This document shows positions 1 to 64,000 of a DNA stretch of 64,000 bases, piece by piece. Source of the stretch: Nodosilinea sp. FACHB-131. GTDB taxonomy: Bacteria; Cyanobacteriota; Cyanobacteriia; Phormidesmidales; Phormidesmidaceae. A model generated the notes under the pieces. That model had not been told where the DNA came from, ran no database searches, and saw nothing but the letters and a program-made list of their open reading frames with translations. The DNA lies in assembly GCF_014695395.1 (NCBI RefSeq), contig NZ_JACJOF010000013.1:62001-126000 (forward strand), given 5' to 3'. The stretch's first letter is position 1. Each line of letters opens with the position of its first letter. Both the position numbers and the translations under genes were made by a program.

Positions 1-85
1 CCATAGCGACGCTCCAGAAGCGATCGTTTAGCAGACAACTCCTAACTGCCAAAGACTAGCAGCGGTCAAGCCCTCTGCCCTTAGC

Positions 86-1039
86 TTAGCTATTCTCAGC
101 TTCAGCGTCGGGTTGGGCGGTGCGATGGTGCCACAGCCGATAGCCGCCGTAGCCTACCGCCGCAGTTAGCACCCAATAGGGGCTAAAGGCCAGCAGCCAG
201 AGCCCCAGCTTTAGCCCGCTGACGGTAAATGCTTTTACCGACTGAGTAGCAGCGTCCCATGTGTTGCTTAGGGTTTCGCCAACGGGACGCAGCGGGGTTA
301 CTTGAGTTACCGGGCTTTGCAGGGTTAGGTAGATCTGTGAGAAGGCCACTTGCCGTTTGAGGTTTTGCTGCTGAGCCGCCATGCGCTCAATCGACTCGCG
401 CACGGTGCTCAGTTCCCGCGCCACTTCTAGCACGTGGGAGATTTCTCCCGATCGCTCCATAATTTTCAGCAGGGCCGCTTCTGACTGGCGCAGATTCTTC
501 AGCCGGGCATCGAGATCCACTAACTGGCTTGACACATCCTCCGCTGTCAGCGACTGCTGCTGCACAGTTCCCAGGGGACGGAGGGCGTTCAGCACTGAAT
601 CTAATTCAGCCTGGGGCACCCGCAGGGTCAAGGTCACCTGCTGAGCCGTTCCTTCGGGAGAACGGTGATCTTGCAGGCTCAGCATATCTCCCTGAGCCCG
701 TTGAAGGATGGCTTGCACCTGGTCTACGGCAGCGTCAATATCGGTTAGCACCAGCACCAGGCTGGCCTGCTTCACCAGCTGAGGCGCAGGCTGTCCAATA
801 TCGCTGGGGACCGGCTCGATTTCGCTGGTCTTGGCCATGTCAGAGGTCGCCGATTGTGCCACTGGAGAGGCCTGGTTAGCAGTCGGCGCAGCATCGCCTG
901 CCACCGCGCCAATTTCGGCAGACAGAGTTTCTTGCTGCTCAACGTCGGACGTTTGGGCGCAGCCACCCACCAGGGCAGCCCCCAGGGCGATCGCTAACAA
1001 CTGAGCACGATGGACGCGGAGGAATGCAGAACGGGTCAT
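86..1039 (-). CDS. DUF4349 domain lipoprotein
   Basis: Predicted lipoprotein of 317 residues, a DUF4349 family member of unknown function. The start chosen is the ATG at 1039 and not the longer frame to 1132. From it the protein opens with a signal peptide whose hydrophobic run ends in a lipobox (VGGC, Cys about residue 27). The low-complexity Ala/Glu stretch that follows is a typical linker. The middle carries the DUF4349 region, with a long coiled-coil helix (around LDARLKNLRQSEAALLKIME) between beta segments. A C-terminal hydrophobic helix (LGLWLLAFSPYWVLTAAVGY) and a basic tail suggest a second membrane anchor. Family assignment rests on overall pattern recognition. No partner gene is evident, since the next gene (moaD) is divergent. 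Confidence 0.8.
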   Translation of the reverse strand: MTRSAFLRVHRAQLLAIALGAALVGGCAQTSDVEQQETLSAEIGAVAGDAAPTANQASPVAQSATSDMAKTSEIEPVPSDIGQPAPQLVKQASLVLVLTDIDAAVDQVQAILQRAQGDMLSLQDHRSPEGTAQQVTLTLRVPQAELDSVLNALRPLGTVQQQSLTAEDVSSQLVDLDARLKNLRQSEAALLKIMERSGEISHVLEVARELSTVRESIERMAAQQQNLKRQVAFSQIYLTLQSPVTQVTPLRPVGETLSNTWDAATQSVKAFTVSGLKLGLWLLAFSPYWVLTAAVGYGGYRLWHHRTAQPDAEAENS

Positions 1040-1222
1040 CGGGTTGCCTAAGCCAAACTCGGATGGCTCTACTATGGCCTGAACGATCGCAGTAATTGCC
1101 CAAGTTACCATTACTGAAACCGGTAGGAGCATCGAGGGCGATCGCTCCGTAATTCTTGATAGGATTGCACGGTTGACGCAGAGGAGCGTTGGCGCAGCCT
1201 CTGCAAAGGAGAATCGCCCCCA

Positions 1223-1480
1223 GTGCCAGAACCGATCACCATCACCGTCAAGCTATTTGCCATTTACCAGGAAGCCTACGGCCAGCCTGAGGTGCAGTGG
1301 CAGTTTTCAGAAGGGGCCACAGTGGGGTCAGTGCGCGATCGCGTCCTGGCCGAGCATCCCAAGTTAGAGGCTTGGCGCGATCGCACTCGCCTGGGCCTCA
1401 ACCTTCAGTTTGTAGCCGACGATACCCCGCTAAAAGACGGTGACGAGGTGGTGCTGATCCCTCCCGTAAGCGGTGGCTGA
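1223..1480 (+). CDS. moaD: MoaD/ThiS family sulfur-carrier protein
   Basis: Small ubiquitin-like sulfur carrier of 85 residues ending in the diagnostic Gly-Gly (PPVSGG). In MoaD this C-terminus is adenylated and thiocarboxylated and hands sulfur to cyclic pyranopterin monophosphate in molybdopterin synthase. The beta-grasp pattern is clear (ITVKLFAIYQEAYG, then DGDEVVLIPPVSGG). The start is GTG, placed about 11 nt after an AAAGGAGAA ribosome-binding site at 1205-1213. MoaD is favoured over ThiS because of the FA-x-x-x-E-A-x-G pattern and the length. No other molybdenum cofactor gene lies nearby, so the pathway link rests on the family alone. Confidence 0.88.
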   Translation: MPEPITITVKLFAIYQEAYGQPEVQWQFSEGATVGSVRDRVLAEHPKLEAWRDRTRLGLNLQFVADDTPLKDGDEVVLIPPVSGG

Positions 1481-1704
1481 GGCTAGCACAAGCGAACTAC
1501 CGCAACTTTTCTGCTTTGCTAAGGAAGCTTCAAAAAACGTTAGAGTCGCCGCATCCAAGTCAGGGTAGGCGATCCCCATTTTTTTGTTTTTAAAAGATCG
1601 CACAAGTTCTGGAAATGTTCGTTGCACCCCAGATATTCCCCTACCTATAGCGTAGAGTTGATCTTGTTAACTCCATATCTAGCGTTTATGTAGGAGCGCC
1701 CGCT

Positions 1705-2190
1705 ATGGACTGGTTTCCTCGCCGCCATGCCATTGTCTTAGCCCGCAGCAGCCCCAGTCGACTCGCCTATCTCGAAAAAATAGGAATCATCATACCCCAG
1801 CGGTCCGGCGGTTCTTCCCGACTGGAGGTGTTCTACTCCTGGGAGCAAATTCTTGAAATTCGCGCTATTAGTCGGCTGCGTCAGCACCTGTCATTTCAGA
1901 CTATTCGCAAAATCTTACAGTACTTTGATGACCGCGGCGTGGGCCGCACCCTGCGCGATAAGCACTTGGTGATCAACCATCACGGGGTTAGCTGGGTACA
2001 ACCCGGCACAACCGCCACCCCCCAGGTGATTCATCTAGTCGGCCATGGATGCAGCTTTATGGGGCAGTTTGTGCTGGCCCCCGTCGAGGCTGACGCGTCA
2101 GCTCTGGGATTTTCTAGTGGCATGACTAGTCCCACCACTCCTAAGGTGGTAGATATTGAACACTTTAGAAAAAAGATCCGCTCTCGATAG
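1705..2190 (+). CDS. MerR-like helix-turn-helix regulator
   Basis: 161-residue protein whose N-terminal half reads as a MerR-type winged helix: SRLAYLEKIGIIIPQRSGG, then EVFYSWEQILEIRAISRLRQ, then the helix SFQTIRKILQYF. The C-terminal half lacks the long dimerisation coiled coil of classic MerR proteins and has no obvious metal-binding cysteine cluster. It ends in a basic tail (HFRKKIRSR). Genes of this type in cyanobacteria are usually annotated as MerR family or hypothetical. The target is not visible from the sequence. The gene is followed by a good intrinsic terminator and faces the ABC transporter gene convergently, so it is not in an operon with it. Confidence 0.6.
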   Translation: MDWFPRRHAIVLARSSPSRLAYLEKIGIIIPQRSGGSSRLEVFYSWEQILEIRAISRLRQHLSFQTIRKILQYFDDRGVGRTLRDKHLVINHHGVSWVQPGTTATPQVIHLVGHGCSFMGQFVLAPVEADASALGFSSGMTSPTTPKVVDIEHFRKKIRSR

Positions 2191-2208
2191 GCAAGGTTAA
2201 TTTCTCCC

Positions 2209-2247
2209 AAAAAAAGCCCCTGGACTGAGCATCTAGAGGCTTTTTGT
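2209..2247. terminator. Bidirectional intrinsic terminator
   Basis: AAAAAGCCCCT at 2211-2221 pairs with AGAGGCTTTTT at 2235-2245 with one mismatch. This gives a GC-rich stem flanked by A and T tracts on both sides. It lies between convergent genes and can serve both. Confidence 0.8.
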
Positions 2248-2291
2248 TAGGTTTGATCTTAGGCACCCACCTTGTCGGCAGTCACCGGTCA

Positions 2292-4109
2292 TTACGACAC
2301 CATTTCGCCGGTTTCTTGCAGCACGTGCAGGCGGTGATAAATGCCGCCGCGGGCCAGCAGTTCTTCGTGGTTGCCCACTTCGGCAATGCGGCCTTCCTCT
2401 AGCACTACGATCTTGTCAGCCTCCCGCACGGTGCTCAGACGGTGGGCAATGATGATCGTGGTGCGCGTGCCGAGAATCGATCGCATCGCTAGCTGAATCG
2501 ATCGCTCTGATTCGTAGTCGAGGCTAGAGGTGGCTTCGTCGAACACCAGCACGTCGGGGTTGACTAGCAGAGCGCGGGCAATGCCCAGTCGCTGCCGCTG
2601 CCCGCCCGAGAGCCGTACGCCCCGCTCGCCCACCACGGTGTAGTATCCCATGGGCAGGCGGTGAATGAACTCGTCGACCCGAGCGATGCGGCAAGCTTCG
2701 TTCACTTGTTCCATGGTGGCGGTGGGGTTGCCGTACTTCAGATTGGCGAGCAGGGTGCCGTTAAACACATCCACTTCCTGGTGCACGATCGCCAGTCGCT
2801 TCCGATACCCCGTCACATCCAGCTGGCGAATATCTTCGCCGTCGATCAGAATGCGGCCACTGTGGGGGTCGAAGTAGCGAAACAGCAGCTTCACCAGAGT
2901 CGACTTACCCGAACCCGATCGCCCCACCAAGGCCACCGTTTGGTAAGGCTCGATCAGCAGATCAATAGCTTGCAGCACGGGCCTTTCGGCGTCGTAGCCA
3001 AAGCTCACCTGGTCAAAATGCACCTTGCCGGTGAACTGGTAGGTGGGCAGGCTCTCGGGGGCATCGGTCAGATTCACCGCGTCAGTGCCCAAGGGCTCTT
3101 CCATAAACTCGTGAAAGTGCAGCATTGAGGCGTAGCGGCGGGCAAAAACTTCGCCCACTTCGCTAATCGGCCCTAGCTCCGAGTAGGCCATGCTCGACAC
3201 CGTCAGAGTGGTGATAAAGTGTCCCAGCGAGATGTGACCCTGCAACGTGGCCAGCAGGGTCAGCACCAGCAGACCAAACACACAGCTCTGCACGATCAAA
3301 TCCTGCCAAGTGCCGAGAATGACGTAACCCTTGTGAATGACGCGGATGACGACAGTGAACTCGCGCTGTAAGCGCTGGCTCTGCCGCCGCAGCTCGTCTC
3401 GCTCGGTCGCAAACGCTTTCACGGTTTTGATATTGGTGATGATCTCCGAGGTGCGGCTCTCGGTATTCTCCATGTAGGTGTCGAGGGTTTGCTCCTTTTT
3501 GTTCAGACGAATTAGATCCTTCAGGCTGAAGCTGAGAATGCCGATAAATGACACCAAAAAGACCAGGGCAATGCGCCAGTCAATCCACCAGATCAGAACG
3601 AAGATGCCGGTGATGCGCACCAGCTTGGGAATCAGTTGATTCGCAATTTCGGGATAGGTCCAGGTGTGGTTAGACAGACCCCGCGCCACCCGACCCGAGA
3701 TGCGGCCGGGGTTGTGTAGGTCGTAGAAGCCTAGGGGCAGGGTCAGCAGCTTATGAATCACCGAGTGGGTATGGTCGCGCCGGGTGCGCAGGGCAATATC
3801 CCAGTGAAACCAGTCGGCTAGCCAGGGCTGAATGGGGGCGCGTACTACAGTGACCAAAAAGATGATGGCCAGAAGGAGGGCGATCGCCAATCCTGGCCCC
3901 GCTGGATAGCCCAATGTGGCAGCCACTCGGTCGACCATCCCCTGGCTCAGGGGGTCAATGGGCTGGTCTGAGAGAACGTTGAGCAACTGGCCAATGCTGT
4001 AGGGCACCGCCAAATCCGCCACCTGAAAGAGGCTGCTGGCGGTGATACTCCAGATCGCGGCCCGACGGTAGCGACTGTAGTATCGAAGAACATGCTGAAA
4101 GGAAGCCAT
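2292..4109 (-). CDS. ABC exporter, fused permease and ATPase
   Basis: 605-residue half-transporter of the MsbA/HlyB exporter type. Residues 1-330 form a six-helix transmembrane domain and about 350-600 the nucleotide-binding domain. Walker A (GRSGSGKST, about 393-401), the ABC signature (LSGGQRQR, about 498), Walker B (VLVFDEATSSLD, about 520) and the H-loop (IIAHRLSTV, about 553) are all intact, so it should be active as a homodimer. The substrate cannot be read from the sequence. Lipids, peptides and drugs are all possible for the family. A perfect 10-bp inverted repeat lies 28-49 bp upstream of the start codon and suggests repressor control. Confidence 0.92.
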   Translation of the reverse strand: MASFQHVLRYYSRYRRAAIWSITASSLFQVADLAVPYSIGQLLNVLSDQPIDPLSQGMVDRVAATLGYPAGPGLAIALLLAIIFLVTVVRAPIQPWLADWFHWDIALRTRRDHTHSVIHKLLTLPLGFYDLHNPGRISGRVARGLSNHTWTYPEIANQLIPKLVRITGIFVLIWWIDWRIALVFLVSFIGILSFSLKDLIRLNKKEQTLDTYMENTESRTSEIITNIKTVKAFATERDELRRQSQRLQREFTVVIRVIHKGYVILGTWQDLIVQSCVFGLLVLTLLATLQGHISLGHFITTLTVSSMAYSELGPISEVGEVFARRYASMLHFHEFMEEPLGTDAVNLTDAPESLPTYQFTGKVHFDQVSFGYDAERPVLQAIDLLIEPYQTVALVGRSGSGKSTLVKLLFRYFDPHSGRILIDGEDIRQLDVTGYRKRLAIVHQEVDVFNGTLLANLKYGNPTATMEQVNEACRIARVDEFIHRLPMGYYTVVGERGVRLSGGQRQRLGIARALLVNPDVLVFDEATSSLDYESERSIQLAMRSILGTRTTIIIAHRLSTVREADKIVVLEEGRIAEVGNHEELLARGGIYHRLHVLQETGEMVS

Positions 4110-4136
4110 GACGGTAACCGTCCTGCGATCGAGTAC

Positions 4137-4158
4137 GTTGTAGTATAGATACTACAAC
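4137..4158. promoter_or_regulatory. Palindromic operator candidate upstream of ABC exporter
   Basis: GTTGTAGTAT (4137-4146) and ATACTACAAC (4149-4158) are exact reverse complements separated by 2 bp. The site lies just upstream of the ABC exporter start at 4109, where a dimeric repressor would block transcription. No regulator gene is adjacent on the same strand, and the cognate protein is unknown. Confidence 0.6.
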
Positions 4159-4270
4159 ACAGGTTCTTGGATTCCGCAAGGTATTTTGTCAGGGGGTCAG
4201 TAGGTTTAGCAGCGTTGCAATGTCGTTTTGATGTTCATCTACTCCTGCTTACGCCACCAAACCGAAGTAG

Positions 4271-4822
4271 CTATGTAGGACTTGTATACCGAGCGATCGC
4301 CCATATTCGACAATTGCCGCAGTGAAAATCGTTGGGGAACAGCTGACGCAGGCCACGGGCAATCTCTACAGCCCGAGCAAACTGATCGAGCAGGCCAAAT
4401 TGGTTAACATCCTCAGGCCCAAAAATCGATGGAAATGCCCCGCAGTTCAGCAGCAGGCTAATTGAGTTGTCTACGTCTAAAATATCGTAGCCACAAAAGC
4501 TAAAGGCACTGGGCCAGGCATCAAATACAGACAACTGGCGATCGGGAGCTTCAATCAATGCCAACAGATTGTGCTGTGCAGCATCATAGGCAATGCGACG
4601 TTTGAGGTATTCATAATCGCGAAAGCAGTGAACCCGGTGGTTGGCGTGAATATTAAAGTTCCAATCTTCATCGATCAAAGCATCGATTAGCGATGGGCAA
4701 AGAATCGTGTCCACAGACACAACCTCACTCAGGTGAGCGTAGCCAGACCATTCAACGTAGCGAATCCACGCCTCGCCCCGCTGGGAATCGAACCTCTGGC
4801 AAGCTACAAAGATGGGAGTCAT
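4271..4822 (-). CDS. Hypothetical protein
   Basis: 183-residue soluble protein that I do not recognise. It has no signal peptide or membrane segment. The N-terminus (MTPIFVACQRFDSQRGEAWIRY) looks like a beta strand followed by polar loops, and the C-terminal third contains a helical stretch (LLDQFARAVEIARGLRQLFP) followed by FHCGNC, a short Cys-x-x-Cys-like element. Codon use matches its neighbours. It is monocistronic: about 160 bp separates it from the ABC exporter start and about 250 bp from the upstream cold-shock gene. Confidence 0.65.
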   Translation of the reverse strand: MTPIFVACQRFDSQRGEAWIRYVEWSGYAHLSEVVSVDTILCPSLIDALIDEDWNFNIHANHRVHCFRDYEYLKRRIAYDAAQHNLLALIEAPDRQLSVFDAWPSAFSFCGYDILDVDNSISLLLNCGAFPSIFGPEDVNQFGLLDQFARAVEIARGLRQLFPNDFHCGNCRIWAIARYTSPT

Positions 4823-5075
4823 GGTGGTCTAGGCTACCTAGAAACATATTCGCGAAGTCAGTTTAAGGGGCAGCGCGGCACCGTTTAAGCAACTGGTGTC
4901 ACTATTTCATTAGCGGCGATCGCGGCTTTGCTCGACCTGCCGCTTCAGATCAGTTAGCTAGACCACCAGCAACCAACTCCGACTGAACTGAAGGAAGACA
5001 TTGCGAATAAGTAGACACAGTGGCTCAAGCATAGACAGGGGTTTCAAAACTGCTATTGCCCAACCGTTTTGCTGG

Positions 5076-5723
5076 CTAACCTACAAGCGTTCTGCCTAAA
5101 AACAGCCAGGCCAGCCAGGCCAGGTAGTGAATTACAACGATTGCCCAAAACTCAGTTTGGTAAGACTGTTTTTGGCTTTTATGGCGCAATACTTGCTGAG
5201 CCACAAACCCCCCAGGCCAACCGCCAACCAATTCGCAGAAATGCAGGGTTTGTTCAGAGGTTCGCCAAACTTTTTGCTTAGCCCGCTTCTTATCGTCGGC
5301 ATAGACAAAATAAGTGATGACGCTCATTAAAGGGTAGAGCACCAGCGGCAGCGGGTTGCCTGTCAGCCAGGTAAAGTGAGCCGCACCCGCCAAAGGAAAG
5401 GCTAACAGCAGCAGTAGCTCAGCGATCGGCAGGCGAGAGTATGACTTTTCGCCCGGTTTGCGGTTGCCCCTGGAAGCATTTGATGAAGACTCCGATCGCT
5501 GCCTGGCACCAGCAATAAACGCTCCAACGGCACGGGTTTTGCCGTCTGGGTTGACCAGACAGTAGTAGTAAATCGTGTCATTCTCCCGAGGGCGACGGGT
5601 TGCATTCTTCAGCTCAGACACGTGGAGAAAAACATCTTTACCTCCGTCAGCCGGTTGAATAAAGCCAAACCCACGATCGTCATTCCATTTTGTGAGTTTG
5701 CCGCTGCGAAGGTCAGATTTCAT
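5076..5723 (-). CDS. Cold-shock domain fused to DUF1294 membrane domain
   Basis: 215-residue two-domain protein. Residues 1-70 form a cold-shock (CspA-like) OB fold with the RNA-binding motifs RGFGFI (RNP1) and DVFLHVS (RNP2). A basic linker at about 75-100 leads to a DUF1294 membrane domain with hydrophobic segments around 100-120, 125-140 ([18 protein letters not shown]) and 195-212. The motif around [19 protein letters not shown] is typical of DUF1294. The architecture implies a membrane-tethered single-stranded nucleic-acid binding protein. The fusion is known in bacteria, but its role is not established. It appears monocistronic. Confidence 0.85.
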
Positions 5724-5756
5724 AGGTGAATTCTAACTTCAGTGCTGTTCCTTCGG

Positions 5757-8700
5757 CTACACCGAGCGATGTTGCACTAGGGCGGCGATCGCCTCTACCA
5801 GCTGGGCCGACTCCATCGGTTTTGATAAATGCTTTTGAAAACCAGCGGCCAACACTTTTTGCTGGTCCATAGCGCTGGTATAAGAAGTCAGAGCAATGGC
5901 GGGAATTAGCTGGTTGTGAGTTGCGGCTCGAATTTGCTGCATCAGCATGTAGCCGTCCATGCCGGGCATGCCAATGTCACTAACTAAAATATCGGGTTTC
6001 ATCTCAGAGAGAGCTGTAATCGCAGCGGCAGCCGAGGACAGCGCCGTTACTCTAGCTCCAAACTGCTGAAGGGTCGTGGTAATTAGATCACGGTTGTCGG
6101 CGTCATCTTCAACAATCAAAACGTGAATATTTTGCAAGCTGCCCTGGGCCAGGGGGGGACTCACATCTACGGGGGTTTCGACCGCATCAAACATGACTGG
6201 AAACCGCACCGTGAAGGTGGCTCCCTGATTTTCGCCGGGGCTCTCGGCTTGAATGGTGCCGTGGTGCAAATCAGCAATCTGGTGGGCGATCGCCAACCCC
6301 AGCCCCAAGCCGCCAAAATCTCGAGTTGTGGTGCTATCGGCCTGCCTGAAGCGATCGAACACATGGGGCAGAAACTCAGGGGCAATGCCTTTGCCGCTAT
6401 CGCTAACCTGAATTTGCGCCCAGCTATCGTCATAGGCTAGGCGCACGGCAACGCGCCCGCCCTGGGGGGCAAACTTAACGGCATTCGACAGCAAATTCCA
6501 AACCACTTGCTTGAGTCGGTTAGGGTCTCCTAAAACTTTAAGTGGCGCACCGTCGAGCTCGGTATCAAACTGCACGTCCTTGGCCTCACCCAAAGAGCGC
6601 ACAGTCTCTAAGGACTCTTTAACAACTGTGGACAGGGAAACGGGCAGGCTGTTGAGCACCAGCTTGCCGCGCAAAATCCGCGACACGTCGAGGAGATCGT
6701 CGATCAGCTGTGCCTGAAGTTTGGCGTTGCGCTCAATCGTTTCTAGGGCGTAGTCAACTTTGCTCTCGCTGAGTTGGCCCATGCGCAGCAGCCTGGCCCA
6801 GCCCAAAATCGGGTTGAGGGGCGACCTGAGCTCGTGGGAGAGCACCGCCAAAAATTCGTCTTTGATGCGGTTAGCGGTCTCGGCGGCTTCTCGGGCCACG
6901 CACTCCTGCTCCAGTAGCTGAGCGCGCTGGGTTTCTAGCTGCTTTTGGTCATCCACATCGGTGATGGTGCCGACCCAGCGGGTGACGGCTCCGCTACTGT
7001 CTGGCACCGGCAGCCCGCGATTGATAAACCAGCGGTAAACGCCGTCACGGCGACGAATGCGCTGCTCAAGATCAAAGCCAATGCCCTGGTCTAAGGCTTG
7101 TTGCCACAGTTCTAGCGCGCGCGCCTGCTCATCAGGGTGCACAATTTCAGTGCCGCCAACACCGACAGCGGCGTCTTTTGAAAGGCCGGTGTAGTCATAC
7201 CAGCGCTGGTTCCAGTACTGCACGCCGGTGCGATCGGCCATCCAAACCATCTGAGGCATGGCCTCCGCCAAGACGCGGTAGCGTTCTTCGCTCTCCCGCA
7301 GGGCAATTTCAGTCTGCTTGAGGGTCGAAACATCCAGCGCAACGCCCGCCATGCGGTAGGGCTGACCCTGCTCGTCGTCATACACGCGCCCAATGGAGCG
7401 TACCCAGTGCACGGTGCCGTCGGGCCACAGGGTGCGCATTTCCACGTCGTAGTCTTGGCGGTGGGCGATCGCCTCTACCACCGCCTGCTGCACGCGATCG
7501 CGATCCTCCGGGTGAATAGTCTGGGCGAACACCTCGAAGCTCATATCAATATCGGAGGCGAGGCCAAAAATCGCTTTGCAGCGATCGGACCAGACTAAAT
7601 CTTGGCTGATTAAGTCATAGTCCCAGGTGCCGCAGTTCGCTCCCTGCAGGGCCAGCTGTAGCCGCGATTGGCTGTCCTGCAAGACCACCTCGATCTGCTT
7701 GCGATCGGTGATGTCTAAACAGGTGCCTATGAGTTTGACCACCTGGTTTTGAGCATCGAGCACCGGCTCGCAGCGAGAATGCAGGTAGCGAACCGAGCCG
7801 TCGGGCAAGACCACCCGCAGATCGAAGGCGGAGGAATGATGATCGGCGATCGCCCGTTCAATGAACTGCTGCACCATGGCGCGATCGTCGGGGTGAATGC
7901 GCTGCATGAGTTCGCCATAGTTGGGCTCTGTTTGGGCTGGGTCATAGCCAAACTGGTCAAACATCGCCTCTGACCAAACGCTCTGCTGGCTCTCTGGGTA
8001 AAACTCCCAGCTGCCAAACTGGGCTAGCCGCTGGGCCATGGCCAGGTGGGCTTCGCTGTAGCGCAAGGCGTCTTCAGCCTGCTTACGGGCGGTGATATCA
8101 ACCCCCACCAAAGTCACGATCCAACAGTCTTGGGCCTCATCGCGGCGAGAGGTCAAACTATCGGCAATCCACCGGGTCGAGCCGTCTTTGTGGCGAAAGC
8201 GATATTCGACCGTGATTGGCCGTTGCTCAAACACGGCATCAAACATCGGGCCAGCGATTACAGCCTGATCCTCGGCGAAGGTGCGCGCCATCCAAAGCTC
8301 GGGGGTAATCTCGGCCAGGGCGTAGCCGGTCAACGCCTCACAGCCCACCGAGCGGTAGTCAAGGATGTAGGTGCGATCGGCAAAAAAGCGGCAGCGGGCG
8401 ATCGAAGCTGGGGCAGTGTTGAGCAGACTATTGAGCTCGTCTTGGGAGGTTTGCAGAGCCTGCTCTAAATTTTTGCGCTCTGTGATGTCAACCCGCAGCA
8501 GTGAGACACCATCACCCAGGGGATACACCCGATTTTCAAGCCAGCGCCCCTCAGCGGCAGAGAACAGCTCAAAACTGGTGACGGTTTGGGCCTCAACGGC
8601 CCGGTGTAGCTGCTCATAAAAGGGAGGGGCGATCGCCTCCGAAACCACTGCCCAAATTGGCTGCCCCAGCAGCTCGTGGCGAGGCTTTTGCAGAGCAGCT

Positions 8701-9320
8701 ACGGCGCGATCGTTCACGTAGGTAAAGCACCAGTTTGAGTCCAACATCATGAACTCGTCGCTGATACTAGTTAAGACGTTTTCTAAATTTTCAGCAGCCG
8801 TTTGAGCTGTAGCCCGCAACGCCCGTTCGCGCCGCTCTCCCAAAATTTTTTGAGTAGTCTCATTGACGGCAATAAAAATACCTGCCACCTGGTCCGGCTC
8901 ATCCCAAATAGGCGTGTAAGAAAACGTGAAGTACCCCTCTTCAGCCTGGCCGTTGCGGTTAAGCGTCATCGGCAGATCCTCAGACCAGGTGGCCTCTCCC
9001 GTAGCCCTGACCTGCGCCAGCAGCACCCCTGAGAAATCCCACACTTCTTGCCAACATTCCTCCGCCCGCTGGCCAATGCCGACAGGATGCTTATTCCCAG
9101 CAATGGGAATATAGGCATCGTTGTAGAATTGAATATAGTCTGGCCCCCACAAAATTTGCATGGGAAACCGAGACGAAAGCAGAATTTGCAGCGCAATGCG
9201 TAGGCTCTGAGGCCAAGTTTCCATTGACCCTAAAGGCGTATCTGACCAGTTAAAGGCTCGAATTAGAGATCCTGTCTCTCCTCCGTTTCTTAAAAAGGCC
9301 AGCTCGCTAGATAATGCCAT
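5757..9320 (-). CDS. Multi-PAS hybrid sensor histidine kinase
   Basis: 1187-residue soluble hybrid kinase without membrane segments. It has about six PAS/PAC modules in series: an N-terminal one at 25-160, then roughly 175-285, 290-410, 415-540, 545-665 and 670-795. These are followed by a HisKA dimerisation domain with the phospho-accepting His in SHELRSP (about residue 828), a HATPase domain (N-box WNLLSNAVKFA, G boxes DSGKGIAP and GLGLGLAIA) and a C-terminal receiver with VSDIGMPGMDG (phospho-Asp about 1114). PAS modules sense light, redox or small ligands, but no chromophore residue is identifiable here. It is transcribed divergently from the che cluster, which makes a functional link possible but unproven. 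Confidence 0.93.
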   Translation of the reverse strand: MALSSELAFLRNGGETGSLIRAFNWSDTPLGSMETWPQSLRIALQILLSSRFPMQILWGPDYIQFYNDAYIPIAGNKHPVGIGQRAEECWQEVWDFSGVLLAQVRATGEATWSEDLPMTLNRNGQAEEGYFTFSYTPIWDEPDQVAGIFIAVNETTQKILGERRERALRATAQTAAENLENVLTSISDEFMMLDSNWCFTYVNDRAVAALQKPRHELLGQPIWAVVSEAIAPPFYEQLHRAVEAQTVTSFELFSAAEGRWLENRVYPLGDGVSLLRVDITERKNLEQALQTSQDELNSLLNTAPASIARCRFFADRTYILDYRSVGCEALTGYALAEITPELWMARTFAEDQAVIAGPMFDAVFEQRPITVEYRFRHKDGSTRWIADSLTSRRDEAQDCWIVTLVGVDITARKQAEDALRYSEAHLAMAQRLAQFGSWEFYPESQQSVWSEAMFDQFGYDPAQTEPNYGELMQRIHPDDRAMVQQFIERAIADHHSSAFDLRVVLPDGSVRYLHSRCEPVLDAQNQVVKLIGTCLDITDRKQIEVVLQDSQSRLQLALQGANCGTWDYDLISQDLVWSDRCKAIFGLASDIDMSFEVFAQTIHPEDRDRVQQAVVEAIAHRQDYDVEMRTLWPDGTVHWVRSIGRVYDDEQGQPYRMAGVALDVSTLKQTEIALRESEERYRVLAEAMPQMVWMADRTGVQYWNQRWYDYTGLSKDAAVGVGGTEIVHPDEQARALELWQQALDQGIGFDLEQRIRRRDGVYRWFINRGLPVPDSSGAVTRWVGTITDVDDQKQLETQRAQLLEQECVAREAAETANRIKDEFLAVLSHELRSPLNPILGWARLLRMGQLSESKVDYALETIERNAKLQAQLIDDLLDVSRILRGKLVLNSLPVSLSTVVKESLETVRSLGEAKDVQFDTELDGAPLKVLGDPNRLKQVVWNLLSNAVKFAPQGGRVAVRLAYDDSWAQIQVSDSGKGIAPEFLPHVFDRFRQADSTTTRDFGGLGLGLAIAHQIADLHHGTIQAESPGENQGATFTVRFPVMFDAVETPVDVSPPLAQGSLQNIHVLIVEDDADNRDLITTTLQQFGARVTALSSAAAAITALSEMKPDILVSDIGMPGMDGYMLMQQIRAATHNQLIPAIALTSYTSAMDQQKVLAAGFQKHLSKPMESAQLVEAIAALVQHRSV

Positions 9321-10011
9321 TCTTTACTGCACACGCCTAATCAGTGATGAACTACGTTAGAAACTAGATATTGGGCTCCGTTGCGCTGTGGCCTACCACT
9401 AAACCCGTCGACAAAATATTTCCTGCCAAACATTAGATAAAGCTCGTCACCTTCGTCGCTTAAAGACTACTACAGGGCTCAACTGAACCGTCTAATTTCT
9501 AAGAATTGCTCTTTAGAACACCGGCAAGGGAAAAACAACCCAAAGATATGGTGTGCTAGGGCTATTTTTCCAGCTCTATCTTAGAGCTTTACCCTGGGGA
9601 ATGACACCTCTCACAAATTGTTAAGTCCAGGCTTTCACCCCTATTTTGAGTATTTGTTTATACAACCCTCTTTCTAAGCAGCTGACCGTTTCCTTAGAGC
9701 TAGCTGCCGTTGCGTAGTTGTGCAACTAAACGGTAGCCACAGTCACTAGGCGGGAAAATTTAGGTATCAGTAAGCTGCCGCAGCCCTGTAGGTTCAACCG
9801 CTTAGCTTGCAAGGGCAAAGTGTCTTCCCCACTGCTTAAGCTCTACTACTTAGGCCCGCTGACTCTGTTTGGCAACGGCGCCTTGACAGGGCCACCGAAG
9901 ATCCCAACTTAGCCCTAACTCCGTCAGAGGCTAAACGCGCAAACTATAGAGGTTCAAAGCCGAGATCGATTACGCTGAACCCAGCCGCCCACGACTCCGA
10001 GAGAGACCTAG
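9321..10011. other. 691-bp divergent intergenic region
   Basis: It separates the hybrid kinase gene (minus) from cheB (plus). No convincing ORF or RNA gene was seen. A TTGACA (9883-9888) and a TATAGA (9945-9950) are present but not at consensus spacing to each other. A small AGCTCT/AGAGCT hairpin lies near 9572-9588. The length suggests room for two divergent promoters and regulatory sites. Confidence 0.5.
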
Positions 10012-11076
10012 ATGCCCTCTGGCCCAATTCGCCTCTTGCTGGTAGACGACTCACCCGTCGCCTTAGTCCTTTTGCAGCGTATTTTGCGGGAGGCACCCGA
10101 CATGGAGGTCGTGGGGGTGGCTCACAACGGCCAAGAGGCCTTAGACATGATGGCAACGGTGAAGCCAACTTTAATCTGCACCGATTTGCACATGCCCAAG
10201 ATGAACGGGCTAGAGCTGACTGAAGAGGTCATGGCCCGCTGCCCCTGCCCTATTTTGGTAGTCAGCGCCTCGGTGCAGAAAGAAGATACCCAGACCGTCT
10301 TTCGCATTTTAGAAGCAGGGGCGCTAGACATCTTCCCTAAGCCCCGCACCGGCCTAGCCTCTGAGTATGAAAAGACAAAGACTGAGCTGTTAGCAAAAAT
10401 TCGAGTGCTGGCGGGGGTGTCGGTGTTTACTCACCGGCGGCGCAGCCCAGTTCCAATTGCCCCATTGGGGTCGGCCCTGTCTACTGCCTTGCCAGAAAGA
10501 CGCCCCCGGCTGCTGGCTTTGGGCGCGTCTACGGGCGGCCCCCAGGCTCTGCTGGCAATTATGCAGCAGCTGCCCAAAACCTTTCCGGCACCAATTGTGT
10601 GCGTACAGCATATCAGCAATGGTTTTTTGCAGGGGTTGGTCGACTGGCTCGACAGCAGCTGCGCCCTGCGGGTCACCATTGCCACAGCGGGCACTGTGCT
10701 ACAGCCTGGTGTGGTCTACTTTCCCCCTGAGCGCCATCACTTAGAAATCGATGCGGGCGGGCGCATTCAGCTTTCTCAAGGCGGCCCGGTGGCCGGGCAC
10801 TGCCCTTCGGTAACGGTGATGTTTCAATCTGTGGCTGCCTACTACCGCCGGTCGGCCGTGGGCGTGCTGCTCACGGGTATGGGCCGCGACGGGGCCGACG
10901 GACTCCAGACTCTATCCCAGGCGGGGGCGCTCACTATTGCCCAAGACGAGGCGAGCTGTGTGGTGTTTGGCATGCCTAAGGAGGCGATCGCCCTAGGAGC
11001 TGCCCAGCAGGTGCTGCCGTTGAGCGCGATCGCCCCCTTTTTGCTCAGTCAGGTGTTTGTGAGCGGCCCTACTTAG
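10012..11076 (+). CDS. cheB: Chemotaxis response regulator protein-glutamate methylesterase
   Basis: 354-residue CheB, which demethylates or deamidates glutamyl residues on chemoreceptors once its receiver is phosphorylated. The receiver spans 1-125 with phospho-Asp in CTDLHMPKMNG (about 58) and the conserved Lys in FPKP. The methylesterase domain spans about 165-350 with the catalytic Ser in GASTGG (about 173), His in QHIS (about 200) and Asp in GMGRDGADG (about 293). All catalytic residues are present. It is the first gene of the che-type cluster and is separated from the next gene by 376 bp, so it may have its own transcript. Confidence 0.95.
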   Translation: MPSGPIRLLLVDDSPVALVLLQRILREAPDMEVVGVAHNGQEALDMMATVKPTLICTDLHMPKMNGLELTEEVMARCPCPILVVSASVQKEDTQTVFRILEAGALDIFPKPRTGLASEYEKTKTELLAKIRVLAGVSVFTHRRRSPVPIAPLGSALSTALPERRPRLLALGASTGGPQALLAIMQQLPKTFPAPIVCVQHISNGFLQGLVDWLDSSCALRVTIATAGTVLQPGVVYFPPERHHLEIDAGGRIQLSQGGPVAGHCPSVTVMFQSVAAYYRRSAVGVLLTGMGRDGADGLQTLSQAGALTIAQDEASCVVFGMPKEAIALGAAQQVLPLSAIAPFLLSQVFVSGPT

Positions 11077-11452
11077 CCCTTAAGTGTACTTTTAGATACT
11101 TCATTGCCGTCGTTTTAGCCCTTAGCAATGCGATCGCTTCAAGAGCGACTGAGGAAATTACCCAACTATGTGAACAAGCGTTAACAAGCCCTCTCCGTGG
11201 GGAAAATTGGGACTGGGGTAGGCTGCTATGGCACCGTTATCGGCTAGCTACAGAGCCCGTCAAGATCTACTGCTCAGCCCAAGGGCTGAAGCATTTTTTG
11301 GTTTGGTAACAATTTACCTAGCGGTCCTCTGGCCGTACTGGGTTTAGCCACCAACGCATCACCCCCTAATTAACGCCTCTTTCAACATCGTCACCTGGCG
11401 CAGGGTCTCTTAGTCAAGCGACCTCCATGCGTAACTTAGAGGGCACCTATCT
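11077..11452. other. 376-bp intergenic region
   Basis: It lies between cheB and the pentapeptide-repeat gene. No ORF, hairpin terminator with T tract, or known RNA was recognised. It probably contains the promoter of the downstream pentapeptide-cheR genes. Confidence 0.45.
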
Positions 11453-12292
11453 ATGGCAAATGCGGAACATTTAGACATTCTCAACAAAGGAGTGGAGAGC
11501 TGGAACGCTTGGCGACTTCACAATCCCAGTATTCGACCAGACTTCCAGGGAGCAGATTTGGGTAAATTGCACCTGCCTGGCATCGATTTCCGCCACGCCA
11601 ATTTTTACGAAGCCAACCTAAGAGAAAGTGTGTTCACTCGGGCCAACTTTGAGTCGTCAACCCTCTATCGCTGTGACCTGTGCATGGCTGACTTAAGGCG
11701 GGCCAACCTCAGCATGGTCGACTTTTATAAAACCAACCTTTACACCGCTAATCTGAGTAACGCCAATCTGCGCCACTCACACTTTTACAAAGCAGATATG
11801 CAAGAGACGCTGCTCAACGATGCCGACCTGGGCGAGTCTAACTTCTACGAAGTCGATATGCGAGAGGCCATTCTGCAATCGGCCAATCTAGTCAGAACCA
11901 CCTTTTATTACTCCAACCTGTGCAACGCCAACCTGTGTCAAGCCAACTTGAACTGCGCCAGCATGATGGGAGCCAACATGGCCAAAGCCAATCTCAGGCG
12001 GGCCAGCTGCGTGGGCACCAACCTGTTTAGAGCGGTGCTCAGCGGTGCCGACCTAACCGAAGCCGATCTGCGCGAAGCGGTGCTGCGGCTAGCCGATCTG
12101 AGCAATGCCTCGTTAGAAAATGCCAACCTGTTTCGGGCCAACCTTTCTGAGGCTTGCCTCGACTATGCCCAGCTGGCAGGGGCCAACTTCAAAAAGACAA
12201 ACCTGTGGCGCGTCAACCTGGGTCAGCTGATTTTGACCCATCCCGGCCATGACAGAGACGCCATCACCATTGACTCTAGCGCCCTCAACTAG
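11453..12292 (+). CDS. Pentapeptide-repeat protein in che cluster
   Basis: 279-residue protein made almost entirely of A(D/N)LXX pentapeptide repeats from about residue 30 to 260 (for example ANLRESVFTRANF, ADLRRANLSMVDF). This predicts a right-handed quadrilateral beta-helix. Many turns carry F/Y at the same position (NFYEA, DFYKT, HFYKA), giving an aromatic ladder. It has no signal peptide. The stop is 2 bp before the cheR start, so the two are co-transcribed and probably translationally coupled. Pentapeptide proteins are abundant in cyanobacteria and mostly of unknown function. The position between cheB and cheR suggests a scaffold or adaptor role in this signalling system, which is inference. 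Confidence 0.92.
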   Translation: MANAEHLDILNKGVESWNAWRLHNPSIRPDFQGADLGKLHLPGIDFRHANFYEANLRESVFTRANFESSTLYRCDLCMADLRRANLSMVDFYKTNLYTANLSNANLRHSHFYKADMQETLLNDADLGESNFYEVDMREAILQSANLVRTTFYYSNLCNANLCQANLNCASMMGANMAKANLRRASCVGTNLFRAVLSGADLTEADLREAVLRLADLSNASLENANLFRANLSEACLDYAQLAGANFKKTNLWRVNLGQLILTHPGHDRDAITIDSSALN

Positions 12293-12294
12293 CC

Positions 12295-13821
12295 ATGGAC
12301 GATCTGATCCTAAAGCGCATTAGCGATCTCATCGCCGACCATTCTGGCCTGTATGTCCGTCCCCAAGATTTTCAGCTCCTGTCAGACAAAGTTTGGCTGC
12401 GGGCTAAAGCGTTGGGGCTGAGAACCTTAACCGACTACCACGACTACCTTAAGGCCTTAGACCAGGGTTCCCTTGCCCTAGATAGTTTTAAGGCTCGACC
12501 TAGCCTGCCCCAGCAGCGGTCTGAATGGCAAGAGCTGTACTCGATTTTGACGATCAATGAGAGCTATTTCTTTCGCGACAGCAACCAGCTCAGGCTGCTG
12601 AGCGATCGCCTCCTGCCCGAAATCTTGCAGCGCAAGCAGGCTGCGGCCCCTTTGGGTTCCAAACCCAGCCTGCGCATTTGGAGCGCCGGCTGCTCAACTG
12701 GAGAAGAGCTATACTCGATTGCGATCGCCCTCGACCAGCTCAACCTGCCGTGGCACCAGTGGGATGTGCAGCTGATTGGCACCGACATCAGCGCCGCCGC
12801 CATCCACAGCGCTCGCCAGGGGCTTTACAGCAGCTGGTCCTTTCGGCAAACACCCCCCGCTCTTCGGCAAACCTATTTTCAGGCCGCTGGCCAGGCCTAC
12901 AAAATCTGCGATCGCCTGCGGCAGTATGTGGTCTTTCAGGTCGGCAATCTGCTTAAAGACCCTTGCCCTAGTCCGGGGCAGGGGCCAAGCGGTCTAGATC
13001 TGATTTTGTGCCGTAACGTATTTATTTATCTCGATCGCCAGGCAATTGGTCAAATTATTCAAAGGTTTCACAGCGCCCTAGTTCCCCAGGGGTATTTGCT
13101 CACCGGCCATACCGAACTCTACGGCCAAAACACCAGCCCGTTTCTGGTCACTAGCTTTCCTGAGACAGTGGTCTATCAAAAACCACCTCAGGCCGCCCTA
13201 CCCCAGGCCGCTGCGTCGATCGCAGCTGCTCAATGGCAGAGTTTATCCAGTTCACAGCCAGCTCGTCTTACCCCCAAAACCGCACCCCCCAGTCTGGATG
13301 ACGGCTTGGCAGCAGCCCTGCAAGAGGCGGCTGCATTTCTCCAGCAAGACGATTACACCAGTGCCATTCGAGCCGCCAAACAGCTTTATCTCGCCCATCC
13401 GAACTGCACCGCCGCGCGTCAGATTGCCGCTCGTGCCTATGCCAATATTGGCTGCTACAGTCAAGCCAAACAACTCTGCCAGCGGGTGATCTGCGACGAT
13501 CCCCTCAGCCTCGACATGCACTATCTACTGGCCCAAATTGCCGAAGATGAAAATAATCTAGAAACTGCTAAAGAGCATCTGCGCAAAATCATTTACCTGG
13601 ACCCTGACTTCGTTAAAGCTTATCTTGACCTAGCTAGCATTTACGATCGCGCCAAGCAGCCTGAGAAAGCTAAAACAACCCGTGAGCATGCTCTCACTCT
13701 CTTGGCAAAGCTGCCCCCTAGCACCGTATTAGATGACCATAGCGATGCCACCGTTGCCCAATGGCAAGCGCATCTCGAGCAGCAGGTCGCGGGCAGCGAT
13801 CGCCAATCATCTCAAGCTTGA
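12295..13821 (+). CDS. cheR: CheR-type methyltransferase with TPR domain
   Basis: 508-residue CheR homologue. The methyltransferase occupies about 1-285: an N-terminal helical subdomain, then the SAM-binding motif IWSAGCSTGEE (about 128-138), IGTDIS, and LILCRNVFIYL. It methylates receptor glutamates using S-adenosylmethionine. An Ala/Gln-rich linker leads to tetratricopeptide repeats at about 340-475 (YTSAIRAAKQLYLAHPN, YSQAKQLCQRVICDDP, LETAKEHLRKIIYLDP). CheR-TPR fusions are typical of non-flagellar chemosensory systems, where the TPR region is a protein-interaction surface. The partner CheB and receptor are in the same cluster. Confidence 0.93.
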   Translation: MDDLILKRISDLIADHSGLYVRPQDFQLLSDKVWLRAKALGLRTLTDYHDYLKALDQGSLALDSFKARPSLPQQRSEWQELYSILTINESYFFRDSNQLRLLSDRLLPEILQRKQAAAPLGSKPSLRIWSAGCSTGEELYSIAIALDQLNLPWHQWDVQLIGTDISAAAIHSARQGLYSSWSFRQTPPALRQTYFQAAGQAYKICDRLRQYVVFQVGNLLKDPCPSPGQGPSGLDLILCRNVFIYLDRQAIGQIIQRFHSALVPQGYLLTGHTELYGQNTSPFLVTSFPETVVYQKPPQAALPQAAASIAAAQWQSLSSSQPARLTPKTAPPSLDDGLAAALQEAAAFLQQDDYTSAIRAAKQLYLAHPNCTAARQIAARAYANIGCYSQAKQLCQRVICDDPLSLDMHYLLAQIAEDENNLETAKEHLRKIIYLDPDFVKAYLDLASIYDRAKQPEKAKTTREHALTLLAKLPPSTVLDDHSDATVAQWQAHLEQQVAGSDRQSSQA

Positions 13822-14178
13822 TCTCGTCTCCATGCCAGAGCAAAATCACAGTTTTTGTAGGATGGCTCAACAGGTGCACTATGGGCGGCGCGCTGAAAAT
13901 ATAGCGATCGCTATTGCGCTTAGGATACCGACTTCCATCAGCTAAAACTGGTGCAGCACAACGGCATATAGCGATCGCTGCAGAAATATATTGAACATCC
14001 TAATCATTCTAGCAATGGCTAGAACTGAGACATTTCCTCTGAATTGCGGATAACTCATTCCATGGGGGAATGCTAAGCCCGAAGCATTGATTTCTCTCTA
14101 ACCCAGACTTAATCGGGTCGGCTGGAGGGATCTACGCTCTATCTGGCCGTGCTTTATTCCCCTTAGGGGCAATCCGCG
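13822..14178. other. 357-bp intergenic region
   Basis: It lies between cheR and the double CheW gene. It contains two HIP1-type ATAGCGATCGCT sites and no supported ORF. No T-tracted hairpin was found, so the cluster may be read through or have an internal promoter here. Confidence 0.45.
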
Positions 14179-15189
14179 ATGACCCCGACATCCTACCTCT
14201 TGTTCACGCTAGACGGTGCCCACTACGGGCTAGCCGCTGAGGCCGTACAGGAAATGTTCTTGCTGCCCGCTCTGATCTCGATACCCGAATCGGGGCCGGA
14301 AGTCGCTGGCGTGCTGAACCTACGCGGTCAGTTGCTGCCGGTCATCAACCTCAGGGCATGCCTAGGCTATCCCCAGCGGTCTAACACCCTTAGCCAAGCC
14401 GTCATTGTGGTGCAGTGCGGCAGTCGGCGGCTCGGCTTAGTTGTAGACCAGATTCAGAACGTAGAGGCGATCGCCCCTAGCAGCATTACTACGGCCCTAG
14501 AAACTCCCTATTTTGGCTATGGGGAGCACCCACTAACTATCGGGTTGGCCCGCCAGGGAGACACCGTCATCATCTTGATAGACCCAGTGGCCCTGGGGCA
14601 AGGCTCCCACAGTGTTGCCCTAGCGCCGGTTACGGAGGTCCAGACCAACCGCTTCATGGCGCAGTTTAGCCCTGCCGATCAACAGGTGCTCCAGGCCCGA
14701 GCCGCTGGATTAACCCAGCTAATTGCCGACGAAAGCACATCAGATCTGTCGGCTTTAGCGGTTATCGGCTTAGAAGGCGAGCGCTTTGCCCTGGGGTTAG
14801 AGAGCGTGCACGAATTTGCTGAAGTGCCTCAGATTACTCCCATTCCCTGCTGCCCAGCGCACATTGTAGGAAACATAAATTTGCGCGGTGAAATTTTAAC
14901 GCTAGTAGATGTGCGTCACATTCTAAATTTGGTTCCATCAGCCCCTCTCCAACCTAAAACAGCGGTGGTGATGCGGCTCGGTTCTTTAGTAGCAGGGGTT
15001 GTCATTGACGATGTTTTCGATGTGATTTATTTGCATGCTTCAGAGATAGCGGCAACGCCCACCGCCGTCCACTCCAGCAACAATCCATACCTCAAAGGAT
15101 TTGCTCAGCATGGCGACTCCATGCTAACCCTTCTAGATCTACCCAAACTGCTAACCGCAGGCGATCTTGTTGTCGATCATTCAAACTAG
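14179..15189 (+). CDS. cheW: Tandem CheW-domain coupling protein
   Basis: 336-residue protein with two CheW-like SH3-type domains, about 5-150 and 190-330. Each contains the recognisable GVLNLRGQLLPVINLR / GNINLRGEILTLVDVR element that docks receptor tips and CheA P5 domains. Ordinary CheW is about 160 residues, so this is a genuine duplication and not an extension. In a receptor array one such protein could bridge two CheA or MCP units. The gene lies 6 bp upstream of the receptor gene, indicating an operon. Confidence 0.9.
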   Translation: MTPTSYLLFTLDGAHYGLAAEAVQEMFLLPALISIPESGPEVAGVLNLRGQLLPVINLRACLGYPQRSNTLSQAVIVVQCGSRRLGLVVDQIQNVEAIAPSSITTALETPYFGYGEHPLTIGLARQGDTVIILIDPVALGQGSHSVALAPVTEVQTNRFMAQFSPADQQVLQARAAGLTQLIADESTSDLSALAVIGLEGERFALGLESVHEFAEVPQITPIPCCPAHIVGNINLRGEILTLVDVRHILNLVPSAPLQPKTAVVMRLGSLVAGVVIDDVFDVIYLHASEIAATPTAVHSSNNPYLKGFAQHGDSMLTLLDLPKLLTAGDLVVDHSN

Positions 15190-15195
15190 CTAACC

Positions 15196-16731
15196 ATGAA
15201 AAACTCCTTAGATATAAACCCTAAATCTAATTCTTTTGGTCTTTTTTCTTCATCCCCTCTACGGAGAGATGCCGTGAACAAACACAAGTTTTGGAAGCTA
15301 CGCCACTGGATTATACTAGGCTACTCTGGACCAGTAATCGCGCTTATAGTGTCTGCGGGCATAGCAGTGGCTAATGTGCGCCAGCTTGTCGTTATTTCTG
15401 GGGAACTCAAACGGGCTTGGGAGGTTCATGAAAAGGTTGACCATATCAACCTCAATGTTCAAATTATGGCCCGGGCTACCCGCGGCTATTTATTACAGAG
15501 AAATCCGACCTCCCTATTAGACTTTAATAAAGCCAAAACAGACTACACGGCTGTGGTCGACGAATTAAATATTCAAATCACCCACGAAGATCAGCGGCAA
15601 AATTTGGCCCAGCTCACGACTCTGATTAGTGAGTTCATTGATGTGCACCAAGGCATGATCGACTTGGTCAATCAAAATCAGACCTCAAAAGGCGTGCAAA
15701 TTTGGCGAGAAAGCAACGGGCGCGCTTTAAACAGCGAGATTGCCAGCTTGTTGGTTGCCATGGAAGACCTTGAGGGTGAAATTGTTGCCAGAGATGAGGC
15801 TATCCAGACGGCCGCTCTACGGCGGCTGCAATTTACCCTGCTGACAGCGGTCACCCTCTCATTGTTGCTGTCGGCCCTGATTGGCACCTTGGTGGTGATT
15901 AAGGCCTCACGTATCATGAACCGGGCGGCAGGCAATATTGTTAGCTCAGCCAGCGAAATTGCCACCAGCATTGAGCAGCAGGAGCGCAGCAGCAGCCAAC
16001 AGGCCGCCTCGGTCAGCGAAACCAGCACCACTATGGATGAGCTAGGGGCTTCGTCACGGCAGTCGGCAGAGCAGGCTGAAGCTGCCGCCGCCGGTGCCCA
16101 ACAGGCTCTAGCCTTGGCCGAAGGTGGCACCCGTGCCGTTGAACGTAGCCTCGACGGAATGGGCGACCTCAGAGAGAAAGTGGACGCGATCGCCGATCAA
16201 ATCCTCCGTTTGAGTGAGCAAACCAGTCAAATTGGTGGCATCTCTAGCTTGGTCAGCGACTTGGCCAACCAAACCAACATGCTGGCTCTCAATGCCGCCG
16301 TCGAAGCAGTGCGCGCCGGCGAGCACGGCAAGGGCTTCGCGGTCGTCTCTGGCGAAATTCGCAAGCTGGCCGATCAAAGCAAAAAATCGGCTGAGAAGAT
16401 TAACGCTCTAGTCGCCGACATTCAAACCGCTATCAACTCAACAGTGATGGTCACCGACGAGGGCACCAAAACCGTCGAAGAGGGGGTCAGGATTGCTGAG
16501 GAAACTGCCGATGCTTTTGCCGGGGTAGCCGAGGCGGTTAGCAACGTGGTGCTCAACAGCCAGCAGATTTCTCTCAACGTGAAGCAGCAGGCGGTTGCCA
16601 TTCAGCAGGTAGTGAGCGCCATGAACAGCCTTAATACCGGCGCCCAAGAAACCGCCCACGGCATTACTCAAATCAAGGTTGGCACCCATCAGCTCAACGA
16701 GAGCGCCCTACAGCTCAAGGTGGCTATTTAA
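15196..16731 (+). CDS. Methyl-accepting chemotaxis protein with CHASE3-like sensor
   Basis: 511-residue membrane receptor. After a polar N-terminus, TM1 is around 35-57 ([20 protein letters not shown]) and TM2 around 208-230 ([22 protein letters not shown]). They enclose a helical periplasmic domain of about 150 residues resembling CHASE3/4HB ([22 protein letters not shown]). No clear HAMP domain is seen after TM2. The cytoplasmic signalling hairpin is intact ([26 protein letters not shown], about 355-382), so it should bind CheW and CheA. It is the only receptor in the cluster and lies between the CheW and CheA genes. The ligand is unknown; phototaxis or surface sensing through pili would be usual for cyanobacteria. 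Confidence 0.92.
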
Positions 16732-16849
16732 GCTGCTTTCCCCTTCCTGAGAGATTAAAGTCGAGGGCTGGGGAGAAGACATCTCCACAGGTTATGCCTA
16801 CTCACCTGCCCCTGCAACCCACGCCCCCATCGGAGGGAAGCGCTCTGCC

Positions 16850-19798
16850 ATGATGATTGACGACACCGAACTCCGCGACATTTTTAAGACCACCAGCGAG
16901 GAACGCTTGCAGGCCCTCGACGACGGGTTGCTCCACCTCGAAAAGCACCCCGACGACTCGGCCATCCTCGAAGCCCTCATGCGGGAGGCCCACTCCCTCA
17001 AGGGCGATGGCAACATGCTCGGGGTTACCGACTTGGGTAAGGTCGCCCACCAGATTGAGCATGTTTTGGGGGCTATCGGCCGCGGAGAGCAAGCCCTCTG
17101 CGCTGATCTGTTTGACCGCCTCGCCCATGGGGTAGCGGCTATGCGTCAGTTCGTCCACGCGGCGGTGACGGGCGAAGCTGCCGAGGTGGAGGTATTTTAC
17201 GTGATGGCCAAGCTAATGGGGGCAGAAGCCGCCATACCGGCGCCAGCGATGGCCCTGGAGGTAGACGATGCTATTTTCGATCGCGCGATCGCCGCTGTAA
17301 GCACTAACGGTGTCAGCCACAACCATGCCGCCCCAGCTCAGTTTTTTGAAACATGGGAGTCAAGCAGTCAAACCGATACGGCACCAACCAATGACTCTGT
17401 AGTCGCGCCTAGTCTCAGCGATCGCTACATTACCGACAGCGAACTGCGCGACATTTTCAAGACCGCCAGCGAGGAGCGCCTGCAAGCCCTTGACAACGGG
17501 CTGCTCCACCTCGAAAAGCACCCCGACGACTTGGCCACCCTCGAAGCCCTCATGCGGGAGGCTCATTCCCTCAAGGGCGATGGCAACATGCTCGGGGTCA
17601 CCGATCTCGGTAAGGTCGCCCACCACATCGAGCACATTCTCGGCGACCTCCTGCGCGGCGACGCAGCACTCTCAGCGGAGCTGTGCGATCGCCTCTCCCA
17701 TGGCCTGACTGCCATGAAGCAGCTAGTGCACGAGGCCACCACTGGCGAACCCACCGGTGTCAACCCCTTTTACGTCCTCGCCGAGCTCATGGGCGCCTCC
17801 CCCAGCCCCAAACCTGCTGACACCACCAGTGCCCCTTCCCCAGTCCACGATCTACCCAATCACTCCCTAGAATTATTCCTAAATCTCCCTGACCCCACCC
17901 TCTCACCTGCCCCACCCTCACCCCCTACTCCTGCACCCCCTCACCCACCCACCCCCTTACCCACCCACAATTCCTTAGACCCCGACCTAACTAGCGCCAC
18001 CAACTACCGCATCGAAACCATCCGCGTCCCCACCCAAAGCCTCGACGCGCTGATGACCCAGAGCGGTGAGCTTACTGTTACCAAAATTCGTGTTGCCCAC
18101 CGTCTGGCCGAGATCGACGCCATCAACAACCTGTGGGAGGAATGGAGCCGCGACTTTTTAATGAGTCGCTTTTTGCTTCACGATGCCCAGCAGGGTAAGC
18201 CCGTCTGGCAACAGCTCGACAATTTTCAGAATCGTACCGAGCAGCACCTGGAGCAGTTCGGCACTCTCGTACACCAGCTCAGCAGCGCCCTCCATGCCGA
18301 CACTACTCGCCTAGAGACCATCACCGACAGCCTGGAGGAGGGCATTCGTACCCTGCGCCTGCTGCCGTTATCTACCCTCTTTAACTTGTTTCCTCGACTG
18401 GTGCGCGATCTGGCCCGCCAGGAGGGCAAAGCGGTGCAGCTGTTAATTGAAGGGGGCGACACCCGCGCCGACAAGCGCATTCTTGAAGAGATGAAAGACC
18501 CGCTGCTGCATATGATTCATAACGCCATTGACCATGGCATTGAGTCGCCCGCAGAGCGCCTGCGGCAGGGCAAACCTGAAGTTGCAACCATCACCCTGCG
18601 CGGCTATCGCACATCGGCTGGCATCAGCATTGAAGTGAGCGACGATGGCCGTGGCCTCGACCTGGAGTCGATCAAACAAGCGGCCGTACGCCGGGGGTTG
18701 TATCGTCCAGAAGAACTAGAGTTACTGACTGCCGCACAAATTCAAGGGCTGATTCTTAGCCCTGGGTTTTCGAGCCGCACGCTGGTAACCGAGATCTCGG
18801 GTCGCGGAGTCGGCTTAGATGTAGTCCGCACCAACGTCGATCGCCTCAGGGGCAGTATCGACGTTCAGTCGAAACCGGGCGAGGGGTGTACCCTTTGTAT
18901 TCAGCTGGGCACTACCCTGGCCACTGCCCACGTCCTGCTAGTGGCGGCGGGCGGTCAAACCTTTGCCCTGCCCGCTGAGTTTGTGGAGACAGCCTGCCTA
19001 GTGCAGACCAGCGAGATCTTTACTCTGGAGGGCCATAACGCGATCAGGCACGACGATCGCCCGCTCTCAGTGGTGTGGCTATCCGATCTGTTGAGATTGC
19101 CCAGGGTTGAACCTAAGCAGCGCGGACGGTGGCAAACCTCCGACCGGGGAGAACAACCCCAGCAGCGGCATGCCTGCATCATTCTGCAGTCTGGCCCAGA
19201 TCGCCTGGGTCTCTTTGTCGAGGCCCTGCTAGACGAGCAGGAGGTGGTGCTCAAACCCCAAAGCCAGCTGCTCAAGCGGGTGCGGTACATCGCTGGGGCC
19301 ACTATTTTAGGCACTGGCGATGTCTGCATGGTGCTCAACCCCCAAGATTTGATCGCGGCGGTACGTCATCACGGCAGCTCCCTAGCGCTGCCGGAGGTTA
19401 GCCCGGCCGACACTGCGGCTCCGCCCGAAGCCCGCCCCCGATGCATTCTGCTGGTGGAAGACTCGATCGCCACCCGCACCCAGGAAAAACGCATTTTAGA
19501 ATCGGCGGGCTACGAAGTGGTGACCGCGGTGGATGGCCTGGACGGCTTTAACAAGTTGCAGACAAGACCTTTTGACGCCGTCGTGTCTGATGTGCAGATG
19601 CCAAATTTAGATGGCCTGGGCCTCACCCAGCGCATTCGGCAGCAGCGCGAATACAGCGAACTCCCCGTGGTGCTGGTGACGACCCTAGCCAGTGAAGACG
19701 ATCGCCGCAGAGGAGCCGAAGCCGGAGCCAACGCCTATATCACCAAGGGTAGCTTTACCCAGGATGTGCTGTTTGAAACCCTCAATCGACTGATTTAG
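16850..19798 (+). CDS. cheA: CheA hybrid histidine kinase with two HPt domains
   Basis: 982-residue CheA-type kinase. Two HPt domains, at about 1-115 and 192-305, each keep the phospho-accepting His in REAHSLKG (His48 and His239). They are near-copies 573 bp (191 codons) apart. A proline-rich linker at about 340-380 precedes the dimerisation domain and a HATPase domain (HNAIDHG about 557, DDGRGLD, ISGRGVGLD). A CheW-like P5 domain follows (about 685-850), then a C-terminal receiver with VVSDVQMPNLDG (phospho-Asp about 914). All catalytic motifs are present. The fused receiver is typical of cyanobacterial pilus/phototaxis CheA proteins. It is the last gene of the cluster, ahead of a strong hairpin. 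Confidence 0.95.
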   Translation: MMIDDTELRDIFKTTSEERLQALDDGLLHLEKHPDDSAILEALMREAHSLKGDGNMLGVTDLGKVAHQIEHVLGAIGRGEQALCADLFDRLAHGVAAMRQFVHAAVTGEAAEVEVFYVMAKLMGAEAAIPAPAMALEVDDAIFDRAIAAVSTNGVSHNHAAPAQFFETWESSSQTDTAPTNDSVVAPSLSDRYITDSELRDIFKTASEERLQALDNGLLHLEKHPDDLATLEALMREAHSLKGDGNMLGVTDLGKVAHHIEHILGDLLRGDAALSAELCDRLSHGLTAMKQLVHEATTGEPTGVNPFYVLAELMGASPSPKPADTTSAPSPVHDLPNHSLELFLNLPDPTLSPAPPSPPTPAPPHPPTPLPTHNSLDPDLTSATNYRIETIRVPTQSLDALMTQSGELTVTKIRVAHRLAEIDAINNLWEEWSRDFLMSRFLLHDAQQGKPVWQQLDNFQNRTEQHLEQFGTLVHQLSSALHADTTRLETITDSLEEGIRTLRLLPLSTLFNLFPRLVRDLARQEGKAVQLLIEGGDTRADKRILEEMKDPLLHMIHNAIDHGIESPAERLRQGKPEVATITLRGYRTSAGISIEVSDDGRGLDLESIKQAAVRRGLYRPEELELLTAAQIQGLILSPGFSSRTLVTEISGRGVGLDVVRTNVDRLRGSIDVQSKPGEGCTLCIQLGTTLATAHVLLVAAGGQTFALPAEFVETACLVQTSEIFTLEGHNAIRHDDRPLSVVWLSDLLRLPRVEPKQRGRWQTSDRGEQPQQRHACIILQSGPDRLGLFVEALLDEQEVVLKPQSQLLKRVRYIAGATILGTGDVCMVLNPQDLIAAVRHHGSSLALPEVSPADTAAPPEARPRCILLVEDSIATRTQEKRILESAGYEVVTAVDGLDGFNKLQTRPFDAVVSDVQMPNLDGLGLTQRIRQQREYSELPVVLVTTLASEDDRRRGAEAGANAYITKGSFTQDVLFETLNRLI
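16862..17798 (+). repeat. Tandem duplication encoding HPt1 and HPt2 of CheA
   Basis: About 16862-17225 and 17435-17798 align without gaps at an offset of 573 bp and are very similar at nucleotide level. Long exact blocks run around the segment encoding LLHLEKHPDD and again around KGDGNMLGV. Such nucleotide similarity, not only protein similarity, points to a recent internal duplication or ongoing gene conversion. Confidence 0.85.
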
Positions 19799-19857
19799 CG
19801 GCCTTCGAGCCACCTCTACAAAGCTAGCCAGCCGTCTTAAGTAGTAAAAGAACCTAA

Positions 19858-19898
19858 AAGTAGAGACTAGAAAACCTAGTTTTTCCCAGTCTCTACTT
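19858..19898. terminator. Hairpin terminator between cheA and response regulator
   Basis: AAGTAGAGACT (19858-19868) pairs exactly with AGTCTCTACTT (19888-19898). The loop contains a second small CTAG stem and a T run. It lies between two convergent genes and probably ends both transcripts. Confidence 0.7.
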
Positions 19899-19981
19899 GA
19901 ACTGCAAAGGTGCTCAAAATCTGAGTTTGAGAAAGGCTTAAACGTATCGTCGCCGCAGTTCGGCGAATTGAGATACTGAGA

Positions 19982-20380
19982 TCAATTTGTGGCTAAGCCG
20001 TTGGGTAGCAGCCTACCCATGACGGCTTTGAGTCGTTCCGGCTCGCAAGGTTTGGTCAAATAGCCGGAGGCTCCCGCCATGCGAGCTTCTTGACGGTCGG
20101 CCTCGGTATCGCGAGACGTAACCATCACAATTGGTAAGTTCTTGAACCGAGGCAGACTGCGCACCGTGCGACAGAGCTCAAACCCATCAATACCGGGCAT
20201 TGAGATATCGAGCAGCAGGGCTTCGATCGCCTCTTGGGAAATTACCGTCAGCGCATCCACCGCATTGTCAGCCAGCAGCACTCGGTATCTGTTATCCAAG
20301 GCGCGTTTGATCATCTGCTGGCTAATTAAGCTGTCATCCACCGATAGGACGGTTTGTTTGGTGACGGCGCAGGTGGACAT
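19982..20380 (-). CDS. Single-domain response regulator (CheY-like)
   Basis: 132-residue stand-alone receiver domain from the ATG at 20380, which is preceded by an AAGAGG ribosome-binding site. The longer frame to 20431 adds residues without receiver similarity. Acidic pocket VDDS (N-terminus), phospho-Asp in LLLDISMPGIDG (about 58), the Thr/Ser switch in MVTSRDT and Lys in TKPCEP are all present. There is no output domain, so it should act by protein interaction like CheY. It lies convergent to cheA and is a plausible phosphorylation target of it or of the nearby hybrid kinase. It appears to be monocistronic. Confidence 0.9.
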   Translation of the reverse strand: MSTCAVTKQTVLSVDDSLISQQMIKRALDNRYRVLLADNAVDALTVISQEAIEALLLDISMPGIDGFELCRTVRSLPRFKNLPIVMVTSRDTEADRQEARMAGASGYLTKPCEPERLKAVMGRLLPNGLATN

Positions 20381-20686
20381 ATGCGAACAACCTCTTGAAA
20401 TTATGTGGGCGCTTGTTATAGTTATGCCCAAAAATTAACCTTTTTCATAACGTACTTATACGCAATGACCTAATAATTACCCAGTTTTTGCTGTGTTGGA
20501 GCCCAAATACCAGCAAAATTCCCGTTGCCAAGGGTACTGAACTGTACCTAGCTCAATCTGCTTGAAGCGATCGCTGTACCAGCCCTGTGGTCAGCCCCTC
20601 GGCTAGCTGTGGCAGGCGACATCAGTGATGGGGTCAATGGTGTTAGAGTAATGAGTCAAAATTATCGGTAAGGGCTGGCTTGGAGG

Positions 20687-21316
20687 ATGGAGTTTGAGGC
20701 GATCGCGCAGTCGTTAGTAGAAGCAGGCGGTTTCTTGGCCAGCAAAGGCTGGGCTCCAGCCACCAGCGGCAATTACTCGGCTCGGCTGGCCGAGAATCAG
20801 GTAGCCATTACTGTATCGGGCCGCGATAAGGGACAGCTCACCCCCGCCGACATTATGGTGGTAGACAGCCAGGGGCAGCCCTGCAATACGGGGAAGCGGG
20901 CGTCGGCCGAGACGCTGTTGCATACCAGTCTCTACCTGGCCTACCCAGAGGTAGGGGCGGTGTTGCATACCCACTCCATAGACTGCGTTAGTCTCTCTCG
21001 TTGGCTGCTGAGCCGAGGGCGAGACAGCCTGGTATTAACAAACTATGAATTGCTCAAAGCACTGCCGGGCATCACTACCCATGATGGAGAGATTGCCATC
21101 CCGATCGTAGCCAACAGCCAGGATATGGTAGCCCTGAGCCAGACCGTGTTAACCCGGCTACAGGCGGTGCAGGCACCAGTGGGCTACATTATTGCAGGCC
21201 ACGGATTGTATAGCTGGGGAGCTACGGTACCCCAGGCACGCATGGCCACTGAGGCATTGGAGGTGCTGGTGAGCTGTGCCCTGCAGGCCATACTGCTCGA
21301 TCAAAAATTTGCTTAG
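20687..21316 (+). CDS. mtnB: Methylthioribulose-1-phosphate dehydratase
   Basis: 209-residue class II aldolase/adducin-family protein. MtnB converts 5-methylthioribulose-1-phosphate to 2,3-diketo-5-methylthiopentyl-1-phosphate in the methionine salvage pathway. The zinc-binding histidines are seen in LHTHSIDCVSLSR and in GHGLYSWG, and the substrate-loop element TSGNYSAR is near residue 26. Assignment as MtnB, not a sugar-phosphate aldolase, is secured by the adjacent mtnD and mtnC. GGAGG lies immediately before the ATG and a second purine run (AAGGG) lies about 12 nt upstream, so the second is probably the working ribosome-binding site. It is the first gene of the operon. Confidence 0.92.
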   Translation: MEFEAIAQSLVEAGGFLASKGWAPATSGNYSARLAENQVAITVSGRDKGQLTPADIMVVDSQGQPCNTGKRASAETLLHTSLYLAYPEVGAVLHTHSIDCVSLSRWLLSRGRDSLVLTNYELLKALPGITTHDGEIAIPIVANSQDMVALSQTVLTRLQAVQAPVGYIIAGHGLYSWGATVPQARMATEALEVLVSCALQAILLDQKFA

Positions 21317-21367
21317 CCCCGATTTGCTTCACCATTCAGGACACCCTCGATTCAAGGATTAATCCCT

Positions 21368-21919
21368 ATGACCCTACTTCGTGTTTTTAGCGATCAAGAT
21401 GGCGCAACCCTGCTGGATGAGTACCGGGATGCGGACGCGATCGCCGCTGCTCTAGCCAGCGCGGGCGTCCGCTTTGAGCAGTGGCAAACTCAGGCACCGC
21501 TGCCCCCAGCCGCCGATCCCGAAGCCATTCTGACCGCCTACGCCAAAGATATCGATCGCCTCAAAGCCGAGAGCGGCTACGTTACCGCCGATGTGATTCG
21601 CATGCACCCAGAGCATCCCCAAAAGACCGAGCTGCGGCAAAAGTTTTTGGATGAGCACATTCACAAAGAAGACGAAGTGCGCTTTTTCGTAGAGGGGCAG
21701 GCGGTGTTTTACCTACACCTGGGCGACAAGATTTACGCCACCCTCTGCACCGCTGGCGACCTCATCGGCGTACCCGCCAACACCCCCCACTGGTTCGACA
21801 TGGGCGAGGAACCTCAGTTCGCCGCTATTCGCCTGTTCAACAACCCCGAGGGCTGGGTGGCCCATTTCACCGACAGCCCCATCGCTAAGGGATACCCTGA
21901 GTACCATGCTTTTGCTTGA
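21368..21919 (+). CDS. mtnD: Acireductone dioxygenase
   Basis: 183-residue cupin of the ARD family. It oxidises the acireductone made by MtnC to the 2-oxo acid precursor of methionine plus formate, using Fe(II). The metal ligands are visible as EHIHKEDEVRFFVEG (His, His, Glu) and PHWFDMG (His). Length is normal. It lies 51 bp after mtnB and overlaps mtnC by 14 bp, which indicates translational coupling. Which metal is used (Fe or Ni, giving different products) cannot be read from the sequence. Confidence 0.94.
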   Translation: MTLLRVFSDQDGATLLDEYRDADAIAAALASAGVRFEQWQTQAPLPPAADPEAILTAYAKDIDRLKAESGYVTADVIRMHPEHPQKTELRQKFLDEHIHKEDEVRFFVEGQAVFYLHLGDKIYATLCTAGDLIGVPANTPHWFDMGEEPQFAAIRLFNNPEGWVAHFTDSPIAKGYPEYHAFA

Positions 21920-22619
21920 AGAACGACCCCTAGGGGCGATCGTGCTTGATATTGAGGGCACCACCACCGATATCGCCTTTGTCAAAAACACCCTGTTTCC
22001 CTACGCAACAGAGCGACTAGAGGCCTTCATGGCTGAGCTGGCCCCCACCGCCGAGGGGCAGGCCATTTTGGCCCAGGTGAGGGCTGAGGTTGGCGATGCC
22101 AACCTATCTGTAGAAGACTGCATCGCCCAGCTCTTGGCTTGGGCCAAAGCCGACCAAAAGGTCACGCCCCTCAAAGCCGTGCAGGGCATGATTTGGGACG
22201 AGGGCTATCGCACCAAGGCCTACTACAGCCACGTTTATGACGATGCCGCCGCTCACATTCAGGAATGGCACCGGCGAGGGGCACCGCTCTATATTTATTC
22301 TTCTGGCTCGATCGCAGCGCAAAAACTACTGTTTGCCCACACTATCGTGGGCGACCTCACCCCTTGTTTTCGAGGTTATTTTGACACCACCACTGGAGCC
22401 AAAGTCGATGCAACGTCCTACGAAAAAATTGCTAATACGCTAGGAATTGCCTTTGAGGAATTGCTGTTTTTGTCTGACCATCTAGGCGAGCTGGAGGCGG
22501 CTCAACAGGCAGGTTGGCAGGTGCGTGCGGTGCAGCGACCCGGCACCTCCGATTTCCCCTCAAACCTGGTGTCGATTAGGCACTTTGGAGAATTGCCTAT
22601 CACGTTTAGCGATGCTTAA
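21906..22619 (+). CDS. mtnC: Enolase-phosphatase E1
   Basis: 237-residue HAD-superfamily enzyme. It enolises and dephosphorylates 2,3-diketo-5-methylthiopentyl-1-phosphate, giving the acireductone used by MtnD. The diagnostic first motif is VLDIEGTTTDIAFVK (catalytic Asp). Motif II is the Ser of YIYSSGS and motif III/IV lies in LFLSDHLGELEAA. The start overlaps mtnD by 14 bp and the stop overlaps the next ORF by 8 bp (ATGCTTAA). No mtnA or mtnK/mtnW is present in this window, so the remaining steps must be encoded elsewhere. Confidence 0.94.
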   Translation: MLLLEERPLGAIVLDIEGTTTDIAFVKNTLFPYATERLEAFMAELAPTAEGQAILAQVRAEVGDANLSVEDCIAQLLAWAKADQKVTPLKAVQGMIWDEGYRTKAYYSHVYDDAAAHIQEWHRRGAPLYIYSSGSIAAQKLLFAHTIVGDLTPCFRGYFDTTTGAKVDATSYEKIANTLGIAFEELLFLSDHLGELEAAQQAGWQVRAVQRPGTSDFPSNLVSIRHFGELPITFSDA

Positions 22620-22875
22620 AACCACTCGCTATTTCGATGATTTTGCATCTCAAAAACATCCAGAGGTTAAGCGAGAATGGATACGCTATGTTTTGGCAAA
22701 CCCTATAAAAGTAGAAAAGCAGCCGAACAATCGTCTCTCCTACTGGAGCAATATTGAAGAAGCTGAAGGGCGAACTTTGAGGGTCATTACTTTAGAGGAT
22801 GGCGAAACCGTTCACAACGCCTTTTTTGATCGCAACTTCTATAAGCGGCAGCAGCGAGGTGAAGAGCCCCAATGA
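22612..22875 (+). CDS. Small protein paired with DUF2283 (possible toxin-like partner)
   Basis: 87-residue protein from the ATG at 22612, which overlaps the end of mtnC by 8 bp. The upstream part of the open frame is out-of-frame mtnC sequence. The sequence reads as a compact alpha/beta fold with a conserved-looking C-terminal motif (ETVHNAFFDRNFYKR) and many basic residues. It is followed by a DUF2283 gene with an ATGA overlap. Such coupled pairs of small genes occur widely in cyanobacteria. A toxin-antitoxin or RelE/DUF4258-like role is possible but is inference from size, coupling and basic character only. Confidence 0.75.
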   Translation: MLKTTRYFDDFASQKHPEVKREWIRYVLANPIKVEKQPNNRLSYWSNIEEAEGRTLRVITLEDGETVHNAFFDRNFYKRQQRGEEPQ

Positions 22876-23078
22876 AGATTCAGTACTACCCAGAGACAGA
22901 CACTCTTGCTATTGAACTAACTACAAAACCAATCGCCAACACAGATGTAGTTACTGATGATTTGATTTTGGACTATGACAGAGATGGCAAAGTTGTTGCT
23001 ATCACGTTAGACAACTACTCTAAAAATGTCGAAACCATTAACTTGCAAGCTCTTGGGGTGCCACTATTAGCTGCTTAG
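22872..23078 (+). CDS. DUF2283 family protein
   Basis: 68-residue DUF2283 protein (KIQYYPETDTLAIELT, then DLILDYDRDGKVVAITLDN), a small all-beta family of unknown function often encoded beside small basic proteins. The start overlaps the preceding stop by 4 bp (ATGA). It is strongly acidic, opposite to its partner, as expected for a protein that might neutralise it by complex formation. It is the last gene of the mtn transcript, before a 13-bp-stem hairpin. Confidence 0.88.
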   Translation: MKIQYYPETDTLAIELTTKPIANTDVVTDDLILDYDRDGKVVAITLDNYSKNVETINLQALGVPLLAA

Positions 23079-23150
23079 AATATTAAGAGTGCAGGCACTA
23101 CTAAGAAAGTTTTAGTTTAACCAGGGTCGAGGAAAAGGCATCAAAACCCC

Positions 23151-23201
23151 AGCGACAAACATCGAAGCATTCTTGAGACGAACGCTGTGATGTTTGTCGC
23201 T
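23151..23201. terminator. Long hairpin between mtn operon and ndk
   Basis: AGCGACAAACATC (23151-23163) and GATGTTTGTCGCT (23189-23201) are perfect 13-bp complements around a 25-nt loop. It lies between convergent genes. There is only a weak T tract, so a bidirectional terminator or mRNA-end stabiliser is the likely role. Confidence 0.6.
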
Positions 23202-23226
23202 ATTGGCTAAGAAACCCTAAGTCTCC

Positions 23227-23676
23227 TTACTCGTAGAGCCAGCCCTTGGCGGCGGGTTCCCAGCTAACGAGTTCGCTGTCGGTGAACCACAGGGCGATCT
23301 CGGCCTGGGCGGTTTCGGGCGCGTCGGAACCGTGAATGATGTTACGACCGACCGTGACGCCCAGGTCGCCGCGAATGGTGCCGGGTTCAGCTTCGAGGGG
23401 CTTGGTCGCACCGATGATCTTACGGGCAGAGGCGATCACGCCTTCGCCTTCCCACACCATCGCCACCACAGGACCAGAGGTGATGAAGTCGACCAGGCCG
23501 GCGAAGAAGGGGCGCTCGCGGTGCACATCGTAGTGCTTTTCAGCCAGTTCGCGGGAGACGGCCATAAACTTCATACCCACCAGGGTGAAGCCCTTGGTTT
23601 CAAACCGGCCAATGATGTTGCTGATCAGACCGCGCTGGACGCCGTCGGGCTTAATCATCAAAAAAGTACGTTCCAT
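23227..23676 (-). CDS. ndk: Nucleoside diphosphate kinase
   Basis: 149-residue NDK that transfers the gamma phosphate from ATP to nucleoside diphosphates through a phosphohistidine. The catalytic His is in the signature [12 protein letters not shown]. The N-terminus ([16 protein letters not shown]) and the ERPFF loop are canonical, and length is standard. It is monocistronic. The longer C-terminus compared with E. coli NDK (GWLYE end) is normal for this family. Confidence 0.97.
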
Positions 23677-23861
23677 AGATACCTGTTCCTAGTGCGTGGT
23701 GAAAAGGTTGATTACGAAAGAGTCTTGGGTGAAAGACCTTTACCATGCTCAGAAACGGTGGCCATTTTGTAAAGGATTTGGTCAAAGATTTATGGTTGAG
23801 GGGGAGTTTGGGTTTCGGGCCGCAGCTTAGAGGCGAGAGCTGTTCCTGAAACCTTATACCT

Positions 23862-24443
23862 CTACCCCTTCGGTACCGGCCAGTAGCGATCGCCCCCGGC
23901 ATCATATCGCCAGCCGCAGCCGTCGGGGTCGCGATCGCGGCTCCAGGCTAGCAGATTCAACGCCACCGCTGGCTGGCTCAGCTCAGCTTCGGTGCAGCCC
24001 AAGCGCTGGGCCAGATCGGCAGCGGTGAGCGAGAGCACCTGGAGCGTTGCGATCTCGGCGGCCAGAGTAGTGGGACGAAAAGTGTAGAGCACATCCCCAG
24101 ACGGGGTGGGTTCAAAATCGCCCCAAAAGTCTTGGGCGCGCTGGTCGAGAAATCGCCGGGCCTCGCTGCCGGTGAGCTGGGCAGCGATCGCAAAGTCGAG
24201 CACGCTAATGCGCCCCTGATGGGCCGCGACCTGGGCATAAAAAATCTGGTGCAGCGCCCGCTCTCGGGCTCGTTGCCGCCGCCAAAACCACAGGGCACCC
24301 GCAATTAACCCGCCAATCACTAGCCAGGGTAGCAATAGCTGAATTAGCAGCACCGTAACCAGGGCAGCACTGGCCATGATTAGGGCCATCAGCAAGCGAT
24401 ATTCAAGCCCGGCACCGGGGCTATGGAAAGGCCGCTGGGGCAT
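23862..24443 (-). CDS. Hypothetical membrane protein
   Basis: 193-residue protein with one long or two adjacent hydrophobic segments at about 15-52 (LLMALIMASAALVTVLLIQLLLPWLVIGGLIAGAL is hydrophobic throughout), followed by a basic RRQRARER stop-transfer. The cytoplasmic part contains a winged-helix-like stretch (GRISVLDFAIAAQLTGSEARRFLDQRAQDF) and a second helix-turn-helix-like element (LSLTAADLAQRLGCTEAELSQPAV). It could be a membrane-anchored DNA- or protein-binding module. No family name is recognised. It is divergent from the next gene. Confidence 0.75.
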   Translation of the reverse strand: MPQRPFHSPGAGLEYRLLMALIMASAALVTVLLIQLLLPWLVIGGLIAGALWFWRRQRARERALHQIFYAQVAAHQGRISVLDFAIAAQLTGSEARRFLDQRAQDFWGDFEPTPSGDVLYTFRPTTLAAEIATLQVLSLTAADLAQRLGCTEAELSQPAVALNLLAWSRDRDPDGCGWRYDAGGDRYWPVPKG

Positions 24444-24619
24444 AGGTCCTCGGGGGTGACGGCCTGCAGAGCCGCTCTCTCGCCTTCTATTGAAGCAGGG
24501 GCAGAGAACTTTGGGGGGTGCAGGGGTCAGCTAAAATGCTGTCACGCGGTTGCACTGGCGGGATTGATCTCAGCTGGGTCAACCCAAATCGACGCACCGA
24601 CGCTGTCCTAGGTTTCGCC

Positions 24620-25129
24620 ATGCTGACCTTTGCCTCTCCCACCGATGAAGCCCAAGCGGCTGAGTTGATGCAGCCTTGCCTGATTCGCGTAGTCGACAAT
24701 ATTCGCAAGCACACTGAAACCCTCGACTGGCGCACCGACTATCTAGAGCAGCTGCGCTGGCCCGGCAATGCCACCCCTGAGCAGCGCCAGCAGGTGCGTG
24801 ATTTAGCCGCTCAGCTCTCTGAGGCCTCTCCAGAGGAAGAAACAGCCCTTCGCCAACAGCTCAGTCAGCTGCCTACCCCAGCCCCCGGCTATGAGCTGCG
24901 GCTGACCCAGGGCGCTGGCGAAGCCGCAGCCGAGGAGCCTCGTACGGCCACCCTAGACGTTTGGGAGCTGTGCTTTGAGGTGTGTTTCGATAACTATCAG
25001 CCTCAGCAGCCCGTTTCAGTGGATCCAGCTTTGCTGGACGAGGATGGTGAAATCAACTGGTTAGCCCTCGATGAGAAGGCAAAAGCCCTGGTAGAAAAGG
25101 CCATTGACCAGGCCACAGCAGCGGCGTAG
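24620..25129 (+). CDS. Hypothetical cyanobacterial protein
   Basis: 169-residue soluble acidic protein starting at ATG 24620 (MLTFASPTDEAQ). The upstream extension of the frame to 24518 is Cys/Arg-rich and unlikely to be translated. It is mostly helical, with an internal region (PEQRQQVRDLAAQLSEASPEEETALRQQL) predicted as coiled coil and a C-terminal acidic segment ending in a helix (LDEKAKALVEKAIDQATAAA). I do not recognise a family. It is followed by the PHP gene after about 40 bp on the same strand, so the two may be co-transcribed. Confidence 0.75.
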   Translation: MLTFASPTDEAQAAELMQPCLIRVVDNIRKHTETLDWRTDYLEQLRWPGNATPEQRQQVRDLAAQLSEASPEEETALRQQLSQLPTPAPGYELRLTQGAGEAAAEEPRTATLDVWELCFEVCFDNYQPQQPVSVDPALLDEDGEINWLALDEKAKALVEKAIDQATAAA

Positions 25130-25171
25130 CGGGCAAATACGGCACAATGGAAATAAACCGGCCTCTTTGCA

Positions 25172-26077
25172 ATGCTCGATCTGCACAGCCATACCACCTT
25201 TTCTGACGGCACTCTATCCCCTGGTGAACTCGTAGCAGCGGCGATCGCGGCGGGGGTGAAGGCCTTGGCAATTACCGACCATGACACCCTAGCCGGGTGG
25301 GATGAGGCGATCGCCGCCGCTGGCAATGATCTAGAGGTGGTGCCGGGGGTAGAGCTGAGCACGGTGGAGAACGGGCGATCGCTGCATATTCTCGGGTTTT
25401 ACCCCGACCGAGAATCCCTGGAGCCACCCCTCGTAGAACGCATTGAGGGCCGCCGCCGCCGCGCCCAACAGATGGTCGAAAAGCTGGCTGAATTGGGCTA
25501 TCCCATTGAGCTGCCCGCTATGGCGGGCAACATGGCGCCTGGTCGTCCCCACCTGGCGGCGGCCTTGGTCAAAGCGGGCTACGTCGAGTCGAAGCGGGAG
25601 GCCTTCGATCGCTGGCTAGGGGACAATGGCCCCGTCTTTGTGCAGTACGACAAATTTTCTGCCGCTGAGGGCATTCAGCTGCTGCGGGACTGTGGCGCTG
25701 TGCCGGTGTGGGCACATCCATACCTATTCAAAGGCTCTACCGTTGACGCGCTGCTGCCCCAACTGGTGGAGGCCGGGCTGATGGGGGTCGAGGTCTACCA
25801 CCCCCACCACAGCCCCAGTGATATCCGGCGTTTGGAAACCTACTGTCGCGATCACGACCTAGTGATGACCGGCGGCAGTGACTTCCACGGCCCCTCAGAA
25901 GCGAAAGCCAGTCCTCCTAACCCCAGGGCCAAGCATCAACCCAAGGAAGCCGCTGGGCTGAATCAGCTCCACCTGCCTTTAGAATTGCTGTCCCCGCTCA
26001 AGCGAGCCGCTGCGTCTCTGGGCGCTGGCGCAACCTCTCCAGCGGATAATCGACTGCCGAGTTCCAACCATGGCTGA
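25172..26077 (+). CDS. PHP domain metal-dependent phosphoesterase
   Basis: 301-residue protein of the PHP family, subgroup of the 3',5'-nucleoside bisphosphate phosphatase/RNase AM (YciV). Metal-binding motifs appear in order: LHSHTTFSDG (motif 1), ITDHDTLAG (motif 2), VWAHPYLF (motif 3) and GGSDFHG (motif 4). Family members hydrolyse pAp-type bisphosphates or 5' ends of small RNAs. The last 40 residues are a variable tail rich in Ala, Ser and Pro. The gene overlaps the next start by 8 bp, so the two are translationally coupled. Confidence 0.88.
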   Translation: MLDLHSHTTFSDGTLSPGELVAAAIAAGVKALAITDHDTLAGWDEAIAAAGNDLEVVPGVELSTVENGRSLHILGFYPDRESLEPPLVERIEGRRRRAQQMVEKLAELGYPIELPAMAGNMAPGRPHLAAALVKAGYVESKREAFDRWLGDNGPVFVQYDKFSAAEGIQLLRDCGAVPVWAHPYLFKGSTVDALLPQLVEAGLMGVEVYHPHHSPSDIRRLETYCRDHDLVMTGGSDFHGPSEAKASPPNPRAKHQPKEAAGLNQLHLPLELLSPLKRAAASLGAGATSPADNRLPSSNHG

Positions 26078-29000
26078 CCCTGCCTTCAACACCCTTTGGC
26101 AGCTAGTGGGAGGGGTGCTGAGACTAGACCCAGAGGCCTTTCAAGTCTTTCACCAGACGCCCGACAGCGTTGTCCTGGGGCTGGTGTTTGTCGCGGGCTT
26201 TTCCCAGGCGGTGGGTCAGGGCATTGTGCTCTTCGTCAACCGAGTCAAGCCGCTGCGGTTTGTGCTCAGCCTGGTGCTGTCGGCCCTGCTGTTTGTGGCG
26301 GGCTACCTGTTTTGGGTGCTCAGCATTTGGATGGTGAGTCGCTGGCTACTCGATCAACCCATCCCCTGGCGGGTGGTGCAGGGTAGTTTGGCCCTGAGCT
26401 ATCTGCCTTTGATGTTTAGCTTTTTGGGAGCCATGCCCTATCTGGGCGTGCCGCTGCTGCGGCTGCTGGCGCTGCTCAGCCTGCTGGCAGTGGTGTTTGC
26501 TCTGGCGGTGCTGGGCCAAATCCCGGTGGGGCAGGCGGCGGGGCATGTGGCGCTCGGCTGGCTGGGGCTGGTAGTAGTGCAGCAAACCACCGTGGGGCAG
26601 CCAATTGTCAACCTAGGGCGCTGGCTGGCCAACTGGGCGGCGGGAGTGCAGCTGGTGGTCGATCGTGGTCAGCTCAAACTGCTGATTGCGGCTAACCCTT
26701 TAAGGCTAGGACCATCCACGGCGGTCGCCCCCGAAGGCCTCGCCCTAGCGCCGCCCGCCCTTACGGATGCCAAACCCCTACCGGGGGCCTTGCTTAAGCG
26801 GCGATCGCGGCGGTTGACCCTGCTGTGGATCTACGGCGGTCTGGGCCTGCTAGCCCTGGTGGTTGCCCTCAGCCTAGAACCCCTGCGAGGGTTGATGACG
26901 CAGTGGTATGGCCAGAGTCGTCCGGCCCGCTGGTTTGCTGACCTGATCTGGATTGGCGCGATCGCCCTGGTGGTAGGGGCCATGCTGGCTCCCCTAGAAG
27001 CCCTGGGCTGGTGGGCGGGTTGGTATGGCGACGACGACGGGACTTCGACCCATTCTCCCCAGACACCAAAGATAGACGGAACTCCCACCAAGCTGCCTCG
27101 CCGGTATATCGTCTACCTCGACGGCATCAACCAGGCCACCGCCGACTACCAGCCCACCGTGGCTCGCTACCTCGACGAGCTGGACCAGAGTCTCCCCGCC
27201 GACATTACCCTGGTCAAGGGACTGATTCCCTACTCGGTGCTCAACCGTTCGCTGACCGAAAACCGTCCCCTAGCCTTCTTTTGGCGCGGGGTCGAAACCC
27301 TGACCCGGCGGCTCGGCCCCTGGGTGGGGATGATCATCAATATTCGCAACATCTTAATTGTGGCGGTGTCGGCCGACCAGCGCTTTGGCCCGATCTACAA
27401 CCAAGGTGTAGCCCAGCAGGTCTACGAAAGCCTGCTAGAAAACGGCTACCCGGCCCAAGGGGGCATTCCCCTCACGCTGATTGGCTATAGCGGGGGTGGG
27501 CAGATTGCCGTGGGCATTGTGCCCTTTCTTAAGCGGGCCCTAGGAGCCCCGATTGAGGTGATTTCTTTGGCTGGGGTGATTGGCGGCAACGGGCGGGTGA
27601 TGGAGGCGGAGCAACTCTATCACCTGGTGGGCAGCCGCGACCCGGTCGAGCGGTTGGGGCCAATTATGTTTCCACGGCGCTGGGCGATCGCCCCCCTGAG
27701 CTACTGGAATCGGGCTAAACGCAAGGGTAAAATTACCTTCATCAGCCTGGGGCCAGTAGGCCACCAAGTGCCCGGCGGCGTGCTCGACGACCAGGCCTTT
27801 TTGCCCGATGGCCGCAGCCACCTGCAGCAAACCCTCGACCTTACCCTCGACATTGTGGCGGGCGACCTGCGCCAATACCTGGATATTCAAAAAATTCAGG
27901 TGGTCAATCCCGGCAGCTATTACCGGTTTCAGAGCGCGCCCTTTAACCACCCCAGCTACTACCCGGTGCAGCAAACCCTGCCCGCTCCTCAGTACCGCCC
28001 GGTGGGCGACTGGCTGGGGCGGCTAATTTTGCCCAACGCCAGCGATCGCCTCCAGCTAGAGGGCATCTGGTTCGAGCTACTGCACACGCCCCCGGCCTAC
28101 CAGCACTACTTGGGGCAGCGAGTACACTTGCGCTGGCGGTGCAATCCGGGGCTGAAAAAACGATTCCAGGCCGTGACCCGCGACATTCACTTCAGCGCCG
28201 AGGCCGAGGCCTCGCACCGAGAGGGCATGATTTTGCCCACCCGTCTCAACCACTGGCGGTTGGTCACCCCATTAGAATCTCTAGCCGGGGCTCACCCCGT
28301 TGACGACATTATTGTCAAGCTGCCTGAGCCAGTGAGCATTGAGGAGCCTACAGAATTGGATGGCACGCTGTCGAATGCAGCCCTTGCCATCACCATTGGC
28401 CATGAGCCAATTCAAATCGCTGGTCTTTACTACGCTCTGGTGCAGTTTCTGAGCCCGGTGGCAGGAGCGATCGATCGCTACCATGTCGTCCACTACAACC
28501 CTGACACTCAGGCCTTTGACGGACTGAAAGAAACCGTGCGACTGCCGCAGGTGGTGCCCGATGGGGATGGCATCGAGCCATCAACCAGCCGAGAGCTGGA
28601 GCGATCGCCCCTCAACGCCACCGGCTGGTACATCCACGGCGCCCAGGCCCACGACGGCGAGTTTGTGGTGCAAGCGCTGCGGCCCCGTCGGCTCTTTCAG
28701 CTGCGCCCCGATCGCACCATCGCCAGCGGTCGTCGAGGACGGCAGTACCTGCGTCGAGAATCGTGGGAGAACCTGGTGCAGAAAAAAGGCACCACCGAGT
28801 CGGTGCTCATCGATCCTAAAACCCCTTCTGAGCAGGCAGCGATCGCCGAATGGCAAGAGGATGACCAGGCCCTGCTGGTACATGTCTACGGCGGCATCGG
28901 CGGTCAAAACCGCGAGCCTGCCGCCCGAGGTCCGGTTTACTTTGGTCATTTTGCCTATGGTATTGCCACTGTGGTGCGCGAGCCGCTTGCCCAAGAGCTA

Positions 29001-29699
29001 CAGTTCGATATCCACTATCACCAGGTCTATACGCACAACCCACGCGGGCTGGTAGCGGGCACCCTCGATTGGTCAAAGTATATGGGCGATCGCCAGTGGG
29101 GATTTTTGGGCACCCGCCCCGTTTCTGACATTTTGATCAAGCTGCCCGCCTACACCGAGCCCTTCGACTTCAACGGGGCCGCCTGGGCCGCCCTCGACGA
29201 CCTACGCATCGAGCTAGAGCTCATGACGGCCCGCTACCGCACCGGCGACGGCACCGGCGTCACCTACGTCGGCCCCGCCAACAACTGCGCCCAAGACTCA
29301 AATCAGGCTATGTACGCCAGCGCCGCTCACTTGGAGGCTGCCGTCATCGCCCACCGAGCTACCCTTAAAGCTTGGGAGGCCGACAACCCTGACCAGGCCC
29401 AGCAGTTTCAGCAGTTGCTCAACCTGCGCCGCCACCTTCAGCAAAAACTTCTGCCCTTTGGTAGCGCCCGAGCCGATTGGGCTGACGAGCGAGAATCCTT
29501 GGGCAGCAACCTATCAGATTTTCCGCTTCAGACTGTGGGCCGTGGACTGTTAAGCTGGCGCACCATGCTGCCGCGCAAGGCCAGCGACGCCATAACTCAG
29601 CTCTGTCTTCGCTACGGAGCCAGCCTGTGGGTATTGCGCACTAACCAAGTAGGCGGCCACGACCCAACAATAGACCCCCTGGCACCTATCACCTTGTAA
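26070..29699 (+). CDS. Very large multi-pass membrane protein with hydrolase-like domain
   Basis: 1209-residue protein. Residues about 1-200 resemble a YIP1-type membrane domain with five hydrophobic helices (WVLSIWMVSRWLL, LALLSLLAVVFALAVLG). Two more transmembrane helices follow at about 250-270 and 290-312. A soluble alpha/beta-hydrolase-like region then begins YIVYLDGINQATADYQPT (about 348) and contains the elbow LIGYSGGGQIAVG (candidate nucleophile Ser about 474). A long C-terminal half (about 620-1200) contains repeated beta-rich modules (HYHQVYTHNPRGL, WGFLGTRPVSDILIKLP). No known full-length family is recognised. The 8-bp overlap with the PHP gene suggests co-regulation. Hydrolase activity is inferred from one motif. 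Confidence 0.85.
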   Translation: MADPAFNTLWQLVGGVLRLDPEAFQVFHQTPDSVVLGLVFVAGFSQAVGQGIVLFVNRVKPLRFVLSLVLSALLFVAGYLFWVLSIWMVSRWLLDQPIPWRVVQGSLALSYLPLMFSFLGAMPYLGVPLLRLLALLSLLAVVFALAVLGQIPVGQAAGHVALGWLGLVVVQQTTVGQPIVNLGRWLANWAAGVQLVVDRGQLKLLIAANPLRLGPSTAVAPEGLALAPPALTDAKPLPGALLKRRSRRLTLLWIYGGLGLLALVVALSLEPLRGLMTQWYGQSRPARWFADLIWIGAIALVVGAMLAPLEALGWWAGWYGDDDGTSTHSPQTPKIDGTPTKLPRRYIVYLDGINQATADYQPTVARYLDELDQSLPADITLVKGLIPYSVLNRSLTENRPLAFFWRGVETLTRRLGPWVGMIINIRNILIVAVSADQRFGPIYNQGVAQQVYESLLENGYPAQGGIPLTLIGYSGGGQIAVGIVPFLKRALGAPIEVISLAGVIGGNGRVMEAEQLYHLVGSRDPVERLGPIMFPRRWAIAPLSYWNRAKRKGKITFISLGPVGHQVPGGVLDDQAFLPDGRSHLQQTLDLTLDIVAGDLRQYLDIQKIQVVNPGSYYRFQSAPFNHPSYYPVQQTLPAPQYRPVGDWLGRLILPNASDRLQLEGIWFELLHTPPAYQHYLGQRVHLRWRCNPGLKKRFQAVTRDIHFSAEAEASHREGMILPTRLNHWRLVTPLESLAGAHPVDDIIVKLPEPVSIEEPTELDGTLSNAALAITIGHEPIQIAGLYYALVQFLSPVAGAIDRYHVVHYNPDTQAFDGLKETVRLPQVVPDGDGIEPSTSRELERSPLNATGWYIHGAQAHDGEFVVQALRPRRLFQLRPDRTIASGRRGRQYLRRESWENLVQKKGTTESVLIDPKTPSEQAAIAEWQEDDQALLVHVYGGIGGQNREPAARGPVYFGHFAYGIATVVREPLAQELQFDIHYHQVYTHNPRGLVAGTLDWSKYMGDRQWGFLGTRPVSDILIKLPAYTEPFDFNGAAWAALDDLRIELELMTARYRTGDGTGVTYVGPANNCAQDSNQAMYASAAHLEAAVIAHRATLKAWEADNPDQAQQFQQLLNLRRHLQQKLLPFGSARADWADERESLGSNLSDFPLQTVGRGLLSWRTMLPRKASDAITQLCLRYGASLWVLRTNQVGGHDPTIDPLAPITL

Positions 29700-29935
29700 A
29701 GCACTTTTTACAATTGCCAAGTAAGGTGTATGTGAAGATGAAGTAAAATCTCAATTAGGCACTTTATAGCTTTCTTACGGATCTGTTATCACAAGACTAG
29801 TAGAAATACGTAGAGTCCCTGTTTGTCACTGGCTGAATTGGTCGTATTCCTGGTGTTGTCGATAGCTGCTCCCTGGCGCGTCAGTGCCTGGCCCAGAGCA
29901 TTCAGACCCTAAGAAGCTGTTACTGCGGTTATGCC

Positions 29936-31312
29936 ATGCTGAACGTCGGTAAATTTTATCGTCGGAGCCACCGACATCTAGCCACTCAAATCACTGGGCT
30001 AGCCTCTTTGATAGCAATAGTGCTGGCGGGTTTGCCAGCCCAGGCCAGTGTGACCCTCACCCGAGCCGAAGTCGAAGCTCTGCGCAATCGAGTTGAATTT
30101 ATTCCTCGCGGGCAGCGGGCTCGGGCAGCGAGAATGTCAGACTTTTTAGCCCTTGGGGATGCCCTGCGTACCGCCGCATCCTCCCAGGCTGACCTGCGCT
30201 TCAACGATGGATCGCTGGCTCGGGTCGGGGAGCGAGCTACCTTTCGGTTTGTGCCTAACACCCGCAATTTTCGACTTACCAACGGCACCGTGCTACTGCT
30301 GATTCCGCCGGGGCAGGGCCGCACCAACATTCAAACTCCCAGCGCCGTCACCGGCATTCAAGGATCAGCTGTAGTCGTGCGCTATGTGCCAGAAAGCGAC
30401 CTGACTCTGGTGATGGCCCTCACCAATAACCCCGCCGGGCCCATGACCATCACCACTAGCAGCTGCAGCGAAGGCGTTGCTGACTGTGGCGCCACCGAAT
30501 ACGCCCTTTACGGCGGTCAAATGGCCCTGATTCAAAATAATCAGGTGCAGGTAGTTGAGTTCGACCTACCCACGTTCTATCAGACCAGCCCCTTGGTGGA
30601 AGGCCTAGAGCTCGACAATCCAAATGCTGAGTCTCCCCTAGGGCCTGCCCTAGAGGCCGTGCGCGAAGAGACCCTAGAGGCTCTGTCAGAGCAGGTACCT
30701 TTTTCCGAAAGCATCACTCTAAACCCAGCCCTGATTGGCGTAGACAGCAATGGTCAGATCGTCACTGGCCAACCCCTGCTGCCATCTCCAGCTACGTCTG
30801 AGGGTTCTCCTACCCCTGCTCAGTTCCCGACTGAGGTGGGTAGTAATACCCCTGCTCCTGACCCGACTGCCAATCAGCCTCCGATCGCCGGCGGGGGTGA
30901 TTTCGGTAATAACGGTGGCAGCATAGGTATTGGGGTTGGCGGAGGCGGCATCGGTCTTGGTGTCGGTGTCGATCCCAGAAACAACGGCAATAATGGCGTC
31001 GGTGTCGGTGTAGGCGGTGACCCTGGCAACAACAACGCTGGTGGAAACGGCAACGGCAACGGCGTTGGCAACGGCAATAATGGCGTCGGTGTCGGTGTAG
31101 GCGGTGACCCTGGCAACAACAACGCTGGTGGAAACGGCAACGGCAATGGCGTTGGCAACGGCAACAACGGCGTCGGTGTTGGTGTAGGCGGTGACCCCGG
31201 CAACAACAACGCTGGTGGAAACGGCAACGGCAACGGCGTTGGCAACGGTTCCGAGAACGGCGGGGGCGGCCCTTCCCAACCTGACGGCCCGTTTACTCCT
31301 CCTGACAAGTAG
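29936..31312 (+). CDS. Secreted FecR-domain protein with Gly/Asn repeat tail
   Basis: 458-residue exported protein. A signal peptide at 1-38 ends around LAGLPAQAS. A FecR-like beta domain follows (about 55-150) with the typical DLRFNDGSLARVGERATFRF and TPSAVTGIQGSAVVVRY elements. Such domains in cyanobacteria are periplasmic or surface scaffolds and not iron-citrate anti-sigma regulators. A Pro/Glu-rich linker leads to three 29-residue Gly/Asn-rich repeats (NGVGVGVGGDPG and so on) that end the protein. No LPXTG, PEP-CTERM or membrane anchor is seen at the end. The tail could be a flexible adhesive or matrix element. Confidence 0.85.
   Translation: MLNVGKFYRRSHRHLATQITGLASLIAIVLAGLPAQASVTLTRAEVEALRNRVEFIPRGQRARAARMSDFLALGDALRTAASSQADLRFNDGSLARVGERATFRFVPNTRNFRLTNGTVLLLIPPGQGRTNIQTPSAVTGIQGSAVVVRYVPESDLTLVMALTNNPAGPMTITTSSCSEGVADCGATEYALYGGQMALIQNNQVQVVEFDLPTFYQTSPLVEGLELDNPNAESPLGPALEAVREETLEALSEQVPFSESITLNPALIGVDSNGQIVTGQPLLPSPATSEGSPTPAQFPTEVGSNTPAPDPTANQPPIAGGGDFGNNGGSIGIGVGGGGIGLGVGVDPRNNGNNGVGVGVGGDPGNNNAGGNGNGNGVGNGNNGVGVGVGGDPGNNNAGGNGNGNGVGNGNNGVGVGVGGDPGNNNAGGNGNGNGVGNGSENGGGGPSQPDGPFTPPDK
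30989..31249 (+). repeat. Three 87-bp tandem repeats in FecR gene
   Basis: Units start at 30989, 31076 and 31163 and are nearly identical at nucleotide level, encoding 29 residues each. The period is in frame, so unit number can vary without breaking the protein. Confidence 0.93.
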
Positions 31313-31435
31313 AATCTGGCTCGCCAGGGATATATGGCTGTCAGTGGGCAACCAGTCTAGCGGGTTGGTGCGGTGTGTTACATCAAGGCCGGCCTGTTTT
31401 AGGCTAAACGTGGCCATTACCGACAGTGCTAACCC

Positions 31436-32632
31436 ATGCTGAGCCAGATTAAATCGATTGTTGAGGCCATTTCGCCTCGCCTGATTGAGATTCGCCACCA
31501 CCTGCACAGCCACCCAGAGCTCAGCGGACAGGAGTATAAGACCGCAGCCTATGTAGCGGGGGTGCTTTCATCCTGCGGGCTGCGGGTGCAGGAGTTGGTG
31601 GGCAAAACCGGGGTCGTGGCTGAGCTGCCGGGCAGTGATGACTCTAGAATTTTGGCGATCCGGGCTGATATGGATGCCCTGCCCATTGCCGAACGGGTTA
31701 ATCTTCCCTTTGCTTCAAATCAGTTAGGCATTATGCATGCCTGCGGTCACGATGTGCATACAACAGTGGGCCTGGGCACAGCTATGGTGCTGGCTCAGCT
31801 GGGCCTGCCGCTGCCGGGCACCACGCGATTTTTGTTTCAGCCCGCTGAAGAAACCGCCCAGGGTGCCCGCTGGATGATTGAGGACGGGGTAATGGCCGGA
31901 GTCGCAGCTATTTTAGGACTGCACGCCTACCCTACGGTGCCAGCGCGGACTATTGGCATTCGCTACGGGGCGCTTACCGCCGCCGCCGATGACCTGGAAA
32001 TTATTATTGTGGGGGAGTCGGGCCACGGGGCGCGGCCCCACGAGGCGATCGACGCTATCTGGATTGCGTCGCAGGTGATTACGACCCTACAGCAGGCTAT
32101 CAGCCGCACCCAAAACCCACTGCACCCAATTGTGCTGACAATTGGACAGATTCAGGGCGGGCGCGCCCCCAATGTAATTGCCGATACGGTGAAGCTGCTG
32201 GGTACGGTGCGATCGCTCCATCCCGACACCCGCAACCACCTGCCCCAGTGGATTGAGGGGATTATCGCCGGAGTATGCCAGCCCTACGGAGCCAAGTACG
32301 AGATCAACTATCGTCGGGGGGTGCCCTCAGTGCTCAATGACCCCACCCTGACCGAACTCACCGCCCGCTGTGTCAGTGAAGCCTTGGGCAATGAGTATCT
32401 GCAAATTATCCACGAGCCATCCCTGGGGGCCGAAGACTTTTCGCTGTATTTAGAGCATGCCCCGGGCACGATGTTTCGCCTGGGTGTGGGCTTTACCGAT
32501 CGCGCTATCAACTACCCACTGCACCATCCCAAGTTTGAAGTAGACGAGTCAGCGATCGCCGCTGGAGTGCTCACCATGGCCTACGCCAGCTACCGCTACT
32601 GGCAGCTACCGTCCCAGGCTCCCGTCAATTAG
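31436..32632 (+). CDS. M20 family metal-dependent amidohydrolase
   Basis: 398-residue member of the M20D group (IAA-amino acid hydrolase / N-acyl-L-amino-acid amidohydrolase / HipO type). Metal ligands and catalytic acid appear in order: HLHSHPELSGQE, IRADMDALPI, MHACGHDVHTTVGLG, FQPAEETAQGARWMIEDG, GLHAYP and the C-terminal H in YPLHHPKF. The family removes acyl groups from N-acyl amino acids. The precise substrate cannot be told. The ATG at 31436 gives the normal length. The M17 peptidase gene follows after about 125 bp on the same strand. Confidence 0.93.
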   Translation: MLSQIKSIVEAISPRLIEIRHHLHSHPELSGQEYKTAAYVAGVLSSCGLRVQELVGKTGVVAELPGSDDSRILAIRADMDALPIAERVNLPFASNQLGIMHACGHDVHTTVGLGTAMVLAQLGLPLPGTTRFLFQPAEETAQGARWMIEDGVMAGVAAILGLHAYPTVPARTIGIRYGALTAAADDLEIIIVGESGHGARPHEAIDAIWIASQVITTLQQAISRTQNPLHPIVLTIGQIQGGRAPNVIADTVKLLGTVRSLHPDTRNHLPQWIEGIIAGVCQPYGAKYEINYRRGVPSVLNDPTLTELTARCVSEALGNEYLQIIHEPSLGAEDFSLYLEHAPGTMFRLGVGFTDRAINYPLHHPKFEVDESAIAAGVLTMAYASYRYWQLPSQAPVN

Positions 32633-32758
32633 AAGCCGAGTTTAGGCTCACTCACTACTCACACTGGCCCAGAGCTAGCCCGTGCCAGCTGAGCCTTACC
32701 CCAAAGCCAAAACTTCGATAGACTGATTCATTTGGGTGCACCCCTGGAGGATGTAACG

Positions 32759-34135
32759 TTGTCAACGCCGATTCCCATCTACCTGGTAAATCAAACCGAC
32801 CTCGCCAAAGACCACGCCGATAGCCAAACCTGGGCCCAGGCCACTGGGTTTAAGGCCGACCCCAGCACCGTCTGCTTAGTGCCCGGCACCGAGGGCACCC
32901 TGGCCAAGGTTCTAGTGGGCAAACCCGACCCAGTCGACACCTGGACTCTGGGAAATCTGGCCAAAACTCTGCCTCCTCAGACCTACACCCTGGCCAACGA
33001 GTGGCCTGCCGCCACCGCCACCAAGCTCTGGCTAGGCTGGTGCCTGGGCCGCTATAGCTTTGCACCCTACAAACGTCAGGCGCCCCCACCGGCGACTGAG
33101 CTCGTGCCCCCGGCTGGGGCCGACACCGCTTACGTCACCACCACCGTAGCCGCCACGACCCTAGTGCGCGATCTGATCACTACCCCCGCAGGCGACATGG
33201 GGCCAGAGCAGCTTCAGGCGGCGGCGCAGAAACTGTGCGATCGCCATGTCGCCAACCTCACCACCTTGGTCGGCGATGAACTCATTGACCAAAACTATCC
33301 CCTGATTCACGCCGTAGGACGCGCCTACACCCAGGCTCCCCGACTGCTCGATATTACCTGGGGCAATCCTGATGCTCCCAAGGTCACCCTGGTGGGCAAA
33401 GGGGTTTGCTTTGACACGGGCGGCCTCGACATCAAGCCCGCCGCCGGCATGAAGCTAATGAAAAAAGACATGGGCGGGGCTGCCAACGCGCTCGGTCTCG
33501 CCGAGATGATCATGGGTCTCCATCTGCCCGTGCGCCTGCGGGTGCTCATTCCAGCGGTCGAAAACAGCATCGCCGGCAATGCCCTTCACCCGCTGGACGT
33601 GGTGCCCTCCCGTCGGGGGCTGACGGTGGAAGTTGGCAACACCGATGCCGAAGGTCGCCTAGTGCTGGCCGATGCCCTCTGGGAAGCCGTCTGCGAAGAA
33701 CCCGCCCCCCAGCTAGTAGTTGATTTTGCCACCCTCACCGGGGCAGCCCGCATCGCCCTAGGCACCGAGCTACCTGCTTGCTTTAGCAACCGACCCGAGC
33801 TGGCCAACACGCTATTGACCTGTGGCCTAGCCGCTGATGACCCCCTCTGGCAGCTGCCCCTGCACAAACCCTACCGCAACATGATCGACAGCTCCGTGGC
33901 TGACCTTTCCAATATCTCGAACAGCTCCTATGGCGGGTCGATCACGGCCGCTCTGTTTTTGCAGGAGTTCACCAGGCCTGAGATTCCTTGGATACACCTC
34001 GATCTGATGGCCTGGAACGTGCGCAGCCTGCCCGGTCGGCCCGAAGGCGGCGAGGCGATGGGCATGCGGGCGGTGTTTGAGTTAATTCAGCAGACGGTGG
34101 CAAAGGGCCAGCTTGAAACTTTGGTACCGCAGTGA
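32759..34135 (+). CDS. M17 family leucyl aminopeptidase-like protease
   Basis: Zinc-dependent M17 peptidase. The chosen start is TTG at 32759, preceded by a perfect GGAGG (32746-32750) with 8-nt spacing, and not the TTG at 32732. It gives 458 residues beginning MSTPIPIYLVNQ. The C-terminal catalytic domain contains GKGVCFDTGGLDIKPAAGMK (about 217), KKDMGGAA and the family signature NTDAEGRL (about 294), so metal and catalytic residues are retained. The N-terminal domain is shorter and more divergent than in PepA, resembling PepB-type enzymes. The product is probably cytoplasmic. No clear terminator directly follows. Confidence 0.9.
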   Translation: MSTPIPIYLVNQTDLAKDHADSQTWAQATGFKADPSTVCLVPGTEGTLAKVLVGKPDPVDTWTLGNLAKTLPPQTYTLANEWPAATATKLWLGWCLGRYSFAPYKRQAPPPATELVPPAGADTAYVTTTVAATTLVRDLITTPAGDMGPEQLQAAAQKLCDRHVANLTTLVGDELIDQNYPLIHAVGRAYTQAPRLLDITWGNPDAPKVTLVGKGVCFDTGGLDIKPAAGMKLMKKDMGGAANALGLAEMIMGLHLPVRLRVLIPAVENSIAGNALHPLDVVPSRRGLTVEVGNTDAEGRLVLADALWEAVCEEPAPQLVVDFATLTGAARIALGTELPACFSNRPELANTLLTCGLAADDPLWQLPLHKPYRNMIDSSVADLSNISNSSYGGSITAALFLQEFTRPEIPWIHLDLMAWNVRSLPGRPEGGEAMGMRAVFELIQQTVAKGQLETLVPQ

Positions 34136-34879
34136 GCGCAGGAGAATCTGGGTAGGTTGGGCGGGCCTGATGCACTTCCTAGCGACCCTACAGTTTGGCC
34201 TCTTTAGAGTTGGGGTTGTAAATTTGAGTCTGGTATTGCCCCTAGCTACCTGATCTGACGACTGAAAGCCTCAGCTAAGCGTTAGATCAGTTAGCTCCTT
34301 GAGTTGAGCGTGTGAGGGGCTAGAACCACACTTTACTGAGCCAACCCAATAGGCCAGGGCGAATGACAGTCGCTCTGGCCTATTGGGTGTGTGCGCTAAA
34401 TACGAGTAGGCCGACCGCCTTTTTGGGTAAGCGCTGAAACCCTTATTTTCTTCTTTAACTTCTTCTTAACCATTTTACGGCGGCAGAGATTTAAAGACTG
34501 CGTTCTCAGTTAGCTATCAAGAACTGTTCGAAGTATTGAAATACAAGACGTTAGCAAAATCAAAAATTAAAACGCTCTAGCTCGCGATCGCACAGCTAAA
34601 GCCGCTGTCTTTAACTTGGCTTAACAAAAGTAGGAATAGCTCTATTAAAACCAGACATCAAAGCCTACCTAAAGGCATAGGGTTCGTTTAGATACTTTAT
34701 ATATCATGAGTTTGATTGACTATAGTCCTAGCCATATATATTTCGGTGTTCACTCTATTTGATAGGAACTTGAATGGATCAGTTCAAGCTCTCAAAAAAG
34801 TCAGCACACCAAAGTCACTAGCTTAAAGCCACTGCAGTAGTTTTAGATGTTATTTAGATAACACTCAAAACGCTATGCA
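34136..34879. other. 744-bp AT-rich intergenic region
   Basis: It marks the transition from the GC-rich peptidase genes to an AT-richer island. It contains a 19-bp hairpin at 34344-34388 and, further on, an AT-rich stretch (34690-34760) with TTGACT (34716-34721) and TATATT (34737-34742) that could be a weakly spaced promoter for the glycosyltransferase. No ORF is supported. Confidence 0.45.
34344..34388. terminator. Strong 19-bp hairpin
   Basis: ACCCAATAGGCCAGGGCGA (34344-34362) pairs with 34370-34388 over 19 positions with a single G-T wobble, loop 7 nt. It lacks a T tract. It may end the peptidase transcript about 200 nt after its stop, or be a mobile palindromic repeat. Confidence 0.55.
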
Positions 34880-34888
34880 GTGGTCAGT

Positions 34889-36253
34889 ATGAAAGCCCTT
34901 AGCCTGACTGCCCCCATTGCCCCCATGAACTCTGCTAAACAGTTGAAAATCGTATACTCTTCAGCCCCCGTAGATGCTACGAGCGTTTATATGCATTGGG
35001 TTCTAGGTCAAGATGACCCTTCTCACTTTGCAATCACCTACGCTCAGCATTTCTATGAATTAGCCAGAAAATTCAATGCAAAGTCTTGGCTGATCTCGTC
35101 AAGGGATAAAAAGGGCCTCATCCAAGACAATGATTTCAGGGTTGAATTTAGATCTCTAAAGCATCAATCTAGAAGTAGTATTGCCTACTTTGCTGGTCAA
35201 CTTTGGTCAGGCTTGAGACTGATTTTTTCAGTAATTCTTTTCAAGGCTGACATTTTAATTGTCACCGAAGATAGAACCTTTTGGTTTCTACTGGGCATTC
35301 TTCCTCTGTTTGGCATTAAGGTTATCCCTACAATTCACTGCACTTTGTGGCCCAAATATAAGCGGCCTACTACCGTACAAGGAATTATTCAAAAGCTGAA
35401 TAGCTGGTTCTTTCGGTACGGCTGTGTAGAGATCTGCGTTGTTTCTGAAGACATCAAAGACCAGATTATCAAAATTACCAAGGGTCGCAGCCGTCCTATC
35501 CGAACGTTTGTTCCTGCATATAGAAGAGAGTTTCTTGACGACATCAAGAGCCGGAGTTGCGATAATGAGTCTGAAACGTTCCAGGTTTTGTTTGCTGGCA
35601 GAGTGGAAGGAAGCAAAGGAGTTTACCTCCTTCTAGAAGTTGCGAAGAAATTTATAGCAACCCATCCCAACTGCGTATTTAACATTTGTGGTACCGGTAG
35701 TCAGGTAGAAAAGCTTAAAGCCGCTGCTTTGGAGGCCGGTATTGAGAAACAGTTTGTTCTCCATGGGCACTGCGATCGCAACAAACTTCGCAAGATGTAT
35801 GAGATGTCCCATGTTATTGCTGTCCCAACCACTAAAGATTTTGTTGAAGGATTCAACAAGGTTGTGGCTGAAGGCGTCATCATGGGAAAACCAATCGTCA
35901 CATCTCCTGTTTGCCCAGCGTTATCTGTAGTTAGGGATGCAGCGGTGGAAGTTGCTCCTGACAACGTAGATGATTATCTAAACGCTATTTTGAGGCTGGC
36001 GACGGACAAAGAGTTTTATCAGCAAAAGCAAAAAAACGCTCTGGCTCTGAGAGAACAGTTTTTCTCATACTCAAGAAGTTGGGAAGCCCAGGTGGAAGAT
36101 GTTGTTCGAAAGATCTGTAGAAGCAACTTGGATCTCAGTAAATATGGACGAAAAACGGCTCATCGCCCTCTGTTGAACGCCGACCCGAAACCCAATTCTA
36201 TGCCGAAAGAGAAGACAGCTAAAACTCTAGTTGGTCTCGATAAAGTCCTTTGA
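34889..36253 (+). CDS. Glycosyltransferase family 4 (GT-B fold)
   Basis: 454-residue retaining glycosyltransferase, probably adding a sugar to an exopolysaccharide or lipid-linked oligosaccharide. The GT4 C-terminal domain is clear: LFAGRVEGSKGVYLLLEVAKKF, FNICGTGSQVEKLK, and the acidic EX7E-type motif within DFVEGFNKVVAEGVIMGKP. A GTG nine bases upstream is an alternative start. A hydrophobic stretch around 115-145 (LIFSVILFKADILIV) suggests membrane association. Base composition is lower in G+C than flanking genes, and no other sugar-pathway gene is adjacent, so this is an orphan, possibly transferred. The 3' end overlaps the opposing small gene by 35 bp. Confidence 0.88.
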   Translation: MKALSLTAPIAPMNSAKQLKIVYSSAPVDATSVYMHWVLGQDDPSHFAITYAQHFYELARKFNAKSWLISSRDKKGLIQDNDFRVEFRSLKHQSRSSIAYFAGQLWSGLRLIFSVILFKADILIVTEDRTFWFLLGILPLFGIKVIPTIHCTLWPKYKRPTTVQGIIQKLNSWFFRYGCVEICVVSEDIKDQIIKITKGRSRPIRTFVPAYRREFLDDIKSRSCDNESETFQVLFAGRVEGSKGVYLLLEVAKKFIATHPNCVFNICGTGSQVEKLKAAALEAGIEKQFVLHGHCDRNKLRKMYEMSHVIAVPTTKDFVEGFNKVVAEGVIMGKPIVTSPVCPALSVVRDAAVEVAPDNVDDYLNAILRLATDKEFYQQKQKNALALREQFFSYSRSWEAQVEDVVRKICRSNLDLSKYGRKTAHRPLLNADPKPNSMPKEKTAKTLVGLDKVL

Positions 36254-36440
36254 CCAGGTTGTCGAGCTGCTCGTCAGGGCAACAGTCGATGAGGATATAG
36301 AAGGCCTCTAGTAGCTTGGCGGCGCTATCGCCCATCAGCGGGCTGAGACCCCATACGTCTTGCACCCAGTCTTTAGGGTCGGTGGCGTCAAAAATCATGC
36401 GCTCTAGCAGCTGCTTGGCCTCGTCTTTAGAAATAGACAT
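36219..36440 (-). CDS. Small acidic hypothetical protein
   Basis: 73-residue helical acidic protein (SKDEAKQLLERMIFDATDP, then SAAKLLEAFYILIDCCPDEQL). I do not recognise a family. It overlaps the end of the glycosyltransferase convergently by 35 bp and starts about 200 bp from the divergent nuclease-ParA gene, with a 15-bp inverted repeat between them. It may or may not belong to that module. Confidence 0.6.
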   Translation of the reverse strand: MSISKDEAKQLLERMIFDATDPKDWVQDVWGLSPLMGDSAAKLLEAFYILIDCCPDEQLDNLVKGLYRDQLEF

Positions 36441-36474
36441 GAAGTTAAAGAGAATAACTGAACTGAACTATTTT

Positions 36475-36528
36475 ATCGCGCAGGGGTGCTAATCACAGTT
36501 TGGTGAGGCGATCGCACCTCTGCGCGAT
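36475..36528. promoter_or_regulatory. 15-bp inverted repeat between divergent genes
   Basis: ATCGCGCAGGGGTGC (36475-36489) and GCACCTCTGCGCGAT (36514-36528) are complementary apart from one wobble position, with a 24-nt loop. There is no T tract, so it is unlikely to be a terminator. Its position upstream of a ParA/ParB-like pair makes it a candidate operator or parS-like site. Confidence 0.5.
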
Positions 36529-36636
36529 GTCTCGCGCTTACAAGCGGTTCCATAAAGCTTGCATCAACTTTGCACTGAATGCTCTCGTGTTCGAGATTTC
36601 TTTCTGTACAAAGGGTTAAAGCCATACAACTTATAC

Positions 36637-36882
36637 ATGAATTTAGAGGAAGCTCTACAAGCTCTGCCCCCAGATGCTATTGAAGTTGTCGTCGAAGGAA
36701 ATTTTTCTAAGGCTTTCTTAAAAGCTTTAGGATTTGGGGATTTAGAAATGGTGCCCGGCTTTAGAGTCGGTAGACTAGTCGTTGACCATGCCGCTCGTAA
36801 AAACGCGGATGATGATATTTTCCTGCACAGTCAAGCAAATCCCTACCTCTACATGGAGGTCAAGGGGCATCAGCGAACTTAG
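36637..36882 (+). CDS. PD-(D/E)XK/HsdR_N-like N-terminal part of a ParA fusion, frameshifted
   Basis: Open frame of 81 residues from ATG 36637 (MNLEEALQALPPD). It contains GFRVGRLVVDH, then about 20 residues later YLYMEVKG. The Asp followed by a Glu-x-Lys is the spacing of a PD-(D/E)XK nuclease core, as in the HsdR N-terminal domain. The frame stops at 36882. Shifting by -1 at the GGGG run 36864-36867 continues without a stop (GASANLADEQHPDYRK) straight into the ParA frame at 37122. One missing G would restore a single protein of about 446 residues. A sequencing error, a true mutation and recoding are all possible. The TTG at 36559 is a spurious earlier start. Confidence 0.7.
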   Translation: MNLEEALQALPPDAIEVVVEGNFSKAFLKALGFGDLEMVPGFRVGRLVVDHAARKNADDDIFLHSQANPYLYMEVKGHQRT

Positions 36883-37121
36883 CAGACGAGCAACATCCTG
36901 ATTACCGCAAAGCATCTCTACAGCTTAAACGTTACCTACTAGCTCCATCCTCTGCATCTGTTAAGTGGGGAATTTTAACAAATTCTCTCCATGTTCAACT
37001 ATTTCGGAAACACGGCAAAATTGTACATCCTGTAACACCCTGCCTACCATTAAGTGAAAATATTCAGCAGACCGTCAAGGAATTAAAGGAGCGGATAGAA
37101 ACTCCTCAACGAGCGCTGATA

Positions 37122-37976
37122 GTGGCAGTCTACAACAATAAAGGCGGCGTAGGCAAAACAACTACTACGCTAAATTTAGCAGCTGCCCTTGCTATATTCA
37201 AAAAGCGAGTATTAATTGTAGACTTTGACCCCAATCAGAGTGATTTAGGGGATGCGCTTAACCTGCCACCACTAAAAGGAAAGATTTTAGATGTTCTTAA
37301 AAGCAAAGAGTCTATTGTTCGAGAGGTTATCAAAACCTATAAATTTGAACATCCCCGATTGAGAGAGCCGTGGGGTTTCGACATTATTCTTGCTGATGAA
37401 GATCTAGTCACTGAGTTTGATGAAGTCAAAGTAAAACAGCAGGTCAAGTTTCATGCCCTACATAGAGTTTTGGAATCTGTACAGCATGATTACGACTACA
37501 TCTTGATAGATGCACCCCCAAATTGGCGAATTTTCGCTCAAAAAGCTGTTTGCGCCGCTGATGTAGTACTTATTCCAGCCCGTCACGACAACTTGCATTC
37601 CTTACAAAATGCAGGTACTGCCATCACAAAGTTTATTCCAGAAGCACAGGCAAGACGGCGGGAAGTGGGCGATTCTGGCCCTATAGCATTGCCTATCTTT
37701 ATGAACAATGCTCTTCGACCTAAAGGTCCTACCGTTCAGTTAATGCATCAGGCAATTGCCAGAATCATTAAGGATACCAAGAAAAATTCGGGAGGTTTCG
37801 ATTTAACACCCTATTTCTACCCTAGATACCGAAAGGGGCACGAAAACCTAAAAATAATTGCTATTCCATACATGGCTTTCATTTCTAAAGCCGATTTTAT
37901 GCACATGCCTGCTGCGTTTGCGTTCAAAGCGGCGCGGGAGCAATACATGAATCTTGCAAGGGAGTACTTTCTCTAA
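37122..37976 (+). CDS. ParA-family ATPase
   Basis: 284-residue ParA/MinD-type P-loop ATPase starting at GTG 37122. The same frame is open upstream to about 36861 and links it to the nuclease-like segment, so in the intact gene this is the C-terminal domain. The deviant Walker A is NNKGGVGKTTTTLNLAAAL (about residue 4), followed by LIVDFDPNQSDLGDALNL and the Walker B region YILIDAPPNW. The FAFKAAREQYMNLAREYF end is helical. The GTG would give a normal ParA N-terminus, so ParA could be made alone. It overlaps the next start by 1 bp (TAATG). G+C is lower than in the flanking regions. Confidence 0.88.
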   Translation: MAVYNNKGGVGKTTTTLNLAAALAIFKKRVLIVDFDPNQSDLGDALNLPPLKGKILDVLKSKESIVREVIKTYKFEHPRLREPWGFDIILADEDLVTEFDEVKVKQQVKFHALHRVLESVQHDYDYILIDAPPNWRIFAQKAVCAADVVLIPARHDNLHSLQNAGTAITKFIPEAQARRREVGDSGPIALPIFMNNALRPKGPTVQLMHQAIARIIKDTKKNSGGFDLTPYFYPRYRKGHENLKIIAIPYMAFISKADFMHMPAAFAFKAAREQYMNLAREYFL

Positions 37977-38656
37977 TGAGCCTTTCAGATGTTGGCAACT
38001 TGATGTGTTTGCCCTTTGACGAAATTGAACCTGGCGAACTTACCGAAGCCCATGAATATCTCATCCAATCAGCCGCTAGCCAGCTTGGGCCAGAGGGACG
38101 CAACTGGGTTCCGCTTGTGGTCAAAGAACTTGGGCCTGATCAGTACCAAGTGATTGGCAATTCGTTTATCTATGCCGTCGCCGCCGAAGCTGGGCTCGAA
38201 GAAGTTTGGTGCATCATTGCGGATGATGCGCCAGAGACCATTGCCATCACTCAAGCATTAGCCCAAGAAACCCTGCCAAAAACTAACCTTTCCACCGCCA
38301 GCCGCGAAGAAATTTCTGCGGCGCTAGATTACTTGATGAGTCAACCCAGCACTCCTCTCAAGGGTGTGAGCCACGCTTCTTTAGTCGCCCGGTTAGATGC
38401 AGCTCCCCGACAGTATTGGAAAAATCTGCAACCAATCACTAAACTCGGCTGCCGCATTACCGCTGGCAAAAAGCTAAAAACGCTAGAGCAAGTTTTTTAC
38501 CTCACGCCAGAGCCCATGCCGGAGGTGATTACAGACCGGCAGCTGCTAGAGTCGCTCAGCACCCAGCAACTCAAAACCATGGCCCAAAAACGCGATTTTA
38601 AGGGACTCTCCAAGCTCAAGAAAGCAGATTTAGTCGCCTTGCTGGCAGCAGCTTAA
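37976..38656 (+). CDS. ParB-like protein with C-terminal Rho-N/SAP-like domain
   Basis: 226-residue protein coupled to ParA by TAATG. Residues 15-90 resemble a ParB N-terminal (ParB/Srx fold) domain: LPFDEIEPGELTEAHEYLIQSAA, then VPLVVKELGPDQYQVIGNSFIYAVAAEAGLEEVWCIIAD, but without the usual GERR signature or a clear central helix-turn-helix. The last 38 residues (LLESLSTQQLKTMAQKRDFKGLSKLKKADLVALL) match the Rho termination factor N-terminal/SAP-like helix-extended-helix fold that binds nucleic acid. This combination is unlike plasmid ParB and suggests a DNA- or RNA-guided role for the ParA partner. Confidence 0.85.
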   Translation: MSLSDVGNLMCLPFDEIEPGELTEAHEYLIQSAASQLGPEGRNWVPLVVKELGPDQYQVIGNSFIYAVAAEAGLEEVWCIIADDAPETIAITQALAQETLPKTNLSTASREEISAALDYLMSQPSTPLKGVSHASLVARLDAAPRQYWKNLQPITKLGCRITAGKKLKTLEQVFYLTPEPMPEVITDRQLLESLSTQQLKTMAQKRDFKGLSKLKKADLVALLAAA

Positions 38657-38769
38657 GCGTTTGATGTGACCACTTACATCTACTTCTACTAATTGCCCTC
38701 AAACGGGCAAGAATTGGGCTCTGAGCACACCGTGCGACCCTATATGTGACTCGGTTGTTGCTCAGAACC

Positions 38770-40428
38770 CTAGGGGGCAAGTTCGCCCATAACCCTAAAT
38801 CGCATGTGGTTAACCGCGATGTCGCCCAGGCGGGTGTCTGGGCTACCCACCGGCAGCACCAGCTTTTCAAAGGATACTTCTTTGCCCATTTCCACATGCC
38901 ACCAGGGCAGGCCCATAAAAAAGCGGGTGGGGTAGGGGCCACCTTCCTGCACATCGTCAGGGTTTGACTCCATGGGCACCCAGCCAAAGCCCGGCACGTA
39001 GAACTCTATCCACACGTGGTTGAAGTCGGGCTCCAGGTAAATGCCGAGCTGGTCGGCATGGGCGGGGCACTTGTAGCGGCCCACAGTGCGGCAGGCAATG
39101 CCGTTGAGACGCATTAGGGCCAGCAGCAGCCCGACGTATTCGCCACAAGAGCCGCGCCCCCGCTGGAGCACAACTTCGGGGGTTTCGATCGCCGGCGTCA
39201 CCGCATAGGACAACTTGTCGTAAACGTAGTTGCGAATGTTGAGCACCTGGCGCAGCAGGTTGGTTTCAGTGCCCACGCTCTCGCGGGCCGCCGCTTGAAT
39301 CGCGGGCCGATCCATCGACAGTTCGTCGTCGTCGATCAGGTAGCGGGGGCCATAGTCCTGGGGTAGGGGTGGAATCGACTCGACCTGGCGAGGGGTGAGC
39401 TGATACTTGATACCGTAAACCTCGACTAGCGCCTTCCAGCCAAAGAGGTGGCGCTGGTTGGGGTCGATGCGGTCAAACCTGAAACAGGCAATGCGATCGC
39501 CCGCCTGCTGCACTTCCGTAAAGGGCAACCCGACAGGCTCTACCGACTTAACTCGCTGGCGATCGGTCGTGGTAGGGAAGGCAATGCGCCACTCCACGTT
39601 TTCTAAGGGCTGAGCGTCCTCGAGGGTGTCGATTTCTTCGACGTAGGTCATTTCCACCAGGTAGCCGGTGGTGCGGCAGTAGTTGGCCTCTTTATACCAG
39701 CGATAGCTGAGGGGATGGATCAGGGTGCGATCGCGAAAGGTTAGCACGAAGGGCTCTTCGCCGTTGGGGTCGTCGCGCACGTAGGGCTCTTCGTCGGCGT
39801 AGGCTACCCAGATCGTGCCGCTCTCGGGGGTGGTGTGGGGCGGCACCGCGATCCCAGTAGGGTTATCAAAGGGGGTGAGCATTTTGACCACCAGCTCGCC
39901 CGTGGCGCGATCGAGACAGTAGACGGTTTGCTCAGTCTGGTCGCAGGCCCACAGATAGTCGCCCCACACCGAGAGATTTTCGACCCCAATGCCCGGGGCC
40001 GAAAACTGAGTAATGCGCTGCCCCGAGGTGCGATCGCAGACAAAAATACAGCCCCCCTTTTTGCAGCTGATGTAGAGGGTGTTTTCCCACACGGCGATGC
40101 CATCGGCGGGGTAGGGCAGCGTCAGCAGAGGCTCGGGCTGCATGGCGCTGAGGGTGGTGGTGTAGACAGTGTGATCGCAGCTAAACCACAGCTGATCCTG
40201 CCAGCAGGCAATTCCCGTTGCCCCATAAAAAGCCTCAGCCTGAAAAGTATTGAGAATTTCTACCTGTTCGGTTTGGGGGTCAAGACGCAGCAGGTAGCCG
40301 CGAAAGGGGTCTACCGCCAGCAGGTGGTCGCCCTGCAGGGCGAGGCCATAGAGCGCCTTAACTCCAATCGGCTGAAGCAGTGAAGCACCCGCCAGGGGCA
40401 GGGCCGGGGACATAGAAGGATCAGGCAT
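38770..40428 (-). CDS. Transglutaminase-like protein with N-terminal beta-propeller
   Basis: 552-residue protein. Residues about 20-225 form a series of short beta repeats (for example LYGLALQGDHLLAVDPFRGYLLRLDP, DGIAVWENTLYIS, IGVENLSVWGDYLWACD) consistent with an NHL/PQQ-like propeller. A transglutaminase-like cysteine-protease domain at about 390-500 has the Cys in RGSCGEYVGL (about 424) and His in FNHVWIEFY (about 469), followed by PMESNPDD supplying the third residue. It has no signal peptide. The family is known mainly as a C-terminal core; the propeller fusion suggests ligand or cell-wall peptide recognition. It is monocistronic. Confidence 0.85.
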   Translation of the reverse strand: MPDPSMSPALPLAGASLLQPIGVKALYGLALQGDHLLAVDPFRGYLLRLDPQTEQVEILNTFQAEAFYGATGIACWQDQLWFSCDHTVYTTTLSAMQPEPLLTLPYPADGIAVWENTLYISCKKGGCIFVCDRTSGQRITQFSAPGIGVENLSVWGDYLWACDQTEQTVYCLDRATGELVVKMLTPFDNPTGIAVPPHTTPESGTIWVAYADEEPYVRDDPNGEEPFVLTFRDRTLIHPLSYRWYKEANYCRTTGYLVEMTYVEEIDTLEDAQPLENVEWRIAFPTTTDRQRVKSVEPVGLPFTEVQQAGDRIACFRFDRIDPNQRHLFGWKALVEVYGIKYQLTPRQVESIPPLPQDYGPRYLIDDDELSMDRPAIQAAARESVGTETNLLRQVLNIRNYVYDKLSYAVTPAIETPEVVLQRGRGSCGEYVGLLLALMRLNGIACRTVGRYKCPAHADQLGIYLEPDFNHVWIEFYVPGFGWVPMESNPDDVQEGGPYPTRFFMGLPWWHVEMGKEVSFEKLVLPVGSPDTRLGDIAVNHMRFRVMGELAP

Positions 40429-40572
40429 AACCAGCGGAGCAACCCAAAATGAAGATAGCTAGCGGAGCCGGAACCGTATCCGCTCAGGTCATATCCTAGG
40501 GGACTAAGACAGCAAAAAGTGTAGTTTCCCTAGCCCATCGTAAGAAAACTGTAGCTAATCCCTTTGATTGGA

Positions 40573-40734
40573 GAGGTGGGGAAGATAGGGAAGGTGAGGA
40601 GGATGAGGGAGGTGGGGAAGATAGGGAAGGTGAGGAGGATGAGGGAGGTAGGGAAGGTGAGGAAGTAGGGCAGACAAGAGAGTTTTTGTCACCCCGCCTC
40701 ATCTCCTCATCTTCCTCATCCCCTCACCTTCCCC
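40573..40734. repeat. 36-bp polypurine tandem repeat with inverted arm
   Basis: A purine-rich unit of 36 bp occurs at 40573-40608 and 40609-40644, with a shorter variant after it. A pyrimidine stretch, CCTCATCCCCTCACCTTCCCC at 40714-40734 (21 nt), is the near-complement of part of the unit. The result is a low-complexity hairpin-forming element in non-coding DNA, just downstream of the small gene on the minus strand. Confidence 0.85.
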
Positions 40735-40740
40735 ATCGCC

Positions 40741-40908
40741 CTATTCGCCTTCCTGGCTAATCTGCTGCTCCACGGTGCTAATTGCGGCATTGAGGGCAGC
40801 TAGGCGAGCTTCTAGGGAATCGCGCCAGGATTTCATCATCTCTAACTTATGGCGCTGGTACTGGCGACGAGATTCGGCGGAAGGGGGGGCACAAAGTGGA
40901 AAAAACAT
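40741..40908 (-). CDS. Small hypothetical protein, 55 aa
   Basis: Read directly from the reverse strand: ATG at 40908, stop at 40741, 55 residues beginning MFFPLCAPPSAESRRQYQ and continuing HKLEMMKSWRDSLEARLAAL, then NAAISTVEQQISQEGE. The second half is an amphipathic helix with heptad-like leucine/alanine spacing, so a small coiled coil is likely. I recall small proteins of this type from other cyanobacteria but have no name for it. The opposite-strand ORF over it has no protein-like features. Confidence 0.55.
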   Translation of the reverse strand: MFFPLCAPPSAESRRQYQRHKLEMMKSWRDSLEARLAALNAAISTVEQQISQEGE

Positions 40909-41511
40909 GGGGAATCTGGGGGTTAGATGGATAGTGAGAGACGCACCCTTTCTCCTGGAGAGAGACCAAGCAACAACTCTGCTCAGGGCTATTCTGTAGG
41001 TTCTGCGGTAGCGCTAGACTGCCTAGAGGTGCTCACGACAGCCCACCCCAAGGGAACCGCCAGCCGCTGATAGAACAATTGCATTAGGCCTACTCTGAAT
41101 CTAGCTCAGCTAGAAAAAGATCGCTTCCTCCAGGTGGCAGACCACCAGTTTCGGTGGCTCATGAGGCGCAGGCGGGCGGGTAACAGTAGGCTCAAATTAG
41201 GGTTAGTCGGGAAATATGGCGATCGCCCAGGGAACCAGCCGCCCAACCACGGCGATGGTTAATCGAGACTCTTGGCGATTTCGCCACCGACAACCATGGC
41301 TAACCCTGGCAACCTCTGCCGCCGCTCCTGCGATTAATGATACCTAGCATCCCTATCTGGATGGCAACCCTGGCCGAGCTTTCTCCAACCCGGTGGAGCC
41401 TTGGCTGGAAAGGGTTATTTTTGCGGGGTGAAGGTGCATGATAGCGGTGACAATAGTCAACGCTATTGCTCAAAAATGTAGATTTTTATACGTTTTAGAC
41501 CAAATACCTCT
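40909..41511. other. 603-bp intergenic region
   Basis: It lies between the small minus-strand gene and the alpha-amylase gene. No supported ORF, RNA or terminator was recognised. It contains HIP1-like GGCGATCGCC and an AT-rich 100 bp before the amylase start that may hold its promoter. Confidence 0.4.
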
Positions 41512-43044
41512 ATGTGGAAAATCGTCTTGGGTGCAGTTTCGGCCAGCAGCCTATTGGGCCTGGTAATGCTGCTTTCCCCCAGTGCCTTAGTTCCAGCACT
41601 GTCATCTGAAGTCTCACTGACCCAAGCACCAGCCGCAACCGCCCCCACGACCCTAGTGCACCTGTTTGAATGGACCTGGACCGACATTGCCACCGAGTGC
41701 GAAACCTACCTCGGCCCTAACGGCTATCGGGCGGTGCAAATTTCGCCGCCCCACGAGCACATTGTCTTAGCTGACTATGGCTATCCCTGGTGGCAGCGCT
41801 ACCAGGTAGTGAGCTATCAGCTCGAAAGCCGCAGCGGCAGCCGCGCCGATCTACAGGTCATGATCGATCGCTGCCGGGAAGCTGGGGTCGCCATCTACGC
41901 CGATGCCGTCATCAACCACATGACCGGGTTCGAGAGTGGAGTGGGCAGCGCCGGTACGCGGTTTAGCAAGTACGACTATCCTGACCTCTACGCCCCCGAA
42001 GACTTTCACAACTGCCGCCAGCCTGTCACCGACTACGACGACGCCGAAAACGTCACCCAGTGCGAGCTGGTGGGCCTAGCCGACCTCAACACCGGTTCCG
42101 GTGCTGTGCAGGCGACCATCGTCGACTACATGAGCGAACTGGTCGACATGGGTGTAGCGGGCTTTCGCATCGATGCTGCTAAACACATTCGCAACGAAGA
42201 GCTAGGACAAATTTTAGACCGACTGCGCGATCGCCACCCTGAGACCGCTCTCTACATCTATCAAGAAGTGATCGACCCTGGCACCGAGGCCATTCGCAAA
42301 CAGGACTATTACGACAGCGGCAATGTGCTCGACTTTAAGTATGGGCGTTTTATCGGCGAAGCCTTTTTAGGCCTAGAGGGCCAAACCCTAGCCAACTTGC
42401 AAACCCTGGGCGAGGGCTGGGGCCTGGCCCCCTCTAGCCGGGCAGTGGTTTTTACCGACAACCACGACAAACAGCGGGGCCACGGCGGCGGCGGCGACTA
42501 CCTCACCTACAAAAACGACGACCTCTACGCCCTGGCCAACGTGTTTATGCTGGCCTTTCCCTACGGCAAACCCCAAGTGATGTCGAGCTTTGCCTTTGAC
42601 GACCCCGAACAGGGGCCACCCGCCGATGCCAACGGCACCACCCGCCCCGTCTACCAAAATGATCAGGCCAACTGCTTTGACGTATGGGTCTGCGAGCACC
42701 GCTGGCCCGCCATTTCTGGCATGGTCGGCTTTCGCAACGCCACCCAGCCCGTAGCTGAAGTTACCGACTGGTGGAGCAACCAGGCCAATCAGATCGCCTT
42801 TGGCCGAGGCGATCGCGGCTTTGTAGCCATCAACCGCGAGGCCGAACCCCTTACTCACACTTTTCAAACCCAGCTGCCCCAGGGCCGCTACTGCAACGTG
42901 GTGCAGGGCGGGCTCAACATCGACGGCACCGCATGCGCCAACGAGGCCAAAGTCGTGCTGGTCAACCGCGCGGGACAGTTCACCGCCACCCTACCCGAAA
43001 TGACTGCCCTGGCCATTCACGTAGAAGCAAAGCTCCGCCGCTAG
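41512..43044 (+). CDS. Secreted alpha-amylase, GH13, animal-type
   Basis: 510-residue exported GH13 enzyme that hydrolyses internal alpha-1,4 bonds of starch or glycogen. An N-terminal signal peptide of about 30 residues ends in an Ala-rich region. The catalytic triad is Asp in GFRIDAAKH (about 220), Glu in YIYQEVID (about 253) and Asp in FTDNHDKQRG (about 316). The motifs VHLFEWTWTDIATECE and TDNHDKQRGHGGGG resemble the animal/actinobacterial chloride-dependent group more than bacterial AmyE or plant-type enzymes. A C-terminal beta domain (about 420-510) completes the normal length. It appears monocistronic. Horizontal acquisition is possible. Confidence 0.93.
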   Translation: MWKIVLGAVSASSLLGLVMLLSPSALVPALSSEVSLTQAPAATAPTTLVHLFEWTWTDIATECETYLGPNGYRAVQISPPHEHIVLADYGYPWWQRYQVVSYQLESRSGSRADLQVMIDRCREAGVAIYADAVINHMTGFESGVGSAGTRFSKYDYPDLYAPEDFHNCRQPVTDYDDAENVTQCELVGLADLNTGSGAVQATIVDYMSELVDMGVAGFRIDAAKHIRNEELGQILDRLRDRHPETALYIYQEVIDPGTEAIRKQDYYDSGNVLDFKYGRFIGEAFLGLEGQTLANLQTLGEGWGLAPSSRAVVFTDNHDKQRGHGGGGDYLTYKNDDLYALANVFMLAFPYGKPQVMSSFAFDDPEQGPPADANGTTRPVYQNDQANCFDVWVCEHRWPAISGMVGFRNATQPVAEVTDWWSNQANQIAFGRGDRGFVAINREAEPLTHTFQTQLPQGRYCNVVQGGLNIDGTACANEAKVVLVNRAGQFTATLPEMTALAIHVEAKLRR

Positions 43045-43073
43045 CTTGACAGAACAACGGTTTGTTCACAGCA

Positions 43074-43093
43074 GTATGCACAATCGTACATAC
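43074..43093. promoter_or_regulatory. 20-bp imperfect palindrome upstream of brnTA
   Basis: GTATG (43074-43078) and CATAC (43089-43093) are the outer arms; 16 of 20 positions are symmetric. It lies 11 bp upstream of the brnT start, where autoregulatory BrnA dimers bind in known systems. A TTGACA occurs at 43046-43051 without a well-spaced -10. Confidence 0.5.
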
Positions 43094-43103
43094 TATTATT
43101 GAC

Positions 43104-43373
43104 ATGGTATACCAGTGGAGCCCTGACAAGGCAGCAGCCAATCTACGCAAGCATGGCATTGAGTTTGCTGATGCCGTCTTCGTTTTCTCCGATGACTTAG
43201 CGATCACGATTTCAGACGAACGCTTTGATGAGGAACGGTTCGTCACCATTGGCACAGACGCAGTTGGCAGGGTGCTGGTGATTATCTACACGTTGCGAGG
43301 CAATGAGATTCGGATTATCTCCGCCCGCAAAGCTACGCGGCAAGAACGACACCAGTATGAGGAGGAATTGTGA
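43104..43373 (+). CDS. brnT: BrnT-type toxin (RelE-like RNase)
   Basis: 89-residue BrnT family protein from ATG 43104 (MVYQWSPDKAAANLRKHGI). The family motif pattern FEWDxxKAxxNxxKHGVxF is visible, followed by DERFDEERFVTIGTD and the C-terminal IRIISARKATRQERHQYEE. BrnT is a ribonuclease toxin with a RelE-like fold whose activity is held in check by BrnA. The longer frame from 43062 is not supported. It ends with a 1-bp overlap with the antitoxin ATG (TGATG), the usual translational coupling. Confidence 0.9.
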   Translation: MVYQWSPDKAAANLRKHGIEFADAVFVFSDDLAITISDERFDEERFVTIGTDAVGRVLVIIYTLRGNEIRIISARKATRQERHQYEEEL

Positions 43374-43630
43374 TGGAAGCAGAATACGACTTTAGTCAAG
43401 GCAAACGAGGCGCAATTAGCCCCACGCCTGCGGGAAAAACTCGTATAACCATTCGCCTAGATGACGACGTTTTAGCCTGGTTTCGTGAACAGGTGAATTT
43501 AGCGGGCGGAGGTAATTACCAGACGCTAATCAATCAAGCGTTGCGAAACCACATACAGCAAGCCCATCAGACCTTAGAAGACACTGTACGTCGAGTCATA
43601 CGCGAAGAACTTGACCGCATCGAGCGATAG
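43373..43630 (+). CDS. brnA: BrnA-type antitoxin
   Basis: 85-residue BrnA antitoxin. It has a ribbon-helix-helix DNA-binding part (GKTRITIRLDDDVLAWFREQVNLAGGGNYQTLINQALRNHI) with the characteristic ITIRLDxDVLxWF start, then a C-terminal tail (DTVRRVIREELDRIER). The ATG at 43373 is preferred over GTG 43370; GGAGGAA at 43361 gives the Shine-Dalgarno. Gene order toxin-antitoxin is normal for BrnTA. Confidence 0.9.
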   Translation: MEAEYDFSQGKRGAISPTPAGKTRITIRLDDDVLAWFREQVNLAGGGNYQTLINQALRNHIQQAHQTLEDTVRRVIREELDRIER

Positions 43631-43685
43631 ATACGCGGCTAAATCAACAAGGTTATAGGTTAATTAGCCTAAGCAAAGCTTGGTC

Positions 43686-44288
43686 CTACTCAGCATCGGG
43701 CGCTGGTTTTTTCGAGCGGTAAAACGCCTTGATCGCAAACCGCACCAGCAAAATGAAGAAGGCCAGCACCAGCACAAACATGACGATGGGGGCCACCAGA
43801 GCCAGCAGCGAGATCACAATCGCCCCGATCAGCTCCACCCCGGCAATGATTAAGTTCGTTGCGCCGCCTGTAGTGGCGGTAGAGACCAAGCGAGTTAGGC
43901 CGTTGAGCCCCTTCACCGTAGCAGCGGCTCCGCCCCCGGCCACGATCGCGACGCTCCACTGGGCAAAGGGGTCAAGCTGATTGGCGGCGATCGCCATCAG
44001 CAGCGTACCCGCCACCGCCGCCACCGGCAGCGCCACCGTGTCGATCACGTTGTCGAGCCAGGGCACGCTGTAGGCCAAAATTTCGACCACCAGGGCAATG
44101 GAAAGACTGACAAAGGCGGTGGAGCTGCTCAGCCAGGTCATGCCGCTAGTCAGCTCTAGGTGGCCGAACAGGGCGGCGGCACTCAGCACCCAAAAGGGCA
44201 CCACCACTCGAAACCCGGCGGCAACGCCTAGGCCCAGGCCCAGGCCAATGCTCTCCAACAGTTGCAGATCCATAAGGTTTAGAGCCAT
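43686..44288 (-). CDS. DUF4126 family membrane protein
   Basis: 200-residue integral membrane protein of the DUF4126 family, function unknown. There are five or six hydrophobic segments, including LGLGLGVAAGFRVVVPFWVLSAAALFG at the N-terminus and a long C-terminal pair (IAGVELIGAIVISLLALVAP, IVMFVLVLAFFILLVRFAI). The Gly-rich GLGLGLGVAAGFR motif is typical of the family. It ends with a short charged tail. It is the downstream-most gene of a run of minus-strand genes, with about 100 bp to the next, so cotranscription with the SDR is possible. Confidence 0.87.
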   Translation of the reverse strand: MALNLMDLQLLESIGLGLGLGVAAGFRVVVPFWVLSAAALFGHLELTSGMTWLSSSTAFVSLSIALVVEILAYSVPWLDNVIDTVALPVAAVAGTLLMAIAANQLDPFAQWSVAIVAGGGAAATVKGLNGLTRLVSTATTGGATNLIIAGVELIGAIVISLLALVAPIVMFVLVLAFFILLVRFAIKAFYRSKKPAPDAE

Positions 44289-44388
44289 GGCGCGTCCTTC
44301 CCCAACTATTCCTAAATGCCGGTCCTTGGCCTAAGAATAGCCCCCGAGCTAGCCGGCAACAACCCCAGAGATCTGTGGTGGCCTAGCT

Positions 44389-45159
44389 CTACCACGGCAA
44401 GCGGCTGCCGTCCCAGCTAAAGAATTCGCCGCTGTCGGCGGGGGTGAGGCCGTCCATCACCGCCATTAGCTGCGCTACCGTGCGCTCCACTGAAAACAAC
44501 TTCTCCGGCGGCACCCCCCGCTGAAAGGGCTCTGACAGACGGGTATCGGTGGTGCCGGGGTGCAGCAGGGCCAGGGTGGTGTTGGGGCTGCGGCGAGCGT
44601 ACTCCAGTGAGGCCGTTTTTATGAACATGTTCAACGCAGCCTTGGAAGCCCGGTAGCCATACCAACCTCCTAAGTGATTGTCGCCAATGCTGCCCACCTT
44701 AGCCGATATGGCAGCAAAAATGCTGGGCTGATCGTGCTTGAGCAGAGGCTGCAGATGCTTGGCCAACAGCACCGCGCCAAAGGCATTGGTTTGGAACGAT
44801 CGCATCAAATTTTCGCTGGTGAGCTGCCGCAGGCTCTTCTCAGGCTGAAAGTCGCCGTCGTGGAGCACGCCCACGCAGTACACCACCCGGTGCAGCCGCG
44901 GGGTCAGGGTTTGGATCTGGGCGATCGCCCCCTCGATCGTTCCCTCATCGGTAACATCTACCGGCAGGCACGTGAGCTGAGGTGACTGTTCGGCCAGCGC
45001 CAGCAGCTCCTGGGCCGTCTCGGGCCGACGGTAGGTGCCATACACCCGCTCAAAGCGTCCATCGGCCAGCAACTGCCGCACAAAGCCCAGGCCAATGCCC
45101 TGGCTAGCACCCACCACTAAAGCAACCTGGCGATCGCGTTGCAACAATTCAGCAGTCAT
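44389..45159 (-). CDS. Short-chain dehydrogenase/reductase (SDR), C-factor-like
   Basis: 256-residue SDR. The cofactor motif is LVVGASQGIGLGFVRQL (GxxxGxG). The catalytic pair is in WYGYRASKAALNMF (YxxxK) with an upstream Ser region in AISAKVGSIGDN. The NNAG position reads VYCVGVLHDG, a variation seen in the CsgA/C-factor SDR group. The substrate is unknown; the adjacent lipid acyltransferase gene in the same orientation (35 bp upstream) hints at a lipid or fatty-acyl role, which is inference. Confidence 0.88.
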   Translation of the reverse strand: MTAELLQRDRQVALVVGASQGIGLGFVRQLLADGRFERVYGTYRRPETAQELLALAEQSPQLTCLPVDVTDEGTIEGAIAQIQTLTPRLHRVVYCVGVLHDGDFQPEKSLRQLTSENLMRSFQTNAFGAVLLAKHLQPLLKHDQPSIFAAISAKVGSIGDNHLGGWYGYRASKAALNMFIKTASLEYARRSPNTTLALLHPGTTDTRLSEPFQRGVPPEKLFSVERTVAQLMAVMDGLTPADSGEFFSWDGSRLPW

Positions 45160-45194
45160 GACGGCTTACCATCCCCCAGCGTTGAACCCCTGGA

Positions 45195-46625
45195 TCATGA
45201 CGCCTCTCCCCTAGCGGCATCAGCCGTCAAAATTAGCTCCTCTAACGCCGCTTGGATATCCGCCGTCAGGGTCTCCACCGCCGCCTTGGCCGATCGCCGC
45301 GACTCGGCGTAGTCAGACCAGCGATCGCTAATGTTCATCGGCTCCCCCAGGCTAACCACCGCCTGGCGAGTCCCCAACTGGGGACGTTTGGGTACCTTTG
45401 TCCCCTTCACCCGTTCCACCAGATCAAAGAGAATCAGCGTGGTTTCGGCGAAGCGCTCAAAGGTGGGCTTGTCTTTTACGTAGGTGCCCGTCACCGCCAC
45501 AAAGCTCTCCACCAGGCGCATATGCCGCATGTGCAGCGTGGCTTCCTCCGACATCCAGTTGGCCAAGCCGCGATCGAAGGCCGAGAGCTGCTTCAGGTCA
45601 GAAATGTCTTCGCGGTAAATGTAGGCCCATCCCGCCTCTTCTAGGCGGCGGCAGCGGGTCACTAACGACCCTGTGTGGGGCAGAGCAAAGAAACGCTCCC
45701 CAATTTTGAGGGAGCCATCCAACAGAGGGCTCAACCGCTGGGCGATCGCGGCGGGATGTTCAGAAGTTTCAGGCTCGGCAGCGGGTTGCAGGCCGTAGAA
45801 CCGCTGGTAGAACTGCTCTAATCGGCCCAGCAGGTGCTGCCCCAGAGCCAGCAGCCGAGGATAGTAGTCCTCTGGCCCCATGGCCGTTGGCTCACTAAAC
45901 GACTGCACCGGCAGACCACAGTCAACCTCAAGCTGAGCCAGCAGCCGATCGAGGGCAGCCCAGTCAGGTCGAGGGTAAATATAGCGCAGGCCCACCGGCA
46001 GCAGCAGCACCTGCTCCGATCGCCCCGCCTTTTGCAGATCTTCCACCGCCCAAAAGGCCAGCTGCGCCGTGCCCGGCTCCAGATCGCTGATCACTTCGCC
46101 GTGGCCATTGGTGGCCCCCTCAGGGGCGATCGTCACCGGCAGCGGCGCATTCATCATCCGTTCGCGCACGGCCTTGAGAGCCTTGAGGTCGAGCCGCCGC
46201 CCCCGGTGCACCGGAATGCCCCCAATGGCGGCAAAAAACCAGCCCAGCCACCGCCCCGCCCACAGGGGCATGCCCCGGTCATACATAAAAAAGCTGTGCA
46301 GCGGACGCTTGAGGCTAAAGCCTTTTTGGCGGGCGGCCCGAGGCACCAGCCGCGAAAATAGGTACGACAGGCACAGCGGGTCGTCCACCTGGCTGTGGCG
46401 AAAGGCCATCATCAGCCGAATTTTGCCGGTCTGAAACTGATGAAAGCAATCTGCCAGCACCTCGGGGTTGTGGCAGGTCACCGGCCAAATGCCTGCCGGC
46501 AGCCAGGGCCGCAGCCGCAGCCGCAGCATCAGGGGCAGCACAATATAGCAGCCCTGCACCACCCAGGGCTTGTAGCGGGGGGGAATAAAGCCCAGGGGCG
46601 GCTGGGCGCGATTGAGCTGAGGCAA
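45195..46625 (-). CDS. PlsC-like 1-acyl-glycerol-3-phosphate acyltransferase family protein
   Basis: 476-residue protein of the LPLAT/PlsC superfamily. The HX4D motif is in FRHSQVDDP (about residue 79) and the second motif, corresponding to EGTR, is APEGATNG (about 162). The acyltransferase part covers about 60-260. The C-terminal half (about 290-470) is an additional helical domain of unknown function. Proteins of this length occur throughout cyanobacteria as a glycerol acyltransferase subfamily. The substrate is not established. It is the first of a possible two-gene unit with the SDR. Confidence 0.87.
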   Translation of the reverse strand: MPQLNRAQPPLGFIPPRYKPWVVQGCYIVLPLMLRLRLRPWLPAGIWPVTCHNPEVLADCFHQFQTGKIRLMMAFRHSQVDDPLCLSYLFSRLVPRAARQKGFSLKRPLHSFFMYDRGMPLWAGRWLGWFFAAIGGIPVHRGRRLDLKALKAVRERMMNAPLPVTIAPEGATNGHGEVISDLEPGTAQLAFWAVEDLQKAGRSEQVLLLPVGLRYIYPRPDWAALDRLLAQLEVDCGLPVQSFSEPTAMGPEDYYPRLLALGQHLLGRLEQFYQRFYGLQPAAEPETSEHPAAIAQRLSPLLDGSLKIGERFFALPHTGSLVTRCRRLEEAGWAYIYREDISDLKQLSAFDRGLANWMSEEATLHMRHMRLVESFVAVTGTYVKDKPTFERFAETTLILFDLVERVKGTKVPKRPQLGTRQAVVSLGEPMNISDRWSDYAESRRSAKAAVETLTADIQAALEELILTADAARGEAS

Positions 46626-46734
46626 CGGCGAACTCCGGAGCAGTAGACGGGTTTTACCCTAGCCCACTGTAGGGCAGATTCTCCCCCCTGCGTTGGCCTT
46701 TGGCCAGGCTTTGGCAATCGCAGCCTTGGCCCCA

Positions 46735-46774
46735 AAACAGCAGCGTCCCCCTCCCAAAGGAGAAGGACGCTGCT
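46735..46774 (-). terminator. Intrinsic terminator
   Basis: AGCAGCGTCC (46739-46748) pairs exactly with GGACGCTGCT (46765-46774); on the minus strand the stem is followed by TGTTTTGG. It is a second, downstream terminator in tandem with the one at 46818-46863. Confidence 0.65.
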
Positions 46775-46817
46775 ACAGGACCACACAACCGGGGCATCCA
46801 CCCGCGTGAACCACCCC

Positions 46818-46863
46818 AAAAATAAAAGTGTCTGACCCCTGAAAGCCCCCTGGAGTCAGACAC
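46818..46863 (-). terminator. Strong intrinsic terminator
   Basis: GTGTCTGAC (46828-46836) and GTCAGACAC (46855-46863) pair over 9 bp with an extended inner GG/CC pairing. On the minus strand the stem is followed by TTTTATTTTT. It is the first terminator after the CPBP protease gene. Confidence 0.8.
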
Positions 46864-47010
46864 ATTACCTGTAAGGACGCTTTCTCAAACAGACTAGCTC
46901 TCAGGTTCAAATGCCCCCAAGTGAGCCGCTGAGCTAACCCGTCTGCGTTCTTCAGAATTAAATTTATTCTCTTCGGTTTCGTCCCTGGCGGCGTCCAGGG
47001 AATTACGTAA
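46864..47010 (-). ncRNA. Candidate structured RNA or long structured 3' UTR
   Basis: On the minus strand, CAGAC plus TAGCTC pairs with GAGCTA plus GTCTG, giving an 11-bp stem with a small bulge. An upstream perfect hairpin has arms TCCCTGG (46982-46988) and CCAGGGA (46995-47001). The segment ends at the terminator at 46818-46863. There is no ORF. It may be a small RNA or the 3' untranslated part of the CPBP gene. No known family was recognised; 6S RNA was considered but could not be confirmed. Confidence 0.35.
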
Positions 47011-47055
47011 CCTCGCCAACTTTCCCCAGGAAGGGAGGGTCGGGGTCAGGTGGTA

Positions 47056-47946
47056 TTACCCAGGACGGCGGCAGCCCTGGTTGGTGAAGTAGGGCAATAG
47101 CGCTCGCCGCTCTGGCCAGTGATAGACCACGTAGCGCAAAACCCAGGGGGCCGACACCAGCAGACAGAGCACCCCCAGCCACCAGCTGGCGCGAAACTCT
47201 GCCAGGGTGTCGATGGTGTTGGCGGTGGGCTGGTTGGCCAGAATGTCGATGCCTGAGGCGATCGCATTGTTAATCGCGTGGGCCGCCATGGGCACCAACA
47301 GCGATCGCGTGCTCAGGTATAGCAACGACATTACCACCCCAAACACAAACAGCCCAATCAAATTGGAGTGCAGCACCCCAAACAGCACTGAGGTCAACAC
47401 GATGGCTGGGCGTACCCCCCACTTCACCCCCCAGCGGTGCAGCAGCACGCCACGAAAGATAAATTCTTCGGTGATGGGAGCCACCACCAGCACCGAAAAC
47501 AGCATCAGCCCGTTGTAAAGACTCGGATCCGTTGCTTGTTCAGCCGACAGCAGCAGCGATTGCCGCAGCGTGGCCTCCACCAGCCCCGGGGCCACCACAG
47601 ACAGACCCAGGTACGACACCTGAAACGCCCCTAGCGAAAACAGAAACACCCCCACCACCAGCCACAGCAGCTGCACCCAGGCCAGTTGTCTGGGCCAGGT
47701 ACCGAGCAGCGCCGCCAGGTTAAGGGGCGATCGGCGGGCTGCCAGCAAAATAGACCCGCACAAACCCAAGAAAATTAGGCTGTAGAGAATGGGTGCCAGA
47801 ATTGGGTCGTCTCCCTCTAAGGGCAGCAGCTCTAGGGCACCCAGGGTGCCAAATACCAGAGCCAAGCTCGTGGAAATAGCAAAAAATGCCACTACCACCA
47901 GCCGGGCTTTAAGGACCAGAAACGGATTGTTGTCACACGCTGCCAT
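47056..47946 (-). CDS. CPBP family intramembrane metalloprotease (CAAX protease-like)
   Basis: 296-residue integral membrane protease of the CPBP/Abi family. The catalytic elements are EEFIFRG (EExxxR), FGVLHSN and MAAHAINNA (His/Asn), lying in hydrophobic helices in the second half. About eight hydrophobic segments are seen overall. Bacterial members process or protect peptides, bacteriocin-type molecules or signal proteins; the substrate here is unknown. It is divergent from the cyclase gene upstream. Its transcript probably runs through the structured segment to the terminator at 46818-46863. Confidence 0.9.
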   Translation of the reverse strand: MAACDNNPFLVLKARLVVVAFFAISTSLALVFGTLGALELLPLEGDDPILAPILYSLIFLGLCGSILLAARRSPLNLAALLGTWPRQLAWVQLLWLVVGVFLFSLGAFQVSYLGLSVVAPGLVEATLRQSLLLSAEQATDPSLYNGLMLFSVLVVAPITEEFIFRGVLLHRWGVKWGVRPAIVLTSVLFGVLHSNLIGLFVFGVVMSLLYLSTRSLLVPMAAHAINNAIASGIDILANQPTANTIDTLAEFRASWWLGVLCLLVSAPWVLRYVVYHWPERRALLPYFTNQGCRRPG

Positions 47947-48058
47947 AGACCAAAACCCGTTCTAGAAACCGCAGATCAGCGCTATCAGCCCTCAAGCTAC
48001 TCAATGTTGCAGTTGATCCGGTTTTTCCCGATTCAACCATGAATTGCTTAGGGAGCGC

Positions 48059-48125
48059 TATAACTGAGGCACTATGCCCTCGACCAAGGGCAGCAGGGCA
48101 GGGCTTAGCCCCAACTGGGGTTTTT
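48059..48125 (+). ncRNA. Candidate short RNA or attenuator upstream of the cyclase gene
   Basis: A TATAAC (48059-48064) is followed by a perfect 6-bp hairpin (TGCCCT 48075-48080, AGGGCA 48087-48092). Then CCCC (48109-48112), an AACT loop and GGGG (48117-48120) run directly into TTTTT (48121-48125), a classic short terminator. The transcript would be about 55 nt. It ends about 100 bp before the cyclase start. No convincing -35 box is visible. Confidence 0.35.
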
Positions 48126-48226
48126 ATGCTTTGCCCCACCGCAGGGTGCTTATTAACGGTGACTGTTCTGCGCCTCCGGGTCAGCGCCTATAGTTATGGG
48201 GGCTGTCATTCTTGCTCCAGGGCCCC

Positions 48227-49456
48227 ATGACCAACGCTTCGCCAGATTCCGGCGCAATTCCCGGCATCATTTTAGTGGCACCAGTGGCCGATAGCCCTCT
48301 GGGGCCTCTGGTGGAGTTATTAGACGTGTTACGGGCTGCGGGCTACGAGGTACACCAGGCCAGTGGCGAAGACGACACCATTGCGGCGGCCGAGGCAACC
48401 CCCCCAGATCTAATTTTGCTAGCGCTAGAGCAGTTTGATACGGCTGCTATGCGGCTGTGCCACCGCCTCAAAAAACGGCCGCTCACTCGCCAGGTAGCCA
48501 TAGCTGTCATTGGCCAAGATCAGGCCCTGGCTCGACGGCTGCGGGCCTTTGAATTTGGCGTGGTCGACTACATAGATCAGGCGCTCTGGGTTGAAGAGGC
48601 CGCTGCCCGCATTAAAGCCCAGGTGACCACCCACCGCATGCAGCGACGGCTGCGGCAGCAGGCTCAGCGGGCAGTATCGGCGGGCAGTGCCACCAATCTC
48701 TTGGCCGACCTGCAAAAGGCTCTGCGCCGCCAAGCCCAGCTGTTGCAGGCCCAGAACCTTCAGCTTCAGCAAGAAATGCAGGAGCGCGAACAGGCCCAGC
48801 AGGCGCTGCGTCTGGAGCAGCAAAAGTCAGAGCAGCTGTTGTTAAACATTCTGCCGAGGGCAGTGGTCGACAAACTCAAGCAGCTAGAGGGGTCGCTGGC
48901 CGAGCGCTTCGACGACGTCACTATTCTGTTTGCCGACATTGTTAACTTCACGCCCTTAGCCGCCCAGATTAGCCCGCTAGAGCTGGTCAACTGGCTCAAT
49001 CAGATTTTCTCAGCCTTCGATCGCCTGGCCGAGCAGTACCAGCTGGAGAAAATTAAGACCATTGGCGATGCCTATATGGTGGTGGGGGGGCTGCCCTTGC
49101 CCCGGCCTGATCATGCCGAAACCATCATGGAAATGGCCCTCGCTATGCAGGAGGCGGCCGCCCACTTCACCCGCAACGATGGGCAGAAGTTTCAGCTGCG
49201 CATTGGTATCAACACTGGGCCTGTAGTGGCCGGGGTGATCGGCATCAAAAAGTTTAGCTACGACCTCTGGGGCGATGCCGTCAATATCGCCAGCCGCATG
49301 GAGGCGCAGGGATCGCCGGGCAAAATTCAAATCACCGAGGCGACCTACCAGCGCCTCAAGCACCGCTATGCCTTCGAAGAAGTGGGTCAGGTCATGGTCA
49401 AAGGTCATGGCTACTTGACGACCTACCAATACAGCGGCCCAGGGCAAAAAGCTTGA
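48227..49456 (+). CDS. Class III adenylate cyclase with degenerate receiver domain
   Basis: 409-residue protein from ATG 48227. Residues about 1-125 fold like a receiver, but the acceptor position reads LILLALEQ (no Asp) and the Lys site is VDYIDQ, so it is a pseudo-receiver. A coiled-coil region (about 150-205, Gln-rich) links it to a class III cyclase catalytic domain at 225-400. The metal-binding Asp is in LFADIVNFT. Substrate residues are Lys in LEKIKTIGDAYMVV and Asp in YDLWGDAVNIASR, which predicts ATP over GTP. The product cAMP is a major second messenger for motility in cyanobacteria. Confidence 0.92.
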   Translation: MTNASPDSGAIPGIILVAPVADSPLGPLVELLDVLRAAGYEVHQASGEDDTIAAAEATPPDLILLALEQFDTAAMRLCHRLKKRPLTRQVAIAVIGQDQALARRLRAFEFGVVDYIDQALWVEEAAARIKAQVTTHRMQRRLRQQAQRAVSAGSATNLLADLQKALRRQAQLLQAQNLQLQQEMQEREQAQQALRLEQQKSEQLLLNILPRAVVDKLKQLEGSLAERFDDVTILFADIVNFTPLAAQISPLELVNWLNQIFSAFDRLAEQYQLEKIKTIGDAYMVVGGLPLPRPDHAETIMEMALAMQEAAAHFTRNDGQKFQLRIGINTGPVVAGVIGIKKFSYDLWGDAVNIASRMEAQGSPGKIQITEATYQRLKHRYAFEEVGQVMVKGHGYLTTYQYSGPGQKA

Positions 49457-49581
49457 TAGACTGGGGAAGCTAAAATTCGGGCAGCTGGGCTAGCTATCCT
49501 GTAGACACAGAACGACCTCGCCCAGCACGATGCTCAATCACAGCCCCCGGGTCACACACGGTTAACTCACACCTCTACTCT

Positions 49582-51717
49582 ATGGCGACATTTTTACTGG
49601 AAGTTGGCACCGAAGAACTGCCCGCCAGTTTCGTTAGCGATGCCCTCCACCAGTGGCAGACCCGAATTCCTGCCGAATTGGCAGAGCAGGCCCTGGCCCC
49701 CGAAGCGGTGCGCTTCTACGGCACCCCCCGCCGCCTGGCGGTGATCCTCGACGGGCTGCCGCTGCGCCAACCCGATCGCCGGGAAGAGGTCAAAGGCCCT
49801 CCGGCTCAGGCGGCCTTTAAGGATGGTCAGCCGACCAAAGCTGCCGAGGGGTTTGCCAAATCTAGGGGCGTAGATGTGTCTGCTCTAGAGGTGCGCGACA
49901 CCGACAAGGGCGCGTTTGTGTTTGTCAATCAAGACATTCCGGGACGGGCCGCCACCGATATTTTGGCTGAGCTGATCCCCCAGTGGATTTTGGGGCTGGA
50001 GGGCAAACGGTTTATGCGCTGGGGGGAGGGCGACCTACGGTTTCCGCGCCCGATTCGCTGGCTAGTGGCGCTGATGGACAGCGAGGTGCTGCCCCTCACC
50101 CTCGAGAACGGGTCGCTGGTCTGTACGAGCGATCGCATCTCCCAGGGCCACCGCGTGCTGCACCCTGACCCTGTATCGCTGCGCCGCGCCCAGGACTACG
50201 TCGAGGCGCTACGCGACGCCTACGTCGAAATCGACCCCGCTGCCCGTCGTCTGCTGATCCAGCACCAGGTCGAGGAGACGGCCAAGACCCTAGGGGGCGT
50301 GCCAATGATTTCTCCCGCCCTGCTCGACGAAGTCACCAACCTGGTGGAGTGGCCCACCGCCGTAGTCGGCAAGTTCGACACCGAGTTTCTCGACCTGCCG
50401 CCGGAGGTTGCCATCATCGAAATGGAGAGCCACCAGCGCTACTTTCCGCTCAAGCAGAACGCCGACGGTTTGGCGCTGATACCCGTCTTCATCACCATCT
50501 CCAACGGCGACCCCAGCAAAGACGCGATTATCGCCGAGGGCAACGCTCGCGTGATTCGCGCCCGCCTTTCGGATGGCAAATTTTTCTTTGACGCCGATCG
50601 CGCCCAGCCCCTCGACGCCTTTGTCGCCAAGCTCGAAACCGTCACCTTTGAAGAACGGCTGGGGTCAATGGCCGCCAAGGTGAAGCGCATTGGCACCGTT
50701 GCCGACCACCTCTGCGACCAGCTCAACCTGGGGGCTCAGCCCCGTCAGCACATTCGCCGCGCCGCCTATCTGTGCAAAGCCGACCTGGTTACCCAAATGG
50801 TGGGCGAGTTCCCCGAACTCCAGGGGGTGATGGGGCAAAAGTACGCCCTCCACAGCGGGGAGCCAGAGGCTGTGGCCACCGCCATCGTTGAGCACTATCT
50901 GCCTAAGGGCGCGCAGGATAGCCTGCCCCAAACCCTGGCCGGTCAGGTCGTAGGCATTGCCGATCGCCTCGACACCCTAGTCGGCATTTTTAGCACCGGT
51001 CAGCTGCCTACGGGTTCCTCGGATCCCTTTGCCCTGCGGCGGGCTGCCAACGCAGTGCTGAACATTATTTGGGCGGCGGGGCTGCCTCTCAACCTGGCCA
51101 AACTGCTGAATACCGTAGTGCAGGACTTTGCCCAGGATCCAAACCTGGCGATCGATGCCCCCGAGACGCTGCGCACTCAGCTCCACGACTTCTTCTTACA
51201 GCGGGTGCAGACGCTGCTGCAAGACGAGCAGGGCATCGACTACGACCTGGTAAATGCAGTCCTAAGCGATCGCGCTCTCAACGATCCGCTAGACGTCAAA
51301 GATCGCGCTCTGTTCTTGCAGGCTATGCGCCGCAGCGGCCGCATGGACAAGGTCTACGAAACCGTAAACCGCGCCACCCGCCTGGCCGCCCAGGGCACCC
51401 TCGACACCAATGTGCTCGACCCCGAGGGCGTAATTGTCGAGGCCAAGCTCGAGGCCAAGGCCGAGCAAGACTTCTTGGCAGCACTCAAAACCCTGGTGCC
51501 CCAGACCCAGGCCGCTCAGGCCAGCCACGACTACGACCAGCTGGTAGCAGGCCTGGAGCAGGTGGCCCCGGTGGTCAGCGGCTTCTTTGACGGTCCTGAC
51601 AGCGTACTCGTGATGGCCGACGAGCCGGCGGTGCGGCAAAACCGCCTCAACCTGCTGGGGCTGCTGCGCAACCACGCCCTAGTGCTAGGCGACTTTGGCG
51701 CCATCGTCAAGGGATAG
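49582..51717 (+). CDS. glyS: Glycyl-tRNA synthetase beta subunit
   Basis: 711-residue beta subunit of the heterotetrameric glycyl-tRNA synthetase; it recognises tRNA-Gly and needs the alpha subunit (glyQ, not in this window). The N-terminus [15 protein letters not shown] and the internal [21 protein letters not shown] and [14 protein letters not shown] blocks are characteristic. The C-terminus holds the DALR-type anticodon-binding helices. Full length. It lies 7 bp upstream of murD and probably shares its transcript. Confidence 0.96.
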
Positions 51718-51724
51718 CGACGCC

Positions 51725-53071
51725 ATGAAAAACGCCCATGTGATTGGTTTGGGTAAGTCAGGGGTAGCGGCGGCGCGGCTGCTACACCGGGACGGCTGGC
51801 AGGTGGTGCTGAGCGATCGCGGCTCCAGCCCAGCCTTATTGACCCAACAGGAAGCTCTGCGTCAGGACGGCATCACCGTGCTGCTCGACTACAGCTTTGT
51901 GCCCGACAGCCGCACCAACCTGCTAGTGGTCAGCCCCGGCGTTCCCTGGGATAGCCCCGCGTTGGTGGCCGCCCGCGAGAACGGCTTAGAAGTGATTGGC
52001 GAAACCGAGCTAGCCTGGCGGTTTTTGCAAGATCGCCCCTGGGTCGGCATTACCGGCACCAACGGCAAAACCACCACCACGGCCCTGACCGCCGCCATCT
52101 TCCAGGCCGCCGGGCTCAACGCGCCCGCCTGCGGCAACATTGGCTATGCCGCCTGCGAGCTAGCCCTAGAGCCCACGGTGCCCGACTGGGTAATCGCCGA
52201 GCTGAGCAGCTACCAGATTGAGGCCTCGGCCACTTTGGCTCCCCAGATTGGCCTGTGGACTACGCTCACCCCCGACCATCTCCAGCGCCACGGCACCGTT
52301 GAAAACTACGCCCGGATCAAGGCCACGCTGATGCATCGTTCAGAGCTAGCGGTGTTTAACGGCGACGACCCCTACCTGCGCCAGCACCTGCCGGAGGAGT
52401 TTCCCTCCGCCCACTGGACGAGCGTGGCGGGGAAGCGGGCGATCGCTCCGCTGCGGCCTTGCGCCTACATCGAAGACGGCTGGGTTAAGTTTGAGGCCAT
52501 TCCCATTGTGCGAGCTGATGCGTTGCGCATGGTGGGCGACCACAACCAACAAAACCTGCTGCTAGCGGTCACAGCAGCCTGCCTAGCGGAACTGGATGCG
52601 GAGGCGATCGCCGCCGGAGTCACTGGCTTCCCCGGCGTGCCCCATCGCCTAGAGCACATCTGCACCTGGCAGGGGATTGATTTCATCAATGACTCAAAGG
52701 CGACTAACTACGACGCGGCTGAGGTGGGGCTGCGATCGGTAGAGGCCCCAGCCGTACTGATTGCCGGGGGTGAAGCCAAGGAAGGCGACGACACCGCCTG
52801 GGTACAGCGCATTCACGAACGAGCCGCCACTGTGTTGCTGATTGGCGACGCCGCCCCTCAGTTCGCCCAACGGTTAGAGACCGCCGGGTACCGCAACTAC
52901 ACCATTGTCGAAGACATGGAGCGAGCGGTGGAGCGGGGCGCTGAGGTAGCCCCATCCCTGGGAGCCTCAGTTGTGCTGCTTTCTCCAGCCTGTGCCAGCT
53001 TTGACCAGTATCCAAACTTTGAGCAGCGGGGCGAACACTTCCGCCGGCTTTGCCAGGAGCGATTTTCTTAA
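51725..53071 (+). CDS. murD: UDP-N-acetylmuramoyl-L-alanine--D-glutamate ligase
   Basis: 448-residue Mur ligase that adds D-glutamate to UDP-MurNAc-L-Ala in the cytoplasmic stage of peptidoglycan synthesis. The start at ATG 51725 ([13 protein letters not shown]) gives the expected Rossmann N-terminus; the frame before it is glyS sequence. The ATP-binding motif is [12 protein letters not shown] (about 105), followed by [14 protein letters not shown] and the D-Glu-binding NDSKATN. Length is standard. It is followed by a strong terminator. Confidence 0.96.
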
Positions 53072-53129
53072 GGCCTTAAACATCCAAGTTGGGCTCAGGA
53101 AGGATGCAAAAGCTGGAACAATTGTTGTT

Positions 53130-53179
53130 AAGGTTTGCAGTTTGAAAGTTTCTAAACTTTATATCCTGCAAACCTTTTT
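53130..53179 (+). terminator. Intrinsic terminator after murD
   Basis: AAGGTTTGCAG (53130-53140) pairs with CTGCAAACCTT (53166-53176), with an inner AAAGTTT/AAACTTT stem, followed by a T tract. Confidence 0.9.
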
Positions 53180-53324
53180 GCTGGTCTAAACCTGACTATT
53201 CAGGTATAAATTGGAGCAGATGGTGCCTAACTCTGCCCTTCAAACCATTTGATCCAGGGCAATCATTTCCCAAGTCAGTTCCTGATCTACCTTCATCCGC
53301 CTGACTCAGTCTTTCCTATGCCCT

Positions 53325-54134
53325 ATGGACAACTCGTTTGATTCTGCTGAATTCTCCGCTGTGCCCTCCCCTACTGTGGGTGCCGGGGAGGGACGTTCTG
53401 CTCAACGGCCAGTTTCATTTACCATCGATCTCAGCAGAGCGGCTAGCGCTGATACCCCTGCTAGCAGTGCTGCCGCCAAGCCGGTGCTCAAGGCTACGAA
53501 TGCTCCGGCCCACCTGGCTCCCTTTCCGGTGCAGGCTCAGCTATCGCATTTGCCCCTGCTACCACGCCGCAAGTCACCAACCTTTAGCCGCCACCGTCAC
53601 GACGCCAACCCAGCCCTGGCAGTTAAGGTACTGCAAGACATTCAGATGGCGGTAGAAGCCTGGCACCAAGACCTAAAACAGACAGTGCATCGCATTCAGG
53701 CCGTCTACATGGAAGGGCCGATTGTCGATGGTTGGCTCGAAACCGTAGACGAGCACCTTGGCCAAGCCGCTGCCCTCGATGCTGCCCTACTGCGCCACGG
53801 CGACCCTCAAGACCTCTCCAGCTATGTTGAGCAACTGTGTCAATCACTAGAGTCACCCCAAGAGCAACCTGCCCCTCCCGGTACCAGCTTGGGTCGTCCC
53901 GGCTATCGTCTGTGCAGCCTCGACTCTGACGGTCGGGTGCAATACTTCCCCTGCCCACCCGAGCAGTTGTCTACGATTAGTTTGGCCATTGCCCGCCACC
54001 AAAAGCTGCGCCAGCTACTCGACCATAAGCAATTTTTAGAAGCAAAGCTGAAGCGCACGGTGGATATTATGACCACTAGCCGCGACACGCTAGGCATTGC
54101 GCCGACCTATAGCTCGGAGACGGGGGAGGAGTAG
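53325..54134 (+). CDS. Hypothetical protein
   Basis: 269-residue soluble protein, not recognised. The first 85 residues are low-complexity, rich in Ala, Ser and Pro and probably disordered. From about 92 (NPALAVKVLQDIQMAVEAWHQDLKQTVHRIQAVYMEGP) it becomes helical with a coiled-coil look, then a Pro-rich gap, then GRPGYRLCSLDSDGRVQYF and a final long helix (IARHQKLRQLLDHKQFLEAKLKRTVDIM). It is monocistronic between the murD terminator and the minisatellite at 54136. Confidence 0.72.
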   Translation: MDNSFDSAEFSAVPSPTVGAGEGRSAQRPVSFTIDLSRAASADTPASSAAAKPVLKATNAPAHLAPFPVQAQLSHLPLLPRRKSPTFSRHRHDANPALAVKVLQDIQMAVEAWHQDLKQTVHRIQAVYMEGPIVDGWLETVDEHLGQAAALDAALLRHGDPQDLSSYVEQLCQSLESPQEQPAPPGTSLGRPGYRLCSLDSDGRVQYFPCPPEQLSTISLAIARHQKLRQLLDHKQFLEAKLKRTVDIMTTSRDTLGIAPTYSSETGEE

Positions 54135-54135
54135 G

Positions 54136-54947
54136 GAGTGGGTAGGTGAATGGGTGGATGGGTAGGTGGGTGGATGGGTGGATGGCTCGCTAGAGACTTA
54201 GTAGGCTACCAAGCTAAAGATGCACGCTAATAGGGTGAACGATTGGAGGTTCAAGGCGAACCATGAACCGTACACCTTGAGCCCCAAACCCTAAAGGGCT
54301 GCTGTCACAATCAGCTTGGTCAAGCACAAGCTACCATCCCCAGGTGCCGGGGTCACCTTTGAAGGGGCCAACAATGTCTGAGGTAATCCAGCCACCATAA
54401 AAGTCGCCGGGCTGGGACTGCACCAGCTCATCGTCGACATAGCAGGCTTCCATGCGGCTAGGGTAGAGGGCGATGTAGTTAGCAATGCTCTCAAACGCCT
54501 CGGTGGGCTGGGGGTAGGCCCAGGCAACCTGCTCGGCAATGCGATCGCCCACCGCTACCGAAAAATATACCGCTGCCCCTTTCCACTCGCAGATTGTTGA
54601 GCGGGGCACGGGCTGAAAATACTGCATCTGCACATCCTCGGGAGGAATGTAGTAGGTCGGCGGATGGCTAGTCTCTAGCACCCGCTTGGTACGCCGCGAA
54701 TCAGCAATCACTACGCCATTAAACACCACACGAATATGCCGAGTTGAGTCTTCTAGCCGGGGCGGACGCGGGTAATCCCACACGGATTCTTGGTCGGGGC
54801 CGGGGGTGATGCGGTTGGGGGGAGAGAACATGGGTGGATGGGTGGATGGGTGGATGGGTAGGGGATCTAGACTTCGATTCGGTTTATTAGCAGTCAGTTA
54901 TCTAAAGCATAAACTCCCTAACCCATCCACTCCCTACCCATCCACCC
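54136..54947. repeat. GGGTGGAT-type minisatellite blocks flanking DUF427
   Basis: Three blocks built from GGGTGGAT, GGGTAGG and close variants lie at 54136-54185 (direct), 54831-54863 (direct) and 54914-54947 (inverted). The second and third form an inverted repeat of about 16 bp (GGGTGGATGGGTAGGG and its complement). The blocks enclose the DUF427 gene, and the second lies right at its start codon. Confidence 0.85.
54331..54831 (-). CDS. DUF427 domain protein
   Basis: 166-residue DUF427 protein, a small double-beta family of unknown function. The family pattern appears in RVVFNGVVIADSRRTKRVLETSHPPTYYIPPEDV, then STICEWKGAAVYFSV and the C-terminal YPSRMEACYVDDELVQSQPGDFYGGW. The upstream region is a GGGTGGAT minisatellite that abuts the start codon, so no ordinary promoter or Shine-Dalgarno is seen directly before it; a distal promoter or leader is implied. 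Confidence 0.9.
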   Translation of the reverse strand: MFSPPNRITPGPDQESVWDYPRPPRLEDSTRHIRVVFNGVVIADSRRTKRVLETSHPPTYYIPPEDVQMQYFQPVPRSTICEWKGAAVYFSVAVGDRIAEQVAWAYPQPTEAFESIANYIALYPSRMEACYVDDELVQSQPGDFYGGWITSDIVGPFKGDPGTWGW

Positions 54948-54948
54948 C

Positions 54949-56898
54949 TCACTGCCCCTGCCACTGCTGAATCTCCTGCTGGGCCTGGTCGTAGGCGCTG
55001 GTGCCAGGGGGCACCAGGCCAGCGGCGGAGATCGCACCGGGAAGCTGGCCGGAGGCGGCGCGGGCGCGGGCGATCGCCAAAATATCACGGCTCCACTGGT
55101 CGATGCGCTCCTGGGCGATCGCCGACTCGGGGTAGTCGGGGGGAATTTGCTGAGCGATCGCGATCGCCGACTGGAACGAGGTGGCCTGGTCGGGCTGAAG
55201 TAAGCTCTGGGCCTCTTGCAGCAGCTGCCGGTTGACTCGGCTCTGCTCCCATTTTTGAATTTGGGCCTGGGCCTGCCCCCAGGTTTCGCCCTGATCTTCG
55301 GGCACCAGGCGGGCAGCCGAAATGGCGGCATCTAAATCACCTGCAGCGGCTCGGCCTTCGGCCAGGTCCAAAATCACCAAACTCCAGCGCTCAATGTCGG
55401 CTTGGGCCTGCTCGTAGGCCGGATCCCCGACCGGTACCTGCCGAGCTTGCTCAATGGCATCGTTAAAGAGGGAGGCCGAAACCGGCTCAATTAGACGGCG
55501 AGCCTGGTTGAGGGCAGCCCCCCCGGACAGCTCAGCGTTGGTATAGCCAATTTCAGCCTGGTCAACCAGGGCTTCATAGTCTTCGGGACGCTCGCCCTCA
55601 GGAATTTGGGTTAGCCAGCTCAGCGCCTCGCCAAACTGACGCTGGTCAAGGGCCGTTCTAGCTCGCGCTAGGGCCTCGGCACCGCTCGCAGCCGCGCCTG
55701 GAAATAGGGATTCCCCAACCGTTTCAGCAGCAGGAGCTTCCGCTCCGGTAGTGCCATCGGGAGGGGGGACAACGGACGGCGTGGTGGCATCGGGGGCAGA
55801 ACCTCCCCCCACAAAGCTGTCTTGGTTGCGCCACAGCACACCGAGCAGCAGCAGCCCCGCAACTAAAATTCCCCAACGCTGCCAGGGCACCAGGTTTGAG
55901 GCAGCCGACTGCCCCGGAGCGGCTGGCTTCGTGACCTCCGGCAAAACTCCTGGTGGCAGCTCCGGTTCAACCGGCTTGGTTGGTGGCCAAGGCTTCATAA
56001 ACTCGTTGTTGGGCGGTTCTACGGGCACCGGGGTTGGGTAAGTGGGCCAGCTTAGGCTCGGCTCCACGGGCATGGAAATGCCTGGCTCGGGCTGAGGTTC
56101 TGGCAGCATCTCAGGTTGGGGCATGACACCAACAGGCATTTGGCCCACTAGGCTGGAGGGCACGAGCATGGCGTACTGCTGGCCGGGGGGCACCACGGCT
56201 ACGGGGTTTTGCGCCGGTCGCCAGTGATGCTGGCACAGCTCAGGCACGCGATCGCGCAGGTAATCGACCAGTTGTGCTAGGGTCAAACAGCCGTGGAACC
56301 GCATCCCTTCGATTAAGGCTTCGGTAAACAGGCCGTGGCGCACCGCCAGCGTCTCCTGAGAAAACTGGTTGGGCTGGCAGGAGAGCACCAGAGGAATCTC
56401 CAGACTTTTAGCCAGAGCCAGGGTTTGATCGCCTAGGTTGCCGCCCCCAGAAGCAGGGCTAAGAGCGCTCTGGGGCCGGTTCATGTCGAGCATGACAATG
56501 GATTGGCGATGATTCCCCTGGGCCAATTGATTCAGCAGCGTTTCTACCAAAATGCCGGTTTGCTCAATGCGGTTGGGGTCAGCATCGATGGGCAGCAGGT
56601 AATCCTTTCCCTGCCACTGCACCCCGTAGCCGCTAAAGAAAAACCACACCGTATCCTCGGGGCCAGCGCGATCGCAGCTCTGGGCCAGCCGTTGCAGCAT
56701 CACCTCGCGGGTCGGCGCAGCCGCCCCTTCATAAATCACCGCAGAAATATCCGTCAGCAGTGAGCAATACTGGGCCGGCAACCCTACCTCGGCCACCAAA
56801 AAGTCTCGCAGTTCGAGGGCGTCAAACTGGGCATACATGAGGGGCTGAAGCGATTGATATTGGTTGATGCCAACAATAACGGGCCAGTGGCTTGCCAT
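54949..56898 (-). CDS. Caspase-fold (orthocaspase) protein with Tyr/Asn at catalytic sites, TPR-like tail
   Basis: 649-residue protein from ATG 56898 (MASHWPVIVGINQYQ). Residues 1-250 form a peptidase C14/caspase-like p20 domain: NQYQSLQPLMYAQFDALELRDFL, FFFSGYGVQWQGKDYLLP and IVMLDMNRPQS. The expected catalytic His (SGHG) is Tyr (about 89) and the expected Cys (after the LD) is Asn (about 138), so it should be proteolytically inactive. A Pro-rich linker and one transmembrane helix (WGILVAGLLLLGVLW, about 346) lead to a C-terminal tandem of about four helical repeats (GDLDAAISAARLVPE, QLPGAISAAGLVPP). A scaffold or decoy role is inferred. Confidence 0.88.
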   Translation of the reverse strand: MASHWPVIVGINQYQSLQPLMYAQFDALELRDFLVAEVGLPAQYCSLLTDISAVIYEGAAAPTREVMLQRLAQSCDRAGPEDTVWFFFSGYGVQWQGKDYLLPIDADPNRIEQTGILVETLLNQLAQGNHRQSIVMLDMNRPQSALSPASGGGNLGDQTLALAKSLEIPLVLSCQPNQFSQETLAVRHGLFTEALIEGMRFHGCLTLAQLVDYLRDRVPELCQHHWRPAQNPVAVVPPGQQYAMLVPSSLVGQMPVGVMPQPEMLPEPQPEPGISMPVEPSLSWPTYPTPVPVEPPNNEFMKPWPPTKPVEPELPPGVLPEVTKPAAPGQSAASNLVPWQRWGILVAGLLLLGVLWRNQDSFVGGGSAPDATTPSVVPPPDGTTGAEAPAAETVGESLFPGAAASGAEALARARTALDQRQFGEALSWLTQIPEGERPEDYEALVDQAEIGYTNAELSGGAALNQARRLIEPVSASLFNDAIEQARQVPVGDPAYEQAQADIERWSLVILDLAEGRAAAGDLDAAISAARLVPEDQGETWGQAQAQIQKWEQSRVNRQLLQEAQSLLQPDQATSFQSAIAIAQQIPPDYPESAIAQERIDQWSRDILAIARARAASGQLPGAISAAGLVPPGTSAYDQAQQEIQQWQGQ

Positions 56899-57092
56899 GC
56901 CTTTTGAATGCCTCTCGTACTGTAGAGTTGAGGGATGAAAATTCCCCTGCCATAGTAGCGCCTGCCTGGCCAAACGGAAGCTCTGACCAGCAACACCAAC
57001 CGGCGACAATTCTTAATTGACGATTGGCGGCTCTATCGCTAGAGTTAAAGCACTTTTTGGACATCCCGCGAGGATGTGTGGAGCAGCAGGCC

Positions 57093-57545
57093 ATGGAATT
57101 GATGTCTCTTCTAAAAAATGGGCGCGCCAAAAGACACAATAGGCCGTCCTACATTGCGTCTCTGGGAGCACGATTCACCCTAGCTGCGTTGGTGGGTTTA
57201 GGGAGTGTGGCCCTGCCGTCGTTGGTTACCCCGCCCGCAGCCCAAGCCTACACGTCGCGAGTCAACCTCTACTTGGTGCGCGAACAGGGCGAAAGCTTTG
57301 AGACTCTAGTGCAGCGCTCCGAAATCATTGCTCGGGCCGCCATTCAGCGCAGCTTCGACGCCGATGTGCTGATGACCGACGTCATCGTTACCGTCATCGG
57401 TGACAACCAGGGCATTTCTGTCCCCATTCTCACGGTGCCGGTCAGCCGCAGCGAGTGGCAGCTCTTGCCCGATGTACCGCAGTGGGCGGATTACTTTGAA
57501 GCGGCTAGGTACTTGGTCGGCGATGAGGATGCGGCTGAACCCTAG
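57093..57545 (+). CDS. Exported hypothetical protein
   Basis: 150-residue protein with an N-terminal signal sequence (basic NGRAKRHNRP, then a hydrophobic run ending TPPAAQAYT, likely cleaved after AQA). The mature part is alpha/beta with a repeated acidic/hydrophobic pattern (VLMTDVIVTVIGDNQGISVPILTVPVSRSEW). I recall similar secreted proteins across cyanobacteria but no function. ATG 57102 is an alternative start; the frame upstream of 57093 is not supported. It is divergent from the caspase-like gene. Confidence 0.72.
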   Translation: MELMSLLKNGRAKRHNRPSYIASLGARFTLAALVGLGSVALPSLVTPPAAQAYTSRVNLYLVREQGESFETLVQRSEIIARAAIQRSFDADVLMTDVIVTVIGDNQGISVPILTVPVSRSEWQLLPDVPQWADYFEAARYLVGDEDAAEP

Positions 57546-57667
57546 AGCTGGGGCAATCGTTCTAAGTTTGTTTGTGGCTCTGCACAGCTAGATAGAAAAA
57601 TAAAATTGCATAGAACAGCCTCTTGCCCTATGCTTGAAAGGTTGTGAAGTCTTAAAGTATTGCTGTC

Positions 57668-57844
57668 ATGGCGGTTCCCAAGAAGAAAACCTCCAAACAA
57701 AAGCGTGACCAGCGTCGCGCTACCTGGAAGCGCACTGCAGCGCTTCAGGCTAAGAAAGCCATGTCCCTCGGCAAGTCTGTACTCACCGGGCGGTCTACTA
57801 GCTTTGTGTATCCCAACGATGAAGAGGACGACGACGAAGAGTAA
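57668..57844 (+). CDS. rpmF: 50S ribosomal protein L32
   Basis: 58-residue ribosomal protein L32, starting [18 protein letters not shown], with the family's basic N-terminal half. The cyanobacterial/plastid type lacks the zinc-binding Cys pairs, as here, and ends in an acidic tail (DEEDDDEE). It is followed by a textbook terminator. Confidence 0.96.
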
Positions 57845-57918
57845 AGTGCTAGGGCGATGTTCATTGGCCCTTGTGGGTTTGCCTCGTCTGTATTCAGCAA
57901 CTGAATACTACATTTTGT

Positions 57919-57948
57919 AAGCAGGATAGAGCGTCTATCCTGCTTTTT
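57919..57948 (+). terminator. Intrinsic terminator of rpmF
   Basis: AAGCAGGATAGA (57919-57930) and TCTATCCTGCTT (57934-57945) form a perfect 12-bp stem with a 3-nt loop, followed by T tract. Confidence 0.95.
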
Positions 57949-57988
57949 AAGTTAGCTTGGCGGCAGATTATTCCATTCTGCCACTACC

Positions 57989-58342
57989 ATGAACCAGCTT
58001 GACTCCAACCCAGAATCGCGCATGTGGGCGATGCTTGCTCATCTCAGCGCTCTGTCTGGCTTTGTTCTTCCCTTCGGCAATATTATTGGGCCTCTCGTCA
58101 TTTGGCTGGTTAAGCGCGACGAAATGTCCTTCGTCAATGACCAAGCCAAGGAAGCGCTCAACTTCAATATCTCCATGACCCTCTACATGGTAGTGGCAGG
58201 GATACTGATTCTTGTACTGGTTGGCATTCCCCTAATGATTGTATTAGGCATCGCCTGGCTAGTGTTGGTCATTCTAGCCTCGGTTAAGGCCAACGAAGGG
58301 ACAGCCTATCGCTATCCCCTAACGCTGCGGTTAGTAAAGTAG
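57989..58342 (+). CDS. DUF4870 family membrane protein
   Basis: 117-residue DUF4870 protein (also called Tic20-like small membrane protein). Three or four hydrophobic helices appear after the conserved start ESRMWAMLAHLSALSGFVLPFGNIIGPLVIWLVKRD, then FVNDQAKEALNFNISMTLYMV. Length and motif order match the family. Function unknown. It is convergent with the lipoprotein gene by 4 bp. Confidence 0.92.
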   Translation: MNQLDSNPESRMWAMLAHLSALSGFVLPFGNIIGPLVIWLVKRDEMSFVNDQAKEALNFNISMTLYMVVAGILILVLVGIPLMIVLGIAWLVLVILASVKANEGTAYRYPLTLRLVK

Positions 58343-58346
58343 AACG

Positions 58347-60200
58347 CTAGATAAACGGACGCGTCTCTGGAACTAGGGGCGATCGCGGAGCAACCTTAGG
58401 CTGCTCACTGCGGGGCAACTCCACCGACTCGTCGGGTTCGGCCTCTGAGGTATCTGCCTCAGGGGCTTTTTCGGTACTGGGCGGGCTGGGCTCTGCCTGT
58501 TTCTCACCTAGAGAAGGATCGGTGTAGGGTTCAACCACCTCGGGTCGTAGTTCAGGTCGCTCAGGGGCTGCCTGCTCTGGGTTAGATGACCCCTCTGGGC
58601 CAGGTATGACCTGGGGCAGGTCGCCAAAGGTATCTTCTGGGGTGGTGTTTGGGGCTGGCGTGGCGGGTGCGGGTGCCGCTGGCTGACTAATCTGGTCGCG
58701 CCACTGCTTAAAGCGGTTGAGCAACCCTTTAGGACTAGGTTCTGGAGTAGCTTTTGGGGCGGCTGGGGGAGTCGGGCGCACGGGTATAGGCGCGGGCTCC
58801 ACTTGAGGAGATAGAACGGGGGGAATCTCCGGATCTGCCAGCGGCACCATATCCTCAATGGCGTCCTTTGACTCAGGTGCGATCGAGGCAGGGGCTTCGA
58901 TCGCAGGGCGATCGGGATTAAGGGCGTCCTCTTCGGCATCTTCCCCAGCACCATTGTCTTCCGGTGTGAGTTGATCTTCCTTAGCCATCTCCGGCTCTAT
59001 CGATTTCTTTGGCAGAAGCAATGGAGTGGGTGGCGTCTCATCTTCAGGTTCAGCTGAGGAACTACCCTGGGCATCTGGAACAGTTGGTTCAGGTGCGGGT
59101 TGCTCCTGGGCTTCAGATTGAGATGGCTCCGGGGCAGCGTCTGGCTGAGTAATCTCAGGCTCAGGAGCATTCTGCTCTGGCGTTTCTACCCCAGCAAAGG
59201 GAGGTTGGGGTTCTAGTTCTGGAATCTCGGCTGGCGGCTCAGGGGCCGGAGGTACATAGGTGGGGTCAATGATACCCGCTACGTCATTTAGACCCAGTTC
59301 ACCGCGCACCAGGCGAGAGAGGGTATCGCTGCCGCCGGGCTGGTAGTCGATGATGCGCACGGTGTTGTTAAAGCGGTTATCAATGGGATTGCCGCTTTCG
59401 TCAATCAGTTCGAGCTGCACCCAGTTGCGGCCCGGCTTGAAACCCTTAAGCCAGATAGGCTGCCACTGATCAAACACAAAGCTTTGGTCGTTGACGGTGC
59501 AGCGAATGCGCCAGTCGTGCAGGTCGTCGTTGGCCTCAGCCTGGGCACTCATGTGCAGGGGCGCATTGGTGAGATAGAAGTCGAGCATGATCGGCTCGGC
59601 CCCGTAGGTCGCCTGGGGGCGGCTGTAGGTTAGCAGGGGAGCCTTAGCGTTGAGCTCGTTTTGAGGCGTGGGGGCCACAATGTGAAACGTGCGCTGGTCG
59701 AAGGCTCCCTGGTTTTTAAAGCTTTCGTGCCAGGGGCGTGAGGCAAACACGCGCAGGGTGTGGGTGCCGGGGGAAAGCCCGTCAAAGGTAATCGGTTCTG
59801 ACAGGTCGTAGACCGCTGTGTAGGGCTCGTTGTCTAGGAACAGATGCAGGTGGGGACCGAGCTGGTAGGCGTCGTCTTTAAACAGCGGCAGACCGCGCAC
59901 CTGGAGACGCACCGAGACGCTGGTGTCGTCTAGCACTTCGCCAGGACGGGGGCTAAGAATGCGTACCTGGGGCGTGTAGGCGTCGATGATTTGCTTGAGG
60001 GTCTCTAGGGTTTCGGGGGGAGATACCTCGGCAATTTGCCCAGTGAGACGGTTGGATTGGGGGGTAGGCTCTGACAGCAGTTCGGTGGGCTGCACAGGTT
60101 TGGCGCAGCTGGACAGAAAGATCAGCGCGATCGCACAGAGGGCCACAGCTCGCCGTCCCAGTCCCATGACCTTGCGGATGAACCCTTGTGTCGTGCCCAT
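58347..60200 (-). CDS. Proline-rich lipoprotein
   Basis: 617-residue secreted lipoprotein from ATG 60200. The hydrophobic signal ends with lipobox LSSC (Cys about 32). Residues about 60-330 form a globular Ig-like region of two or three beta domains (YTPQVRILSPRPGEVLDDTSVSV, GLSPGTHTLRVFASRPWHESF, LKGFKPGRNWVQLELIDESGNPI). The rest (about 330-617) is a long Pro/Glu/Ala-rich tail that is probably disordered. A long cell-envelope scaffold is likely. I do not recognise a named family. The frame from 60242 to 60200 is not supported. Confidence 0.78.
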   Translation of the reverse strand: MGTTQGFIRKVMGLGRRAVALCAIALIFLSSCAKPVQPTELLSEPTPQSNRLTGQIAEVSPPETLETLKQIIDAYTPQVRILSPRPGEVLDDTSVSVRLQVRGLPLFKDDAYQLGPHLHLFLDNEPYTAVYDLSEPITFDGLSPGTHTLRVFASRPWHESFKNQGAFDQRTFHIVAPTPQNELNAKAPLLTYSRPQATYGAEPIMLDFYLTNAPLHMSAQAEANDDLHDWRIRCTVNDQSFVFDQWQPIWLKGFKPGRNWVQLELIDESGNPIDNRFNNTVRIIDYQPGGSDTLSRLVRGELGLNDVAGIIDPTYVPPAPEPPAEIPELEPQPPFAGVETPEQNAPEPEITQPDAAPEPSQSEAQEQPAPEPTVPDAQGSSSAEPEDETPPTPLLLPKKSIEPEMAKEDQLTPEDNGAGEDAEEDALNPDRPAIEAPASIAPESKDAIEDMVPLADPEIPPVLSPQVEPAPIPVRPTPPAAPKATPEPSPKGLLNRFKQWRDQISQPAAPAPATPAPNTTPEDTFGDLPQVIPGPEGSSNPEQAAPERPELRPEVVEPYTDPSLGEKQAEPSPPSTEKAPEADTSEAEPDESVELPRSEQPKVAPRSPLVPETRPFI

Positions 60201-60338
60201 GCTGCTATTCTCTACATCTTTACAACCAATACCATAGGCCACTTTAGGGTCTTTACAGCAATCGCCACACAGCTTTTTGCTAGCGTAGGAAAGCTGAGCT
60301 AGACTGGCTCGATGATACCCAAGGGAGGGTTGTCAGAC

Positions 60339-61052
60339 ATGCGGATAAAGCAGGCTGTTGTACTAGCGCTATCACTATTGATCGGTCTCTCGGCAGGGGC
60401 CGCCGCTGCCACCGCTTTCTACTGGAACCGGGCCACGGCGTTGCCGACCTGGTATAGCACCAGCGGTACCGATACGGCCGTGGCCGATGTCAGCACCGGC
60501 AGCGGCAACCTGCTGGAGAGCAAGCTGGCCAGTGGCCAGGGGGTGCGCTATGGCGACAACAATCGAGTTGAAATTTCTCTTACCGAGGCGGAACTGACCC
60601 AGCTGCTGGCCGAGGGCATAGCCCAGACTCCCCAGATAGCTCAGTTTTTGCCAGAGGCAGATAGTCTAAATGCCACGATTCGTGGCGATCGCGTGGCCGC
60701 CGGCATCGTTGTCAACCCCGCCAACCTGCCCACTCAATCGCTGCCTCCCCAGGCTCAGCAGGCCCTAGAGACTGCCCTGAGTAGCGTGCCCATGCTGGGC
60801 GATCGCCCCCTCTACATTGGCATCGAAGGCAGCCCTCGCGTAGACAACGGCCGCTTGGTACTGGGTAACGACACCCGCGTTCAAATTGGCCGAGTCAATC
60901 TATCGCTGGAGGATGTCGCCCGTTTGACCGGCCTCGATCCAGCTCAAATTACCGAGCGCATTAACCTTGCCCTACCTCAGGCCGGGCTCACCCTCGACGG
61001 CCTAGAGTTTGTGAATGGCGAGGCCGTGCTGCGCGGGGCCACCCAAAATTAA
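60339..61052 (+). CDS. Membrane-anchored hypothetical protein
   Basis: 237-residue protein. GGGAGGG at 60323-60329 lies 9 nt before ATG 60339, which is therefore preferred over ATG 60312. An N-terminal hydrophobic anchor (AVVLALSLLIGLSAGAAAATAFYW) is followed by an extracytoplasmic domain of two related halves (NNRVEISLTEAELTQLLAEGI and DTRVQIGRVNLSLEDVARLTG) and a C-terminal ITERINLALPQAGLTLDGLEF. It looks like a secreted beta-strand-rich protein of unknown function. It is convergent with trxA. Confidence 0.75.
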   Translation: MRIKQAVVLALSLLIGLSAGAAAATAFYWNRATALPTWYSTSGTDTAVADVSTGSGNLLESKLASGQGVRYGDNNRVEISLTEAELTQLLAEGIAQTPQIAQFLPEADSLNATIRGDRVAAGIVVNPANLPTQSLPPQAQQALETALSSVPMLGDRPLYIGIEGSPRVDNGRLVLGNDTRVQIGRVNLSLEDVARLTGLDPAQITERINLALPQAGLTLDGLEFVNGEAVLRGATQN

Positions 61053-61058
61053 GGCCGC

Positions 61059-61409
61059 TTAAACTGCCGAACCGGCTGTTACCAACGCCTCAAGCCGAGC
61101 TACCAAGTCATCCTTGGAGATGACGCCTTCGACAGTGTCAACTCGCTCCCCATTCTGAAAAAAGATCAGGGTAGGGATGGCCATCACATGGTACTGAAGA
61201 GCCAGGGCGTCTTCTTCGTCGACGTTGAGCTTAGCGACCTTGGCCCGACCGGCAAAGGTTTCGGCCAGCTCTTCCACAATCGGGTTCATAATGCGGCAGG
61301 GGCCACACCAGGCAGCCCAAAAGTCGACCAGCACCGGCACATCGCTTTGCATCACCTCGGCCTCAAAGTTGTCGGCGGTCAGGGTGAGGTAGGTTGCATC
61401 GTCAGCCAT
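61059..61409 (-). CDS. trxA: Thioredoxin
   Basis: 116-residue thioredoxin with the redox-active WCGPC (about 35) and the cis-Pro in MAIPTLIFFQNG. It reduces protein disulfides using electrons from thioredoxin reductase or ferredoxin-thioredoxin reductase. Length and motifs are canonical for the m/x/y-type thioredoxins of cyanobacteria; which subtype is not decided here. Monocistronic. Confidence 0.95.
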   Translation of the reverse strand: MADDATYLTLTADNFEAEVMQSDVPVLVDFWAAWCGPCRIMNPIVEELAETFAGRAKVAKLNVDEEDALALQYHVMAIPTLIFFQNGERVDTVEGVISKDDLVARLEALVTAGSAV

Positions 61410-61531
61410 TTCAATCTCTCCTTCTCTGCGTCGTTTTAGGTCTGCGTTGGAATTTTATGGGTAAAAAACTATCCGGCCCTCATTTTCTACGGTACTGCAA
61501 AGCCTAGGCGATGGGGTCATGATCAGCCAAC

Positions 61532-61918
61532 TTAGCGCCCTTGGGAGCAGGGGGCCGCTACCCAGCTCAGGCTGCGTTGCCACAGGGCGACAAGCTGAGA
61601 CTCTAGTTGGGAGCCAAGTTCGGCCACCAAAATACCTTCGGCGCTGGCAGCATGGTCGGTCAGCCAGGTGCCCCGCAGGGTGACTTCGAGCCAGTCGATG
61701 TCGCAGGGAGCGATGTCGATCGCCCCTTGACTTCCAGCTTTGAGCGCAGCAATCCCCGGCAGGTCGGCGGGCAGGGCAAAGGCCCCATAGCCCGGCTGCA
61801 CCACCAGGGGCTGTCCGGCCCGCAGAGCCACCAGGCTGCGCTGGGTCACCATCGCTTCTACGGTGAGGTCTAAATGCTCAATCAATAAATCTGCATCGGA
61901 ATAAGTTAGCTTCAACAT
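61532..61918 (-). CDS. Hypothetical protein
   Basis: 128-residue protein (LTYSDADLLIEHLDLTVEAMVTQRSL) with alternating strands and acidic patches, no signal peptide. It looks like a conserved cyanobacterial unknown. The C-terminus (SWVAAPCSQGR) is not distinctive. No operon partner. Confidence 0.7.
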   Translation of the reverse strand: MLKLTYSDADLLIEHLDLTVEAMVTQRSLVALRAGQPLVVQPGYGAFALPADLPGIAALKAGSQGAIDIAPCDIDWLEVTLRGTWLTDHAASAEGILVAELGSQLESQLVALWQRSLSWVAAPCSQGR

Positions 61919-62551
61919 GATCCCTCATGCTCTAATACTTGTGAACTAGTTTCGTTGCTTAAGTTTGTTGTGTCGAGGCAGCAGCGGCCCTAAAACGAAG
62001 GCCCAGCCAAGGCAATCGCACGGTGGATCACGGGCACCACAGGCGGCCTTGAGCGGCCAGACCGTGGGTGAATACCGATGCGAACCCCTGGTCTGACAAG
62101 AGGCCAACGGCGGCAATACTGCTGCAAACCCAAATTTGGAGCCCGATCGAAACGGAATTAGCCGAGAACAGCCATCCCTAGGCGCTGGGCCAGATCGGGG
62201 GTCGGGTTAATGCTGAAACAGAGAATGCTGGGAAAAATAGTGGGGATAGGGCCAGTCCATGCGTTGGCACGGCCGTCCCAAAGGGGAATCGCCCCGAGTG
62301 AGGCAGCCCATCAGCACCAAGGCTGGCCTGAACCAGAAAAAGCAATCTCCCCAAAGGCGATCGCCCCCTAGGGCGTCTCCTTTAAACAGATCACTCCTGT
62401 CAGCATCGCCTAGGGCTAACCCACCTATGGGGCGCAGTCGGCTAATCAGGCCACTAAAATACCCATCGAACCCCGCCACGACGCCCATCTGGCCAGCATC
62501 GCCCGTGGTGGTGGCGATATTCATTGCGGTGCCAGTAGACAAAATCCGTAC
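61919..62551. other. Region without confirmed gene
   Basis: From the hypothetical gene to the AT-richer control region of the RHH-like gene. The G+C-rich part at 62000-62120 has several self-complementary stretches (for example AGACC near 62056 with GGTCT near 62093) but matches no RNA family that I recognise. A weak minus-strand ORF is listed separately. Confidence 0.4.
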
Positions 62552-62554
62552 CAT
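62207..62554 (-). CDS. Doubtful hypothetical ORF
   Basis: 115 residues from ATG 62554, preceded by GAGGA at plausible spacing. Composition is unusual (Gly, Ala, Asp, Trp), with no recognised motif, and a similar-length ORF lies on the opposite strand. Weakly supported. Confidence 0.25.
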   Translation of the reverse strand: MVRILSTGTAMNIATTTGDAGQMGVVAGFDGYFSGLISRLRPIGGLALGDADRSDLFKGDALGGDRLWGDCFFWFRPALVLMGCLTRGDSPLGRPCQRMDWPYPHYFSQHSLFQH

Positions 62555-62642
62555 GGCGGAGTTCCTCAAGCGTAAAACAGCAAGGCTTAGGAAGGCATAA
62601 GAGTATCTGTTGGCTCAAGCCCGCTCGCTGAGCGAAGAGGCT

Positions 62643-62671
62643 TGACGGATACACTCTAATGACGTTAATAC
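62643..62671 (+). promoter_or_regulatory. Promoter for the RHH-like gene
   Basis: TTGACG (62643-62648), 17-nt spacer, TAATAC (62666-62671), a near-consensus sigma70-type promoter. An ACACGTGT palindrome (62673-62680) lies over the expected start site, and further inverted repeats (GTGTCTA/TAGACAC; CACAACTC 62720-62727 with GAGTTGTG 62747-62754) follow, so the leader could hold operators. Confidence 0.6.
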
Positions 62672-62804
62672 TACACGTGTAATACAAACGTGTCTAGTCT
62701 GTCTAAACTGTTAGTTAGACACAACTCATCAGTGATAACCACAACCGAGTTGTGACGCGTTCCAGAAAAAGTCTTTTATGTTCCCTTTGGAGGTGTGCCC
62801 GCTA

Positions 62805-63128
62805 ATGCCAACCCTAACTCGCGTATCGACTACTGATATGGAAGTTACCAGCATTCGCCTAGAGCGATCGCTGAAGGAAAAACTCAAAGCCCTGGCCGGT
62901 AACCGGGGGTATCAGGCGTTGATTCGCGACATTCTTTGGCAGTACGTGGAGCAAGGGCCGAGCGAATGTACGACCCAGGTACAGCCTGAGGACATTTGCG
63001 CCAGCTTTGGAGCGGTAGCTGAGCGTGAACAGGTGTGTGCCCTGACCGGTAATCCCATTCTCGCCAACCAGCCCATGCGGCTAGGGCTAACCGCCCAGGG
63101 CCGCCTCGTGCCCCTGTGTGTGGAGTGA
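62805..63128 (+). CDS. Ribbon-helix-helix-like small protein
   Basis: 107-residue protein from ATG 62805 (GGAGG at 62789-62793). The N-terminal half reads as RHH/CopG: EVTSIRLERSLKEKLKALAGNRGYQALIRDILWQYVEQ (strand then two helices). The C-terminal half (FGAVAEREQVCALTGNPILANQPMRLGL) is different and contains a Cys that might be functional. The ATG at 62778 is less likely. With its long, palindrome-containing leader it may regulate itself. Confidence 0.75.
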   Translation: MPTLTRVSTTDMEVTSIRLERSLKEKLKALAGNRGYQALIRDILWQYVEQGPSECTTQVQPEDICASFGAVAEREQVCALTGNPILANQPMRLGLTAQGRLVPLCVE

Positions 63129-63223
63129 CCTAGGGTAAAGAGCCGCAGGGCGAAGGAACAAAGTTTCCCGAGGGTGGTTAATTCTGACAGAATAGAGAAC
63201 GGTCTATTCTAGGGATTTGCCCC

Positions 63224-63661
63224 ATGACACCCTCTACCGCCACCACTCGCCACCACCAGCAGGTGCTGACCCTGCGATCGCGGGGCAAATCTCTTCAGCG
63301 GTTTACGGCTGATGTAGAGCAGGTAGTGCGGGCCTCGGGGGTCGAGACTGGGCTGTGTACGGTGTTTTTGCGCCACACTTCTGCCAGCCTGATCATTCAA
63401 GAAAATGCCGACCCCGACGTGCTGGTGGATTTGGAGAATTTTTTAGCCAAGCTGGTGCCTGAGGGCAATCACTACATCCACAGCACCGAAGGCCCTGACG
63501 ACATGCCGGCCCACATTCGCACGGTGCTAACTCACACCAGCGAAACCATTCCGGTCGTGCAGGGACGGCTGGGTCTGGGCACTTGGCAGGGGCTTTACCT
63601 GTGGGAGCACCGGGCGCGCGGGTCAAACCGCGAGGTGATCGTCCATGTCACAGGCTACTAG
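63224..63661 (+). CDS. yjbQ: YjbQ/UPF0047 family protein
   Basis: 145-residue member of the YjbQ (secondary thiamine-phosphate synthase-like) family. The conserved segments are [27 protein letters not shown] and the ending [13 protein letters not shown]; histidines in HTSAS and HYIHSTEG probably form the metal site. Cellular function is not well established; weak thiamine phosphate synthase activity is reported for the E. coli protein. The stop is 1 bp before the era start. Confidence 0.93.
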
Positions 63662-63662
63662 C

Positions 63663-64000
63663 ATGGTCGACACCTTTGACCCGATCGGCTACAGCGCTAT
63701 CCCCACCCCGCCGGAGGGGTTTAAGTCTGGTTTCGTAGGCATTGTGGGCCGCCCCAACGTGGGCAAATCTACTCTAATGAATGCTTTGGTAGGGCAAAAA
63801 GTAGCCATCACCTCCCCCACCGCCCAAACCACCCGCAACCGTCTGCGGGGCATTCTCTCCAACGACCAGGCCCAAATTATTTTTGTCGACACTCCCGGCA
63901 TCCACAAGCCCCACCACGAGCTGGGCAAAATTTTGGTGAAAAACGCCCGCATGGCCATCGACTCGGTGGATACCACCCTATTTGTGGTCGACGGCAGCGT
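63663..64000 (+). CDS. era: GTPase Era (partial, cut by window end)
   Basis: First 112 residues of Era, a GTPase needed for 16S rRNA maturation and 30S assembly. G1 is [13 protein letters not shown]; the G2 region is [15 protein letters not shown]3 is [15 protein letters not shown]. These three are the canonical Era signature. The KH domain lies beyond the window. The start at ATG 63663 has a 25-residue N-terminal extension before the G1 motif, usual in cyanobacteria. Confidence 0.95.

Follow-up and report, generated by a model that had tools for sequence, protein, structure and literature searches.

Among the cargoes moved by ParA ATPases are DNA, organelles and protein clusters; we know of no such ATPase that carries a nuclease domain. 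Among the described systems, ParABS places a ParA ATPase fold and a ParB-CTPase fold in adjacent genes, as does the cyanobacterial gene pair reported here; in an ordinary ParB that fold carries a nucleotide box reading GERR, and is followed by a helix-turn-helix (HTH) and a dimerisation domain. McdA/McdB, which positions carboxysomes, likewise combines a cyanobacterial ParA-type ATPase with an adaptor, and the N-terminal domain of the type I restriction subunit HsdR (PF13588/PF04313) shares with our gene A its Pfam family and an E / D / E-x-K / Q signature. A survey of ParB-CTPase-fold fusions (PMC12704722) describes ParB folds that, like that of our gene B, bear lineage-specific extra domains; in the sections consulted, only a DUF3850 fusion is consistently found beside parA, and a Rho-N tail beside a nuclease-ParA gene receives no mention.

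The pair, genes A and B, lies in a window of 64,000 nucleotides (the whole stretch of DNA analysed) from the 6.16 Mb genome of the cyanobacterium Nodosilinea sp. FACHB-131, labelled G000 in our genome-wide scan. The pair departs from ParABS in the nuclease-type domain at the N-terminus of A, in the helical and Rho-N parts that B carries in the places of the HTH and dimerisation domains, in the absence of a GERR-type box from B, and in its scattered genomic position; no parS was recognised at the loci. Unlike HsdR, A joins its nuclease-type domain to ParA and not to a helicase motor, and the McdA entries 6nop and 6non, although among the structural matches of A, align with its ATPase part only. 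We found no description of the pair in the literature and profile libraries searched, many subscription papers lying beyond the coverage of that search, and none of the listed NCBIfam models attains its cut-off; PADLOC contains no model specific to the pair, the models that it does contain scoring at most 34.8 bits on A, in the P-loop region only, and none matching B at E≤0.01.

Architecture of the two proteins

Gene A spans 36637-37976 on the forward strand, and in the window copy its frame is broken near 36.88 kb. The first piece (36637..36882; 81 codons, ending ...VVDH...MEVKGHQRT-stop) encodes an HsdR_N-like PD-(D/E)XK domain as far as the E-x-K motif, with the break near its end; the second (36885..37976), open in a different frame, encodes the remainder of the nuclease-like domain and a ParA/Soj ATPase with a deviant Walker A motif (KGGVGKTT; AAA_31, E 1.6e-31 in Pfam). 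The stop codon of A overlaps the start of B by one base (TAATG), which upholds the direct coupling seen in the preliminary description, and B follows on the same strand (37976..38656).

That description had also read the nuclease-like pattern and ParA as one frame once a single base is restored, and the relatives bear this out: at the window's own locus L182 carries A open over 446 codons, and in L035-L044 A is a single frame of 446-455 codons, so that the break is peculiar to the window copy among the close relatives seen. It may be either a mutation or an assembly error. An artefact of frame joining, as an explanation of the fusion itself, is ruled out by 68 full-length single-frame homologues.

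Profile searches with 25 A homologues (Pfam, E≤0.1) matched AAA_31 in all 25, HSDR_N_2 in 21 and HSDR_N in nine, the best HSDR_N_2 match having an E of 2.2e-6 and the first member lying barely above cut-off (25.5 against 25 bits). Within the putative nuclease domain, E75, K77 and Q97 are invariant in all 68 full-length A proteins, whilst D51 is found in 67 (it varies in L083) and E16 in 67, with one gap; the Walker A residues K170, G171, G172, G174, K175 and T176 are likewise invariant in the 68. A separate alignment of 25 A proteins again has the E and Q invariant, and includes one protein (L024, which stands outside the set of 68) without the D and without the K of the signature.

An AlphaFold model of the intact A protein of L035 (pLDDT 93.1, pTM 0.93) presents a helix (16-30), three strands (38-44, 48-54 and 72-76), a second helix (89-103) and a further strand (112-116); this succession, alpha-beta-beta-beta-alpha-beta, is the one that PD-(D/E)XK folds should show, and D51, E75/K77 and Q97 fall on the elements where such residues belong, or next to them. 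Residues 159-447 match Soj/ParA structures (Z 28.1, rmsd 2.9, 254 residues). When the whole model was searched against solved structures, no nuclease appeared among the matches listed, which ParA ATPases filled; the sequence of the L035 N-terminal domain gave no match to solved structures at E≤10. We assign A as a Soj/ParA-type ATPase that bears at its N-terminus a predicted HsdR_N-like PD-(D/E)XK domain, the latter by profile, residues and predicted element order. The fusion recurs in the 68 full-length proteins, which supports the nuclease-type domain, with its catalytic signature, and the union with ParA that the preliminary description proposed.

In Pfam, B of the window has matches below cut-off to Rho_N (E 0.0033) and ParB_N (E 0.047), and scores 14.2 bits against PF02195, for which the cut-off is 26.3; across 24 B proteins, the window's included, Rho_N was matched in 18 and ParB_N in 23 at E≤0.1. 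A model of the window protein (pLDDT 91.7, pTM 0.75) divides it into a ParB-CTPase fold (residues 8-99), which matches the ParB structure 7bnk_A (Z 12.2, rmsd 2.2, 89 residues), a helical middle (about 100-180), and a Rho-N domain (186-226), which matches Rho (Z 6.7, rmsd 1.0, 41 residues); a Z below 8 is weak alone, and the latter assignment is also backed by the Pfam Rho_N matches. ParB chains align with B up to about residue 100 only, and there is no HTH family among the listed Pfam matches of the B proteins and further partners. A B profile run against solved structures returned six matches (best E 0.071), none of them a ParB and the sixth (E 0.85) being Rho. The modelling suggested in the preliminary description gave the PD-(D/E)XK element order for A and the ParB and Rho-N folds that had been proposed for B, but no nuclease among the listed structural matches of A.

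At the position of the GERR box B reads G-N-S-F, with N62 present in 64 of 64 proteins, F64 in 63 of 64, and an R or K anywhere at 62-65 in one of 64. Replacement of this box makes nucleotide binding by B doubtful and argues that B is no ordinary ParB. The middle domain, duplicated in six homologues (L022, L023, L024, L029, L032 and L034), gives two weak structural matches in the window protein (9a1f_T, Z 5.4; 8j5k_U, Z 4.4), which we take to be folds related to helix-hairpin-helix; the Pfam scan of this domain gave no helix-hairpin-helix match. B is, by profile and model, a ParB-fold protein with C-terminal domains of a nucleic-acid-binding type.

Pairing, portability and exchange of alleles

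Pairing of the two genes is conserved. A GTDB species collection scanned with one B peptide pattern yielded 110 relatives; the best 80 of these 110 were kept, all under cyanobacterial titles, and the closest named relatives of the window's B are from Nodosilinea (L035, 97%; L036, 87%). At 78 of these 80 loci, all found through B, gene A precedes B in the same orientation. The two genes mostly overlap or are at most 20 bases apart, though the gap is 363 bases in L107 and 624 in L105. The other two loci are a contig end (L073) and a locus with a gene directly upstream of B that is presumably transposase-like (L079). A is full-length and open in 68 of the 80, cut by contig ends in five (L045, L100, L106, L111, L112), and broken or truncated in five (L061, L066, L074, L075, L096). 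A second survey, overlapping the first in genomes and so not independent of it, took an intact Nostoc A protein to 386 genomes of the phylum, the window's own included: 84 gave a match at E≤1e-15, many to the ATPase part only, and, counted by reading, 36 besides the window's own had a match covering most of A at 41% identity or more. B lay downstream in 29 of 30 loci, L010 being without it and L028 having a shortened copy, a deletion having apparently taken the last part of A and the first part of B at this locus (1480-3179 of L028).

The pair is portable. A collinear site in L184 (G408) lacks the segment from about 36479 to 38752 (blastn alignment edges, approximate; listed as 36479..38752) and has some 24 bases in its place; in L185 and L186 the window's insertion site is empty too, yet B is present elsewhere in those genomes. 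Within the genus B occurs in 18 of 26 genomes, the window's own included and one match partial (15 of the 20 of good quality), and was not found in the other eight, five of them of good quality; in Microcystis, A is present in 10 of 12 genomes. The cassette is chromosomal and sits at scattered sites, and when the neighbours at 81 loci (many of these truncated at contig ends) were clustered, none other than A and B recurred at more than nine of the loci. These comparisons indicate that A and B form a standalone two-gene ‘cassette’, inherited together. A type I restriction system, which would have a helicase motor in its R subunit and M and S genes beside it, was rejected on the same neighbour count and on the remainder of A being ParA. 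By eye, the cassette junctions have no target-site duplication and no terminal repeat.

The region is indeed AT-richer than its surroundings, as first described, with a GC of 0.43 in A and 0.51 in B where kilobases 31-34 and 39-43 have 0.56-0.63. A glycosyltransferase gene (34880-36253) is also AT-rich (0.44). Acquisition, proposed at the outset, holds for the pair as a unit. The glycosyltransferase gene comes and goes independently; its membership of the unit was rejected, since it is present without the cassette in L184-L186 and absent beside the cassette in L188. By eye, the window and several of L035-L044 share AAAGCTT and TAAAGCC-like stretches no more than about 100 bases upstream of the start codon of A, possibly a common regulatory leader.

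Beyond chromosomes, the pair was found on two mobilizable Nostoc plasmids and on at least one IMG/VR contig (58 kb, L216/L217), the surrounding genes of which read as plasmid-like though the contig is listed as viral. Seven phage records match the ATPase region of A only, and on these grounds the idea that the pair is common phage cargo was dropped. A plasmid search with A of another family gave nothing at E≤1e-30. Weak relatives of B (about 30-33% identity; H66-H70) occur on plasmids of Leptolyngbya boryana, Pseudanabaena and a third Nostoc, mostly annotated as hypothetical; one of them (L115) comes from a 30.7 kb contig.

Gene A has a history of its own. Compared in bins of 200 bases, L182 and L183 share 92-96% identity over B and 88-97% over the flanks; over A the figure drops to 65-71% in six of seven bins, the bin across the end of A standing at 79%. 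The allele classes of A place L035 with L183 and the window with L182, and the A tree conflicts with that of the flanks plus B (AU p 8e-7 and 1.8e-5; five taxa, with inner bootstraps of 68-70 in the flank tree). In the pairs L040/L042 and L069/L076 synonymous divergence is saturated or about 1 in A and 0.52 and 0.27 in B, and in L103/L105 and L102/L109 the N-terminal domain and the ATPase of A differ in divergence; among the 45 pairs listed, others (L080/L081, L105/L107 and L054/L057, for example) have no such contrast. In Microcystis, A has a pN/pS of 0.74 and B one of 0.17, whilst 12 neighbouring genes range over 0.02-0.41; these values were calculated from six copies of the pair (L096, with a stop in A, being left out) and from four to five genomes for each neighbour. 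Taken together, these comparisons indicate that gene A alone is repeatedly swapped between diverged alleles within otherwise ~95% identical DNA, and that it changes fast whilst B is conserved. A pN/pS of 0.74 can reflect diversifying selection or relaxed constraint; we favour the former because the catalytic residues are conserved.

Looking further afield, 20 additional A loci were chosen by hand from the A-based genome search. The E-x-K motif is present in 19 (the exception, L117, has a frame shortened at its start) and KGGV-G/A-K in 19, and by reading a ParB-like neighbour lies beside 15, the remainder being L126-L128 and L130, and L117, which has a fragment only. HSDR_N_2 passes its cut-off in two of ten further A proteins scanned (L120, L121), and ParB_N in two of ten partners (L122, L134). 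The tails of the partners differ, with Rho-N in L119 (above cut-off) and helix-hairpin-helix in L129 (Pfam, below cut-off). The four nuclease-ParA genes without a ParB-like neighbour (L126-L128, L130) are from genomes of about 2.5-3.3 Mb. L124 and L125 combine an A protein of 34% identity with a partner of 312-313 amino acids, and as their genomes measure about 1.7-1.8 Mb, the A family reaches very small cyanobacterial genomes.

Possible functions of the pair

Synthesising these observations, the reading that we favour, with a probability of roughly 0.4, is that A is a nuclease under the control of its ParA switch, which B directs at DNA that is foreign or aberrant. It builds on the predicted folds, the pairing, the portability and the allele exchange; the cutting, the part of B as guide, the target and the benefit to the cell we infer. 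We speculate that B would use its middle and Rho-N domains to mark or sense DNA, and would engage the ParA domain of A, that ATP-driven dimerisation of A on DNA would bring two nuclease domains together, and that binding of B would toggle these on or off, such that DNA bearing B in an abnormal way (an invading plasmid or phage, or damaged DNA) would be cut. The rapid change of A may then represent an arms race in which mobile elements or their inhibitors are the opponents. Extended to the whole family, and put forward still more tentatively, the suggestion would be of an undescribed kind of DNA-targeting immune module. Here a ParB-fold adaptor, whose DNA-binding tails are interchangeable, would direct the ParA-type switch; the switch would position and gate the PD-(D/E)XK nuclease fused to it, and allele exchange would diversify the nuclease-ATPase subunit.

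Genomic context lends this no help. We drew 110 genes each from the near neighbours (325) and the far ones (291), and scanned 87 of each after similar copies and list ends had been dropped; 12 PADLOC families were matched among the near neighbours and 18 among the far ones, nearly all of them by one gene each, and there is no enrichment of defence genes beside the cassette. The surveillance idea of the preliminary description keeps its nuclease signature, ParA fusion, conserved pairing and acquisition, but an association with defence genes was not seen. This absence of a defence-island context, the weak P-loop-only PADLOC matches on A, the loss of signature residues in L024, and the broken or truncated state of A in five of 80 loci and in the window all count against a defence role.

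Next in rank, though doubtful, comes a divergent partition or positioning system, in which A forms a gradient on the nucleoid and B adapts it to its cargo, the part of the nuclease-like domain being limited to binding or processing the cargo DNA. The closeness of the ATPase to Soj, its intact Walker A motif and the ParB fold of B all suit such a role, as does the presence of the pair on the two Nostoc plasmids and the plasmid-like contig; both Nostoc plasmids, however, also carry an annotated ParM. The window genome has no PF02195 match at E≤0.01 and may lack an ordinary ParB, in a search that misses the window's B as well and that found the family in 11 of 14 known genomes, Synechococcus elongatus included. 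A partition system would not require invariant catalytic residues, and the chromosomal, scattered placement, the failure to find the cassette in eight of 26 genus genomes and the lost GERR-type box also speak against one. Nor do the loci examined share a parS-like upstream repeat. The window does have an inverted repeat 5' of A (36474..36529; arms 36474-36489 and 36514-36529) that overlaps the left edge of the inserted segment, and the arm changes in L182 preserve its pairing, the L183 version being shorter; its sequence is not shared by the other loci examined. Upstream inverted repeats exceed the best of five shuffles by at least three pairs in five of 26 loci, three of which are the window's own locus in different genomes. 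The repeat is strong only there, and the idea that it is a general centromere was rejected.

An addiction-like role, with A as a nuclease toxin that B restrains and the pair kept by the killing of cells that lose it, seems unlikely to us. A compact, patchy and portable two-gene unit would be in keeping with it, and so would the loci with a broken A and an open B, but these were found through B; moreover, A swaps alleles without B, unlike a co-evolving toxin and antitoxin, and B is a multi-domain protein with tails that vary between families. Slightly less likely again is an accessory role in DNA repair or recombination, with A processing breaks or branched DNA and B as its loading factor: the PD-(D/E)XK signature and the nucleic-acid-binding-type tails of B would serve it well, but housekeeping repair genes are not usually so patchily distributed, nor do they usually exchange alleles and evolve as fast as A does. 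That these are relics, decaying without present function, is suggested by the broken frame in the window and by the five loci with a broken or truncated A, but is disfavoured for the family as a whole, and very improbable, given that A is open and full-length in 68 of 80 loci, where its catalytic and Walker residues do not vary, and that B has a pN/pS of 0.17.

Finally, we regard the pair as a variant of the ParA-plus-adaptor arrangement, and possibly as a new defence module. The fast change of A, in which cutter and motor are joined, would fit a role in genome defence. Should the nuclease prove active, partition machinery would be linked to DNA cleavage, B would be open to direct test as a ParB fold still partnered by ParA after the loss of its nucleotide box, and a widespread, unnamed cyanobacterial gene pair would be explained.
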